Source: a virus
IMG/VR virus record: IMGVR_UViG_3300046692_000605
Location: 1-45,548 of that record
Direction: 5' to 3' (one strand)
DNA length: 45,548 nt
The notes under the pieces were generated by a model. That model had not been told where the DNA came from, did not search any database, and was given only the letters and a program-made list of their open reading frames with translations. Positions 1 through 45,548 of the stretch are shown in pieces. Numbering within the stretch: position 1 is the first letter of the stretch; the number at the start of each line of letters is the position of its first letter. Position numbers and translations under genes: made by a program.

Positions 1-1029
1 ATGGCATCCATTCTCAAGACGGCAACCGGTTGGCGCGTGCAGCTCACAGTAAAGGGCGCTCGGGACAGCCGAATGTTCGACACCAAGGCGCAAGCTCAGG
101 AATGGGCGGTGAAGCGCGAGGCCGAGATGCGATCCATCGACGGCGGCATGGGGAGCAAGACCCACACGGTGGGCGACGTGCTCGACCAGTATCAAAAGAC
201 GGTCAGCCCGACCAAGCGCGGCGAGAGGTGGGAGAAGCTGCGGCTTGAGCTGATCGGAAAGAAGGTGGTTGAGGGGAAGGCGTTCCGCGACATCCGGCTG
301 GCCGACCTGAAGCCTCACCACATTGCCGCGTGGCGCGACGCGCGCGCTCGAGACACCGTCCCAGGATCTGGAGCGAAGATTTCCGGGTCATCTGTATCCC
401 GCGAAATGTCCCTGCTGTCTCATGCGCTGGAGGTCGCCCGGAAGGAATGGGGCTGGCTGATCGCCGATCCGATGAAGGAGGTGCGCCGGCCGCCGGACAA
501 CCCGCCGCGCGACCGGCTCATCTCGGACAAGGAGATCGAGAAGATCACCCTGGCGCTCGGGTATCAGGAAGGGCTGCCGGTGGCTCTCCCGTCGCAGCGG
601 GTCGCCGTGGCATTCCTGCTGGCGATCGAGACGGCCATGCGCTCCGGGGAGATGCTGGGCTTGACCAGCGACACGGTGGACTTCGAGGCGCAGGTTGCCC
701 ACTTGCCGCTGACGAAGAACGGCGGCGCGCGGGACGTGCCGCTCTCCATGCGCGCGCTCGAGCTGCTGCGGATGCTGCCGAAGGTGGATGATGGCAAGCC
801 GCTGTTCGCGCTCTCGGCTGCCAGCCGGGACGCGCTGTTCCGCAAGGCAAAAGAAAAGGCCGGCATTGCCGACCTGACCTTCCATGACACCCGCCATGAG
901 GCGATCACTCGCCTGGCGAAGAAGCTACAGCCACTGGATTTGGCCCGGATGACCGGGCACACCAACCTCCAGGAGTTGCTGACCTACTACAACGAGTCCG
1001 CGCGGGACATTGCGCGCCGGCTCGGCTAG
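1..1029 (+). CDS. int: Tyrosine recombinase (phage integrase)
   Basis: Site-specific recombinase expected to integrate and excise the prophage at att. The 342-residue length and layout fit the family: an N-terminal arm-binding/SAM-like part (about 1-160) and a C-terminal catalytic domain. Visible catalytic residues are Arg214 in ETAMRSGEMLGL, His295 and Arg298 in FHDTRHEA, His320 in MTGHTN, and the Tyr329/Tyr330 pair as nucleophile candidates. The ATG is the first base of the window, so its ribosome site, promoter and the adjacent att site cannot be seen. It converges on the small AlpA-like gene, sharing the CTAG at the two stop codons. Its position at the extreme left, opposite the lysis genes, is the usual integrated-prophage order. 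Confidence 0.96.
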   Translation: MASILKTATGWRVQLTVKGARDSRMFDTKAQAQEWAVKREAEMRSIDGGMGSKTHTVGDVLDQYQKTVSPTKRGERWEKLRLELIGKKVVEGKAFRDIRLADLKPHHIAAWRDARARDTVPGSGAKISGSSVSREMSLLSHALEVARKEWGWLIADPMKEVRRPPDNPPRDRLISDKEIEKITLALGYQEGLPVALPSQRVAVAFLLAIETAMRSGEMLGLTSDTVDFEAQVAHLPLTKNGGARDVPLSMRALELLRMLPKVDDGKPLFALSAASRDALFRKAKEKAGIADLTFHDTRHEAITRLAKKLQPLDLARMTGHTNLQELLTYYNESARDIARRLG

Positions 1030-1391
1030 TCCGTCTTCCGCGGTCGTCCCGCCGGCTGCTCGCGGTAGGACTCTGCCCACGCGATGACCTCGGCCGCCTT
1101 CCAGCGAGGGAGGGCCTTCGCCAGCTCGTCCTTGCCCGACTGCACCGAAGGGATGCGGATCGGCTTCGGAAACCCGGGCAGAGTCACCACCCGTTCGCGC
1201 ACCACCTTGGGCGAGCGGACCAGGTATTCGGCGATGCGCTCCACGTCCCACAGGGTAACGCTCACGGGCAGCGCTGGCCGCACGTGGTTGGCCACGGCCA
1301 CTGCAATGCGTTCGATCAGGTCTGCTTCGCTCATGGTGATGCTCCAGTTTCTGGCTGTTGTTTCGATGATTCGTGCTGCTGCTTCGGTCAT
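1026..1391 (-). CDS. AlpA/Xis-like small DNA-binding protein (candidate excisionase)
   Basis: A protein of 121 residues from the longest start, or 102 from the internal ATG at 1334. The central stretch LWDVERIAEYLVRSPKVV, followed by FPKPIRIP and RWKAAEVIAWAES, has the pattern of AlpA/MerR-like winged helix-turn-helix excisionases and regulators; the tail GRPRKTD is basic. The ATG at 1391 overlaps the stop of the J-domain gene (ATGA). The ATG at 1334 has a better ribosome site (GGAG, 7 nt spacing), so either start is possible. Being next to and convergent with int, it is the best excisionase candidate. The excisionase role is inference; DNA binding is likely from the motif. Confidence 0.7.
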   Translation of the reverse strand: MTEAAARIIETTARNWSITMSEADLIERIAVAVANHVRPALPVSVTLWDVERIAEYLVRSPKVVRERVVTLPGFPKPIRIPSVQSGKDELAKALPRWKAAEVIAWAESYREQPAGRPRKTD

Positions 1392-2044
1392 TCCAGTTCG
1401 TGTTCTGCTCGCCGCATCGCGGCCGTGAGTTCTGCCATCGCGTCGTGCGTGCCGCCGCGGTCCGGGTGGTCGGTCTGGGCGCGCCGCCGGTACGCCGCTC
1501 GCACCGCGGCCATGTCGCGCTCGCCTGCCGGCACGCCGATGACCTCGCGCCAGCTGCGCGCGGCGGCCGGCGGCGGCAGGGCGGTGAAGCCCGTGAATGC
1601 CCGGTCGAGGATCTGGGCGCCGCCGTGCCGCTCGATCGCGCGCAGCGCTTCCAGCGTTGCCGCGATGGCGGCGAGGTTGTCGGCCACGGCGCGGTACCGA
1701 TCGATTGCCATCACGCGCGGCGCACCTGCCCGGTCCTGCCAGTAGACGGCGGCGCCCGGGTCGGTGGGCTCGCGCTGGCCAGATCGCGGCAGGCCATCCA
1801 GGCGGACCACCACGTTGGTGCTGATCACCGTGTAGCCCGGCCGCGCGCCGAGGCGGGCCAGTTCATCCAGCACGCGTTTCACGCCGTCGGACACCGTCAG
1901 GGCCTTGGTGGTGGTCCACGACGTGCTGCCGCCGTTCGTGTAGTTGACCGTGCGCCGGTCCTTGCGGCCGAAGCGCGCGTCGGCGCGCTGAGCGTCGGTT
2001 TTGCGGGGCCAGCCGGCCGGCCAAGTGAGGGGGTAGTTGGTCAT
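1388..2044 (-). CDS. J-domain-containing phage protein
   Basis: 218 residues. The C-terminal 40 or so residues look like a truncated J domain: a basic helix AYRRRAQ followed by the diagnostic HPD tripeptide (TDHPDRGGTH, around residue 192) and an amphipathic helix. J domains stimulate the ATPase of DnaK-type Hsp70 chaperones through HPD. The N-terminal 170 residues contain no domain I recognise, though the segment RAIERHGGAQILDRAFTGF appears globular. The gene is translationally coupled to the AlpA-like gene by an ATGA overlap and is divergent from the small gene at 2077. The substrate is unknown; recruiting host DnaK during replication or head assembly is a guess by analogy with other phages. 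Confidence 0.75.
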   Translation of the reverse strand: MTNYPLTWPAGWPRKTDAQRADARFGRKDRRTVNYTNGGSTSWTTTKALTVSDGVKRVLDELARLGARPGYTVISTNVVVRLDGLPRSGQREPTDPGAAVYWQDRAGAPRVMAIDRYRAVADNLAAIAATLEALRAIERHGGAQILDRAFTGFTALPPPAAARSWREVIGVPAGERDMAAVRAAYRRRAQTDHPDRGGTHDAMAELTAAMRRAEHELE

Positions 2045-2076
2045 GCTAGGATGGTTGTCACGTTGGAGGGGCGGAT

Positions 2077-2325
2077 ATGGAACGCGTTTCCGAGTACCGA
2101 GGCTTCGAGATCCGGATGTTCCTGACGGGCACTTCCACAGACATGTTTGACGTCTGGTTCCAGATCACGGGCCCGACAAATCCAGCCGGAGTCGCTGCGA
2201 TAGGAAAGCGGATCAAAGTTCACGGCAGCCCATTCTCCAAACGATGGGCATATCTGGTGGCTGAAGTCGCTGGCCGTGCGGCGGTGGACGTATATTGGGC
2301 GTGGACGAGTAAATTGCCCGTTTGA
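2077..2325 (+). CDS. Hypothetical small phage protein (82 aa)
   Basis: No family recognised. The start has a strong ribosome site (GGAGGGG about 6-12 nt upstream), and the protein looks soluble, rich in aromatic and beta-forming residues (for example MFDVWFQITGP, RWAYLVAEVAG). It lies in the lower-GC left-arm mosaic and is divergent from the J-domain gene with only 32 bp between starts, so both promoters must overlap in or near that gap. The following small gene begins 26 nt downstream and may be co-transcribed. Function unknown. Confidence 0.6.
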   Translation: MERVSEYRGFEIRMFLTGTSTDMFDVWFQITGPTNPAGVAAIGKRIKVHGSPFSKRWAYLVAEVAGRAAVDVYWAWTSKLPV

Positions 2326-2351
2326 CTCCCGACGAAATGGAGGGACAAGCC

Positions 2352-2552
2352 ATGGCTGAGAGCCTTATTTTCATGGGTCGGCACGTGACCTTTGAATTGA
2401 CCGAGAGGACTTTCGGGATGTGGCATTGGACATACACCCTCGACGACCAAGCGACCTTCGAGAGCCAAGGAAAATCCTTCCCCACGCGTGAACTTGCGAT
2501 GGCTGACGCCATGTGTGATGCAAGGAGTCGAATTGAACGGAGCCCGGAGTAG
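2352..2552 (+). CDS. Hypothetical small phage protein (66 aa)
   Basis: The chosen start is the ATG at 2352, which has GGAGGG at a good distance; a TTG at 2322 in the same frame has no ribosome site. The protein has beta-strand-rich features (GRHVTFELTERTFGMWHWTYT) and a helical C-terminus (ELAMADAMCDARSRIE). It is probably cistron two of a short rightward unit with the genes at 2077 and 2610. No family recognised, and no function assigned. Confidence 0.6.
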   Translation: MAESLIFMGRHVTFELTERTFGMWHWTYTLDDQATFESQGKSFPTRELAMADAMCDARSRIERSPE

Positions 2553-2609
2553 CCTTACACCGGCAACTTCATTGGTGCCACCTAACGTCACCATTCTTGG
2601 GAGACGGCC

Positions 2610-2825
2610 ATGGCGAAGTGCGATGCTTGCTTTTCGATCCTCCCCGACAGCCGCGGGGAACGGGGGCACGACGCCCTTGTTGAAACCGGCAGTGAGAAAA
2701 TCCGCCCGTTCGGGAAGGCACCCGTCATCAAGACGTCGTTCATCTGCTCGACGTGCGGGACGAAATGGACCTACGAGAACAACATGAACGACAGCTTCGC
2801 CGGCTGGCATGAGGTAGAGAACTGA
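2610..2825 (+). CDS. Zinc-ribbon micro-protein (71 aa)
   Basis: Two CxxC knuckles, CDAC (residues 4-7) and CSTC (46-49), separated by about 38 residues, form a classical zinc-ribbon arrangement that would bind one Zn2+. The start is supported by GGGAGA upstream of the ATG. It ends 2 nt before the convergent methyltransferase gene. Small phage zinc ribbons often bind nucleic acid or host proteins, but no specific role can be read here. Confidence 0.65.
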   Translation: MAKCDACFSILPDSRGERGHDALVETGSEKIRPFGKAPVIKTSFICSTCGTKWTYENNMNDSFAGWHEVEN

Positions 2826-2827
2826 GT

Positions 2828-3895
2828 TCATGGCGAAGCATCCAGCACGAGCCCCGGTTGCCGCGTACGCTCCGCCTGGAGCGCGATGTAGTCGGGGTTG
2901 AGTTCGGCACCGAGCCACCGGCGGCCGAGCCGCTGGGCGACGCTGGCCACCGTGCCGGAGCCCATAAAGGGATCGAAAACGACGTCCCCCGGCCGGCTGC
3001 CGGCGAGGATGCACGGCTCGACCAGCGCCTCCGGGAACGTGGCGAAGTGGGCACCGCTGTACGACTGCGTCGCGATAGTCCAGACGCTGCGACGGTTGCG
3101 CTCGCTGGGCATGATCGCCATCGCCTGGTCGAAGCTGGCGTTGTTCTTCACACGTGCCTTCGGCTCGGCATCGTATCCGCGCCCGAATCCCACGCCGGTA
3201 CCTGGGTAGACCTTGCGGCCAACGGCCTTCATGTTGCCGTTCGTTTTGGCGCCGCCATTGGCGCGTGTGCTGCCGATCTGCGCCTGAACATCCTGCGACA
3301 GTCTGGCATGCGTGTTTGGGCTGACTGGCTCCAGCACCGCTGCCTGATCGTAGAAGTACTTGTCGCTGCGAGTCAGTAGGAACAGGTATTCATGCGCCTT
3401 CGTGCAGCGGTCACGCACGCTTTCCGGCATCGGGTTGGGCTTGTGCCAGATGATGTCCTGACGTAACCACCAGCCGGCATCCTGCAATGCGAAGGCCAGG
3501 CGCCACGGCTGGCCGACTAGGTCTTTCGGCTTCAGCCCGGCTTCCCTGCCGGCTTGGCGATTTTGCAAGCAGATCGCCGCCTTCCCTCGCTGACGGTTTA
3601 TGAACTGCGCACCGGTCATTGGACCCGTGGGGCCTCCGCTGCTGGCATAGCTGTCCCCCATGTTCAGCCACAGCGTGCCGTCGTCGGCCAGCAGCTCGCG
3701 GCACAGGTCGAACACCTCGACCATGTTGGCCAGGAACTCACGCAATGTCGGCTCTTGGCCAAGCTGGCCCGGGTGACCATAGTCGCGCAGGCCCCAGTAC
3801 GGCGGGCTGGTGACGATGCACTGCACGCGCACGCTAGCGGCAATGAGGTCGCGCATGACGGCGCGGCAGTCGCCTTGGTAGCAGTGGTCGATCAT
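2828..3895 (-). CDS. DNA methyltransferase, N4-cytosine/N6-adenine type
   Basis: S-adenosylmethionine-dependent methyltransferase acting on an exocyclic amino group in DNA. From the ATG at 3895 it has 355 residues. The catalytic motif IV TSPPYWGLRDYG lies near the N-terminus and the AdoMet-binding motif I DPFMGSGT near the C-terminus, which is the beta-class order. TSPPY favours N4-cytosine but does not exclude N6-adenine. The target-recognition region lies between them. The start at 3895 has GAGGTG 5 nt upstream; an in-frame start at 3922 does not. No restriction endonuclease is adjacent, so it is an orphan enzyme, likely protecting phage DNA from host restriction. It is flanked by oppositely oriented small genes, a sign of mosaic acquisition. 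Confidence 0.92.
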   Translation of the reverse strand: MIDHCYQGDCRAVMRDLIAASVRVQCIVTSPPYWGLRDYGHPGQLGQEPTLREFLANMVEVFDLCRELLADDGTLWLNMGDSYASSGGPTGPMTGAQFINRQRGKAAICLQNRQAGREAGLKPKDLVGQPWRLAFALQDAGWWLRQDIIWHKPNPMPESVRDRCTKAHEYLFLLTRSDKYFYDQAAVLEPVSPNTHARLSQDVQAQIGSTRANGGAKTNGNMKAVGRKVYPGTGVGFGRGYDAEPKARVKNNASFDQAMAIMPSERNRRSVWTIATQSYSGAHFATFPEALVEPCILAGSRPGDVVFDPFMGSGTVASVAQRLGRRWLGAELNPDYIALQAERTRQPGLVLDASP

Positions 3896-3960
3896 AGGGC
3901 CACCTCTACAAAACCGGCCCAAGCCGCCGATATAGGGTGGTTACACCGGAGACCCCAGCC

Positions 3961-4287
3961 ATGAACAACCTTTCCGCCATCCTTCCAAAGATTCTTGACG
4001 AGCCGCGTGTCAGCAAAGCGATCCAGGCGGCTGACGAGCTGCCTACGCGGGAAGACCGCTGGGGCGCGTACGTAGCCGTTGCGTTCGGAACTGGCGACGA
4101 ACACTTGATCAGCTTCGTCTTCGGCAAGATCGCTTTGGAGTACGGTGTCGCTGAAATGGCAACGGAGACAGGCATTGATGACGATTTTTTGCGTCGCCTG
4201 GTCCTTGGTATAGCCATGCCAAGTCAACAGATGATGGGCGCGATTATTCGTGCGGCCGGTATTACTCCGACTGCGATGAAAGGTTAG
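3961..4287 (+). CDS. Small putative regulator with HTH-like C-terminus
   Basis: 108 residues from the ATG at 3961 (GGAG about 9 nt upstream); an in-frame GTG at 3937 is possible. The C-terminal half, YGVAEMATETGIDDDFLRRLV and following, is predicted as successive short helices resembling the fold of XRE or addiction-antidote regulators, although the match is weak. It is divergent from the N-type methyltransferase gene (65 bp between starts) and convergent with the C5 methyltransferase. A role in controlling methyltransferase expression would fit the position but is speculative. Confidence 0.55.
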   Translation: MNNLSAILPKILDEPRVSKAIQAADELPTREDRWGAYVAVAFGTGDEHLISFVFGKIALEYGVAEMATETGIDDDFLRRLVLGIAMPSQQMMGAIIRAAGITPTAMKG

Positions 4288-4289
4288 GT

Positions 4290-6074
4290 TCACGCTGCCT
4301 CCGTAGGCTGTGCCACCGACAGTGCTACTGCCACGGGCTGCACCCACACGGGGGTAGCCGACAACATGAACGTCTCGCCTGTCTCGGCCAGCAGCAGCGT
4401 GGTGCCCATCACCTCCGCGATGGCGCGCGCGGCGTCCGGCGGTACGGCGTTGCCGATGCGCTCGCGCCAGGCCTGATCGCTCAGGCCGTCCAGCTCCAAA
4501 TATTCCTCCGGCTCGATCAGCGATTGCAGCGCGGCCAGCTCGAGCGTGGTGAACGGGCGGTGCCACGTGCCGTCCAGGGCGCGGATGATCGCCACCAGCT
4601 TGTCATTCGGCGCCGGCATGCGCGGATCCGCCACCGACCACCGGCCGTTGTCGTGGCCGGCAGCTGCTGACACGGCGCCGCTCGACTGGTCCCACGCGAC
4701 CACGCCATAGTGGCCGCCGGTCAGGTATGCGTCGCCGCGCTCGCGCCGCATGCTGGTGCGTGGGTCCGCGACAGCGAAGGCACCCTGACCGGTGGTACTA
4801 CCGCTGATCACCGTCCCGGTGGGCGCGTCGAAGGGCGTCACAGCATATTTCCCGAAGGTCGGCCCTGCGCGCCGTGGGTCCTGCACGCACTGGCCCGTGC
4901 CGTGTGCGCTCGTGACGGCGCCGGCTGCCTGATCCCACGGAACGATGCGGAATTCGTTGTTGTGCTTGGCCGGGCCGGCGTGGCGCGGGTCGGCCACGCT
5001 GAAGGTGCCTTGGCCGGGATTCGTTCCGGCCGTGATGGCGCCTGACGCTTCGCCCCAGCGGAGAACCCCGTACTGCTGATACTGGGCCACGCCCGCCGCG
5101 TGCCGGGGGTCCGCCACGGAGAATGCGCCGTTGCTGGGAAGCGACTCGCCAGCGACCGCGCCAACATGCTCTTCCCAGTCCAGCACCCCCAGATAGCCGT
5201 TGCGCCGCTCCGGGATGATCAGGTAGTCGCGCAGGTGGCCATTCTCGACGGCCAGCTTGTTCAGGCTGCGCCAGTCGCTGCCGGCCTCCACGAACGCCAG
5301 CCGCACCCACGTCTTCCACTGCAGCGACGGGACACGGTGCATCGGCCCGCCGGCGGGATCGCCCGGGTGGGGCATCCTGCCGAGCACGGTGCCGACGCCC
5401 TGCAGGCGCCGCAGCTCGGGCTCGTACAGGAAGGCCGGCACCTTTTCCATGTGCCGCGCCACCAGGAGGAAGCGTTTCCGGCTCTGAGCCAGCCCGCCCA
5501 ACTCGCCGCAGTCGTGCGTCGTCTCGTTCACCGCGTAGCCGTAGTGCCGCAGGATCTGGGCAATCTGGTCGAGCAGGTGCCGGCCGCGCGTGGCCAGACG
5601 CGGCACGTTCTCGAACACGATCAGCTCGATCGGGTCATCCTTCCAGGCTTCGCACATCAGCCAGACGCAGCGCAGCGTCAGTTCGTTCAGCGCCTGGTAC
5701 TTCGGCGTGCGGCTCAGGGTCTCCGAAAGCAGGCCGGACGCGCCCTTGCATGGGGACGAGATGAACACGCAATGGGGCCGCTCGTGGCCGGCGGCGCGCA
5801 CGATGTCGTTCGGCGTGGCCTCGCGCCAGCCGGCCGGCGGCTCGGCACCGTGGAACGCGGTGTATTGCTCGCGGGTGAACAGGTCCATGACCGTGCACGG
5901 CACGCCCACGAGCGTCTCGAAGTCGCGCGCGGCAGCCGGGTCGACATCGATGCCGCCGATGCAGCGCCAGGTGGCGACCATGTTGCCCACTTGTGAGGCG
6001 GCCTTCTTGAAGCCCTTGGCGCCGCCGCCCAGACCGCAACAGAAGCCGAAGGTGCGATATTCGCGGCGGATCAT
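4290..6074 (-). CDS. DNA C5-cytosine methyltransferase with five internal repeats
   Basis: 594 residues, larger than a typical single-specificity enzyme. Motifs in order: motif I FCCGLGG (11-17), the catalytic motif IV SSPCKGAS with Cys109, motif VI FENVPR (154-159), motif VIII QSRKRFLLVAR (197-207), a motif IX-like segment RPFTTLELAALQ (506-517) and motif X RIGNAVPP (539-546). Between VIII and IX, where target recognition resides, five units of roughly 30-45 residues recur, each with a Y-x-V-x-x-W and GA(V/I)(T/S) part and ending in (V)ADPR. The start overlaps the stop of the upstream gene (ATGA), so it is the distal part of the leftward early operon. No partner endonuclease is present. An anti-restriction role is likely; multi-target specificity is possible. 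Confidence 0.93.
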   Translation of the reverse strand: MIRREYRTFGFCCGLGGGAKGFKKAASQVGNMVATWRCIGGIDVDPAAARDFETLVGVPCTVMDLFTREQYTAFHGAEPPAGWREATPNDIVRAAGHERPHCVFISSPCKGASGLLSETLSRTPKYQALNELTLRCVWLMCEAWKDDPIELIVFENVPRLATRGRHLLDQIAQILRHYGYAVNETTHDCGELGGLAQSRKRFLLVARHMEKVPAFLYEPELRRLQGVGTVLGRMPHPGDPAGGPMHRVPSLQWKTWVRLAFVEAGSDWRSLNKLAVENGHLRDYLIIPERRNGYLGVLDWEEHVGAVAGESLPSNGAFSVADPRHAAGVAQYQQYGVLRWGEASGAITAGTNPGQGTFSVADPRHAGPAKHNNEFRIVPWDQAAGAVTSAHGTGQCVQDPRRAGPTFGKYAVTPFDAPTGTVISGSTTGQGAFAVADPRTSMRRERGDAYLTGGHYGVVAWDQSSGAVSAAAGHDNGRWSVADPRMPAPNDKLVAIIRALDGTWHRPFTTLELAALQSLIEPEEYLELDGLSDQAWRERIGNAVPPDAARAIAEVMGTTLLLAETGETFMLSATPVWVQPVAVALSVAQPTEAA

Positions 6075-6685
6075 GCGCTCACCTCGCCGCTGGATTGGGT
6101 TGCCGCCTGCAGCTCGTCAATGCTTCGCCAAGCCCGCGCGCGCCACTCCGTGCCGTGCTGCAGCGCCAGCTGAATCAGCCAGTGCAGCACGTGCGCCTGC
6201 TCTTCCTCGCAGCGCTTCGGGATGTCGGTGCCGGCGGCACGCAGCGCATGCGCGATGGGCGTGGTGGTGTAGAGCATGAGGCCCAGCACCTCGAGCAGCG
6301 CATCGGTCGGCTCAGTCGGGTAGGGCAGCGTGCCCGGGGTAATCTCCGCAGAATTTGCGGTGATTGGGGTCGTATTCCCCGCAGCGGCGGCGGCGCAATC
6401 CGGGCACGGTACGCCGCCCTCGTCGGGCGCGTAGTAGCTCGGGCCGCCGATCATCCCGTGGTCGTTGCACGTGGCGCACTTCTGCGCGGCGGGCGGTGCG
6501 GCTTGGGCGAGGATGGCCAGTGCGGCGTCAATGCGCTTCTGCTGGCGACCGATGTCCACGTCGCGCGATCCCGGCGTGCCGTACTCCGGACGGATCGAGA
6601 CCAGCAGCGCGCGCAGCATTTCCATCTGTGGCAGCGTCATACCCTGCGCCACGCTCGCGGCTTCGTTGTTCTTCTCGTTGCTCAT
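6071..6685 (-). CDS. Hypothetical phage protein with CxxC pairs
   Basis: 204 residues from the ATG at 6685 (MSNEKNNEAASVAQ). In-frame starts further upstream (ATG 6721, TTG 6727) have no better ribosome site, so the start is uncertain. The middle contains two cysteine pairs, CATC and CPDC, about 25 residues apart with a glycine-rich stretch between (ATCNDHGMIGGPSYY), reminiscent of a DnaJ-type zinc knuckle or short zinc ribbon. The C-terminal third is helical. It is coupled to the C5 methyltransferase by an ATGA overlap. It could be a zinc-dependent structural or regulatory protein; function unknown. Confidence 0.7.
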   Translation of the reverse strand: MSNEKNNEAASVAQGMTLPQMEMLRALLVSIRPEYGTPGSRDVDIGRQQKRIDAALAILAQAAPPAAQKCATCNDHGMIGGPSYYAPDEGGVPCPDCAAAAAGNTTPITANSAEITPGTLPYPTEPTDALLEVLGLMLYTTTPIAHALRAAGTDIPKRCEEEQAHVLHWLIQLALQHGTEWRARAWRSIDELQAATQSSGEVSA

Positions 6686-6794
6686 CACATGCTCGCTGTA
6701 GGGTGGGCGGACAGGCGACATTCCCAACCAGGAGAAGGTGTCGCGCGCTGTTTAAGGACTCGGCGTTGTCCGGCCGCCGTCCGCCCGTTGATCG

Positions 6795-7295
6795 TCAGTC
6801 CACCGATTCCTGCGCGTCTTCGTCGACGCCGAGGCTCGTGTGCACCTCCTGGCCGAGCAGCTGGATCACGCGCGCTGCGACCTTCTCGTCGGGGTGCGCC
6901 TGGGCGGTGAAGTCGACGAAGACCGTGCCGCCTTCCTTCATGTCGAGGACCAGCTTCTTGATGCGCACATCGTCGAGCACGATGTCGTCTTCCTTCTTGA
7001 CCTTGTTGTGCATGGTGAGCAGCTGGTGCTCCCACGTGCCGTCCCATTTCACCGGGCCGATCTTCGGGTTCTTCAGGTTGGGCAGGTGGTCAGCGGTGGT
7101 GACCAGGTCGCCCTGCACGCTGTCGTCCTTGTGGTAGAAGCTGGACTTCAGCGTCGACGAGAAGAGGACGAGGTCGTCGTTGGAAAGCATGGCGCGCAGG
7201 CGCAGATCCATGCCGAGCACCGGCTCGTCGCCGTGCTTCTCGTTGCGCACGTTGACGTGCAGGATCTTGACCATCTTGTTTTCGAGTTCGAGCAT
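6795..7295 (-). CDS. Hypothetical early protein of the recombination module
   Basis: 166 residues, soluble, alternating beta-rich and charged segments (MVKILHVNVRNEKHGDEPV at the N-terminus). No catalytic motif was recognised. GGAG lies about 7 nt before the ATG. Together with the coiled-coil protein it sits directly downstream of the RecT and exonuclease genes, so a role in the same recombination or single-strand DNA pathway is reasonable by context only. Confidence 0.75.
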   Translation of the reverse strand: MLELENKMVKILHVNVRNEKHGDEPVLGMDLRLRAMLSNDDLVLFSSTLKSSFYHKDDSVQGDLVTTADHLPNLKNPKIGPVKWDGTWEHQLLTMHNKVKKEDDIVLDDVRIKKLVLDMKEGGTVFVDFTAQAHPDEKVAARVIQLLGQEVHTSLGVDEDAQESVD

Positions 7296-7324
7296 TCGGT
7301 GGCTCCGGTGGTGGTAGGAGAGGG

Positions 7325-8149
7325 TTAGGCCGCGCGGGCGGACATGACAGCGTCGGGGTACGCCTCGACGCCCGGCAGGCGCATGGCGTCCTTCTGGGCC
7401 TTGGCCAGCTGGTTCAGCGCCGACTGGTTCACGTCGAGCAGGTGCTGGTGCTCGGGGTGCTGCGCGATGAAGGCGATCAGCGCCATCTTGTCGGTGAGGC
7501 GGGCCTTCCAGTTCTGGCGGGTGGACAGGCCGGCCACCTTCGGCGCGGCGGTGGCTACCGGCATAGGCGCGGCGGTGACCATCTCGGCTTCCATGGCGAT
7601 CGTCTCCGCCTGGGCGGCGCCGGCGGCTGCCGTCTCGCTGGCCTGCTGCTGCAGCTCGGCCGCCTTGGCCGCGTCACCAGCGGCTGCCGCGTCGGCGGCC
7701 TCCTTGGCGATGCGGTCGGCTTCCTCTTGCGCGCGGCGTGCGGTCTCGCGTGCCTCGGCCTCGATGCGCTGGCGCTCTTCACGCGCAACCCGCTCAGCCT
7801 CGCGCCGGGCTTCCTCTGCCTTGCGCTGCTGCTCGCGGTCATAGGTCAGCATCGCGCCCTTGAGCGCCGTCTCGGCCGACGCCAGGTATTCCTTCGGCGC
7901 GCGGAAGAGGTCGTTGACGGCCTTCACCGCCTGGTTGAGCGGGCCGGTGATGGCGGTGCGCTTTTCCTCGACGTCCTTCGAGAGGCCCTTGACCTTCTGC
8001 AGGTCGGCGGCGGCCAGCTCGTACATGGTCGGGCTGTCGACCACGAAGGATTGGGCGCTGGTGAGCATGCGCTGGGCCTTGCCGGCCAGCACGACGGCGT
8101 CGCTCGCGTCGTAGGCGACGCTGCCCTGAGTATTGGTGGAATCGGTCAC
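7325..8149 (-). CDS. Coiled-coil protein of the recombination module
   Basis: 274 residues from a GTG start with GGAG 9 nt upstream. Residues about 100-185 form a long, uninterrupted charged helix rich in Glu, Arg and Ala (KAEEARREAERVAREERQ and onward), a clear coiled coil. It is flanked by a helical N-terminal domain and a small C-terminal domain (NWKARLTDKMALIAFIAQHPEHQHLLDVN region). Proteins of this build are common beside RecT and phage exonuclease genes, but I know of no proven activity. It lies 28 nt downstream of the exonuclease gene in the leftward operon. It might tether or stabilise recombination complexes, which is inference. Confidence 0.8.
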   Translation of the reverse strand: MTDSTNTQGSVAYDASDAVVLAGKAQRMLTSAQSFVVDSPTMYELAAADLQKVKGLSKDVEEKRTAITGPLNQAVKAVNDLFRAPKEYLASAETALKGAMLTYDREQQRKAEEARREAERVAREERQRIEAEARETARRAQEEADRIAKEAADAAAAGDAAKAAELQQQASETAAAGAAQAETIAMEAEMVTAAPMPVATAAPKVAGLSTRQNWKARLTDKMALIAFIAQHPEHQHLLDVNQSALNQLAKAQKDAMRLPGVEAYPDAVMSARAA

Positions 8150-8177
8150 AGTCAGGATCTCCGGGGTAGAGCCGCGA

Positions 8178-8762
8178 TCAGGCGGCGTGCTTGTTCTTGA
8201 AGCGATGCAGGGCCAGGCAGCCCAGAAAGACCGGCCAGTCTTCCGGGTCGGTCATCTCGTGGAGGCGATAGGTACCGTCGTCGCGCAACTCGACAGTGAA
8301 GCGGGCCTCGACCCGCTTGCCGCTGGCCTTCTCGACGGCGTTCTTGTAGGCGGCGGTCTGCGGGCCGTAGCTGGGAAACATGCCGCCGGTCTTCAGATCC
8401 CAGATGCAGCGCTTGCCGTCGAGCAGCACCAGCCGGTCGTAGGTGCCCGCGTAGCGGTGGGCCGGGTGGAACACGCGCTCTTCCATCCCGAGGATCTCGA
8501 AGGACAGTTCCGCGCGCAGGCGGATCCAGCCGTCGAGATAGGGCTGCACCACGGCCGGCACGGTGGCCTCGTCCAGTTCGCCCTGGTCGTACAGCTCGGT
8601 CGCTTTGTGCACGGCGGTGCCTAGCTCGCGCTTGTACTGCAGCACGTCGGGCTTGATGAACGACAGGTCGTTCAGCGGCGCGAGGATCTGCGTCACGCTC
8701 GGGATCACCACGCCGTCGGCGGTGTAGGTGTGCGACGCCTCGTCGAAGAGCAGGGCGGACAT
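8178..8762 (-). CDS. PD-(D/E)XK phage exonuclease
   Basis: 194 residues. The nuclease core is readable: an N-terminal GTAVHKATELY (His52), then YAGTYDRLVLLDG with Asp109, the metal-binding IWDLKTGG with Asp122 and Lys124, and the QTAAY motif (Gln135, Tyr139) typical of YqaJ/RecB/Cas4-type exonucleases. It would resect double-stranded ends to expose single strands for RecT. The start codon overlaps the RecT stop by one base (TGATG), so the two are translated together, as in known exonuclease-annealase pairs. Confidence 0.88.
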   Translation of the reverse strand: MSALLFDEASHTYTADGVVIPSVTQILAPLNDLSFIKPDVLQYKRELGTAVHKATELYDQGELDEATVPAVVQPYLDGWIRLRAELSFEILGMEERVFHPAHRYAGTYDRLVLLDGKRCIWDLKTGGMFPSYGPQTAAYKNAVEKASGKRVEARFTVELRDDGTYRLHEMTDPEDWPVFLGCLALHRFKNKHAA

Positions 8763-9712
8763 CAGCAGTTCTCCTTGATGTAGTCCTGGAGCGCCACGAA
8801 GCCGTCGCGGGTCAGACCGTCGAGCGTGTCGGGGGTGGACAGGCCCAGCGAGTCAAGGGCTTCCTGGACAGGGATTTCCGCGCCGGACAGCTTCGAGCGC
8901 ACATACTGCTTCTCGCCGTCGGTGGCCAGATCGGCGCCGTCGGCCCGTGCGGCGTCGTTCGGCTGCACGTCCTGCGCCTCGTCCTTGGCCTGCTGTCGTT
9001 GGGCGGCGCCTTGGCGCTGCCGCGCGGCCGGCTGCTCGATCACCTCGCTGGGCTGCTGCTCGACCTGCTTCGGCTTCGCCTGCGGCATGGCCACGGAGTG
9101 GCTGGCCGCGGCCACGGTATCGGCCGGGCCCATGTCGCGCTCGACGATGCGCGCGGCTTCGTCCTCGTCGTAGATGCCGGCGAAGCCGTAGGCCAAGCGC
9201 GCGCCCTGGATTAGCGTCTTGTGGCGCATCATCCGGGACGGGTGGCTCTTCCACGGCTGCATGCCGGCACGCACCACCTCGGCGAATCGCTCGCGCACCT
9301 TGATCGGCCGCGCGCGGTCCTTGCGGTAGATGTGCACTTCCATCCAGACCGGCACCGTCTTGCCCTCGAAGGTGATGGTTTCCTCCGACTCGACGAACTC
9401 GAAGCCGTCGGATTGCGGGTGCTCGTTGATGATGCGCGACCAGCCGTCCACACCGACCACCGGCACAATGCCGCCCTTGTCTGGGAAGGCGTAGATCTCC
9501 TTCGTGAACGGGTTCAGACCGTACTGGTCGGCCACGATCAGCAGCGCGGCCATCTGCTCGTTGGTGATGTCCTGGTTGCCGTTCTGGCGGAAGGCCGTGG
9601 CCTTCAGCGTGCCGAGCAGCTTCTCGGCCTCGATGCTGTACTTCGCCGCGAACTTGGCGACGAGGGTCTGTTTCTGGGGGGCGGCCGGGCGCTCGGCGAC
9701 GGCAGTGGACAT
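8762..9712 (-). CDS. recT: RecT-family single-strand annealing protein
   Basis: 316 residues from the ATG at 9712, which has AGGAG at good spacing; a longer in-frame extension upstream lacks a ribosome site. The annealase core is at residues about 15-190, with recognisable RecT/Bet stretches: LLGTLKATAF, MAALLIVADQYGLNPFTKEIYAFP, GWSRIINEHP and MMRHKTLIQGARLAYGFAGI. The C-terminal third is Gln/Pro/Ala-rich (PKQVEQQPSEVIEQPAARQR) and probably disordered. It anneals complementary strands in phage recombination and works with the exonuclease encoded next. Confidence 0.93.
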   Translation of the reverse strand: MSTAVAERPAAPQKQTLVAKFAAKYSIEAEKLLGTLKATAFRQNGNQDITNEQMAALLIVADQYGLNPFTKEIYAFPDKGGIVPVVGVDGWSRIINEHPQSDGFEFVESEETITFEGKTVPVWMEVHIYRKDRARPIKVRERFAEVVRAGMQPWKSHPSRMMRHKTLIQGARLAYGFAGIYDEDEAARIVERDMGPADTVAAASHSVAMPQAKPKQVEQQPSEVIEQPAARQRQGAAQRQQAKDEAQDVQPNDAARADGADLATDGEKQYVRSKLSGAEIPVQEALDSLGLSTPDTLDGLTRDGFVALQDYIKENC

Positions 9713-9732
9713 GCGGATCTCCTGAGAGAGGG

Positions 9733-9876
9733 TTACAGGGCGCCGGCGCGGATGGCGACGGTCAGGTACCAAATGACGCCAGCGGCCAGGCCGAAGCCCA
9801 CGGCGCCGGTCCACTGCCGGCCGCGCGAACACTTGGCCACGGCCAGCAGCGTGTTGGATGCGGGGTCGTAGTTCAC
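9733..9876 (-). CDS. Micro membrane protein (47 aa, GTG start)
   Basis: Translation from the GTG at 9876 gives 47 residues starting VNYDPASNTLLAVAKCS, then one hydrophobic helix GAVGFGLAAGVIWYLTVAIR near the C-terminus. GAGG stands about 8 nt before the start, and the GTG overlaps the upstream stop (GTGA). It is therefore a coupled cistron of the leftward operon. It is probably an inner-membrane single-pass peptide of unknown function. Confidence 0.55.
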   Translation of the reverse strand: MNYDPASNTLLAVAKCSRGRQWTGAVGFGLAAGVIWYLTVAIRAGAL

Positions 9877-9971
9877 GCCAGCACCTCGCGGGCCACGGCC
9901 ACCAGCGCGTAGCCGAGCGCCAGCCAGAAGGCGACGGTCAGCAGGCGGTTGTTTCGTTCGCGCTCATGCAT
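9873..9971 (-). CDS. Micro membrane protein (32 aa)
   Basis: 32 residues: a charged start MHERERNNR followed by one transmembrane helix LLTVAFWLALGYALVAVA and a short tail. The ribosome site is excellent (AGGAG, 7 nt before ATG), and the start overlaps the preceding gene by 8 nt, so expression is well supported despite the size. Function unknown. Confidence 0.6.
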   Translation of the reverse strand: MHERERNNRLLTVAFWLALGYALVAVAREVLA

Positions 9972-10167
9972 GGCCGGTCTCCTGGGCTGCACGGGCCAGC
10001 ACGTTGCGGGCCAGGTCGTCTGCCAGGCGGATGGCGCCAATCAGCGCCTGCTTGTCCTGCGTGAAACGGACGGCATCCATGTAGGCGCGCAGGGCGTCCA
10101 GCGCGTCGCGCAGCAGGTTTTCGTGCCCGCTCGCCCGTTCGATTGCAGCGTCTTGGGCGCGGGTCAT
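9964..10167 (-). CDS. Small helical early protein (67 aa)
   Basis: From the ATG at 10167, 67 residues, predominantly helical and charged (MTRAQDAAIERASGHENLL). The ATG overlaps the stop of the upstream micro gene (ATGA), which decides the start over a GTG 12 nt upstream. No domain recognised. It may be a small inhibitor or adaptor, as often encoded in early phage operons, but nothing in the sequence specifies this. Confidence 0.6.
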   Translation of the reverse strand: MTRAQDAAIERASGHENLLRDALDALRAYMDAVRFTQDKQALIGAIRLADDLARNVLARAAQETGHA

Positions 10168-10262
10168 TGCGACACCCACGAAGCGACGAGCATCCCGGCC
10201 AGCGCGACCAGCGGGGTTGCGATGTAGAGGGCGACTGCCACCAGGAAGGCGTAGCGGTTCAT
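10164..10262 (-). CDS. Micro membrane protein (33 aa)
   Basis: 33 residues, MNRYAFLVAVALYIATPLVA and a short remainder: almost the whole chain is one hydrophobic helix. GGAGGG lies about 4 nt before the ATG, and both ends overlap neighbours by ATGA. It is the third of four membrane micro-proteins in this operon. Confidence 0.6.
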   Translation of the reverse strand: MNRYAFLVAVALYIATPLVALAGMLVASWVSQ

Positions 10263-10489
10263 GCCGCCCTCCGCACGGTGGTGTCAGCCTTCTCGGCTGC
10301 GCCGGCGTTGCCCAGCAGCAGCTGCGCGTACAGCAGCACCTCGGTCTTGTCGATCGTGCCCCAGACCACGCGCTTCTCGGACGAGGCGATGTAGTTGGAG
10401 AGCAGGGTGGCGGCGTTCGGGCTGCGCGCCAGCTCGGCGAGATACGCCCGCTCGTCGCGCGTGCCGTAGGCGTTGTCGGTGGTATTCAT
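10259..10489 (-). CDS. Small early protein (76 aa)
   Basis: 76 residues from the ATG at 10489, which overlaps the HNH stop codon (ATGA); the open frame continues upstream but that part is antisense-quality sequence inside the HNH gene. The chain is helical and soluble (ERAYLAELARSPNAATLLSN, WGTIDKTEVLLYAQLLLG). No family recognised. It is coupled to the HNH gene above and the micro membrane gene below. Confidence 0.6.
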   Translation of the reverse strand: MNTTDNAYGTRDERAYLAELARSPNAATLLSNYIASSEKRVVWGTIDKTEVLLYAQLLLGNAGAAEKADTTVRRAA

Positions 10490-10911
10490 GGCTTCCACGT
10501 GATCTGGTGAATGACGTTGAGGATTCCGCGATGTCCCACGCCGTACTCCCGGGCGAGGGCACGCGACCCATTTGCTCGGTCGCCCGGGATATACCGACTG
10601 CGGATCTCGGCAACCTGCTGCGCGGTGAGCTTGGAAGCCTTGTTCTGTTCGCCCTTCAGTGGCCTGGATCGGCCGCGTTCCGCCATGTCTCGCATGTTGT
10701 CCGCGTGCGTACCCAGCTCCAGGTGCTCCGGGTTCACGCAAGCGGGGTTGTCGCAGCGGTGCCGGACATGCATGCCTTTGATGTCGTCCAGTTGCAGGCC
10801 GTGTGCCTGGACGTAGGCGAGCCGGTGCGCCTTGTGATGACGACCTTTGATCGTCAACTGGCCGTAGCCCCGGCACTTGCTTTTCGTCCATTCGATGCAT
10901 GGCGTGTCCAT
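10486..10911 (-). CDS. HNH endonuclease with C-terminal HTH (homing type)
   Basis: 141 residues. The HNH core is HKAHRLAYVQAHG followed by VRHRCDNPACVNPEHL, with Cys53 and Cys58 and the H-N-H residues in the usual order, then the conserved GTHADNMRDMAERGR. The C-terminal part (about 93-138), KLTAQQVAEIRSRYIPG to YGVGHRGILNVI, resembles the small DNA-binding HTH that follows HNH domains in free-standing homing endonucleases. It has a good ribosome site (GGGAG). It interrupts a series of small early genes and is most likely a selfish endonuclease, though a role in phage DNA processing is possible. Confidence 0.85.
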   Translation of the reverse strand: MDTPCIEWTKSKCRGYGQLTIKGRHHKAHRLAYVQAHGLQLDDIKGMHVRHRCDNPACVNPEHLELGTHADNMRDMAERGRSRPLKGEQNKASKLTAQQVAEIRSRYIPGDRANGSRALAREYGVGHRGILNVIHQITWKP

Positions 10912-10926
10912 GTCGATGCTCCCGGC

Positions 10927-11193
10927 TCAATCAACCGCGTAATACCGAAGTACACACACCCACTCGTCGCCATCGAGGCGAACGGCCTGAACGGCTGGGG
11001 AGCGGTACTGGTCAACGGAGATGGCCCGGGCGCTCGCTGCACGCACGACGGTGTCACGGTCGGCGCCGCGGAACTCGATCTCGGTCAGGCGGCTGCCGCG
11101 CGGCTGGCGCAGGACGCGCTCGCGCACACCAGCGGGGGCAGGGCGGGCGGCCGGCGTGGGGAACGGCCAGGGGGTGCGTTGGACGGAGGTCAT
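10927..11193 (-). CDS. Hypothetical early protein (88 aa)
   Basis: From the ATG at 11193 (GAGG about 9 nt upstream; overlaps the preceding stop, ATGA). The first 30 residues are Pro/Arg-rich and probably disordered. The remainder (LTEIEFRGADRDTVVRAASA and CVLRYYAVD at the end) looks like a small alpha/beta fold. No homologue recognised. It is the second cistron of the leftward operon. Confidence 0.6.
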   Translation of the reverse strand: MTSVQRTPWPFPTPAARPAPAGVRERVLRQPRGSRLTEIEFRGADRDTVVRAASARAISVDQYRSPAVQAVRLDGDEWVCVLRYYAVD

Positions 11194-11297
11194 TGGTCGG
11201 ACCTCGCGCCAACGTGGACGCATGCCCAGCCGATGAAGGCGCAAGCCAGTCCAGCCACGAAGAAGATGATGAGAGCGGTTGCCACGTTGGCCTCCAT
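11190..11297 (-). CDS. Micro membrane protein, first cistron of the leftward operon (35 aa)
   Basis: 35 residues with one clear transmembrane helix (ALIIFFVAGLACAFIGWACV). Its stop overlaps the next start (ATGA). No convincing Shine-Dalgarno precedes it, and the candidate PL start point would leave a leader of only about 12 nt, so it may be translated from a very short leader. Its position right after the operators makes it one of the first products after induction. Confidence 0.5.
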   Translation of the reverse strand: MEANVATALIIFFVAGLACAFIGWACVHVGARSDQ

Positions 11298-11315
11298 CGG
11301 TGAGTTGATGGAGAT

Positions 11316-11343
11316 ATGTTACCAACTAGGTAACAATATGCAA
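11316..11343 (-). promoter_or_regulatory. Candidate leftward early promoter (PL)
   Basis: On the minus strand TTGCAT (11343-11338) and TAACAT (11321-11316) are separated by 16 bp, and the 17-bp operator 11318-11334 lies in the spacer and -10 area. Repressor binding there would block polymerase. The hexamers are only moderate matches, so the exact elements are uncertain. Confidence 0.4.
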
Positions 11344-11391
11344 ACCAAAAAGGTAATAGCAGCGATTGATTGTTTTTACTGTTTTGGTAAC
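11318..11391. promoter_or_regulatory. Left operator set: three 17-bp repressor-type sites
   Basis: Three sites share the dyad ACC-N5-GGT core. They are 11318-11334 (GTTACC AACTA GGTAAC, a perfect 6-bp dyad), 11341-11357 (CAAACC AAAAA GGTAAT) and 11375-11391 (TTTACT GTTTT GGTAAC). Three sites of the same pattern lie upstream of the repressor gene. The placement between the lipoprotein terminator and the first leftward gene corresponds to lambda OL. Binding by the repressor is inference. Confidence 0.65.
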
Positions 11392-11401
11392 AGTGATAGG
11401 C

Positions 11402-11430
11402 AAAAGAAAACCCGCCAAGGGTGGCGGGTT
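11402..11430 (-). terminator. Intrinsic terminator of the repressor-lipoprotein unit
   Basis: Perfect 9-bp stem AACCCGCCA/TGGCGGGTT (11409-11417 with 11422-11430), a 4-nt loop, and a T-rich run on the minus strand directly after it. It lies about 20 nt past the lipoprotein stop and just before the leftward operators, so it separates lysogenic from lytic transcription. Confidence 0.88.
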
Positions 11431-11450
11431 CGGTTGCGGCGCGGAAGGGG

Positions 11451-12104
11451 TTACTGTGACAGCAGCTTCTTCGTCTCTTCCGTGATGGATGCGAGGCCCT
11501 TCTCAATGATCTCTCGCCATTCACTGGTGGACGCCATCTGCTTGGAATCCGTCACGCGCGTCCGGATCGTCTGCTGTCCTTGAAGGTGGTCGACGTTCCC
11601 GGCGAGCTGAAGCTCTGACTTGTGGTTCACGCTGATCGACCAGAAGCCAGGCTGGAACCAAGCCCAGAAGTCGGTGATTTGCGCGCTGACCGGCGCAGCT
11701 GTATCGAAGTTCGGATCCCCCTTCTTGACGACCACGTAGCCTGCCTGCTGGAACCCCGTCGTCACAGCGCCCTCGACGAGACCAGAAACCGTCTTCCCTT
11801 CGGGTAGCAAAATATCGCCCAGCGCTTTGCCGTACGTATTTCGCTTCCGCCCGACTGCGCGCGCTTTTGAGGCGTCGCTCGTGTCCTCGTCTGGGTCTAA
11901 CGACGCCATGTCAGCGCTGGGCGGAGCGACCGTAAAGGTGCGCTTGTCCACGACCGAGTCGATGCGAACGTACTTGCCACTCGCCGGGTTCGCCGCTTGT
12001 GGGGCGGCAATGTCAACGGTACCGCGCCCTACGGCGCAGCCTGCAAGGATGGATGCCGCAAGGCCATAGGTCAGCAGACGGATGGTCAGCAATTTCTTCT
12101 CCAA
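11451..12104 (-). CDS. Prophage-expressed lipoprotein (moron candidate)
   Basis: 217 residues from a TTG at 12104; a second TTG at 12092 has GGAG 6 nt upstream and may be the true start (213 residues). The N-terminus is a lipoprotein signal peptide with lipobox LAGC, giving a lipidated Cys and envelope anchoring. The mature part has YajG-like features (VRIDSVVDKRTFTVAPP; GLVEGAVTTGFQQAGYVVV), but the family assignment is tentative. It begins 10 nt after the repressor stop, in the same transcript and before a terminator, so it should be made in the lysogen. Superinfection exclusion or altered host surface would fit; neither is shown. G+C appears lower than neighbouring genes. Confidence 0.82.
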   Translation of the reverse strand: MEKKLLTIRLLTYGLAASILAGCAVGRGTVDIAAPQAANPASGKYVRIDSVVDKRTFTVAPPSADMASLDPDEDTSDASKARAVGRKRNTYGKALGDILLPEGKTVSGLVEGAVTTGFQQAGYVVVKKGDPNFDTAAPVSAQITDFWAWFQPGFWSISVNHKSELQLAGNVDHLQGQQTIRTRVTDSKQMASTSEWREIIEKGLASITEETKKLLSQ

Positions 12105-12114
12105 TGGGATTGTT

Positions 12115-13023
12115 TTACTCAGGGCGCCAGGCGGACGGCTTGACGATTGCAGCTACGAAACTCAGTTCTTCGACCTCGGCGGCCGAAATCTTGACGGTCT
12201 TGTGGCTCTGGTTCACGGAAAGGAAGGCGCTGTAGCCGTCGCGCGTGTAGCCCAGAATCTTGATCATGACGCGGCCGTCCTTCGAGCGCACCAGGACTTC
12301 GTCGCCGGCGGCGACAGCATGGTTTGGCTCAATGACCACGAATTCCCCGTCCTTGATGCGTGGCTCCATCGAGTCTCCGACGCAGCGCAGGCCGTATGCG
12401 TCCGAATCCATGCTGAAGAACTGCAGATACCCGTCACCGTGCCCAACGGGGTACTCCAAGTCACAAAAATGGCCATTGTCACCAAGCTTTGCCATCGCTA
12501 GCACGGGGATCCTTCTGAAAGCGCTCTGGGGAATGGGAATCGGGGCCCAGTCGTCGTTGTAGCTGATGGCCGGCGTCGGCTGACCCTTGCCGTTCAGCAG
12601 CCACACCGAGTTGATCTGATGCTTCTCCTGGAGGCCGATCGCCTGCACTAGGGTGGGTTTCCTGGTGCCCTCGGCCCATTCCAGCACGTCCTGCTCTGTC
12701 GTGCCAGCAGCGAGCGCGATCTCCGCCGGAGGCAGGCCGATCTTCTCGAGCATGAATTTCACACGCCGGGCCAGATCCGTCGCCTGGTCGGACGGGACCA
12801 AGGGGCTCGCATCGGAGTCCATCCAGAATTTCGGGTAGCCGAGGGTTTCCTCGACCTTGCGCGCGGTCCGGTCGCCGATGTCCTTCGCCCCGCTGAGGTA
12901 GCGGTTGACGAGCGAGGGCGTGGAATAGCCAAGGCGCTCGGCGGCGCGGGACTGGTTGTCCTCGCACCGTTCACGGATGGCGATCGCCAGCTTCTCGCGG
13001 CGGATTTCCTTGATTGACTTCAT
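12115..13023 (-). CDS. CI/LexA-type prophage repressor with tandem HTH domains
   Basis: 302 residues, longer than lambda CI. Residues 12-68 form an XRE-like HTH (SRAAERLGYSTPSLVNRYLS). Residues 82-145 look like a second HTH (PPAEIALAAGTTEQDVLEW, ending in WLLNGKGQ). The C-terminal S24 peptidase domain has the nucleophile Ser218 in GDSMEP and the general base Lys255 in RVMIKILG, 37 residues apart as in LexA. The self-cleavage loop probably lies near VLAMAKLGDNG (174-184), where the usual Ala-Gly is not seen. RecA-stimulated cleavage after DNA damage is expected from the family. The ribosome site is weak, as is common for repressors. Three operator-like sites lie upstream and three more beyond the lipoprotein gene. 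Confidence 0.93.
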   Translation of the reverse strand: MKSIKEIRREKLAIAIRERCEDNQSRAAERLGYSTPSLVNRYLSGAKDIGDRTARKVEETLGYPKFWMDSDASPLVPSDQATDLARRVKFMLEKIGLPPAEIALAAGTTEQDVLEWAEGTRKPTLVQAIGLQEKHQINSVWLLNGKGQPTPAISYNDDWAPIPIPQSAFRRIPVLAMAKLGDNGHFCDLEYPVGHGDGYLQFFSMDSDAYGLRCVGDSMEPRIKDGEFVVIEPNHAVAAGDEVLVRSKDGRVMIKILGYTRDGYSAFLSVNQSHKTVKISAAEVEELSFVAAIVKPSAWRPE

Positions 13024-13042
13024 GCGCGTGATTGAACCCGGA

Positions 13043-13109
13043 GTGACCTAAAAGGTAAATAAACCGATCTGGTAACAGTTGTGCCTTGAACTATGACCAA
13101 AACGGTCAT
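13043..13109. promoter_or_regulatory. Right operator set: three 17-bp repressor-type sites
   Basis: Between the divergent repressor and Cro-like genes lie 13043-13059 (GTGACC TAAAA GGTAAA), directly abutting 13060-13076 (TAAACC GATCT GGTAAC), and 13093-13109 (ATGACC AAAAC GGTCAT). The last is part of a perfect 7-5-7 palindrome, 13092-13110. All keep ACC-N5-GGT, matching the left set. This corresponds to lambda OR. The third site differs in its outer half-site bases (GGTCAT rather than GGTAAC) and might be preferred by the Cro-like protein. Confidence 0.68.
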
Positions 13110-13114
13110 AGAAT
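13086..13114 (+). promoter_or_regulatory. Candidate rightward early promoter (PR)
   Basis: TTGAAC (13086-13091), a 17-bp spacer and TAGAAT (13109-13114) make a good sigma-70 promoter. The spacer holds the perfect operator dyad 13093-13109. The predicted start point is close to base 13121, the A of the Cro-like ATG, so the transcript would be leaderless or nearly so. Confidence 0.65.
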
Positions 13115-13120
13115 CGGGCC

Positions 13121-13366
13121 ATGGACACCATCACTTGCGCCCAAGACTTCAAATCCTTCTACCGGTCTCTGCCGGCGGAACGGAAGGAAGCGTTCGCAAA
13201 GGCGGCGAACACCACCACCGTCTACATCGAGACGCATCTGGTCTACGCGCGCAAGGTGCCGCGCAAAGCGAGCATGGATGCGCTCTGGAAGGCGTGCCAC
13301 GAATTCGGCGCGACGTTCAGCCGCGAAGACCTCTTGGCGTTTTTCTTCGCAGCTGGAGCAGCCTGA
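13121..13366 (+). CDS. Cro-like small regulator
   Basis: 81 residues, divergent from the repressor gene. The middle segment ERKEAFAKAANTTTVYIETH, with ARKVPRKASMDALWKACHEF and then FSREDLLAFF, fits the compact helical HTH of phage Cro/YdaS-type regulators. No Shine-Dalgarno is visible before the ATG, consistent with a leaderless transcript from the overlapping promoter. A role in shutting repressor synthesis after induction is inferred from position. Confidence 0.7.
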   Translation: MDTITCAQDFKSFYRSLPAERKEAFAKAANTTTVYIETHLVYARKVPRKASMDALWKACHEFGATFSREDLLAFFFAAGAA

Positions 13367-13376
13367 GGACACCCCC

Positions 13377-13532
13377 ATGAAACGACTGTACGCGCGCCTG
13401 GTGCTGTGGCTGATCCGGCCGGCGCTGGAACTGAAAGACCGAGCCGACCGGGTCGTCCTCACCCAGGTAATCAAAACCGCTGGTGAAGAAGCGAGAGCCG
13501 AAATCCGAAGGACCCTCAGTCGTCGAGATTGA
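13377..13532 (+). CDS. Small basic amphipathic protein (51 aa)
   Basis: 51 residues starting MKRLYARLVLWLIRPALEL, an amphipathic or membrane-associating helix with basic residues, followed by a charged helix. GAGGA precedes the ATG by about 8 nt, and it follows the Cro-like stop by 10 nt in the same transcript. Its 3' end overlaps the convergent gene at 13516-13716 by 17 nt. Function unknown. Confidence 0.55.
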   Translation: MKRLYARLVLWLIRPALELKDRADRVVLTQVIKTAGEEARAEIRRTLSRRD

Positions 13533-13716
13533 AGTTCTCGGCCAGCTCGGGCCAGAGGTCTTCGATCGGGTCTGCTAGCGCAGCGCCGAACTTTTCGTTG
13601 ATGAGAGGCAGCAGCTGTTTCACCACGTCTTGATTGTGGTGGGTATGAATCAAGAGCGAAACAACGCTTTGCAGCAGAGCGATTTGGCCATGAAGGCTCG
13701 CCATGTCGACTTTCAT
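13516..13716 (-). CDS. Hypothetical small protein on the minus strand (66 aa)
   Basis: 66 residues, helical (MASLHGQIALLQSVVSLLIH, then VVKQLLPLINEKFG) with an acidic C-terminus. A purine-rich AAAGGGG precedes the ATG. It is convergent with the small basic gene and antisense to the direction of the early operon, so it needs its own promoter between 13717 and 13800. That region holds the short dyad TGAGA-TG-TCTCA at about 13748-13759. Function unknown. Confidence 0.5.
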   Translation of the reverse strand: MKVDMASLHGQIALLQSVVSLLIHTHHNQDVVKQLLPLINEKFGAALADPIEDLWPELAENFNLDD

Positions 13717-13797
13717 GCGTACCCCTTTCGTGGGTGGTTGAGAAGGTGAGATGTCTCAATTGTTCCATGGCTGTGGGTACGCACCCTAAAAAGTGAA

Positions 13798-13822
13798 GAA
13801 GGCGTCGTTAATCGACGCCTTC
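13798..13822. terminator. Perfect hairpin, probable intrinsic terminator
   Basis: 10-bp perfect stem GAAGGCGTCG/CGACGCCTTC with a 5-nt loop. T-rich sequence follows on the minus strand (TTCACTTTTT) and only ATTT on the plus strand. It could end rightward early transcription, isolate the minus-strand gene, or act as an attenuator before the replication genes. Confidence 0.5.
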
Positions 13823-13824
13823 AT

Positions 13825-13861
13825 TTGGCCCCCGGGCCAACTGTGGAAGCAACTGTGGAAT
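13825..13861. repeat. Palindrome plus 12-bp direct repeat upstream of the replication regulator
   Basis: The palindrome TTGGCCC-CC-GGGCCAA (13825-13840) is followed by two tandem copies of CAACTGTGGAA at 13838-13848 and 13850-13860 (period 12). Direct repeats with near-helical periodicity just upstream of a regulator gene suggest a protein-binding or activation site; this is inference. Confidence 0.45.
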
Positions 13862-13892
13862 CGATTGAATTTTCCAATCAGGAGAAGAAGAA

Positions 13893-14279
13893 ATGCGGGT
13901 AGCCGAACAGCCGGAAACCGGCGCCGGTACTGGGTCTCAAGGCTTTTTCATCAACGGAAAAGGGCGTTTTCTGCCCGACGCCGAGATCGCAACGTGCAGC
14001 ACCTACCGCGACGCCTGCGCGCTGGCGTGGGAACGCCGCACCCAGCCGGGTCTGACGCTCCAGGCGCTGGCGGCCCTGGCCGATCTCTACCCGTCGCATG
14101 TCAGCGACTACTTCCAGCGCGATGCCCTGAACGCCAAGGGCAACCCGCGCCGCTCCCTGCCGGCCGAGAAGATCGCCGACGTCGAGCGCGTGCTGGGTAA
14201 CCGGATTCTCAGCCAGTACCTCATGCACCGCGGGGCTCTGACCATCATGGAAGCGGTGCTGGCAGCGAGGGGTGCATGA
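13893..14279 (+). CDS. HTH regulatory protein at the cII/replication-regulator position
   Basis: 128 residues with a strong AGGAG ribosome site. The segment GLTLQALAALADLYPSHVSDYF reads as a helix-turn-helix, followed by more helices (EKIADVERVLGNRILSQYL). Position between the Cro-like gene and the replication genes matches lambda cII or an early replication regulator. It could activate lysogenic functions or control replication; the sequence does not distinguish these. Confidence 0.6.
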   Translation: MRVAEQPETGAGTGSQGFFINGKGRFLPDAEIATCSTYRDACALAWERRTQPGLTLQALAALADLYPSHVSDYFQRDALNAKGNPRRSLPAEKIADVERVLGNRILSQYLMHRGALTIMEAVLAARGA

Positions 14280-14461
14280 GGCATTTGGAAGCACGCGAGG
14301 TGGCCATCAAGGCCATGCAGGACGCGGTGGAGCAGAGCGGGGGAGACGACATCCGGCTGACCAAGGCGCTTGCCAAGGCCATGCAGGACCCGCGCATCGC
14401 GCAGGCGTTCGAGACGGTGGGCCTTCACGACCTGCTGGCCGAGCAGAACACGCAGCACTGA
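14276..14461 (+). CDS. Small helical early protein (61 aa)
   Basis: 61 residues, entirely helical (EVAIKAMQDAVEQSGGDDIR; LTKALAKAMQDPRIAQAF). The start overlaps the upstream stop (ATGA). No family recognised. The ATGA coupling places it firmly in the rightward early operon. Confidence 0.6.
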   Translation: MRHLEAREVAIKAMQDAVEQSGGDDIRLTKALAKAMQDPRIAQAFETVGLHDLLAEQNTQH

Positions 14462-14469
14462 GGACGCAC

Positions 14470-14643
14470 ATGGAAGCACAGCAGGCATTGAGAGCCCAGC
14501 GCGCTTGGATCGACGAGCTGCTGCACCGGATCACCACCGCCGAGTCGCGTGGCGCCCGCCTGCATCTGTGCGCCGAGGCGAAGCGCGAGATCGACGCGCT
14601 TGAGGCCATGCTGAAACAGGTGGTGCCGGGGACGCAGCAATGA
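14470..14643 (+). CDS. Small helical early protein (57 aa)
   Basis: 57 residues from the ATG at 14470 (GAGGA about 7 nt upstream); its stop overlaps the DUF1376 start (ATGA). It is a charged amphipathic helix pair (RAWIDELLHRITTAESRGAR; AEAKREIDALEAMLKQ). Unknown function; it may accompany the replication initiator. Confidence 0.6.
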   Translation: MEAQQALRAQRAWIDELLHRITTAESRGARLHLCAEAKREIDALEAMLKQVVPGTQQ

Positions 14644-15599
14644 ATTACTACGAGCGCCACATTGGCGACTACATCCGCGACACGGTCGGGCTGAGCATGC
14701 TGGAAGACGGCGCGTACAGCCGCCTCCTGGACCAGCTTTACCAGACCGAGAAGCCGTTGCCGCTGGACCGCAAAGAGGTCTACCGAATGGCCCGCGCCAC
14801 CAGCCCGGCGGAGCGCAAGGCGGTGGACTACGTGGTGGGCAAGTTCTTCGAGAAGGGCGATGACGGCTTCATCCAGAAGCGGGCCATGGAGATCCTGGCC
14901 GAGTACTGGGACCGCCCCGAGCAGCCCGAGAAGAAGAACTCGAAGGAAGGTAACCGGGAGCGCCAGCGCAAGTCACGCGAACGGCGCAAGGCGATGTTCG
15001 AGGTGCTGGCCGGTCATGGCATCGTGCCGCGTTACGACACGCCGATGCGTGAACTCGAAGCCATGTTGTCACGTGTGACGTCACAACCTGTCACACCTGA
15101 AAACTGTGACATGTCACAACCGGTCACGGAATCGGTCATGGCACCTGTCATGGGTAACCACTCCCCACCTCCCACTAACCACTACCCAGATAACACCCTA
15201 ACCACTGCTGACGCAGTGGTCGTCGACAGCGACACCGCTGCCGATCTCGTCCTCGAACCGGACACGGGGAAACCCCGGAAGCCCGGGAGGCCAGACTGCC
15301 CGCATCAGGCCATCGTAGCCCTGTACCACGAGCTGCTGCCGATGTGCCCAAGCATTCGCGACTGGACGCCTGCACGCGCTCAAGCCCTGCGGGCCCGGTG
15401 GAACGAAGATCCGAAGCGCCAGACGCTGGACTACTGGCGCAAGCTGTTCGCGTACATCGCCGAATCGGATTTCCTGACGGGCCGCACGCGGCCACAGCCA
15501 GGCCGCAAGCCGTTCGTCGCATCGCTTGAGTGGATCGTGAAGGCGGAAAACTTCACGAAAATCCGCGAGGAGCGCTACCACGAGCAGGTGACCGCATGA
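14640..15599 (+). CDS. DUF1376-type phage replication protein
   Basis: 319 residues. Residues 1-100 are a clear DUF1376 domain (YYERHIGDYIRDT, LSMLEDGAYSRLLDQLYQTE, YVVGKFFEKGDDGFIQKR), a winged-helix-like module of phage replication initiators. A basic linker (ERQRKSRERRKA) leads to a low-complexity middle with repeated SQPVT and VM units, encoded by the iteron-like DNA. The C-terminal domain (about 230-300) contains YHELLPMCPSIRDWTPARAQ and LDYWRKLFAYIAESDFLTGR, typical of helicase-loader or organiser partners. Being immediately followed by DnaB within the operon, it likely binds the origin and loads the helicase. Confidence 0.85.
   Translation: MNYYERHIGDYIRDTVGLSMLEDGAYSRLLDQLYQTEKPLPLDRKEVYRMARATSPAERKAVDYVVGKFFEKGDDGFIQKRAMEILAEYWDRPEQPEKKNSKEGNRERQRKSRERRKAMFEVLAGHGIVPRYDTPMRELEAMLSRVTSQPVTPENCDMSQPVTESVMAPVMGNHSPPPTNHYPDNTLTTADAVVVDSDTAADLVLEPDTGKPRKPGRPDCPHQAIVALYHELLPMCPSIRDWTPARAQALRARWNEDPKRQTLDYWRKLFAYIAESDFLTGRTRPQPGRKPFVASLEWIVKAENFTKIREERYHEQVTA
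15067..15220. other. Candidate replication origin inside the DUF1376 gene
   Basis: Between 15067 and 15151, GTCAC or GTCAT boxes recur at 15068, 15080, 15090, 15113, 15123, 15135 and 15147, with inverted GTGAC at 15075 and 15106. About 50 nt further, ACCACTGC-TGAC-GCAGTGGT (15201-15220) forms a perfect 8-bp hairpin, with a strand-biased C/A-rich tract between. Iterons inside the initiator gene are the arrangement of lambda O/ori. Origin activity is inference. Confidence 0.5.
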
Positions 15600-15604
15600 C
15601 CGCC

Positions 15605-15874
15605 TCAATCCTCTTCCGGTCGTCGCGTCAGCAGATCCTGGATGTCCGCTCGGCCGTTTCGCATCGTTTGGATGTGACGGCCCCAGTCTCGCGCCGCTTC
15701 CTCAGTCTCAAAAAGGCCAACCACGGTGTAGTGCGGCGGCGCCAGGCCGTCGCTCAGTGCTGCCAGGTTGCGCTGCAGCATGTCGAACGACGGCTCCACG
15801 CTCACCGCGAAGCGGGAAGGGGATTGGTAGTCGCTTATTGCCACCACCCACGAATCATCCAGGAGATTGCTCAT
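15605..15874 (-). CDS. Hypothetical minus-strand gene within the replication operon (89 aa)
   Basis: 89 residues, with protein-like composition (YTVVGLFETEEAARDWGRHI; DMLQRNLAALSDGL) and an acidic end. It runs against the surrounding rightward operon and overlaps the start of the next plus-strand gene by 2 nt. No Shine-Dalgarno is seen before the ATG at 15874. The plus-strand frame opposite is of poorer quality. Likely real but weakly supported; function unknown. Confidence 0.5.
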   Translation of the reverse strand: MSNLLDDSWVVAISDYQSPSRFAVSVEPSFDMLQRNLAALSDGLAPPHYTVVGLFETEEAARDWGRHIQTMRNGRADIQDLLTRRPEED

Positions 15875-16061
15875 GCTTGAGGGGCGCGTAATTTGGTTGA
15901 GTGACGCGGATTTTATCCCGGCTCGCATCGACGACGAGACACTGCCGGTCCAGTTCCGGCTAAAGCCCGAAGCCTTCGACGCCTCGCTGTCCGCCCATGT
16001 CGTTCTCTGGCGCGGCGAGGTCGTGAAGAACGTGGTCGGCCCGGCCAGCCAACGCCGATGA
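15873..16061 (+). CDS. Small beta-rich early protein (62 aa)
   Basis: 62 residues from the ATG at 15873 with AGGAG 7 nt upstream. It is strand-rich (MLEGRVIWLSDADFIPARID; VVLWRGEVVKNVVG). The stop overlaps the DnaB start (ATGA). No family recognised. Confidence 0.6.
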   Translation: MLEGRVIWLSDADFIPARIDDETLPVQFRLKPEAFDASLSAHVVLWRGEVVKNVVGPASQRR

Positions 16062-17449
16062 ACGCGCCAGACGACTTCCCGCAGGCCCGGGCGCTGTTCA
16101 GCGTCGAGGCGGAACAGGCGGTGCTGGGCGGCCTGCTGCTCGACAACGACGCCGTCGACCGCATCAACGGCCTGGACGTCGCGCATTTCTACCGCGACGA
16201 CCACCGTGTGATCTACGGGGCAATCGTCCGGCTCGTCTCGGCGAACAAGCCGGCGGACGTGCTGACCGTGTTCGAGCAGTTGCAGGTCGAGGGGCGGGCG
16301 GAGCGCATTGGCGGCCTGCCGTACCTGAGCACCGTGGCCCAGAACACGCCGAGCGCCGCGAACATCGGGCGCTACGCCGAGATCGTGCGCGACCGCGCGC
16401 TGCTGCGCGAGACGGCGGTGGCCGCGCGCAAGGTGCTCGAGCTGGTCGAGACGCCCAGCGCGATGAAGGGCAGCGAGATCGTGGACAAGGCCCAGGGGCT
16501 GCTGGCGCACCTGGCGCAGGTCGGTGTCAGCCGTGGCCCGAAGATGCTCTACGACCTGATGAACGAGTTCGTCGAGCGCGTTGACGAGCGCTACCACGGG
16601 AGCGTGACGGCCGGCATCTCCACCGGGCTCGAATCGCTCGACGCGGCGCTCAACGGCGGCTTCCACCCGGGCAACCTGGTGATCGTAGCTGGCCGCCCGT
16701 CCATGGGCAAAACGGCGCTGACGACCGACATGGGCCTGAACATGGCCGACGCTGGTCTGAGCGTGCTGCTCGACTCGATGGAGATGTCCGATCAGGAGCT
16801 GGTGGCCCGGGCGGCGGCGAACCGCGGCGGTATCGGGCTGTCGGCGCTGCTGAGCGGCCGGCTGGGTGACGCCGACTGGCCGCGCCTGACGCATGCCATC
16901 CAGACCATGAACGACATGCGGTTTGCCATCGATGACACGCCGGCGATGTCGCTGCTGGAGGTGCGCACGAAGGCCAAGGCCCACAAGCGCAAGCACGGGC
17001 TGGACGTGCTGATCGTCGACTACCTCGGGCTGATGACCGGCGGCGAGGAAAAGATGCGCACGCAGCAGATCGGCGCCTACTCGCGCGGCCTGAAGGCGCT
17101 GGCCAAGGAGCTGAACGTGCCGGTGGTCGCGCTGGCGCAGCTGAGCCGGAAGAACGAGGACCGGCCTGACAAGAAGCCGATCCTGTCGGACCTGCGCGAC
17201 TCGGGTGACATCGAGCAGGACGCAGACGTCGTGCTGTTCGTGCACCGGCCGGAGATGTACGACCCCGGCAACGAAGCGCTGAGGGGTTACGCCGAGGTGC
17301 TGATCCGCAAGAACCGCAACGGCGCGCTCAGCGACGTGCCGCTGCTCTATCGCGGCGCCCTGACCAAGTTCGAGGAATGGACCGGCCCGCTGCCGATGGT
17401 CGGCCATGGCCCGGCCGTCCGCAAGCGCGGCATTGCCGCTGACCTGTGA
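16058..17449 (+). CDS. dnaB: Replicative DNA helicase, DnaB family
   Basis: 463 residues, normal length. The N-terminal domain starts with the DnaB signature SVEAEQAVLGGLLLDNDAVD. The RecA-like ATPase has Walker A GRPSMGKTAL near residue 212, Walker B DVLIVDYLGLM near 318, and the late motifs LAQLSRKNEDRPDKKP, LSDLRDSGDIEQDADVV and RKNRNGAL. It unwinds DNA at the phage fork as a hexamer. The ATGA-coupled position after the DUF1376 protein suggests that protein is its loader. Confidence 0.96.
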   Translation: MNAPDDFPQARALFSVEAEQAVLGGLLLDNDAVDRINGLDVAHFYRDDHRVIYGAIVRLVSANKPADVLTVFEQLQVEGRAERIGGLPYLSTVAQNTPSAANIGRYAEIVRDRALLRETAVAARKVLELVETPSAMKGSEIVDKAQGLLAHLAQVGVSRGPKMLYDLMNEFVERVDERYHGSVTAGISTGLESLDAALNGGFHPGNLVIVAGRPSMGKTALTTDMGLNMADAGLSVLLDSMEMSDQELVARAAANRGGIGLSALLSGRLGDADWPRLTHAIQTMNDMRFAIDDTPAMSLLEVRTKAKAHKRKHGLDVLIVDYLGLMTGGEEKMRTQQIGAYSRGLKALAKELNVPVVALAQLSRKNEDRPDKKPILSDLRDSGDIEQDADVVLFVHRPEMYDPGNEALRGYAEVLIRKNRNGALSDVPLLYRGALTKFEEWTGPLPMVGHGPAVRKRGIAADL

Positions 17450-17457
17450 GGAAACCC

Positions 17458-18015
17458 ATGACCGACTTCTTCGCCACAGTGACGGCGCAGGACCGACCGG
17501 CCACTTCCGATTTTCCGACCTCAAATGAGGCGCCGACAGTGGGCGGACCGCTCTGCACCGCCAACATCCTGGCCATCGACATCGGCACCACCACCGGCTG
17601 GGCGCTGGGCATGCGAGACGGGGCGCTGCACAGCGGCAGCGAGTCCTTCGCGCCGAAGCGCAACGACGGGCCCGGGCAGCGCTGGCTGAAGTTCGCCGCT
17701 TTCCTCGGCGAGCGCGCGCGCCAGGCGGGCGAGATCCAGGCGATCTACTACGAGCTGGTGCTGCGCCACACCGCCGTCCAGGCGGCACACGTCTACGGCG
17801 GCTTCGAGGCGCACCTGCAAGCATGGGCGGACCGCAACCGCGTGCGGCTTGTCGGCGTGCCGGTGCCGGTGATCAAGAAGTCGGCCACGGGCAAGGGCAA
17901 CGCCAACAAGGACGCCATGGTCGCGGCCATGCGCGGGCGCGGCCACCGCGTCGTCGACGACAACCACGCAGACGCCCTGGCGCTGCTCGAGTACGCACGG
18001 AAGCAGGAGGCATGA
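17458..18015 (+). CDS. RuvC-like Holliday-junction resolvase
   Basis: 185 residues from the ATG at 17458 (GAGGAAACCC before it); a GTG at 17446 overlaps the DnaB stop but is less likely. The RNase H-fold acidic residues are visible: Asp41 in ILAIDIGTTTGWA, Glu99 in YYELV, and Asp168/Asp172 in DDNHADALAL. The first 34 residues are an unstructured extension. It probably resolves recombination or replication branch structures before packaging, alongside NinB. Confidence 0.85.
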   Translation: MTDFFATVTAQDRPATSDFPTSNEAPTVGGPLCTANILAIDIGTTTGWALGMRDGALHSGSESFAPKRNDGPGQRWLKFAAFLGERARQAGEIQAIYYELVLRHTAVQAAHVYGGFEAHLQAWADRNRVRLVGVPVPVIKKSATGKGNANKDAMVAAMRGRGHRVVDDNHADALALLEYARKQEA

Positions 18016-18119
18016 TGGACAAGAACTGGAACGGCTACTGCACCTACTGTGGCGGCTTCGGCCACCGGGCATCGAGCTGCCGGCGCTGGAAGGGCGTTCG
18101 GCTGGCGAGGCCGGCATGA
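18015..18119 (+). CDS. CCHC zinc-knuckle micro-protein (34 aa)
   Basis: 34 residues containing CTYCGGFGHRASSC, an exact CX2CX4HX4C zinc knuckle as in retroviral nucleocapsid proteins, followed by a basic tail (RRWKGVRLARPA). AGGAGG lies 4 nt before the ATG at 18015 (another ATG is at 18012). Single-stranded nucleic-acid binding is the usual property of this motif. Confidence 0.7.
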   Translation: MDKNWNGYCTYCGGFGHRASSCRRWKGVRLARPA

Positions 18120-18319
18120 GCATCCCGTATCCGTATCCCTGCCTGAAATGCCGCGGGCCGGTTCAGGTCTTTGGCTCTCGCTGGTGCAAGCATTGCTACT
18201 ACCCAGGCATCGACGAGACCTACCAGCGCTACCGGGACATGATCGAGGAAGGCTATACGCGCTATCAGGCGAAGGTCCAATCCGGTTGGGGCGATCCGGA
18301 CGAGGCGCGGGAGGATTGA
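18116..18319 (+). CDS. Zinc-binding small protein (67 aa)
   Basis: 67 residues with CLKC (residues 9-12) and CKHC (24-27), a tight zinc ribbon, then a helical acidic tail (DETYQRYRDMIEEGYTRYQA). The start overlaps the zinc-knuckle gene stop (ATGA). Similar small zinc proteins are found in lambdoid nin-like regions; role unknown. Confidence 0.65.
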   Translation: MSIPYPYPCLKCRGPVQVFGSRWCKHCYYPGIDETYQRYRDMIEEGYTRYQAKVQSGWGDPDEARED

Positions 18320-18321
18320 CG

Positions 18322-18741
18322 ATGGCGCTGTATCGCGAGTTCGTTCTGAAGTCGCCGGGCATCTGGCCCACGGTGCTGGCCTTCATCAAGGCCAACGCCA
18401 CGGCATGCGCGGAGAAGGGCACGCCCATCCGGCTGATCGTCACCTCGGACGAGCGGCGTCGGACCAAGGAGCAGAACGCCTACTACTTTGGCGTGGCGCT
18501 GCGCGACATCGCGGAACAGGCATGGGTCAACGGCGAGCAGTTCGGCACCGCCGCCTGGCATGAGCACTTCGCAGAACAGTTCGCACCCCGGGAAGAGTTG
18601 CGCTTGCCGAGCGGGCGCTTGGTGACGCGCCGAAAGTCCACCAAGGACTTCTCTGTCGCCGAGTTCAGCGAATACCTGACCAAGGTGCAGGCCAGCGCCG
18701 CCAACGAGTACGGCGTGACGTTCGACGGAGTGCACGCATGA
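18322..18741 (+). CDS. ninB: NinB-like recombination protein
   Basis: 139 residues from the ATG at 18322, with GGAGG 7 nt upstream. The NinB pattern is clear: a helical start, PIRLIVTSDERRRTKEQNAYYFG, then the conserved region RKSTKDFSVAEFSEYLTKVQAS. In lambda, NinB (Orf) binds single-stranded DNA and helps RecA or annealase loading. Its place in a nin-like cluster with a RuvC-like resolvase fits late recombination. Confidence 0.88.
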   Translation: MALYREFVLKSPGIWPTVLAFIKANATACAEKGTPIRLIVTSDERRRTKEQNAYYFGVALRDIAEQAWVNGEQFGTAAWHEHFAEQFAPREELRLPSGRLVTRRKSTKDFSVAEFSEYLTKVQASAANEYGVTFDGVHA

Positions 18742-19022
18742 CGCTGCCACGAATCACGCAGTTCGGCCCACGGCTCAAACGGGCGCGACTGGAAAAGGGG
18801 TGGAGCGTTCGGGGGCTGGCTGAGCTGACCGGTGTCGATTTCCGGACCATCTACCTGTACGAGGACGAGGCCAGATCGCCCAACATCGAGGCCGCGGTGC
18901 GGTTGGCCCAGACGCTGGACTGCTCGCTGGACTGGCTGTGCGGGTTGGACGAACCGGCCGCCGTACAACCGCTACGTTGTAAAGCGGAAATACAACCTAT
19001 CGGGTGTGAGGTCGATGCATGA
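18738..19022 (+). CDS. XRE-family HTH regulator
   Basis: 94 residues. The classic HTH is at about 10-66: LKRARLEKGWSVRGLAELTG, VDFRTIYLYEDEARSPNIE, VRLAQTLDCSLDWLCGL. A Cys-containing tail follows. The start overlaps ninB (ATGA). It is a second, small repressor-like protein located far from the immunity operators; it may act on early or late promoters, target unknown. Confidence 0.82.
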   Translation: MTLPRITQFGPRLKRARLEKGWSVRGLAELTGVDFRTIYLYEDEARSPNIEAAVRLAQTLDCSLDWLCGLDEPAAVQPLRCKAEIQPIGCEVDA

Positions 19023-19216
19023 CGTTGCCTGCCTTCATGTACCGCGACCCAGCCGAGGTCTACGAACAGAACGAGGCACGCAGCTGCAAAGGGTGTGTCT
19101 ATGAACGCACGGCCCGGCTGATGGGCACCACGCACACGGTCTGCACGAAGCTGCTGCCGGGCGGAAAACGAAGAAATCACGGCAAGCGTTGCCAGTCTTA
19201 CGGGGAAAAGAAATGA
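19019..19216 (+). CDS. Cysteine-rich small phage protein (65 aa)
   Basis: 65 residues with CKGC (residues 23-26), a further Cys near 42 and a final Cys near 58. The four cysteines could hold zinc. It begins PAFMYRDPAEVYEQNEA. Both ends overlap neighbours by ATGA. Function unknown. Confidence 0.65.
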   Translation: MTLPAFMYRDPAEVYEQNEARSCKGCVYERTARLMGTTHTVCTKLLPGGKRRNHGKRCQSYGEKK

Positions 19217-19839
19217 CCGACAAACCGCTGTTCGCAGACGTCTCGCACGCGCTGCACGTCTCCTACCTGGTGCTGTCCTTGCCGCCGCGCCAGAAGTCGC
19301 CGTTCAAGGCAATGCTGATCCAGGTGCTGGACAGCATCGAGAAACCGACCCGCGCGCAGCGCGAATGGCTGGCCCAGTTGACCGGCCCGGCCATGGACTA
19401 CGATCCGGACCGGCTGACCATGGACGAATTCCGGGCGCAGTGCGCGATGGTGACGGACGCGGCGAAGACCCGGCTACCGTCGCCCGAATACGCGGCGGTG
19501 CTGGCGCGCTACGGGCACGGCACCGAAAAGCTGGCCGGCTGCCAGCGGCTGGCGGTGTACGCGCGGCGCTCCAGCGGGCTGACCGCGCTGCGGCTGCTGC
19601 TGGACCTGACCGCGCGGCACTACCTGCCCAAGCAGCAGCGGCAGGACCTGACCTTCCGCGCGCTCGCCGACAAGCACGGCGGCTCGCCGGCGGGCCTGTT
19701 CCGCGCGGCGCGCTGGATGGAGACCCATTTCCGGGCGCTGGAGAACCTGGCGATCGAGCGGCTGGAGCCGTCGTTCACGGCTCACGGGCTGGTCGCCGAC
19801 CGTGCAGCGTGCGATTCGGCGGAAAGTGTTGCTGCGTAA
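19213..19839 (+). CDS. Possible late antiterminator or late regulator (Q position)
   Basis: 208 residues from the ATG at 19213, overlapping the upstream stop. It is mainly helical (VSYLVLSLPPRQKSPFKAML; RAQREWLAQLTGPAMDYDP), with a C-terminal part resembling HTH-like helices (FRALADKHGGSPAGLFRAAR). I do not recognise a named family. The evidence for a Q-like role is positional: it is the last early gene, directly followed by a strong sigma-70 promoter and an immediate intrinsic terminator, as with lambda Q-pR'-tR'. It could instead be an unrelated DNA-binding protein. Confidence 0.5.
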   Translation: MTDKPLFADVSHALHVSYLVLSLPPRQKSPFKAMLIQVLDSIEKPTRAQREWLAQLTGPAMDYDPDRLTMDEFRAQCAMVTDAAKTRLPSPEYAAVLARYGHGTEKLAGCQRLAVYARRSSGLTALRLLLDLTARHYLPKQQRQDLTFRALADKHGGSPAGLFRAARWMETHFRALENLAIERLEPSFTAHGLVADRAACDSAESVAA

Positions 19840-19860
19840 GGGATGGCGGGCGGAAAGACC

Positions 19861-19889
19861 TTGATTTTTCGAAACAAGCGATGTAGATT
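19861..19889 (+). promoter_or_regulatory. Candidate late promoter (pR'-like)
   Basis: TTGATT (19861-19866), a 17-bp spacer and TAGATT (19884-19889) start 22 nt past the Q-position gene. The predicted start point is about 19896. A short inverted repeat (AGACTC/GAGTCT, about 19897-19915) and a terminator follow within 60 nt. Confidence 0.6.
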
Positions 19890-19917
19890 GCACCCAGACT
19901 CACCGCCAGAGTCTCAT

Positions 19918-19953
19918 AAGCCCGCGCCGGTCCCCGCCGACACGGGCTTTTTT
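19918..19953 (+). terminator. Intrinsic terminator after the late promoter (tR'-like)
   Basis: Stem AAGCCCG/CGGGCTT (19918-19924 with 19943-19949) closing a GC-rich loop and followed by a six-T run. A terminator this close to the promoter would abort late transcription unless polymerase is modified. Confidence 0.8.
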
Positions 19954-20017
19954 GTATCTGCGTTGCCGGTTATCGTCCGCTACACTAGGCGCTCTTCCAA
20001 ACCTCAAGGAGAGCCAT

Positions 20018-20212
20018 ATGGCTGATTTCAAAGTAGGCGACGTAGTGCATCTGAAGAGCGGCGGTCCGGCGATGACTATCGAAGAAATTGGTGACTACTC
20101 GCTCGATGATAGCGGCACGCTGAGTGCGAATTGCGTGTGGTTCGAGAACAAAAAGCGTGAGAGCGCGGTGTTTGGTCTGCATACCCTGAAGATTTCCGAC
20201 GCGAACTCCTGA
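20018..20212 (+). CDS. YodC-like DUF2158 family protein (64 aa)
   Basis: 64 residues matching the small DUF2158/YodC pattern: MADFKVGDVVHLKSGGPAMT, then a variable middle and CVWFENKKRESAVFGLHTLK. AGGAGA precedes the ATG. It lies alone between two terminators, so it may be expressed from its own promoter or by read-through of the late transcript. The molecular role of the family is not established to my knowledge. Confidence 0.82.
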   Translation: MADFKVGDVVHLKSGGPAMTIEEIGDYSLDDSGTLSANCVWFENKKRESAVFGLHTLKISDANS

Positions 20213-20236
20213 TTTACTGACGGGTTCGCTAGAAAG

Positions 20237-20268
20237 AGCCCCGCCGGGTCGCACCGCGCGGGGCTTTT
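20237..20268 (+). terminator. Intrinsic terminator after the DUF2158 gene
   Basis: 8-bp stem AGCCCCGC/GCGGGGCT (20237-20244 with 20258-20265), followed by TTTT. The 197 nt from here to the HNH gene hold no gene I can support. Confidence 0.82.
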
Positions 20269-20465
20269 CCATTTCTGCGGCAAGGCGCAATAGGTCGCAA
20301 CCAGCTTCGGCAGCAGTTGAAGCCACCCCCGGCCGGCGGTGGGGCATAACACCGGCAGCCTCCGACGTGACGTAAGCCGGTCTCCTGCCCGCTGATGGGG
20401 ATCGCGGGTGTCTCACTGGCGACGGGCGGCGGCACTCCCAACTTCCACACCCATCGGACTACGCC

Positions 20466-20864
20466 ATGGCCAAGCAGCGAGGGCGCTTGCCCATGCTAGG
20501 CGGCAGGGTGGCCCAGGCAGGTAGCCGCACCCCGACCATGCAGCCGGGCTCCTGGCGCACCAGCGCGCTGACTAGCGCCCAGCGTGGCTATGGCTACCGC
20601 TGGCAGCACGCGCGCGCGGCCCACCTACGTGAGCATCCGTTCTGCGAGTACTGCCTGAGGGAGCAGCGCATCGCGGTCACCACCGTGGCAGCCGTCATCC
20701 TTGAGTGCGCGGCACGCGGGCTGGCCCTGCCATATGGGAACGTGGTGGACCACCGCATCCCCCATAGGGGTGATGAGACGCTGTTCTGGGATCCGGCCAA
20801 CTGGCAGACCCTCTGCGCCACCCACCACAGCCGTGACAAGCAGCGGCAGGAGAACGCATCATGA
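20466..20864 (+). CDS. HNH endonuclease of the packaging module
   Basis: 132 residues. A zinc pair CEYC (Cys60, Cys63), then the HNH core VVDHRIPHRGDE (Asp95, His96, His100) and FWDPANWQTLCATHHSRDK (Asn112, Cys117, His120/His121). HNH proteins encoded just before the small terminase in HK97-like cos phages have been shown in some systems to assist terminase cleavage at cos. The location here supports that role rather than homing. Confidence 0.9.
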   Translation: MAKQRGRLPMLGGRVAQAGSRTPTMQPGSWRTSALTSAQRGYGYRWQHARAAHLREHPFCEYCLREQRIAVTTVAAVILECAARGLALPYGNVVDHRIPHRGDETLFWDPANWQTLCATHHSRDKQRQENAS

Positions 20865-21115
20865 TGCCGCCCCTCAAGACCAGGCACACCACCGCAGTGC
20901 TGGGTGCACCAGTGGACTGGGATCCTGCCAAGCAGGGCGAGTGCATCGGCTTGCCTGTGCACCGTGACGACCTGAACGGGCGCTGGCTCTCGTGGTATCA
21001 GCCTACCGAGCAGGACATTGCCAACATCCTGGCCGGCGTGCCGATTCGCCTGTCCGTCTATGGTCCGGGCCATCCGCCCGTGGCCATCGCAGTGACGGCG
21101 GGCACGGAGGGCTGA
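20861..21115 (+). CDS. Hypothetical protein between HNH and terminase (84 aa)
   Basis: 84 residues, starting at the ATGATG that overlaps the HNH stop. It is soluble with a compact alpha/beta look (GRWLSWYQPTEQDIANILAG; PIRLSVYGPGHPPVAIAV). No family recognised. The position suggests a packaging accessory. Confidence 0.65.
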   Translation: MMPPLKTRHTTAVLGAPVDWDPAKQGECIGLPVHRDDLNGRWLSWYQPTEQDIANILAGVPIRLSVYGPGHPPVAIAVTAGTEG

Positions 21116-21204
21116 TGAATGTGCGTCGAAGGGCACGAACAGAGTGCGCCATGCGCCTAAACGTGCACAGAGAAGCACAAGGAAGGGGCGGGGCGAAAGT
21201 CTAG
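21115..21204 (+). CDS. Possible arginine-rich micro-ORF (29 aa)
   Basis: Starts at an ATG overlapping the preceding stop (TGATG) with GGAGGG upstream, and encodes 29 residues, strongly basic at the start (MNVRRRARTECAMRLNVHRE). It runs into the candidate cos dyad. It could be a real micro-protein or chance. Confidence 0.25.
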   Translation: MNVRRRARTECAMRLNVHREAQGRGGAKV

Positions 21205-21229
21205 GTGATCGATACGCCCTAGACCGCCC
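21187..21229. other. Candidate cos site
   Basis: A dyad GTCTAGG-N12-CCTAGAC (21199-21205 with 21218-21224) is flanked by GGGCG (21191-21195) on the left and CGCCC (21225-21229) on the right, giving rotational symmetry as expected for a staggered terminase nick. It lies in the 187-nt gap just before the small terminase gene and downstream of the HNH gene. A T-tract follows at about 21246. Cohesive ends are not demonstrated. Confidence 0.5.
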
Positions 21230-21302
21230 ATTCCCCCACGCAGAGGTTTTTTTCCTCCACCGGAATTTCAGCCCGGCTGGGTTATTGCGCAGAATCCGAA
21301 AT

Positions 21303-21713
21303 ATGGCGAGACCGACATACAAACCGACCGTGGCGACGCGGCGGAAGGTCGCTATTGCCGCCGGCGCAGGCATGTCGCACGAGGAAATCGCCATCGGCTT
21401 GGGCATTTCCCGCAACACGCTGGAAAAGCACTTCGAGGCCGAGCTGTCGCATGGCGCCTATGCCAAACGGCTCGAAGTTCTGGTGGCCATGCACGCCGCA
21501 GCGAAGAAGGGCAACGTGGCGGCGCAGAAGGCGTACACCGCAATGCCCATGCCGCGCGCCGCTGCTACGCCGCTGCCGGCTGATGAGGCTGGCGCGCCGA
21601 AGACCAAGGCCGCCGCCAAGGGCAAGAAGGAGCAGGCGCAGGCTGAAGCGCTGACAGCGCAGGCCGGTACCGACTGGCAGGACCTGCTGCCCGGCTCGGC
21701 GGCACTGCAATGA
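21303..21713 (+). CDS. terS: Terminase small subunit
   Basis: 136 residues. The N-terminal HTH GMSHEEIAIGLGISRNTLEK is the DNA-binding part, followed by a helical oligomerisation segment and an Ala/Lys-rich linker, ending in a short tail (DWQDLLPGSAAL) that may contact the large subunit. It recognises cos/pac DNA to start packaging. The ribosome site is weak. The stop overlaps the large-subunit start (ATGA). Confidence 0.85.
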   Translation: MARPTYKPTVATRRKVAIAAGAGMSHEEIAIGLGISRNTLEKHFEAELSHGAYAKRLEVLVAMHAAAKKGNVAAQKAYTAMPMPRAAATPLPADEAGAPKTKAAAKGKKEQAQAEALTAQAGTDWQDLLPGSAALQ

Positions 21714-23401
21714 CGTGGGATCTGTCCTGCCCCGACTGGGAAGACCGCCTGCGCACCGGCCGGCCGCTGGTGCCGGACCTGCCGCTCAACCAGGCGGAGG
21801 GCGACCGGGCGGTGGCCGTGCTGAACAAGCTGCGGCTCGCGGACGTGCCGGGCACGCCGACGCTGGCAGACGCCACGGGCGACTGGTTCCGCGACCCCAC
21901 CCGGGCGCTGTTCGGCTCGCTCGATCCTGTCACGCAGGCGCGGCGCATCCGCGAACTGTTCCTGCTGGTGCCGAAGAAGAACAGCAAGACGACGAACGGC
22001 GCGCTGCTGATGCTGACGGCGCTGCTGCTGAACCGCCGGCCGCATGCCTCCATGATCATGACGGCGCCCGTGCAGGACGTCGCAACCCTGGCGTTCGACG
22101 CGGCGCACGGTGCGATCGAGCTCGACCCGGTGCTGCAGAAGAAGCTGCACGTGCGCGAGCACCTGAAGAAGATCGTTCATCGGGAGACGAAGGCCGAACT
22201 GGAGATCATGTCGTTCGACCCGTCGGCGCTGACCGGCCAGAAGCCGGTGGCGGTCCTGATCGACGAGCTGCACGTTGTGGCCAAGATGAGCAAAGCCGCC
22301 AGCGCCATCCGGCAGCTGCGCGGCGGGATGCTTCCGTTTCCGGAGGCGTTCATGGCGTTTATCACCACGCAGAGCGAAGAGGCGCCAGTGGGTGTCTTCA
22401 AGGCCGAGCTGATGAAAGCCAGGGCGATCCGCGACGGGCGCCAGCGCGGCGCTATGCTGCCGGTGCTCTACGAGTTCCCGGTTGCTATGCAGCAGGATCC
22501 TGCGCAATGGCAGAACCCGGCGAACTGGACGATGGTCACGCCGAACAACGGCAAGTCGATCACGATCGCGCGGCTGGAAGAGGAATTCGAGACCGCGCGC
22601 AACACCGGCGAGGAAGAGCTGCGCGCGTGGGCGTCGCAGCATCTGAACGTCGAGATCGGGCTCGCGCTGCGGACCGACAGTTGGGCGGGCGCGGCCCAGT
22701 GGGAGAAGCAGGGCCGCGCGACGGTCACTTTCTGGGAGCTGATACGGCGGTGCGAGGTGATTGATGTCGGTATTGACGGTGGCGGTCTGGATGACTTGCT
22801 GGGGCTCGCCGCTGTCGGACGATGCCGGGAGACCGGAGACTGGCTCGCGTGGAGCAAGGCGTGGGGGCATCCGATCGTGCTCGAGCGGCGAAAATCAGAG
22901 GCTCCGAAGCTGCTGGACCTCGCTGAGGCCGGTGAGCTGGTGATCGTCGAACAGATCGGCGAGGACGTCGAGCAGCTCGCGCAGGACGTGCTGCTGTTTC
23001 ACGAGGCTGGTTTGCTGGACAAGATCGGTGTCGATCCGAGCGGCATCGGCGCCGTGCTCGACGCGTTGTCCGCTGCCGGCATCCCGGAGATGAACGCCAA
23101 CGGCGAGGACATGATCGTGGGCATCACCCAGGGCTACAAGCTCAACGGCACGATCAAGACCACCGAGCGGAAGCTGGCCGAGGGCACGCTGTGGCACGGC
23201 GGCTCCGCGCTGATGAACTGGTGCGTGGGGAACGCGAAGGTAGAGCCGAAAGGTAACGCCATCCTGATCACGAAACAGGCCAGCGGCACGGCCAAGATCG
23301 ACCCTCTGATGGCGCTGTTCAACGCTGTCGCGCTCCTTTCCCTCAATCCGCAGCCGGCCAATGATCTGGCCGACTTTCTGGCCAACCCGATCATCGTATG
23401 A
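21710..23401 (+). CDS. terL: Terminase large subunit (HK97 type)
   Basis: 563 residues. ATPase half: Walker A-like LVPKKNSKTT near residue 88 and Walker B VAVLIDELH near 182. Nuclease half: acidic clusters VIDVGIDGGGLDDLLG near 347 and IGVDPSGIGAVLDAL near 440, and a final DPLMALFNAV. It drives ATP-dependent DNA translocation through the portal and cuts genome ends. It is coupled by ATGA to both neighbours. Confidence 0.95.
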   Translation: MTWDLSCPDWEDRLRTGRPLVPDLPLNQAEGDRAVAVLNKLRLADVPGTPTLADATGDWFRDPTRALFGSLDPVTQARRIRELFLLVPKKNSKTTNGALLMLTALLLNRRPHASMIMTAPVQDVATLAFDAAHGAIELDPVLQKKLHVREHLKKIVHRETKAELEIMSFDPSALTGQKPVAVLIDELHVVAKMSKAASAIRQLRGGMLPFPEAFMAFITTQSEEAPVGVFKAELMKARAIRDGRQRGAMLPVLYEFPVAMQQDPAQWQNPANWTMVTPNNGKSITIARLEEEFETARNTGEEELRAWASQHLNVEIGLALRTDSWAGAAQWEKQGRATVTFWELIRRCEVIDVGIDGGGLDDLLGLAAVGRCRETGDWLAWSKAWGHPIVLERRKSEAPKLLDLAEAGELVIVEQIGEDVEQLAQDVLLFHEAGLLDKIGVDPSGIGAVLDALSAAGIPEMNANGEDMIVGITQGYKLNGTIKTTERKLAEGTLWHGGSALMNWCVGNAKVEPKGNAILITKQASGTAKIDPLMALFNAVALLSLNPQPANDLADFLANPIIV

Positions 23402-24705
23402 ACCAGACCAAGCAGACACTGCCCGCGCGGGTGAAATCCGCCCTCGCGGGAGGGCTGGCCGGCTGGCTCGGCGTGCCGATCGGCCTCGATTCGAGTGCAT
23501 TCTGGGCGGCTTGGTTCGGTGGCCGCAACTTCACCGGGGAATCGGTCACGGTCAATTCGACGCTGCAGCTCAGCACGGCATGGGCATGCGTCCGACTGCT
23601 GGCAGACACGCTGTCGACGCTGCCGGTCAATGTGTACCGCGAGGAAGGCGACACGAAGACGCTGGCCAAGGACCACGAGCTTTACCAGCTGCTGCACGAC
23701 CAGCCCAACGACAACATGACCGCCGCCGTCTTCTGGCAGATCTATGTTGCCTGCTTGCTCCTTTGGGGAGCCGCCTATGTTGAGAAGCGGCGCAATGTGC
23801 TGGGCAAGCTATCTGCGCTGGACATCCTCTTGCCGTCCTGCATGATGCCGCCGCGCATTCGGGACGACGGCAGTATCGAGTGGACCTACAACGATCCGGT
23901 CCAGAAGAAGTCCCGGGTCATTCCGGAAGCCGACCTGTGGTACCTGCCGGCTTTCACCCTAGACGGGCTCAATCCGATTTCGCCGGTGCAGATGGGCGCG
24001 AATGTCTTCGGCGGGGCCATTGCTGCCGACCGGGCCAGCGCCTCCACGTTCAAGGACGGCATGAAGTCCGCCGGCCTAGTCACGATGGACGCCGTGCTGA
24101 AGCCCGGCCAGCGTGACGAGATCCGAGCGCACGTAAAGACCGTCAGTGACCAGGGCGGCTACATGGTGCTCGAGAAGGGCGCTGGCTTCGAGCAACTGAG
24201 GATGAACCCGCAGGACGCCGAGTTGCTGGCGACGCGCGGCTTCAACGTCGAGGAAATCTGCCGCTGGTATCGGGTGCCGCCGTGGATGGTAGGCCACACT
24301 GAGAAATCGACGTCTTGGGGTACTGGCATCGAGCAGCAGATGATCGGCTTCGTGACGTTCAGCCTGCGGACCTGGGCGGTGCGCATTGAGCAGTCGGCCA
24401 AGAAGGACTTGATGACGCCGGTGGAGCGGGGCAAGTACTCGGTGGAGATCGCCATGGAGGGACTCCTGCGCGGCGACAGTGCTTCGCGCGCGGCGTTCTA
24501 CTCCCAGATGACCCAGAACGGAGTCATGACGCGCGACGACTGCCGGAAGAAGGAAAACCTGCCGCCGATGGGAGGCAATGCCGCCGTCCTGACCGTGCAA
24601 TCCAACATGCTGCCCATCGACAAGCTGGGCGAGAACAACCCGGCCGGCGCGGCGAAGGATGCGCTGACCACCTGGCTCAACTCGGAGAGCGGCGATGCAA
24701 CGTAA
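23398..24705 (+). CDS. Portal protein (HK97 family)
   Basis: 435 residues. Family landmarks: ESVTVNSTLQLSTAWACVRLLADTLSTLPVNVY, in the clip/stem region, and later the conserved FNVEEICRWYRVPPWMVGH and FSLRTWAVRIEQSAKKDLM. It forms the dodecameric ring through which DNA enters the prohead and onto which the neck assembles. Its end overlaps the protease gene by 11 nt. Confidence 0.95.
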   Translation: MNQTKQTLPARVKSALAGGLAGWLGVPIGLDSSAFWAAWFGGRNFTGESVTVNSTLQLSTAWACVRLLADTLSTLPVNVYREEGDTKTLAKDHELYQLLHDQPNDNMTAAVFWQIYVACLLLWGAAYVEKRRNVLGKLSALDILLPSCMMPPRIRDDGSIEWTYNDPVQKKSRVIPEADLWYLPAFTLDGLNPISPVQMGANVFGGAIAADRASASTFKDGMKSAGLVTMDAVLKPGQRDEIRAHVKTVSDQGGYMVLEKGAGFEQLRMNPQDAELLATRGFNVEEICRWYRVPPWMVGHTEKSTSWGTGIEQQMIGFVTFSLRTWAVRIEQSAKKDLMTPVERGKYSVEIAMEGLLRGDSASRAAFYSQMTQNGVMTRDDCRKKENLPPMGGNAAVLTVQSNMLPIDKLGENNPAGAAKDALTTWLNSESGDAT

Positions 24706-25369
24706 AGCTGGCGCGTTCAAGACACGCGCGTTCGAATGGGACACCAAGGCCGTCAAAGATGACGGCCTTTTTTCTGGCTACGGCTCGGTGTTCGGTGTGG
24801 TCGACAGCTACCGCGAGGTGGTCGCGCCCGGGGCGTTCAAGAACAGCCTGGGCGAACTGGCGGCGAAGGGCAGGTCGTTGCCGATTCTATGGCAGCACCG
24901 CACCGGGGAGCCGATCGGCGACTGGACTTCGCTGGCCGAAGACAACACCGGCCTGAAGGGCGACGGCGCCTTGTGGCTGGAGGATGCCCCCTACGCGAAG
25001 ATCGCGTATCGCGGCATGAAGGCCAAGGCCATCACCGGCCTGTCGATCGGCTACTACGTGCGCGACGACAGCTTCGACGAGAAGACCCGCGTGCGCACGC
25101 TCAAGGAAGTGGAGCTGGTTGAGGTCTCGATCGTCACCGTGCCGGCCAACGATGCTGCCCGCATCGATGCCGTGAAGTCGGCCATCGCGCACGGCGCGCT
25201 TCCATCCCTTTCCGACTTCGAAGGGCTCCTGCGCGAGGCAGGCTTCTCGAAGTCACAGGCTGCGGTAATCGCCAACCGCGGGCTGAAGCACCTGCTCCAG
25301 AGCGAGTCTGGCAGCGCGGCGAACGATGTGAATCGGCTGCTGGACAGCCTCAAATCCCTTTCATTCTGA
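24695..25369 (+). CDS. Prohead protease (peptidase family U35, HK97 type)
   Basis: 224 residues. The N-terminal GLFSGYGSVFGVVDSYREVV and VAPGAFKNSL are typical; catalytic candidates are His68 (LWQHRTGEPIG) and Ser117 (ITGLSIGYYV), with the conserved VELVEVSIVTVPANDAA. It cleaves the capsid delta domain and itself during maturation. It is encoded directly before the capsid gene, as usual. Confidence 0.94.
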   Translation: MQRKAGAFKTRAFEWDTKAVKDDGLFSGYGSVFGVVDSYREVVAPGAFKNSLGELAAKGRSLPILWQHRTGEPIGDWTSLAEDNTGLKGDGALWLEDAPYAKIAYRGMKAKAITGLSIGYYVRDDSFDEKTRVRTLKEVELVEVSIVTVPANDAARIDAVKSAIAHGALPSLSDFEGLLREAGFSKSQAAVIANRGLKHLLQSESGSAANDVNRLLDSLKSLSF

Positions 25370-25380
25370 GGAAGATCGCA

Positions 25381-26613
25381 ATGAACACCACTTTCCAACG
25401 TCAAGGCGGCCTGCAACGCAAGGAAGCCGGCGGCAACCCCGAGCAGGTCATGGAGCAGGTCACCGCCGAACTGAAGCGCATCGGAGACGAGGTGAAGTCG
25501 GCCGGTGAGCAGGCCATGAAGGAGGCCAAGAAGGCCGGAGACATGACCGTCGAGACCAAAACCAAGGTCGACGAACTGCTGGTGAAGCAGGGCGAGCTGC
25601 AGGCGCGCCTGGACGACGCCGAGAAGAAGCTGCTGCGCCGCGGTTCAGGCGAGCCGGACGGCACGAAGTCCGTCGGTCAGGACTTCGTCGACTCCGAGGC
25701 CTACAAGGCCTACGTCGCCGAAGGCAACTACAAGAAGGGCTTCAGCCACCAAGTGAAGGCAGTGGTGACGATCACCTCCGATCCGGCCGTGGCCGGCGAT
25801 ACCATCGCGCCGGACCGCCTGGCAGGCATCCAGACGCCGCCCCAGCGTCGCCTGACGGTGCGCGACCTGCTGACGCCGGGCCGCACGAACTCGAACCTGA
25901 TCCAGTACGTCAAGGAAACCGGCTTCCAGAACATGGCGGCGACCGTGGCGGAAGGCACCAAGAAGCCGCAGTCGGATCTGACCTTCGATCTGCTGGCGCA
26001 GGCGGTGGTGAAGATCGCGCACTTCGTGAAGGCTTCGACTGAAATCCTGGCCGATGCCCCGATGATGCAGAGCTACATCGATGGCCGTCTGCGCTATGGC
26101 CTGGCTTTCAAGGAAGAAGCGCAGCTGCTGATGGGTTCGGGCGTGGGCAACAACCTGAACGGCATTTACACGCAGGCAACCGCCTACGTTGCGCCGATCA
26201 CGATTGCGAGCCCGACGCGCATCGACGTGCTGCGTCTGGCGCTGCTCCAGGCCGAGCTGGCCGAGTACCCGTCGACCGGCATCGTGCTGCACCCGTCCGA
26301 CTGGGCGGCCATCGAGCTGACCAAGGACACCACCGGCAACTACATCTTCGCGAACCCGCAAGGTGTGGCACAACCCGCGCTCTGGGGCCGCCCGGTGGTG
26401 GCCACCCAGGCCATGACGGTCGACACGTTCCTGACCGGTGCCTTCAAGCTCGGCGCGCAGATCTTCGACCGCCAGCAAGCTGCGGTGATGGTGGCGACCG
26501 AGAACGAGGACGACTTCGTGAAGAACATCGTCACGATCCTCGTTGAAGAGCGTCTCGGCCTCGCCGTGTACCGCCCGGAAGCCTTCGTGAAGGGCGACAT
26601 CACGCCGGCGTAA
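25381..26613 (+). CDS. Major capsid protein (HK97 fold)
   Basis: 410 residues. Residues about 20-85 are a charged coiled coil that serves as the scaffolding delta domain. The mature shell begins somewhere after GSGEPDGTKSVGQ. The HK97 core shows IQTPPQRRLTVRDLLTPGRT, FVKASTEILADAPMMQSYID, the E-loop area, and near the end VATENEDDFVKNIVTILVEERLGLAV. It builds the icosahedral head after protease processing. Confidence 0.95.
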   Translation: MNTTFQRQGGLQRKEAGGNPEQVMEQVTAELKRIGDEVKSAGEQAMKEAKKAGDMTVETKTKVDELLVKQGELQARLDDAEKKLLRRGSGEPDGTKSVGQDFVDSEAYKAYVAEGNYKKGFSHQVKAVVTITSDPAVAGDTIAPDRLAGIQTPPQRRLTVRDLLTPGRTNSNLIQYVKETGFQNMAATVAEGTKKPQSDLTFDLLAQAVVKIAHFVKASTEILADAPMMQSYIDGRLRYGLAFKEEAQLLMGSGVGNNLNGIYTQATAYVAPITIASPTRIDVLRLALLQAELAEYPSTGIVLHPSDWAAIELTKDTTGNYIFANPQGVAQPALWGRPVVATQAMTVDTFLTGAFKLGAQIFDRQQAAVMVATENEDDFVKNIVTILVEERLGLAVYRPEAFVKGDITPA

Positions 26614-26630
26614 TCGCGCCGCCCGCAATG

Positions 26631-26650
26631 CCTCCGGCTTCGGCCGGGGG
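26631..26650 (+). other. UUCG stem-loop downstream of the capsid gene
   Basis: CCTCCGGC-TTCG-GCCGGGGG forms an 8-bp stem (one G.U pair) with an extra-stable UUCG tetraloop, without a T-run. It may protect or process the abundant capsid mRNA rather than terminate. Confidence 0.55.
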
Positions 26651-26665
26651 CTCAGGAGACCCGAC

Positions 26666-27079
26666 ATGATCAAAGTGAAAGCACTGAGCCGGTTCGTGCA
26701 CCACCACATCGACGCCAGGCCCGGCGACGAAGTCGAGGTGAGCGAGGCGCTCGCCAAGGATCTGGCCAAGGTGGGCCTGGTCGAAGACCCGGAAAAGAAG
26801 CGGGCTGCCGCCGCCGCGCGCGAAGCCCGCGAGGAACAGGCACGGCAGGAAGCCGAGGAACAGGCAGCCCGGGCCAAGGCCGCCGCCGAAGAGCAGGCCC
26901 GAAGGGAAGAGGAAGCCCGGCTTGCGGCGGAAGGGGCGTCACGCCGGGAGGGGGAAGAGCGCGCTGCAGCAGAGGCACGGGCAGCAGAAGAAGCCGCTGC
27001 CGCAGCAGCAGAGAAGGAAAAAGCCGCGCCGCCACCGGCCAACAAGAAGGCGCCGGATCCGAAGAACAAGGGTGCCTGA
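26666..27079 (+). CDS. Head-module protein with small N-domain and long Ala/Glu/Arg helix
   Basis: 137 residues. The first 48 residues (MIKVKALSRFVHHHIDARPG; VEVSEALAKDLAKVGLVED) resemble the compact beta-rich domain of small phage head proteins. The rest is a highly charged Ala/Glu/Arg/Gln segment of about 70 residues, a single helix or coiled coil, ending PPPANKKAPDPKNKGA. CAGGAG lies 9 nt before the ATG. It may decorate the head or assist its completion; not certain. Confidence 0.7.
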   Translation: MIKVKALSRFVHHHIDARPGDEVEVSEALAKDLAKVGLVEDPEKKRAAAAAREAREEQARQEAEEQAARAKAAAEEQARREEEARLAAEGASRREGEERAAAEARAAEEAAAAAAEKEKAAPPPANKKAPDPKNKGA

Positions 27080-27080
27080 C

Positions 27081-27425
27081 ATGACGATCCTCGCTCTCGA
27101 CATGGTGAAGTCGCACCTGCGGGTCACGTGGCCGAACGAGGATCAGCTGATCGGCCTGTACCTGGCCGCCGCCGAAGGCTCCGCCGCCTCGTTCCTGAAC
27201 CGCAAGGTCTATCCGGACCAAGACGCGCTCGAGGCGGCGGTGCTGGCCGAAACGGCCGGGGATGACCCGATGGTCGTCAATCCGGAGATTCAGGCGGCCG
27301 TGCTGCTGACCGTCGGCCACCTCTACATGAACCGCGAGGACACGATTGTCGGCGCCACGGTGGCGGAGCTGCCGCGCGGCGCGCTCGACCTGCTGCAACC
27401 ATACCGCGTGGGGCTGGGCGTATGA
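27081..27425 (+). CDS. Head-tail connector (HK97 gp6-like)
   Basis: 114 residues: ALDMVKSHLRVTWPNEDQLI, then LYLAAAEGSAASFLNRKVY, and the conserved IQAAVLLTVGHLYMNREDTI with the following RGALDLLQPYRV. This is the typical alpha-helical adaptor that binds below the portal ring. It overlaps the next gene (ATGA). Confidence 0.9.
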   Translation: MTILALDMVKSHLRVTWPNEDQLIGLYLAAAEGSAASFLNRKVYPDQDALEAAVLAETAGDDPMVVNPEIQAAVLLTVGHLYMNREDTIVGATVAELPRGALDLLQPYRVGLGV

Positions 27426-27757
27426 GGGCCGGCCAGCGCAGTGAGCTGGTGCAGATCCAGCGCCCGGCCGAAGGGCAGGACGAGTTCGGGCAGCCGGTCG
27501 CTGGCTGGGTGACGGTCACCGAGGCGTGGGCGAACATCGTGCACCGCACCGGGCTGGAGGTGATCCGGGCGGATGCACCGGCCTCGCTGGTGCAGGCCAG
27601 CATCCGGATCCCGGCACCGGCCGCCGCCGGCGTGACGAACGCCATGCGCGTGCTGTGCGCGGACGGCACGGCCTACAACATCAAGGGCGTGCTGCCGGAC
27701 CGCGTGAAGCGCGAGTTCGTCGATCTGGTGTGCGAGACAGGAGCCAACGAAGGTTGA
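27422..27757 (+). CDS. Head closure / head-tail joining protein
   Basis: 111 residues of the SPP1 gp16-like family: RAGQRSELVQIQRPAEGQDE, FGQPVAGWVTVTEAWANIVH, and later AYNIKGVLPDRVKREFVDLV. A beta-barrel protein that seals the packaged head below the connector. The following gene is an inserted HNH endonuclease. Confidence 0.9.
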   Translation: MRAGQRSELVQIQRPAEGQDEFGQPVAGWVTVTEAWANIVHRTGLEVIRADAPASLVQASIRIPAPAAAGVTNAMRVLCADGTAYNIKGVLPDRVKREFVDLVCETGANEG

Positions 27758-27764
27758 GGCTGAT

Positions 27765-28244
27765 ATGCAACGCAACGAGTACCGATTGACCCACGCTGAA
27801 CTCCTCGCGCGGCTGCGTTACGACCCGCGAACGGGCAGCTTCTACAAGAAGAATGGCCGAATCGCTGGCACGCCGCACGGCGATCACCGCCGTGTCTACG
27901 TTCACGGCGAGTTCATATACGAGCATGTCCTCGCTTGGTTCTACACACATGGCAGTTGGCCGGATGGGGTGGTGGACCATATTGATGGTTGCGGATCAAA
28001 CAACCGACTGGCGAATCTGCGTGTAGTGACCTTCAGCACAAACAATCTGAACCGGCACGCTCCGAACCGGAATAACAGCGTGGGGATTCTGGGTGTTCAC
28101 CGGCACAGCACGGGATTCCGCGCGCAGCTGAGAGTGGAAGGTAAGGTCTACAGGTCAGAGGTTGTGCCGACACCGGATTGCGCGGCCGCGAAGTACGCGC
28201 TGTTACGCAGGACCTACTGTCCTGAAGCGAGGCCGAATGGCTAA
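27765..28244 (+). CDS. HNH homing-type endonuclease inserted in the neck module
   Basis: 159 residues. The HNH core is VVDHIDGCGSNNRLANLRVV (Asp71, His72, Asn79/Asn80, Asn84), followed by STNNLNR. Residues about 105-145 (GILGVHRHSTGFRAQLRVEG) form an AP2-like DNA-binding repeat seen in free-standing homing endonucleases. G+C is visibly lower than in the flanking structural genes. It sits between the head-closure and tail-completion genes, whose products normally act consecutively, so it is an intruder. Its 3' end overlaps the next gene by 8 nt. Confidence 0.9.
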   Translation: MQRNEYRLTHAELLARLRYDPRTGSFYKKNGRIAGTPHGDHRRVYVHGEFIYEHVLAWFYTHGSWPDGVVDHIDGCGSNNRLANLRVVTFSTNNLNRHAPNRNNSVGILGVHRHSTGFRAQLRVEGKVYRSEVVPTPDCAAAKYALLRRTYCPEARPNG

Positions 28245-28587
28245 CTCCGCCGAGAAGGTCGTCGTGGAAGCTCTGAAGACCGTGACCGGGCTCAGTATCT
28301 TCCCCGACGTGGCGCCCACTGGTACAGCGGGGCCGTATGTCACCTATCAGGCCGTTGGCGGCCAGGATGTGAATGGACTGGACGGCCCAGCCGACTTGGA
28401 GAACCAGCGGATGCAGATCAACGTCTGGTCCGCCACGCGGGCTGCGACGGCCACCACCATGCGTGCCGCTCGCACGGCGCTCGTCGCTGCCGGCGGCATC
28501 CCGATCGGCGCCCCGGTGAGCCAGTACGAAAGCGACACGAAGCTGTACGGCAGCCGGCTCGATTTCTCGGTCTGGTTTAGGCCCTGA
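28237..28587 (+). CDS. Tail completion protein (DUF3168-like)
   Basis: 116 residues from the ATG at 28237 (GAGG upstream). The pattern is typical: VEALKTVTGLSIFPDVAPTG, PYVTYQAVGGQDVNGLDGP, RMQINVWSATRAATATTMRA and a final LYGSRLDFSVWF. It probably caps the tail tube at the head-proximal end. Confidence 0.85.
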   Translation: MANSAEKVVVEALKTVTGLSIFPDVAPTGTAGPYVTYQAVGGQDVNGLDGPADLENQRMQINVWSATRAATATTMRAARTALVAAGGIPIGAPVSQYESDTKLYGSRLDFSVWFRP

Positions 28588-28612
28588 GCAATTCCGAAAC
28601 CGTTTCTCCCTC

Positions 28613-28634
28613 GCCCGCCCTGCGCGGGCTTTTT
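28613..28634 (+). terminator. Intrinsic terminator before the tail tube gene
   Basis: 6-bp stem GCCCGC/GCGGGC (28613-28618 with 28624-28629), a 5-nt loop and TTTTT. It lies inside the late operon, so read-through or antitermination must occur for tail genes. Confidence 0.75.
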
Positions 28635-28652
28635 CATCTTGAAGAGGTCAAC

Positions 28653-29294
28653 ATGCCATCTACCGCAATCTCCGCGCAGGGCTCGAAACTGGAAGTCTCC
28701 GGCACGACCGGCGCGGCCAAGTCCATCACCGGCGTTGCCGTCGGCTTCCCCACGATCATCACCTCGGCGGCGCACGCGCTGACGAACGGCGACGTCGTGA
28801 CGCTGGCCGGCCTGACCGGCGCCGACGCGGCGACCCTGAACGGCCAGACCGTGGTGGTCAAGAACGTGACGGCCAATACCTTCGCCGTCGAGGTCAACAC
28901 GGTGGGAAAGACCATCACCGCGGCCGGCACGGCGACGCCCGTCACCTGGACGAAGATCGAGAACCTGATCTCGTTCAACGGCTTCGACGGCCAGGCCAGC
29001 GAGCTGGATGTCACCGATCTCGACTCGACGGCGAAGGAATTCATGCTCGGCCTGCAGGACTGGGGCTCGTTCACCTTCGACGTGAATAAGGACTTCAACG
29101 ACGCGGGCCAGCAGGCGGTGGACGCCGCGAAGCGCGCCGGCACGAAGCGGTCCTACAAGCTCACGCTGCCCAACGGCAAGACGAAGACCTTCGACGCCTA
29201 CTGCAAGAACAGCCCGCTGGAAGGCGGCGTGGATCAGGTGCTGAAGACCTCCGGCGTGACGCTGCGCATCACCGGCGATGTGGTGGACGCCTAA
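28653..29294 (+). CDS. Major tail tube protein
   Basis: 213 residues. The tube fold is recognised in the second half: IENLISFNGFDGQASELDVT, DLDSTAKEFMLGLQDWGSFT, FDVNKDFNDAGQQAVDAAKR, and the final LKTSGVTLRITGDVV. Residues about 20-95 form an inserted beta-rich segment (IITSAAHALTNGDVVTLAGL) that could be a surface domain. It polymerises around the tape measure. Confidence 0.88.
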   Translation: MPSTAISAQGSKLEVSGTTGAAKSITGVAVGFPTIITSAAHALTNGDVVTLAGLTGADAATLNGQTVVVKNVTANTFAVEVNTVGKTITAAGTATPVTWTKIENLISFNGFDGQASELDVTDLDSTAKEFMLGLQDWGSFTFDVNKDFNDAGQQAVDAAKRAGTKRSYKLTLPNGKTKTFDAYCKNSPLEGGVDQVLKTSGVTLRITGDVVDA

Positions 29295-29295
29295 C

Positions 29296-29700
29296 ATGAC
29301 GATCCTTTCGAAAGCAGCAATCCTGGCCGCGGCGGACCTCAAGACGGAAGACGTCGAGGTCCCCGAGTGGGGCGGCAGCGTGCGTGTCGCCGTGATGTCG
29401 GGCCTCGCGCGCGACAACTGGATCAGCCGCCAGGGCGACGGCAAGGTGCCCTACAGCGTCTTCACCGCGCGCGTGCTGGTGTCCACGGTGGTCGACGAGG
29501 ACGGCCAGCCGGTCTTCGATGAAGCCGACATCGAGACGCTGCGCGGGAAGAACCAGGCCGCGATGGATCGCGTGCTCGCTGTGGCCCTGCGGCTGAACGG
29601 CCTGGCGGCCACCGCCGTGGAGGAAGCCGAAAAAAACTCCGACGCCGCCCCGAGCGGCGATTCTGGTTCCGGCTCGCCCTCGCCCTCGGAAAGTCAGTAG
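29296..29700 (+). CDS. Tail assembly chaperone, short form (gpG-like)
   Basis: 134 residues, the zero-frame product. The folded part is about 1-115 (EVPEWGGSVRVAVMSGLARD; YSVFTARVLVSTVVDEDGQP). The tail after the slippery site is Ser/Gly/Pro-rich (GDSGSGSPSPSESQ). It should keep the tape measure soluble and aid tube assembly. The gene starts 2 nt after the tube gene and ends inside the overlapping T frame. Confidence 0.85.
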   Translation: MTILSKAAILAAADLKTEDVEVPEWGGSVRVAVMSGLARDNWISRQGDGKVPYSVFTARVLVSTVVDEDGQPVFDEADIETLRGKNQAAMDRVLAVALRLNGLAATAVEEAEKNSDAAPSGDSGSGSPSPSESQ

Positions 29701-29990
29701 GCCAGGCGCAGGCGGAGATCCCCAGCGCGGAGTTCGTCGAGTGGATGGCGTTCTACCAGCTGGAGCCGTGGGGCAGCCACTACGACGATCTCCGGGCAGG
29801 CACGATCGCCTCGATGGTGGCGAACGTCCACCGGAACCCGAAGGCCGCGCCTGACCCGTTCCGCGCGTTGGACTTCATCCCGTGGAACGATTACCACAGC
29901 GCCGCCAATGACGCCGAGCCGATTCTGCTCGACGATCCTGACGCGCAGGCGGATCTGATCGAGCGGGTGATGTTTCCGAAGAGGTCGTGA
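29296..29990 (+). CDS. Tail assembly chaperone, frameshift form (gpGT-like)
   Basis: At 29631-29637 the zero-frame codons read A-AAA-AAC, a canonical -1 slippery heptamer. A -1 shift there enters an open frame to 29990, adding FWFRLALALGKSVGQAQAEI, EFVEWMAFYQLEPWGSHYDD and LRAGTIASMVANVHRNPKAA, which are typical of T-domains that bind the tape measure. No ribosome site supports an independent start for the T frame (first ATG at 29745). This matches the conserved G/GT mechanism of lambda-like tails. Confidence 0.88.
29631..29637 (+). promoter_or_regulatory. Programmed -1 frameshift site
   Basis: Heptamer A AAA AAC in the X XXY YYZ arrangement relative to the gpG frame. GC-rich sequence immediately downstream could form a stimulating structure. 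Confidence 0.88.
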
Positions 29991-30430
29991 TGGCGCGGAA
30001 GAACTTCGAGGTGGAGAACGCCCAGGCGCTGCGGGACACGCTACTGGCACTCGATACGGTCGCGAGCGAGTCGGTGCTGCGGCAGGCCGCCGTGGCCGGC
30101 GCGCGCGAGATATTCGCCGAGGTGAAGCTGCGCGCGCCCGTCGACAAGGGCATCTACGAGGGCAAGCATGGCCCGCACCCGCCGGGCTTCCTGCGCAGCC
30201 ACATCATCATCGCCTACGACGACGAGATGTCGGTGCCCGGCCGGATTGCCTCGTATCTGGTGACCTGGTCGAAGGAGGCGTTCTATGGGCGCTTTCTGGA
30301 GTTCGGCACGTCGAAGATGGCGGCCCAGCCTTTCCTGCGCCCCGCGTTCGAGGCAAAGAAGGGCGCAGCGGCGGCAGCAGTGGACGAAGTGATCCAGACC
30401 AAAGTGAAGGAATTGACCCGTGGCCAATGA
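29990..30430 (+). CDS. HK97 gp10-like neck/tail terminator protein
   Basis: 146 residues from the ATG at 29990 (GAGG, 5 nt; a GTG at 29987 is less likely). The family pattern is NAQALRDTLLALDTVASESV, VLRQAAVAGAREIFAEVKLR, APVDKG, and SYLVTWSKEAFYGRFLEFGT, then MAAQPFLRPAFEAKK. This protein normally acts at the head-tail joint and is usually encoded next to the head closure protein; here it lies after the tail chaperone. It overlaps the tape measure start by 11 nt. Confidence 0.88.
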   Translation: MARKNFEVENAQALRDTLLALDTVASESVLRQAAVAGAREIFAEVKLRAPVDKGIYEGKHGPHPPGFLRSHIIIAYDDEMSVPGRIASYLVTWSKEAFYGRFLEFGTSKMAAQPFLRPAFEAKKGAAAAAVDEVIQTKVKELTRGQ

Positions 30431-33224
30431 CACTATCGTCCGCGTCACCGCTGATGCCAGCGGCTACAGCGCCGGCATGGACGCGGCGAAGCGCAGCCTG
30501 GACAACTTCCTCAGCTCGCAGGAGGCTGCCGCGCGCCGCACCAAGGCCGCCCAGGACGCCATCGCCGAGGCAGCGAAGAACGGATCGGACGCCAGCGCGC
30601 GGGCGATCAACGCCTTCGTCAGCCAGACGGCACGCATGGCCGACACCGTCGGCAAGACGAAGATCCAGCTCCTGGAGCAGAAGGCCGCCCAATTAGGCGT
30701 CACCGATGCGGTCTCCGACTACATCTCCAAGCTGAAGGCGGCCGAGCAGGCGGCCAGCGGCGGCCGGCGCGTGCAGGAAGCGCTTGACGGCATCGGGGCA
30801 TCGGCCCGCCAGACCGCCGCGGCGATGCGCATGGTGCCGGCCCAGATGACTGACATCGTGACGCAGCTCGCCGGTGGCCAGAGCCCGCTGCTGATCCTGA
30901 CGCAGCAGGGCGGGCAGCTGAAGGACATGTTCGGCGGCATCGGCCCGGCCGCGCGCGCCGTGGGAACCTATGTCACCGGCCTGATCAACCCGTTCACGCT
31001 GAGCGCCGCGGCGGCCGGCGCCCTGGCCTACGCCATGTCGCAGGGCGCGAGCGAGTCGAAGGCGTTCAACCAGGCGCTGATCATGACCGGCAACTATGCC
31101 GGCCTGTCGGCGGACCAGTTGGCGACCATGTCGGCCACGGTGAGCCGCACAATCGGCACGCAGGGCCAGGCGGCGGAGGTGCTGGCCAAGATCGCGGCCA
31201 CGGGCAAGATCGCCGGCGACCAGATCGTCGCCATCGGCATTGCCGCCGAGGCGATGGAGAAGGCCACCGGCACGGCCGTCGACAAGACGATCGAGCAGTT
31301 CGTGCAGCTCGGCGACGAGCCGGTGAAGGCGTCGCTGAAGCTGAACGAGCAGTATCACTACCTCACGGCGGCGGTCTACGACCAGATCGTGGCGCTGCAA
31401 GAGCAGGGCAAGAAGGATCAGGCCGCCGCGCTGGCCCAGCAGGCGTACGCCGAGCAGATGAAGGCGCGGGCCGACAAGGTGATCGGTAACCTTGGTTATA
31501 TGGAGCGCGCCTGGAACGCTGTCACCGGTGCGGCGAAGGGCGCGTGGGACGCCATGCTAGGGCTGGGCCGGGCGGCCACGCTGGACGAGATCCGCAACAA
31601 GATCACTGGCGTGCAGAGCCAGATCGCGGATCTGGAGAAGGGCGGCGGCTTCGCCAGCAACGAAGGCGGCGCGGCATTCGGCTCCGGCGCGCGGGCGCGC
31701 GTTGCCCAGATCCAGCGGCTTCGGGAGGAACTGTCGAAGCTCCAGACGCAGGCCAAGCCGCTCGAGGACGCTGGCGCGCAGGCAACCGCACAGGCCGCCA
31801 ACCAGCGCCAGCAGGACGCGATGATCTCGGCGAAGGCCAGACTTGACGCACAGGCCAAGGCCACACGATCGCGCGCCGACCAGCGCAAAGACGAGATCGA
31901 CCAACTCAAGCGGGACGCCGAGACGGTCGGCATGGCCGCCGACGAGTACAACAAGCGCGTCGCTGCGATCGAGGAAAAGTACAAGGACCCGAAGACCCGG
32001 ACGGCCAAGCCCAAAGCCTATCAGGACGACGCGGCGACGAAGTTCCTCCAGCAGCTCCGCGATCAGGACGCCGCCACGCGCGCGACGCTGGAGTCGAGCG
32101 AGAAGCTGACCGCGGCCGAGCGCCAGCAGGCCGAGTTCCTGCAGAAGATCGGCGACCTGAAGAGCAAGACCATCCTGACGGCCGAGCAGAAGAGCCTGCT
32201 GGCCAACCAGGACCAGATCAAGGCACAGCTGGCCCAGAACGTCGAGAACGAGCGCGCGCTGAAGCTCAAGACCGACATCACGAAGCTGGAAGAGCGGTCG
32301 GCCGCCGTCAACGCCCAGATCGGCAACTATCAGAAGTCGCAAGCTGAGCAGTACCAGCGGCAACTGGACGCGCTGGGCCGGGGTAGCGAGGCGCAGAAGC
32401 AGGCCGAGGCCGTGCGCTCGATCTACCGCGAGTACGAAAACCTGCAACTGCAGCTGGAGAAGGCCACGCCCGAGGCGGCACGCAACTCCGCCGCCTACAC
32501 GAAGGCGCAGGACGACATCCGCGCTGGGCTGGATCGGTCGCTGCAGGACTATGACGACTACTACGCCTCGCTGCGCGAAAAGCAGGAGAGCTGGGTCAAC
32601 GGCGCGACGGAGGCCATGGCCAACTATGCCGAGTCGTCGCGAAATGCCATGGCGCAGGCCAGCAGCACGGCCACCAACGCTTTCAAACGGATGGAAGACG
32701 GCATTGTCACGTTCGCGACGACGGGTAAGTTCAATTTCAAGGACTTTGCGCAGTCGGTGATCGCTGACCTGCTGCGCATTCAGACTCGGGCGGCCCTGTC
32801 CGGCATCTTCAGCCAGCTGGGCAGCCTGATCGGCAGTGCCGTCGGTGGTGCGGCAGGCGGAACGGATACCGGGACGGCAGGGGTTTCCAGCACATCCCCC
32901 GTTGACATGAGTTCCGTCTCTGGCGTCGAATTGCGAGCCGCTGGAGGCCCGGTGGCCGCTGGCCAGCCCTATATCGTTGGTGAGGTGGGTCCGGAGCTGT
33001 TTGTGCCGCCGGCGTCTGGGTCGATCGTGCCGAATAACGCATTGGGTGGCGTCGGCGCTGCCGGTGGCGGAGATGTGACGATCGTCCAGCACATCAACGT
33101 CGATAGCCGCGCGGATCAGGCCTCCATCTTGCAGGCAATGGTGCAAGCGAAAAACGCAGCTGTGGCCGAAGTACGAGCGAACCTCATGCGCGGCGGCGAT
33201 CTCAAGCACCTGACGGGGAGGTAG
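30420..33224 (+). CDS. Tail length tape measure protein
   Basis: 934 residues from a GTG. The N-terminal region (VTADASGYSAGMDAAKRSLD) is the usual lambda-type module. Residues about 120-220 are the conserved hydrophobic domain (MVPAQMTDIVTQLAGGQSPL, LLILTQQGGQLKDMFGGIGP, LSAAAAGALAYAMSQGASES). A long charged coiled coil runs through about 390-720, and the C-terminal lambda gpH-type domain (NFKDFAQSVIADLLRIQTRA, then a Gly-rich SAVGGAAGG) follows, ending with GGDVTIVQHINVDSRADQ. Its length should set tail length. Confidence 0.95.
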   Translation: MANDTIVRVTADASGYSAGMDAAKRSLDNFLSSQEAAARRTKAAQDAIAEAAKNGSDASARAINAFVSQTARMADTVGKTKIQLLEQKAAQLGVTDAVSDYISKLKAAEQAASGGRRVQEALDGIGASARQTAAAMRMVPAQMTDIVTQLAGGQSPLLILTQQGGQLKDMFGGIGPAARAVGTYVTGLINPFTLSAAAAGALAYAMSQGASESKAFNQALIMTGNYAGLSADQLATMSATVSRTIGTQGQAAEVLAKIAATGKIAGDQIVAIGIAAEAMEKATGTAVDKTIEQFVQLGDEPVKASLKLNEQYHYLTAAVYDQIVALQEQGKKDQAAALAQQAYAEQMKARADKVIGNLGYMERAWNAVTGAAKGAWDAMLGLGRAATLDEIRNKITGVQSQIADLEKGGGFASNEGGAAFGSGARARVAQIQRLREELSKLQTQAKPLEDAGAQATAQAANQRQQDAMISAKARLDAQAKATRSRADQRKDEIDQLKRDAETVGMAADEYNKRVAAIEEKYKDPKTRTAKPKAYQDDAATKFLQQLRDQDAATRATLESSEKLTAAERQQAEFLQKIGDLKSKTILTAEQKSLLANQDQIKAQLAQNVENERALKLKTDITKLEERSAAVNAQIGNYQKSQAEQYQRQLDALGRGSEAQKQAEAVRSIYREYENLQLQLEKATPEAARNSAAYTKAQDDIRAGLDRSLQDYDDYYASLREKQESWVNGATEAMANYAESSRNAMAQASSTATNAFKRMEDGIVTFATTGKFNFKDFAQSVIADLLRIQTRAALSGIFSQLGSLIGSAVGGAAGGTDTGTAGVSSTSPVDMSSVSGVELRAAGGPVAAGQPYIVGEVGPELFVPPASGSIVPNNALGGVGAAGGGDVTIVQHINVDSRADQASILQAMVQAKNAAVAEVRANLMRGGDLKHLTGR

Positions 33225-33226
33225 AA

Positions 33227-33817
33227 ATGGCGACGTTGGAGTGGCCGGAGAGCCTGGTGCCGGCGAAGGCGACGTGGGGCCTGAAGTCGAATACGGAGGG
33301 ATTCAACTCGCCGTTGAACGGCTCTGTCCAGACAGTTGAGCGCCCCGGCGCTCGTTGGAAGATAACGCTGGAATTTCCGCCCAAGAACGAGCGGGAGCGC
33401 GGGCAACTGGAAGCATTCCTGGCATCGATTGGTGGCTTGGCTGGAAGATTCACGATCTGGCCGCATGGGCGCCCAGGAAACTCGATGTTCGCGCCCCTCG
33501 TGAACGGCTCCATGACGAACTTCAAGATGCTCCCCACGAAGTCGTGGCCGGCGAGCACGCTGGTCCTGCGCGCCGGTGACTACCTGGCCGTCGGGGGTGA
33601 GCTGAAGATTGTCACCGCCGACGTCACCAGTAGCGCGGGAGGGTTGGCCACAGTGCCGGTGGCGCCGCCGTTCCGCAATGCCCCGACGAACAATGCCGCG
33701 ATCACCTTGGACAAGCCGCGCACGACCATGATGTTGACGGCCGACGAGTACGGGGTGCCGGTGCTACCTGGCCGCATCTCCGACTCGGTCGTGATCAGTG
33801 CTTCGGAGGTCTTCTGA
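33227..33817 (+). CDS. Distal tail / minor tail protein
   Basis: 196 residues, beta-rich: TLEWPESLVPAKATWGLKSN, then VQTVERPGARWKITLEFPPK, LEAFLASIGGLAGRFTIWPH and a C-terminal DEYGVPVLPGRISDSVVISA. It belongs to a siphophage tail-tip type found between the tape measure and the DUF2163-like gene. It starts 2 nt after the tape measure stop. Confidence 0.75.
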   Translation: MATLEWPESLVPAKATWGLKSNTEGFNSPLNGSVQTVERPGARWKITLEFPPKNERERGQLEAFLASIGGLAGRFTIWPHGRPGNSMFAPLVNGSMTNFKMLPTKSWPASTLVLRAGDYLAVGGELKIVTADVTSSAGGLATVPVAPPFRNAPTNNAAITLDKPRTTMMLTADEYGVPVLPGRISDSVVISASEVF

Positions 33818-34368
33818 TGAACCGCAGTATGGATGCTGGGACAGCAGAGGCCGTTGTCGCCAGCCACGTTCCCTACATCTTCTTCGTGCGGATGGACTTC
33901 TCGCAGCCGCTGTGCGTTTGCAGCGCGGCGTATGACGTGTTCTGGAACGGGATCAGCTGGGTTGGCCTGGGCACACTGGGGAGCATCGAGCCGATTCAGG
34001 AGCAGGCGGGCCTTGAGGCCATCGGCGTTCGCTTGACGCTTTCTGGTGTGCCCAGCGAACTGATCGCTATCACCCTTGGGGAGCAGTACCAGGGCAATCC
34101 CTGCCGGATCTGGTTCGCGCCACTGCGGGACGATATGCGGCTGCTGGTCGATCCGGTCCGGCTCTTCGATGGCCGCATGGACACCATGGACACGGAGGTG
34201 GGCGAGACGGCGACGATCACCGTGGCCGCGGAGTCGCGAATGGCATCGTGGGATAGGCCCAAGGTGCGCCGCTACAACAACGAAGACCAGCTGAGCCGCT
34301 ACGCCGGTGATCGCGGCTTCGAGTACGTGGCCCAGATGGTCGAGAAGCAATTGCTGTGGGGACGCTGA
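33817..34368 (+). CDS. DUF2163-like minor tail protein
   Basis: 183 residues: FFVRMDFSQPLCVCSAAYDV, WVGLGTLGSIEPIQEQAGLE, VRLTLSGVPSELIAITLGEQ, and RLFDGRMDTMDTEVGETATI, ending FEYVAQMVEKQLLWG. The pattern fits tail-hub proteins that join the distal ring to the J-like tip. It overlaps both neighbours by one base or ATGA-type junctions. Confidence 0.78.
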   Translation: MNRSMDAGTAEAVVASHVPYIFFVRMDFSQPLCVCSAAYDVFWNGISWVGLGTLGSIEPIQEQAGLEAIGVRLTLSGVPSELIAITLGEQYQGNPCRIWFAPLRDDMRLLVDPVRLFDGRMDTMDTEVGETATITVAAESRMASWDRPKVRRYNNEDQLSRYAGDRGFEYVAQMVEKQLLWGR

Positions 34369-34769
34369 TGCAGCGCTTGATTGACTGGCCGACACGGCTA
34401 ACAGATTTCGTAGAAGCCCGCCGCGCGCGGGCTTTTTCTTGGGGTGAATCCGATTGCTGCTTGTTCGTTTGCGACGGGATCGAAGCTTTCACAGGCGCGG
34501 ACCCCGGCGCGCGCTGGCGGGGCGTGTATTCGAGTGAGAAGGGCGCTCGGCGGATCCTGCGGGACAACGGGGGCGTGCTGGGCGTCGCGACCTTGGCATT
34601 CGGGCCCGCCGTGCCGGCTCCGCTCGCTGGACGCGGCGACGTGGTGCTGGTCGATACGCCCTATGGCGATGCGCTGGCGCTATGCGTCGGAACTGCTATA
34701 GCCGCGCAAGGCGCACTCGGGATTGAGTTCCTGCCCCTGCACGTGGCTCGGGCAACTTGGAAGATATAG
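34368..34769 (+). CDS. DUF6950/NlpC-P60-related minor tail protein
   Basis: 133 residues from the ATG at 34368 (TGATG overlap). WGESDCCLFVCDGIEAFTGA has the Cys-centred motif of NlpC/P60-like folds found in tail-tip proteins; RGDVVLVDTPYGDALALCVG supplies the region where the His of the dyad would lie, but no clear His is seen there (HVARATW at the end). Enzyme activity on the cell wall is therefore doubtful. The codons for EARRARAFSWGES overlap a strong terminator-like hairpin. Confidence 0.75.
   Translation: MQRLIDWPTRLTDFVEARRARAFSWGESDCCLFVCDGIEAFTGADPGARWRGVYSSEKGARRILRDNGGVLGVATLAFGPAVPAPLAGRGDVVLVDTPYGDALALCVGTAIAAQGALGIEFLPLHVARATWKI
34414..34438 (+). terminator. Terminator-like hairpin inside a coding sequence
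   Basis: Stem AAGCCCGC/GCGGGCTT (34414-34421 with 34427-34434), a 5-nt loop, followed by TTT and then CTT. It lies about 50 nt into the DUF6950-like gene and upstream of the J-like gene, in sense orientation. Confidence 0.65.
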
Positions 34770-34781
34770 GGAGACGGCCAG

Positions 34782-37700
34782 ATGCCGGTGATTATTCCGT
34801 TCATCCCGGCGCTTGTGGCAGCTGCCGCGACTGCCGCTGGCGCGTCTGCCATCGTCGCGACTGCGCTGATGATCGCTGCGTCGCTGATAGTCGGAATGGT
34901 ATCGAAGCCGAAGTCTCTCAACGGCTTTTCATCGGAGGCGCAAGGCCGGACGCAGGTTGTCCGCTCAAACGTACAGCCTCGCAACATGATCTATGGCCGC
35001 GCGATGACGTCCGGGCCACTGGTGTTCGCAGGCAGCACGGATGGGAACGGCAAGAAGAACCAGTATATGCACCTCGTCATCGCCTTGGCGGATCACGAGT
35101 GCGACGCAGTGGAAGAGGTCTATCTCGGCGAATCACCTGTGGGCGCTCTGGATCCCAACGGCTATGTGCTGACCGCGCCATTCAAGAAGATCCAGATGGT
35201 CAATCGGCGGTTCAGCCAGGCTGTGCCGATGGGAGAGACCACGGCGGTGCTGTCTCCGGGCGAGGCAATCCACAAGATCATCTCGATCGAAACCTTTGGT
35301 GGCGAGAACTACGCGGGCTCGGTGAACTTCTCGTTCACGCCCGACTCGATGTCGGTCACCGTCACCGACATTGAGCCCGGTGTCAACAAGGTGATCATGG
35401 AGTACGAAGCGGAGGTCGGCTCCCCGCTGGTGCGCGTGAGAACACACCTCGGCTCGCCATATCAGGAGGCCGACCCGGTGATGGTGTCTGAGATTCCTGG
35501 CTGGACGTGGACACACCAGCTGCGTGGCGTCTGCTACCTATATGTGCGGCTGGAATACGACATCGACGTGTTTCCCAACGGCCTGCCGAATATCAAGGCC
35601 CTGGTGCGCGGCAAGAAGGTGCTGGATCCCCGCGTCGGTACCGTCGCGTGGAGCGACAACTGGGCGCTGTGTGTCAACGACTACCTGCGGGACGAGCGCG
35701 GCTTCGGCTGCACCGATACCGACGTCGACGTTCAGTCCGTGATCATTGCGGCGAACATCTCGGACGAGTACGTGGCGGTCGCGCCGGAGCGCTACCAGCG
35801 CAGCTACAGCTGCAACGGCATCGTCATGCTGGATAAGTCGCCGCGCGACAACCTCGCGGAGATGGTCACGGCCGGCGGCGCCACTGTGACGATCACCGGT
35901 GGTGTTTTCCGGGTCTTCGCCGGTGCCTACGACCTCGCGACCGTGACGCTTACGGAGAGCGACCTGCGCGGCCCGGTGAAGGTCCAAGCGCGCACGCCGC
36001 GCCGGGATCTCTTCAACCGCGTCAAGGGAACCTTCATCAATCCGTCGAACAGCTGGCAGCCGAGTGACTTCCCGGCCGTCGAGAACCCGCTGTATGCCCA
36101 GCAGGACGGCGAGGTGATCGACCGCGACATTGAACTGCCATTCACGACCGACTCCTTTCAGGCCCAGCGCCTAGCGAAGATCATCCTGGAGCGGTCGAGG
36201 CAGGGCATCGTCGTCGACTTTCCCGCGAAGCTCACGGCGTTCCCGCTGACCGCCTACAGCACCGTCAAGGTCACGCTGCCGAAGTTCGGCTGGTCGGAAA
36301 AGGTTTTCCGCGTCATGTCGTGGAAGATGTCCGACGACGGGGGCATCGACCTGATGCTGAACGAGGAAGCCGCGGCGGTCTATGACTGGGCCTACGGCGA
36401 CGCGACTGTGGTGGACCCGGTACCGGACACGAACCTGCCGGACCCCTTCAAAGTCGAGACGCTGGGGGCGTTCACGCTCGATTCTGGGGAAGACCAGCTT
36501 GTCATGGGCGGCGGCGGCCAGGTGGTCACGCGGATCCTCGCTAAGTGGCCGCCTGTGGTGGACGCGGCGGTATCCCAGACGGGACGCATCGAGCTGGAGT
36601 ACAAGACGCTCGAAGCCGAGACCTGGAGCGCGCTGGCGCCGGTGAGCGCGAGCACCACCAGCACCTACATTTCGCCAGTCGAAGACGGCGGCCGGTATCT
36701 GGTGCGCGGGCGCGTGGTTTCGGGCATCGGCGTGCGCAGCCCGACATGGACGTACTCGGCACTCCACACGGTTGTGGGCAAGCTCGCGCCGCCGGCGAAC
36801 CTGACGGGGCTGTCGCTGGCCGCCATCAACGGATTCGCCAACCTGACGTGGGACGCGGCGGAGGAACTGGATGTCCGGGTGGGCGGGCAGGCGCGGATCC
36901 GGCACACGACCGACACGGAACAGCCGAGCTGGGGAAGCGCGATCGACATCGGCGGCTATATCTCCGGTGCGGCCAACTCCGCGCAGCTGCCGCTGCTCTC
37001 TGGCGTCTACCTGGCCAAATGGATCGACTCGACGGGCCACGAGTCACCGAGCGCGACCATGGTGGTGACCACCGCGCCGTCCCTGAGCAGCCTGAACATC
37101 GTCGCGGCGGTGATCGAGCAGCCGGCATTCGCTGGCGCGAAGTCGAACATCGTCTACGACCCTGCGCTCAACGGCATCAAGCTGGTCGGCTCAGGCCTGA
37201 TTGATGATCAGGGCCTGAGCGACGCCGGCGGCCTGTGGGATAGCCAGGGCACGATCGATGGGCTGGGACTTATCGACACGGTCGTGGGCGCGGGTGGCTG
37301 GGGGCTGATCGACTCGCTCGACGGCATCGTCTCGAACGGCACGTACCAGTTCGCCAACACGTTCGACCTCGGCGTGGTGGAGAAGTCGCGCCTCACGGCA
37401 ACGATCGACGCGATCTCGTTTGACACCGGCGATCAGATCGACTTCCGGTATGACCTCGTCGACACGTGGGAGTCTATCGACGGCAACCGCATCAGCGACA
37501 CCGTCGTTTCGCTCTACGTGCGCACGACGAACGACAACCCGGCAGGCTCGCCAGTTTGGGGGGAGTGGCAGCACTTCGCGATGGGCGACTACGAGGCGCG
37601 CGCGTTCCAGTGGAAGGTTGAGCTGGAAAGCGGCTCGACATCGCACAACGTGGTCGTGACGGGCCTGACGGTCAATATCGACATGCCGGACCGTAGGGAG

Positions 37701-37919
37701 TCGGCGCGCGATGTCATCTCTGGCGCAGGCGCCAAGGTCATCACCTTCGACAAGGTCTTCCGAATCCCGCCTGTGCTGGGCATCACGGCCCAGAACATGG
37801 GGCAGGGCGACTACTTCGTCATCACCGGCAAGGCCGAGTTTGGATTCACTATCACCTTCTACAACGCCGCAAGCACTCCCGTGTCGCGCAAGTTCGACTG
37901 GGATGCTGTTGCCTACTAA
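34782..37919 (+). CDS. Tail tip / host specificity protein (gpJ-like)
   Basis: 1045 residues. The N-terminal 5-42 are hydrophobic (PFIPALVAAAATAAGASAIV). The conserved tip region follows: VVRSNVQPRNMIYGRAMTSG, MHLVIALADHECDAVEEVYL, and RGVCYLYVRLEYDIDVFPNG with PNIKALVRGKKVLDP. Residues about 320-530 correspond to the hub domains (LAEMVTAGGATVTITGGVFR). FN3-like segments occur near 610-690, and strand-rich C-terminal domains near 850-1045 probably contact the receptor. GGGAG precedes the ATG. Confidence 0.92.
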   Translation: MPVIIPFIPALVAAAATAAGASAIVATALMIAASLIVGMVSKPKSLNGFSSEAQGRTQVVRSNVQPRNMIYGRAMTSGPLVFAGSTDGNGKKNQYMHLVIALADHECDAVEEVYLGESPVGALDPNGYVLTAPFKKIQMVNRRFSQAVPMGETTAVLSPGEAIHKIISIETFGGENYAGSVNFSFTPDSMSVTVTDIEPGVNKVIMEYEAEVGSPLVRVRTHLGSPYQEADPVMVSEIPGWTWTHQLRGVCYLYVRLEYDIDVFPNGLPNIKALVRGKKVLDPRVGTVAWSDNWALCVNDYLRDERGFGCTDTDVDVQSVIIAANISDEYVAVAPERYQRSYSCNGIVMLDKSPRDNLAEMVTAGGATVTITGGVFRVFAGAYDLATVTLTESDLRGPVKVQARTPRRDLFNRVKGTFINPSNSWQPSDFPAVENPLYAQQDGEVIDRDIELPFTTDSFQAQRLAKIILERSRQGIVVDFPAKLTAFPLTAYSTVKVTLPKFGWSEKVFRVMSWKMSDDGGIDLMLNEEAAAVYDWAYGDATVVDPVPDTNLPDPFKVETLGAFTLDSGEDQLVMGGGGQVVTRILAKWPPVVDAAVSQTGRIELEYKTLEAETWSALAPVSASTTSTYISPVEDGGRYLVRGRVVSGIGVRSPTWTYSALHTVVGKLAPPANLTGLSLAAINGFANLTWDAAEELDVRVGGQARIRHTTDTEQPSWGSAIDIGGYISGAANSAQLPLLSGVYLAKWIDSTGHESPSATMVVTTAPSLSSLNIVAAVIEQPAFAGAKSNIVYDPALNGIKLVGSGLIDDQGLSDAGGLWDSQGTIDGLGLIDTVVGAGGWGLIDSLDGIVSNGTYQFANTFDLGVVEKSRLTATIDAISFDTGDQIDFRYDLVDTWESIDGNRISDTVVSLYVRTTNDNPAGSPVWGEWQHFAMGDYEARAFQWKVELESGSTSHNVVVTGLTVNIDMPDRRESARDVISGAGAKVITFDKVFRIPPVLGITAQNMGQGDYFVITGKAEFGFTITFYNAASTPVSRKFDWDAVAY

Positions 37920-37933
37920 CGCGAGAGGAAAGC

Positions 37934-38608
37934 ATGTCCCAACATGACATGGACGTTGCCAACCAGGCAGGTGCAGCGTTCCGCGCCGATATGAACCAGG
38001 CGCTGCAGGCGCTGGCCAGCACGAGTTCGGGATCGGTGGCGCCAACCACGACCTTCGCATATCAGTTCTGGGCGGACACCAACGCCGGGCTCCTGAAGAT
38101 GCGGAATGCCGCGAACAATGCCTGGATCACCATCGGCCTGCTTGGCGTCCAGAACCTGGGGCACATCCTCCCCGGAACAGTCGTGTTCCATGCCAAGAGC
38201 GTGGCGCCAGCCGGCTACCTCAAGGCCAATGGCGGTGCTGTATCCCGGAATACCTACGCGGATCTGTTCGCCGAGATCGGGACGACCTTCGGTGCCGGGG
38301 ACGGTTCGACGACCTTCAATCTGCCGGATCTTCGTGGGGAGTTCGTTCGAGGATGGGATGACGGTCGCGGCCTCGACACCGGACGCGGGTTCGGTACTTT
38401 GCAGACCGAGATGATTGGACCGCACACCCACAACACTATTGCCGCTGCATCTGGCGTCACGGGCGGCGCTGAAAGCATTGCATATATGCCCGGCGATAAC
38501 AACGGGTTGCATGTGGTGATCAGTAACGGCTCACACGGCGTGCAGCCAAACACCGGCACAGAGAATCGCCCGCGCAACGTCGGCCTGCTGGCCTGCATCA
38601 AGTACTAA
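37934..38608 (+). CDS. Tail fibre with tail-collar domain
   Basis: 224 residues. The tail-collar motif is explicit: GTVVFHAKSVAPAGYLKANG, YADLFAEIGTTFGAGDGSTT, FNLPDLRGEFVRGWDDGRGL. The C-terminus ENRPRNVGLLACIKY is the family signature. The distal part carries histidines (GPHTHNT) that in related fibres bind metal. It is likely a short receptor-binding fibre, followed by its chaperone. Confidence 0.92.
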   Translation: MSQHDMDVANQAGAAFRADMNQALQALASTSSGSVAPTTTFAYQFWADTNAGLLKMRNAANNAWITIGLLGVQNLGHILPGTVVFHAKSVAPAGYLKANGGAVSRNTYADLFAEIGTTFGAGDGSTTFNLPDLRGEFVRGWDDGRGLDTGRGFGTLQTEMIGPHTHNTIAAASGVTGGAESIAYMPGDNNGLHVVISNGSHGVQPNTGTENRPRNVGLLACIKY

Positions 38609-38616
38609 GGACTCCC

Positions 38617-39219
38617 ATGGACATCTTCAACTACCACCCGAAGACCGGCGAGTTTCTGGGCGCCGGCGTTGCCGAGCCGAACCCTCTGGAACCGGACGAC
38701 CCGCTGGTGCCGGGCTACGCGACCACCGTGGCCCCGCCGCAGGCAGAGGAACGCCGCGCGCCGGTCTACCGCAACGCCGGGGGACTGCCGCCCCAGAACT
38801 GGCCGGAGGGTTCCTGGTCGCTGGTGCCAGACTACCGCGCCGTGCCGCTGTTCCGCACAGCCGACGGTTCCGCGTTCGGGCTGGGCGACGAGTACAGCGG
38901 GCTGGGCGATCTGCCGGCTTTTTTGACGGATGAGGCTCGGCCCGGTCCTGCCTATAAATGGGTGGCCGACGAATGGGTGCTGGACGAGCAGCTGGAGACG
39001 CAGCAACTCACCGCGCAGGCGCTCGCGCAGCGTGATGCGCTCCTGGCCGAGGCCGACCAGTTGATCGCGCCGCTGATGGATGGCTTCGTGCTGGACGAAC
39101 TCACGCCGGAGGAAGAGATCCGCCTGAAGGCGCTGAGCCAGTACCGCAAGGCGCTGCGCGCGGTGAACGGCCAGGCTGGCTTCCCGCGCACCATCAACTG
39201 GCCGGTGAAGCCCGCGTAG
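38617..39219 (+). CDS. Tail fibre assembly chaperone
   Basis: 200 residues. It begins FNYHPKTGEFLGAGVAEPNP, has WSLVPDYRAVPLFRTADGSA, and the helical C-terminus LAQRDALLAEADQLIAPLMD leading to RLKALSQYRKALRAVNGQAG and FPRTINWPVKP, all typical of Caudovirales fibre assembly proteins. It follows the collar fibre by 8 nt and should assist its folding or trimerisation. Confidence 0.9.
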   Translation: MDIFNYHPKTGEFLGAGVAEPNPLEPDDPLVPGYATTVAPPQAEERRAPVYRNAGGLPPQNWPEGSWSLVPDYRAVPLFRTADGSAFGLGDEYSGLGDLPAFLTDEARPGPAYKWVADEWVLDEQLETQQLTAQALAQRDALLAEADQLIAPLMDGFVLDELTPEEEIRLKALSQYRKALRAVNGQAGFPRTINWPVKPA

Positions 39220-39240
39220 CACCCGCCGCGTTCTGTACCG

Positions 39241-39266
39241 GCCGCCTTCGGGCGGCTTCTTCATTT
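39241..39266 (+). terminator. Intrinsic terminator after the fibre chaperone gene
   Basis: GCCGCC-TTCG-GGCGGC (39241-39256), a UUCG-capped 6-bp stem, then TTCTTCATTTT. The next genes lie in the same direction, so it is likely partial or antiterminated. Confidence 0.7.
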
Positions 39267-39279
39267 TCAGGGGTTCACC

Positions 39280-39681
39280 ATGACGATCGGTATGTCCACC
39301 GCCCTGCGCAACTCGCGCCTTGACGCAATTACCACGGCCGCCGGCGCCAGCGCGAAGCTGCGGCTATACACGGGCACTCGACCGGCAACCGGCGCGGCGA
39401 TCACTTCGCAGACGCTTCTGGCCGAAATGACCTGCGGCGCGACGTTCGCGCCGGCGGCTTCCGGCGGCGTGCTGACCCTCAATGCCATCACCGGGGACTC
39501 GTCGGCGGACGCCAGCGGCACGGCCACGTGGGCCCGCCTCCTGAAATCCGACGGCACGACCCACGTGCTCGACATGGACGTCGGGACCAGCGGCTCCGAC
39601 TTCAACATGAACTCGAACGTGATCTCGGCCGGCGCGGCGGTCAGCATCACTTCGGCCACGCTGACGGAAGCGAACGCGTAA
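39280..39681 (+). CDS. Hypothetical virion-associated beta-rich protein (133 aa)
   Basis: 133 residues from the ATG at 39280 (AGGGG upstream). It begins STALRNSRLDAITTAAGASA and KLRLYTGTRPATGAAI, followed by Ala/Thr/Ser-rich strands. This is a small beta-sandwich-looking protein type common near siphophage fibre genes, without a defined function that I know of. It is possibly a tail-surface component. Confidence 0.7.
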   Translation: MTIGMSTALRNSRLDAITTAAGASAKLRLYTGTRPATGAAITSQTLLAEMTCGATFAPAASGGVLTLNAITGDSSADASGTATWARLLKSDGTTHVLDMDVGTSGSDFNMNSNVISAGAAVSITSATLTEANA

Positions 39682-39702
39682 CCATCCACGGGGAGGGCGG
39701 CT

Positions 39703-41400
39703 GTGACAACTGTTGTCCTCACGACCGGCACCACCTGGACGGTCCCGGCCGACTGGGTATCTGCTGGCAGCGTGGTCGAGACTACTGCCGCGAGCGGCGG
39801 CGGAGATTCCCAAGGGAACAATAACGGCGCCGGTGGCGGCGGTGGCGCCTATTCCTCGATCGCGAACGTCAGCCTGACGCCCGGTCAAGTCGTGCAGATC
39901 CGCTTCGGCGCGGCCGGCGTAGCGGGCGGCCCGTCCGCGACGGCCACGGCTGGCGGCGACACGTGGTTCAACGGCACGACGCTCGCAGGCTCTTCGTGCG
40001 GCGCGAAAGGTGGCGGCCCGGCCTCGTCGAACACACCAGGTGCCGGCGGCGCGGCGGCCAGCGGCGTCGGTACTACCAAGTTCTCGGGCGGTGCTGGCGG
40101 GACTGGTGCGGGTGGCCGTGGCGGTGGTGGCGGCGGCGCGGCGCACTCCGGCGGCAACGGCACGGCGGGCGCCAACGCATCGGGCACCACCGGTGGAGCT
40201 GGCGGTGCCAGTGGTTCGACCGCCGGCGGCGCGGGCGGAACGGCCTCGGCGGCCGGCCAGGCCGGGACAGCGAATACGAACGGTGGCTCGGGCGGTGGGG
40301 GCGGTGGTGGCACTGGCTTTGCCGACGGCGGGGCGGGCGGTCTGCCAGGCGGTGGCGGCGGGGGGATGGGCGGCGGCGCCTCCACCAACCTCGCAGGCGC
40401 GGGCGCCGGTGGCCAGATCCGTATCACCTACACCCCGGCGGCGAGCGCTACCGGGACGATCGCCGCGACACTCGGTGGCGCCACGGCGGCGCTGACCGGC
40501 AGCCTGCAGTTTGCCGGCACTGTTTCGCGCACGCTGGGATCCGTAACGCTGGCAGCTACCGGCGGGCAGTCGTTCGCGGGTTCCGTTGCAGGAACACTGG
40601 GCAGCGTCACGGCTTCGGTGTCGGGTGGGCAGACCTTCAGCGGCTCGATCGGCGCCGCGCTGGCCGGCGTGAGTTCGGCGATTGCCGGCATGCAGGCTGT
40701 CTCGGGCGCGGTGTCTGCCGCGGTGGGCGGCGTCTCGGCAGCCGTTGCCGGCACGCAGACGCTGGCCGGATCGATCGCTGCGACGCTGGCAGGCGCCGCC
40801 GGCGCGCTGGCCGGCAGCCAGACGCACAGCGGAACCGTGGCGGCGAGTCTGGGACCGCTGACCGCCTCCCTGTCCGGAATCGTCCTCGACGGGGCGGGCG
40901 GCGTCATTGCCGCAACGCTGGCGCCGGCCACCGCCTCGTTCGCTGGCCAGCAGACCCTCGCCGGCACCCTCGCGGCGGCGCTGGGCGGCTTCGCGCCGGC
41001 TATCAGCGTGTCGCAGACGTTCGCCGGCACCCTGTCGACCACGCTTGCGCCGGCGGCGGCGAACTTCACCGGCCTGGCGGCAGACGGCCTTGCCGGCGTG
41101 CTGGCCTCGACCCTGGGCGCGACGGTGGCCAGCATCACCGGGCGCCAGACATTCAGCGGGTCGATAGCAGGCATGCTTGCGCCGGCCACGATGCAGGCCA
41201 GCGGGGTGGTGGCCACCGACAACGTCGAGCCCGCCGATCCGGCGGTGGTGGTCGTGCCGGCCGAGCGGCGGGTGGCCAAAGTGCCCGCAGAGAGTCGCCT
41301 GTACGTGGTGCCAGCAGAATCCCGCGCAGCGGCCGTGGCAGCTGAGCCGCGCGCCGCGCGCGTCGAGCATGAAACGAGAGGACTGGAGATACCAGGATGA
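39703..41400 (+). CDS. Glycine-rich tail-surface protein with 21-residue repeats
   Basis: 565 residues from a GTG with GGGAGG upstream. The N-terminal part (VVLTTGTTWTVPADWVSAGS) resembles a phage glycine-rich domain. Residues 40-240 are extremely Gly/Ala-rich with runs of Gly. Residues about 251-501 hold twelve units of about 21 residues (G-T-x-A-x-T-L-G-x-V-T-A-x-x-x-G-x-Q-T-F-x pattern). The last 48 residues contain five 9-residue units of the type VPAESRxxx. It is likely a repetitive virion adhesin or spike stem; the function is inferred from location after the fibre genes. The stop overlaps the next start (ATGA). Confidence 0.82.
   Translation: MTTVVLTTGTTWTVPADWVSAGSVVETTAASGGGDSQGNNNGAGGGGGAYSSIANVSLTPGQVVQIRFGAAGVAGGPSATATAGGDTWFNGTTLAGSSCGAKGGGPASSNTPGAGGAAASGVGTTKFSGGAGGTGAGGRGGGGGGAAHSGGNGTAGANASGTTGGAGGASGSTAGGAGGTASAAGQAGTANTNGGSGGGGGGGTGFADGGAGGLPGGGGGGMGGGASTNLAGAGAGGQIRITYTPAASATGTIAATLGGATAALTGSLQFAGTVSRTLGSVTLAATGGQSFAGSVAGTLGSVTASVSGGQTFSGSIGAALAGVSSAIAGMQAVSGAVSAAVGGVSAAVAGTQTLAGSIAATLAGAAGALAGSQTHSGTVAASLGPLTASLSGIVLDGAGGVIAATLAPATASFAGQQTLAGTLAAALGGFAPAISVSQTFAGTLSTTLAPAAANFTGLAADGLAGVLASTLGATVASITGRQTFSGSIAGMLAPATMQASGVVATDNVEPADPAVVVVPAERRVAKVPAESRLYVVPAESRAAAVAAEPRAARVEHETRGLEIPG
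40453..41206 (+). repeat. Twelve-unit 21-codon repeat
   Basis: About 63-bp units encoding G(T/S)(V/I)AATLG-like modules. Most are exactly 21 codons, two are about 23. DNA identity is lower than protein periodicity, which suggests an old repeat kept by selection on structure. Confidence 0.75.
41254..41388 (+). repeat. Five-unit 9-codon repeat (VPAE-R)
   Basis: Consecutive units begin VPAERR, VPAESR, VPAESR, VAAEPR and VEHETR, each nine codons long, at the C-terminus of the glycine-rich protein. Confidence 0.8.
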
Positions 41401-41696
41401 CCACAGCATTCCCGCCGAAGGACCCGGCCGCCGTCCTCGACTACCAGGTGGACTGGTCGGCATGGCTCGCGGAAGGCGAGACGATCAACGAGGGAGCCGT
41501 CGCCATCGCCGCGCCAGGGCTCACCGTGAACCCGGCCGGCAAGACCACCGCGGTGTCCGGCGGAAAGGTGACTTTCTGGCTGGGCGGCGGTGTGGCCGAG
41601 ACGTTCTGCGACGTGTCCTGCCAGGTCACGACTTCCGCCGGCCGAACGGACCGACGAACGATACCCCTGCGCGTCGGCGCGCGCTCGATCACCTAG
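41397..41696 (+). CDS. Small phage structural protein coupled to the repeat protein (99 aa)
   Basis: 99 residues: FPPKDPAAVLDYQVDWSAWL and AEGETINEGAVAIAAPGLTV, then strands ending RTIPLRVGARSI. This recurrent small phage protein has an Ig-like or beta-sandwich character and is often coupled to a VPAESR-tailed protein. The ATG overlaps the upstream stop. It is probably a virion surface or adaptor component. Confidence 0.75.
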   Translation: MTTAFPPKDPAAVLDYQVDWSAWLAEGETINEGAVAIAAPGLTVNPAGKTTAVSGGKVTFWLGGGVAETFCDVSCQVTTSAGRTDRRTIPLRVGARSIT

Positions 41697-41720
41697 CCAC
41701 CTTCGGGTGGTTTTCTCTTT
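41697..41720 (+). terminator. Intrinsic terminator before the lysis cassette
   Basis: CCACC-TTCG-GGTGG (41697-41710) followed by TTTTCTCTTTT. Placed between structural and lysis genes. Confidence 0.75.
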
Positions 41721-41733
41721 TCTGGAGTGCGCG

Positions 41734-42267
41734 ATGGACAGGCAGCTTTTCAAAATGGCGGCGGGCCTGCCGCAGGCGATGGCTGACCGCTGGTGGCCGC
41801 ACGTCAGCGCGGCGTGGCAGGAATTCGACATCCAGACGGTGGAGCGGCAGGCGGCATGGCTTGCCCAGGTCGGCCACGAGTCCGGCGGATTCATCTACAC
41901 GCGCGAGCTGTGGGGCCCAACGCCCGCGCAGGTCCGATACGAGGGTCGTGCCGATCTGGGGAACACGCAGTCGGGTGACGGCAAGCGCTTCATGGGTCGA
42001 GGGCTGATCCAGATCACCGGCCGCGCCAACTACCGCGAGTGCGGGACCGCCCTCGGCATCGACCTTGAAGCCAACCCGCTGCTGCTGCAGGGCGACGCGC
42101 TGGCGGCGCGCTCGGCGAGCTGGTTCTGGCAGAAGAAGAACCTGAACGCGCTGGCCGATGCCGGCGAGTTCGTGCTGCTCACCCGCCGGATCAACGGCGG
42201 CACCAACGGCCTGGCCGACCGGCAGCAGCGTTGGGATCGCGCGAGGCGCGCATTGGGAGTCGTGTGA
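41734..42267 (+). CDS. Endolysin, glycoside hydrolase family 19 type
   Basis: 177 residues from the ATG at 41734 (GGAG). Motifs of GH19 endolysins: the catalytic Glu49 in GHESGGFIYTRE (second acid likely Glu58), MGRGLIQITGRANYRECGTA, and FVLLTRRINGGTNGLADRQQ. It cleaves the glycan strands of peptidoglycan. No signal sequence is seen, so release depends on the holin. It overlaps the holin-like gene (TGATG). Confidence 0.92.
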   Translation: MDRQLFKMAAGLPQAMADRWWPHVSAAWQEFDIQTVERQAAWLAQVGHESGGFIYTRELWGPTPAQVRYEGRADLGNTQSGDGKRFMGRGLIQITGRANYRECGTALGIDLEANPLLLQGDALAARSASWFWQKKNLNALADAGEFVLLTRRINGGTNGLADRQQRWDRARRALGVV

Positions 42268-42497
42268 TGAAGATCGTCGAGAACTGGAACAAGTTGTGGA
42301 AGAGCACCACAGTGCTGCTGTCGGCGCTTCTTGCCATGCTGGCCGCCGCGCAGGCGGTGCTGCCATCCGTGCAGGCGGCCATCGAGCCCAAGCTCTTCGC
42401 GCAGATCTCGCTGGTGCTGGCCGTGCTGATCGGCGCGCTGCGCTATATCGCCCAGCCATCCCTGAAGACGGACGAAGAGCCGACTGACAAACCGTGA
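42267..42497 (+). CDS. Holin candidate (76 aa, two membrane helices)
   Basis: 76 residues: a basic N-terminus (MKIVENWNKLWKSTT), helix one VLLSALLAMLAAAQAVLP, helix two FAQISLVLAVLIGALRYI, and a charged tail. Two-helix small proteins directly after endolysin genes are typical class II holins. Holin function is strongly suggested by position. Confidence 0.75.
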   Translation: MKIVENWNKLWKSTTVLLSALLAMLAAAQAVLPSVQAAIEPKLFAQISLVLAVLIGALRYIAQPSLKTDEEPTDKP

Positions 42498-42532
42498 TCT
42501 GCCAGCAGAGCAGCTCGCACAACGGAGCCGTG

Positions 42533-42871
42533 ATGGACCTCACAACGATGAATGTGCCGGGGGGCACGGGCGGGGCGCTTGGCTTCATTGTGGCCGCTAT
42601 CGGTGGCGCAATCTGGTTCATCCGCAGCGCGTGGCGCAAGGATCGAGTGGAGGGCGCTCAGAGCCAGGCGGAGATCGACATCATTGCGCGCCTGTCCGAG
42701 CAGTTGGATAAGGCCAATGCGCGCGAGGCTCTGGCAAACCAGCGCGCTGACCTGGCCTACAAAGAGCGCAACGAGGCCTTCGCCGTGATCGGCGAGTTGA
42801 AGGCCAAAATCGGCGGCCTGGAAGCTCAGGTGCAGGCGCTGCGGGAGAAACTCGATGGCAAGGCTACGTGA
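42533..42871 (+). CDS. Single-pass membrane coiled-coil protein of the lysis cassette
   Basis: 112 residues from the ATG at 42533 (GGAG, 5 nt); a GTG at 42494 is less likely. One membrane helix (GGALGFIVAAIGGAIWFIRS) is followed by a long coiled coil (IIARLSEQLDKANAREALAN and onward). Its orientation suggests a cytoplasmic or periplasmic coil. It might be an antiholin or second holin, or part of spanin-like function; undecided. Confidence 0.65.
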   Translation: MDLTTMNVPGGTGGALGFIVAAIGGAIWFIRSAWRKDRVEGAQSQAEIDIIARLSEQLDKANAREALANQRADLAYKERNEAFAVIGELKAKIGGLEAQVQALREKLDGKAT

Positions 42872-43286
42872 TTGGCTGGCGCGGTACCGGACGAAGTTCA
42901 TCCTGATCGCGCACAGGATAGAGGCGGTGGCCGTCCTGATCCTGCTCCTGGGTGGTGGCATGGGAATCGGCTATTGGGCCTGCGTCTGGCAGTACCGTGA
43001 CCTGATGGCGCAGCAGCGCGAGGACCATCAGGCCGAAATCGGCCGGCTGCAGCACGCCTACACCCAGACGCTCCAGGCGCTGACGCCAAAGGTGACGGCA
43101 GCCGCCAGCGCGTCGGCGCAGGCGGCGGAGGCCTCGGTCGAGGCGGCCAAGTCCGTGAAGCGCGCCACGCGGCCAACCCCCGCTGCCGCGCCGGCGGCGC
43201 CTCGGGCGCTGTCTGAGGCGGAGCGGCAGGACGTCAACCGTGACATTGAGGCAGCAAACCGGAAGGTGAGGGAGGCGCGAAAGTGA
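42855..43286 (+). CDS. Rz-like inner-membrane spanin candidate (first pair)
   Basis: 143 residues with one N-terminal membrane helix (EAVAVLILLLGGGMGIGYWA), a coiled-coil segment (QREDHQAEIGRLQHAYTQTL) and a Pro/Ala-rich linker (TRPTPAAAPAAPRALS), then a final helix. This is i-spanin architecture. GGGAG precedes the ATG. The next gene encodes a small lipoprotein and overlaps by GTGA, as expected for a separated spanin pair. Confidence 0.6.
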   Translation: MARLRDWLARYRTKFILIAHRIEAVAVLILLLGGGMGIGYWACVWQYRDLMAQQREDHQAEIGRLQHAYTQTLQALTPKVTAAASASAQAAEASVEAAKSVKRATRPTPAAAPAAPRALSEAERQDVNRDIEAANRKVREARK

Positions 43287-43465
43287 AAGCCATCATGCTC
43301 TGCTTGATGCTGGCCGGCTGCGCAGCTCCGCCGATGCCGGCCGCGCCCGCGCCGCGCGACTGCCCGACGCTGCCCACCCTGAAGCCCGGCGCCGGCCGCG
43401 CCGACATGCTCGACCACATCCGGGTCACCGCCGACCTCTACGCGCGCTGCGCGGCCACGCCATGA
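43283..43465 (+). CDS. Rz1-like lipoprotein candidate (first pair)
   Basis: 60 residues from a GTG with GGAGG. A signal peptide with lipobox LAGC is followed by a Pro/Ala-rich mature part (CAAPPMPAAPAPRDCPTLP), as in outer-membrane o-spanins. Its stop overlaps the next i-spanin-like start (ATGA). Confidence 0.65.
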   Translation: MKAIMLCLMLAGCAAPPMPAAPAPRDCPTLPTLKPGAGRADMLDHIRVTADLYARCAATP

Positions 43466-43860
43466 TCCCGCTCGTTGCAGCTCGGGCTGCCGTGGCGGCG
43501 GTGCCATGGCGGGCGATCGGGGTCGCGCTGCTGGCCGCTGGCATCTTCGCCGCCGGCTGGGCCGCCAACGGCTGGCGCAAGGACGCGGAGATCGACCGCA
43601 TGAAGACGGTCAGCGCTCAGGCGGATCTGGCTAGTGCCAACCAGGCGCTCGGTGATCTGCGCACCGCCAGCGCCACCATCCGCGAGAAAGCCGACGAGTT
43701 CGCCGGCATCCAAACGACCCTCGGCGCCAAGCTCGACGCCATTCGGAAGGACCTGAAGAATGCTCCGAAGCTGCCTGCTGATTGCCGCCCTGACGCTGGC
43801 CGGGTGCGCCTCATGTCCGACGCCGTCGACGCGGCCAAGCAAGCCGCCGCCGCTCGATAG
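43462..43860 (+). CDS. Rz-like inner-membrane spanin (second pair)
   Basis: 132 residues. The N-terminal membrane helix (WRAIGVALLAAGIFAAGWAA) is followed by NGWRKDAEIDRMKTVSAQAD, a periplasmic coil, then RKDLKNAPKLPADCRPDAGR, a recurrent pattern of Rz-like proteins in this phage group. The o-spanin gene is embedded out of frame in its 3' part, a hallmark of Rz/Rz1. Confidence 0.82.
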   Translation: MIPLVAARAAVAAVPWRAIGVALLAAGIFAAGWAANGWRKDAEIDRMKTVSAQADLASANQALGDLRTASATIREKADEFAGIQTTLGAKLDAIRKDLKNAPKLPADCRPDAGRVRLMSDAVDAAKQAAAAR

Positions 43861-44008
43861 CGCGCTGGCCGCGCCGTGCACGGTCCCGGATTCGCCGGCC
43901 GTTGCCGACTATGACGCTTGGCAGGAATGGGTGATGAAGGATCTGCTGGGCGCGCTGGGCGAGTGTGCCGCGCGGCATCGGAAGACAGTGGAGGCGTGGC
44001 CGGGCTGA
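43760..44008 (+). CDS. Rz1-like outer-membrane lipoprotein (second pair)
   Basis: 82 residues in the +1 frame relative to the Rz-like gene, overlapping its last 101 nt. Lipobox LAGC with the mature start CASCPTPSTRPSKPPPLDSA, Pro-rich as usual. GAAGGACCT precedes the ATG. It would link with the inner spanin to fuse membranes at lysis. Confidence 0.82.
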   Translation: MLRSCLLIAALTLAGCASCPTPSTRPSKPPPLDSALAAPCTVPDSPAVADYDAWQEWVMKDLLGALGECAARHRKTVEAWPG

Positions 44009-44010
44009 CG

Positions 44011-44232
44011 CTACCGCTTGACCGTCTCCGGCGGCACCGCGCCGGATCGCTTCACAGCATCAAGCACGACCTCCACTAGCACCATGCCGTCGATGTCCAC
44101 TTCGTACAGCGTGCGACCACACATCGGGCAGGGCGCCTTTGTCGGAACCGTCTCGCCCCGTAGTCCAAGGTGGAACTCCGAGATTTCCACGGTCGTGCCG
44201 CAGATGCACTCGACCTCATCGATGACGTTCAT
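44011..44232 (-). CDS. Small zinc-ribbon protein (73 aa)
   Basis: 73 residues with CIC near the N-terminus and CPMC about 24 residues later, followed by GRTLYEVDIDGMVLVEVVLD. GGGGAA stands before the ATG. It is convergent with the lysis genes and so in the accessory right end. The 272 nt between 44233 and 44504 hold no supported gene. Confidence 0.65.
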   Translation of the reverse strand: MNVIDEVECICGTTVEISEFHLGLRGETVPTKAPCPMCGRTLYEVDIDGMVLVEVVLDAVKRSGAVPPETVKR

Positions 44233-44504
44233 GGTCTTCCCCTTGCAGCGTTGCGCTGCGTTGAGGATAGTCCTTGCACGACATGCGCGAATCGCCCGAA
44301 AGGGCCAGAAGATATTGGACCGTCAGATGCTGAACTGAGGGCATTCCCGTTTTCCGGCCAGACTACTTCATGACCTGGCCAGCCCGGCGCGGACCAACGC
44401 GCCGTATTTGCTGATCTAGCGCCCTCGGCGTCCCGCCGCCACGCGCGCGGCGCTGGCCGGCAGAGTATTGGGCCAGGCCGCCGCCGAATCGTGCGGCATG
44501 GGCC

Positions 44505-44723
44505 TTAGCCCTTAACGTCGCGCGGGTCATGGCCGAAGGAATTCCGCTCGCGGATCTGGCCGTCCCGGCCATGAATCAGCAGCTCGACCTTGTCGCGCTG
44601 GGCGCGCTCGGTGCCGGCCTTGATTGCTTCTTCCTGAGTTTCGTAGGTGGTGCGCTTGCCGCCGCCGGCCGCCTCGACTGCCCAGCCATCGCCCGCCGGC
44701 ACCACGTGAATGTCCGCTGCCAT
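44505..44723 (-). CDS. DUF2188-like protein (72 aa)
   Basis: 72 residues matching the DUF2188 pattern: IHVVPAGDGWAVEAAGGGKR, TYETQEEAIKAGTERAQRDK, VELLIHGRDGQIRERNSFGH, DPRD. AGGAG lies 7 nt before the ATG. Such proteins are widespread in bacteria and their phages, but no function is established to my knowledge. Confidence 0.85.
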   Translation of the reverse strand: MAADIHVVPAGDGWAVEAAGGGKRTTYETQEEAIKAGTERAQRDKVELLIHGRDGQIRERNSFGHDPRDVKG

Positions 44724-44861
44724 GATCGTCTCCTGAGTTGGTCAGGACAGTCTGGCGCCGACGCGGACAGAGCGGGTATCCGGCGCGGTCCTACAGAAAG
44801 CTGGATCATCCGATGGGCGAACCGGGCACAATAACGGTCAGCCCACAATAGGGAGACCGCC

Positions 44862-45086
44862 ATGCCCGACATGTCGCGGGACGAGAAGGATATTGCTCAG
44901 TCGGATCGGCGCCTTGCGGAAGGTCGAGTACTCATTCGGCGGCAAATAGGCATTATTCGAGACTTGCGAGCAGCCTTCCAGCCGGACGAAGCGGCGATAA
45001 AGCTGCTTCAAGCTCTACGGAAGGCTGTGACTACCGACCGGGCGCACCGTGCACGTCTCCGTGCACGCGTGGAGCAGCCAGATTGA
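44862..45086 (+). CDS. Small helical accessory protein (74 aa)
   Basis: 74 residues, strongly charged helices (DEKDIAQSDRRLAEGRVLIR; ALRKAVTTDRAHRARLRARV). GGGAGA precedes the ATG at 44862. It is followed by its own terminator and divergent from the DUF2188 gene, so it forms an independent unit in the manner of a moron. Function unknown. Confidence 0.65.
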   Translation: MPDMSRDEKDIAQSDRRLAEGRVLIRRQIGIIRDLRAAFQPDEAAIKLLQALRKAVTTDRAHRARLRARVEQPD

Positions 45087-45098
45087 TCAGGGAATCGC

Positions 45099-45126
45099 CG
45101 CCGCTGGCAGCGGCGTCACTTTTTTC
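45099..45126 (+). terminator. Intrinsic terminator of the 44862-45086 gene
   Basis: 7-bp stem CGCCGCT/AGCGGCG (45099-45105 with 45109-45115), a 3-nt loop, then TCACTTTTTT. Confidence 0.75.
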
Positions 45127-45158
45127 GCGCTGATCGAAGAAATTTAGTATTTCGGCCC

Positions 45159-45548
45159 TCAGTTGCTCACTTTTCTTTCGGCAACGGTCGGTATCGTCTT
45201 CCGCACCTTCTCGATCACCCGCCGATGCTTGTCCTCTGCCTCGGACCAAGTCAGGGAGTCGAAGGTCTTGTCCAGGCCGCCGCGCTTGACCACGGTCCGG
45301 AATACGGGCGGGTCGTCATTCCTGAGGCTGGCCCAGCCGGAGAAGTAGGTCCAGACCTCCACGCCGAACTCGCCCAGCATGTCCCTGATCTGCCAGCCCT
45401 TGCCTTCGAAGCTCGCCCAGCGCGCGTGCACGCCGTAGTCATAGACGCGCACGGGCACGCCCGAATCGTCCAGGATGTAGGAGCGGTCGTAGTCGGGGTC
45501 GATGGGGCAGGGCTCGTAGCCGCCAGCCGGTGCGGGCGGCCTGGGCAT
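45159..45548 (-). CDS. Hypothetical protein at the right end (129 aa, start at window edge)
   Basis: 129 residues if the ATG at the very last bases is the start; the frame could continue outside. The beginning is Pro-rich, then YDRSYILDDSGVPVRVYDYG, KGWQIRDMLGEFGVEVWTYF and DSLTWSEAEDKHRRVIEKVR. No family recognised. Whether it is phage or host cannot be settled here, since attR was not identified. Confidence 0.65.
   Translation of the reverse strand: MPRPPAPAGGYEPCPIDPDYDRSYILDDSGVPVRVYDYGVHARWASFEGKGWQIRDMLGEFGVEVWTYFSGWASLRNDDPPVFRTVVKRGGLDKTFDSLTWSEAEDKHRRVIEKVRKTIPTVAERKVSN

Follow-up and report, generated by a model that had tools for sequence, protein, structure and literature searches.

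Two operator triplets around a phage repressor gene and the outer HTH domain that most likely reads them

Introduction

Six 17-bp palindromic sites around the repressor gene of an IMG/VR phage are, with high probability, the OL and OR operators of a lambda-like lysis-lysogeny switch that are read by the first HTH domain (HTH1) of the repressor, and they very probably keep the phage dormant as lambda's operators do. The window, i.e. the whole stretch of DNA analysed here, is a phage contig of 45,548 bases with a GC content of 65.5%. A sequence-only reading of it had placed sites at 11318, 11341, 11375, 13043, 13060 and 13093, and all six are exactly there; the proposed layout of two triplets, on either side of a repressor-lipoprotein unit and upstream of both early operons, is likewise borne out. 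Comparison with 72 related repressors attributes the choice of operator to the N-terminal-most HTH, and not to the core of the protein.

Six sites in two triplets

The left triplet comprises OL site a (11318..11334; GTTACCAACTAGGTAAC, GTTACC-AACTA-GGTAAC), a perfect 6+6 dyad with the first leftward ORF 20 nt downstream, site b (11341..11357; CAAACCAAAAAGGTAAT, CAAACC-AAAAA-GGTAAT), the weakest of the six, and site c (11375..11391; TTTACTGTTTTGGTAAC, TTTACT-GTTTT-GGTAAC). In the right triplet, the site closest to the repressor start (13043..13059; GTGACCTAAAAGGTAAA, GTGACC-TAAAA-GGTAAA) directly abuts the middle site (13060..13076; TAAACCGATCTGGTAAC, TAAACC-GATCT-GGTAAC), while the third (13093..13109; ATGACCAAAACGGTCAT, ATGACC-AAAAC-GGTCAT) is a perfect dyad in the spacer of the predicted PR promoter and overlaps the first base of its -10 element. 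On the abutting pair (13043-13076), adjacent dimers would not share a face of the helix, in contrast to lambda.

When the window is scanned with a matrix derived from the 12 arm positions of these sites, they are the top six in the contig, scoring 12.9-18.4 bits against 10.7 bits for the next best position, and equally good matches elsewhere were not found. With leave-one-out matrices, five of the six outscore every other position; for the site at 11341, two others score as high or higher. A matrix from epsilon15-like phages, built without the window, ranks the sites 1, 2, 3, 4, 6 and 8 among about 45,500 positions. The bare ACC-N5-GGT core is insignificant on its own, as it occurs 24 times in the contig and the reversed pattern 18 times; the signal is carried by the dyad arms and the clustering. 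In a near-identical contig (L001), a single base differs within the sites; it lies in the 11341 site (GGTAAC) and improves the dyad.

That the sites are chance palindromes has a starting point in base composition, as the two intergenic stretches are AT-rich (55-63%) within a GC-rich contig. Local shuffles of these stretches, however, yield 0.03-0.04 such sites where three are observed in each, and sequence and spacing are conserved in diverged phages, which leaves this explanation with a negligible probability. Since matrix ranks, leave-one-out scores and shuffles agree, the six sites are confirmed as real.

Promoters and neighbouring genes

The repressor gene (12115..13023, minus strand) and a downstream gene for a lipoprotein-like cargo protein (11451..12104, minus strand), in the position of lambda rex, form a leftward unit, which an intrinsic terminator (11408..11431, minus strand) ends before OL. 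Among the relatives in which the slot between repressor and OL was compared (L011, L016, L051, L058 and L068), its occupant varies: the lipoprotein of the window recurs in L068, L011 has another HTH protein together with one that is putatively secreted, and L016, as judged by eye, a PemK-like protein. The slot is a candidate site for cargo expressed during lysogeny, like lambda rex. Beyond OL, a 35-aa membrane-protein-like ORF (11190..11297, minus strand), read from the sequence, probably opens the left operon and is followed by an HNH endonuclease and, further on, a RecT-type protein. The same operon encodes a C-5 cytosine methylase-like protein (4290-6074, minus strand; Pfam DNA_methylase).

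On the other side, the predicted PR promoter (13086..13114, plus strand; TTGAAC-17-TAGAAT) spans the 13093 site; its -10 element and, within the -35 element, the TTG are conserved in relatives. The overlap of operator and early promoter is seen for PR; a simple promoter scan recognised no consensus PL or PRM. Next to PR lies the gene for a Cro-like protein of 81 aa (13121..13366, plus strand), which is homologous to epsilon15 gp39, the product of the divergent gene in that phage. The protein matches no library family, and its Cro role is assigned from its position. Only 6 nt separate its start codon from the predicted -10 element (13109-13123), and the distance is 6-7 nt in L011 and L051, so that the gene probably yields a leaderless mRNA; in epsilon15, by contrast, the transcript is expected to carry a leader that is tens of bases long.

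Lambdoid repressors use two operator triplets, and in lambda the repressor and Cro share the same sites. The Cro-like protein, and not the repressor, could be the main owner of the six sites, and Cro-like genes do accompany this operator type in most loci. We consider this improbable, given that three relatives (L012, L014 and L015) retain the OR triplet with no divergent Cro-like gene detected, and that the match between the repressor's outer HTH and the operator, described below, holds for all types. L014 and L015 also have no OL cluster within 3.6 kb.

The repressor and its relatives

The repressor has 302 residues, with HTH1 at 4-61, a second HTH (HTH2) at 78-144 and an S24 peptidase-like domain from about residue 170. 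HTH1 is of the epsilon15/SPC32H Rep type: it matches the SPC32H Rep structure (PDB 5d50) and is 44-48% identical to epsilon15-like repressors, whereas HTH2 matches the 434 repressor. The AlphaFold2 model (pLDDT 82.5; pTM 0.45, so that relative domain placement is unreliable) has two separate HTH bundles (helices 4 to 61 and 78 to 144) followed by a beta domain, and Foldseek relates it to LexA, lambda CI and SPC32H Rep. The S24 domain carries a Ser-Lys dyad (Ser218 and Lys255). The position of the cleavage bond, placed by eye, reads Leu180-Gly181, as it does in all 72 relatives, in part because one of the search probes contained these residues; because the usual bond is Ala/Cys-Gly, as in lambda, 434 and P22, self-cleavage of the repressor is uncertain.

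The region otherwise resembles that of lambda, 434 and P22: as in these phages, two operator triplets flank repressor and cargo (the rex slot), cro is divergent, the repressor is of the S24 type and sites lie inside early promoters. It differs from them in that the repressor has two HTHs and that two of the OR sites directly adjoin, with a step of 17 bp.

A single-sequence search of 84,980 genomes with the repressor found no relative; an alignment-based search reached five. In relatives that share HTH1, the OR triplet recurs with steps of 29-34 and 17 bp, at a near-fixed distance from start codons that were chosen by hand. The OL triplet recurs in L001, L011, L016, L051, L058 and L068, its steps being 34 and 23-25 bp, and site a is conserved in L001, L011, L051, L058 and L068. 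The triplets persist although identity to the window repressor drops to about 43%.

The similarity extends to epsilon15, SPC32H and phiV10 (Uetakevirus), whose Rep proteins have a homologous first HTH and a second HTH-like region, and which also share a homologous divergent small protein and a left operon of the exonuclease-HNH-RecT type. Epsilon15-like phages, SPC32H among them, carry ATTACC-N5-GGTAAT sites upstream and downstream of the repressor, and the epsilon15 record annotates three of them as sites of repressor binding. The operators of epsilon15 and SPC32H thus have the TTACC-N5-GGTAA form of the window, and the abutting OR pair with its 17-bp step is kept as far as epsilon15. SPC32H Rep uses its C-terminal domain to form tetramers and to bind the antirepressor Ant (PMC9986798, PMC9638917). 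Since an S24 domain takes the place of this domain in the window, the inducing trigger has probably changed from antirepressor to DNA damage.

The repressor of the Paraburkholderia phage IPK is related through its core, which is 44% identical over residues 71-302, and its operators likewise have TTACC half-sites and an upstream triplet. It differs in its outer HTH and in the operator spacer, which is 4 bp instead of 5 bp long; the TTACC half-site with a 4-bp spacer occurs under a different outer HTH in both L002 and L009, i.e. IPK and a relative.

Operators follow the outer HTH

Upstream of 72 repressors with a common HTH2-S24 core, we searched for repeated palindromes without any preset pattern. 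Nearly all of them are preceded by sets of two or three palindromes, whose sequence differs with the type of the N-terminal HTH (TAAACA-N3, AATACA-N2, TAGGCA-N1, TAGCGA-N1, GTATAG-N5, ACTAGC-N3, GTAGCA-N2, ATTACC-N4 and others). With types grouped on the first 75 residues alone, and in part by hand, a motif is common to 85.4% of the 268 same-type pairs but to none of the 2,288 different-type pairs, even though 50 of these have a core similarity of 0.8 or more. Likewise, the partial correlation with the operator is 0.35 for the outer HTH and 0.09 for the core (0/500 permutations), where the loci are related by descent and the permutations correct for kinship only in part. In the window's own HTH1 cluster (12 proteins), the motif was missed, misregistered or reduced to a weak two-site form in several members, the window included; these irregular motifs were recognised with the known pattern rather than by the unsupervised search.

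The outer HTH and OR might be co-inherited through adjacency alone, without any recognition, given that no more than 100 bp separate OR from the HTH1 codons. Such linkage cannot explain the match at OL, which sits beyond the core, up to about 3 kb away, and yet corresponds to the outer HTH just as specifically: when the DNA downstream of the repressor is searched, OR motifs of the repressor's own type find OL-like clusters in 53 of 65 loci, whereas those of other types do so in 2 of 780 tests. Two G-type loci (L035 and L038) that clustered with the window HTH1 were excluded from the cross-type OL and OR tests. In addition, the annotated repressor sites of epsilon15, a phage with a homologous HTH1 in its Rep, have the same sequence. 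We therefore regard mere co-inheritance as very improbable. One of the two cross-type matches is between two related types; the other, in L059, has an OL of core type under a different outer HTH. We rejected this locus as an exception, as the protein retrieved lies behind another repressor, which is of the core type with a single HTH and is preceded by sites that agree with that OL. This single-HTH repressor (L059:2792-3565) has a different S24 domain, and a second repressor-like gene follows immediately downstream of it; the GTTTAG-N4 sites of this locus are at 2792-2854 (OR) and 6368-6428 (OL).

Inner HTH domains

Repressors that consist of the core only have an operator of their own, GTTTAG-N4-CTAAAC. 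At the other extreme, some proteins contain three HTHs (types A+I+core, H+I+core and M+I+core), and their operators are those of the outermost HTH; no type I or core-type motif was found at OR and OL of these loci. The inner HTHs also differ in charge: helices 2-3 average -1.7 in tandem proteins and +0.8 in core-only proteins (p = 0.0006, uncorrected for relatedness), whereas the net charge of the whole HTH2 is alike in both (p = 0.88). The acidic helices 2-3 are as expected for an inner HTH that would no longer touch DNA. L018 is possibly a recent case, in which the recognition helix of core-only proteins is kept behind a new head.

These comparisons bear on whether HTH1 and HTH2 of one chain each touch part of every operator, so that the tandem pair would be the reader. 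HTH2 is modelled as an intact HTH, resembles that of the 434 repressor and has an HTH-like counterpart in Rep of the epsilon15 type, all of which would suit this arrangement. Yet among the relatives, operators differ fully where only the outer HTH differs and are unchanged where an extra inner HTH is present, core and I-type motifs are absent from three-HTH loci, and helices 2-3 of HTH2 are mostly acidic in tandem proteins. We consequently judge a joint reading by both domains to be unlikely. The sequence-only reading had the tandem-HTH repressor bind all six sites. A single repressor for all of them is strongly supported by the conserved triplets, the shared epsilon15/SPC32H operator and the likeness of OL and OR motifs; its tandem pair as the reader is not. 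Because operators follow the outermost HTH in two- and three-HTH proteins and differ in core-only ones, the reading of the six sites most likely falls to HTH1, with no part in it for the inner HTH.

Discussion

We infer that the repressor, bound through HTH1, would cover the cro promoter PR at OR and the leftward early promoter at OL, and would probably regulate its own promoter. Its S24 domain would serve to oligomerise, and OL-OR looping is plausible, with the triplets about 1.7 kb apart and possibly bridged by this domain; the same domain would inactivate the repressor after DNA damage (SOS). HTH2 would be part of a common HTH2-S24 core behind many unrelated heads and no longer select the operator.

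The OL/OR switch and the pairing of operator and HTH1 are of known kinds. In lambdoid and Shiga-toxin phages, cI and adjacent replication modules recombine, and the diversity of CI has been suggested to reflect different targets (PMC8951638). The type described here differs from these mosaic cI regions in that heads are stacked before a core which retains an HTH of its own, so that a chain has two or three of them. In the literature searched, which was thin on subscription journals, we found no description of stacked-HTH S24 repressors, and a reading head that is stacked and can be exchanged appears to be a variant not described so far.

We favour, with moderate confidence, a general scheme in which the HTH2-S24 core is portable and stands behind about a dozen unrelated heads, with up to three HTHs per protein: only the outermost would be read out, the buried ones would have lost this role, and OR and OL would both have changed to match, such that immunity is switched while the induction sensor is kept. 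The phages thus seem to change immunity and to keep the same damage-sensing core.

While the switch itself is ordinary lambda-like biology in an uncharacterised phage, dozens of natural domain swaps tie the reading head to the operator, which makes superinfection-immunity groups predictable from sequence and adds about a dozen new repressor-operator pairs. They also raise the question of how, when the head is replaced, the two operator regions on either side of a conserved core come to fit the new one.
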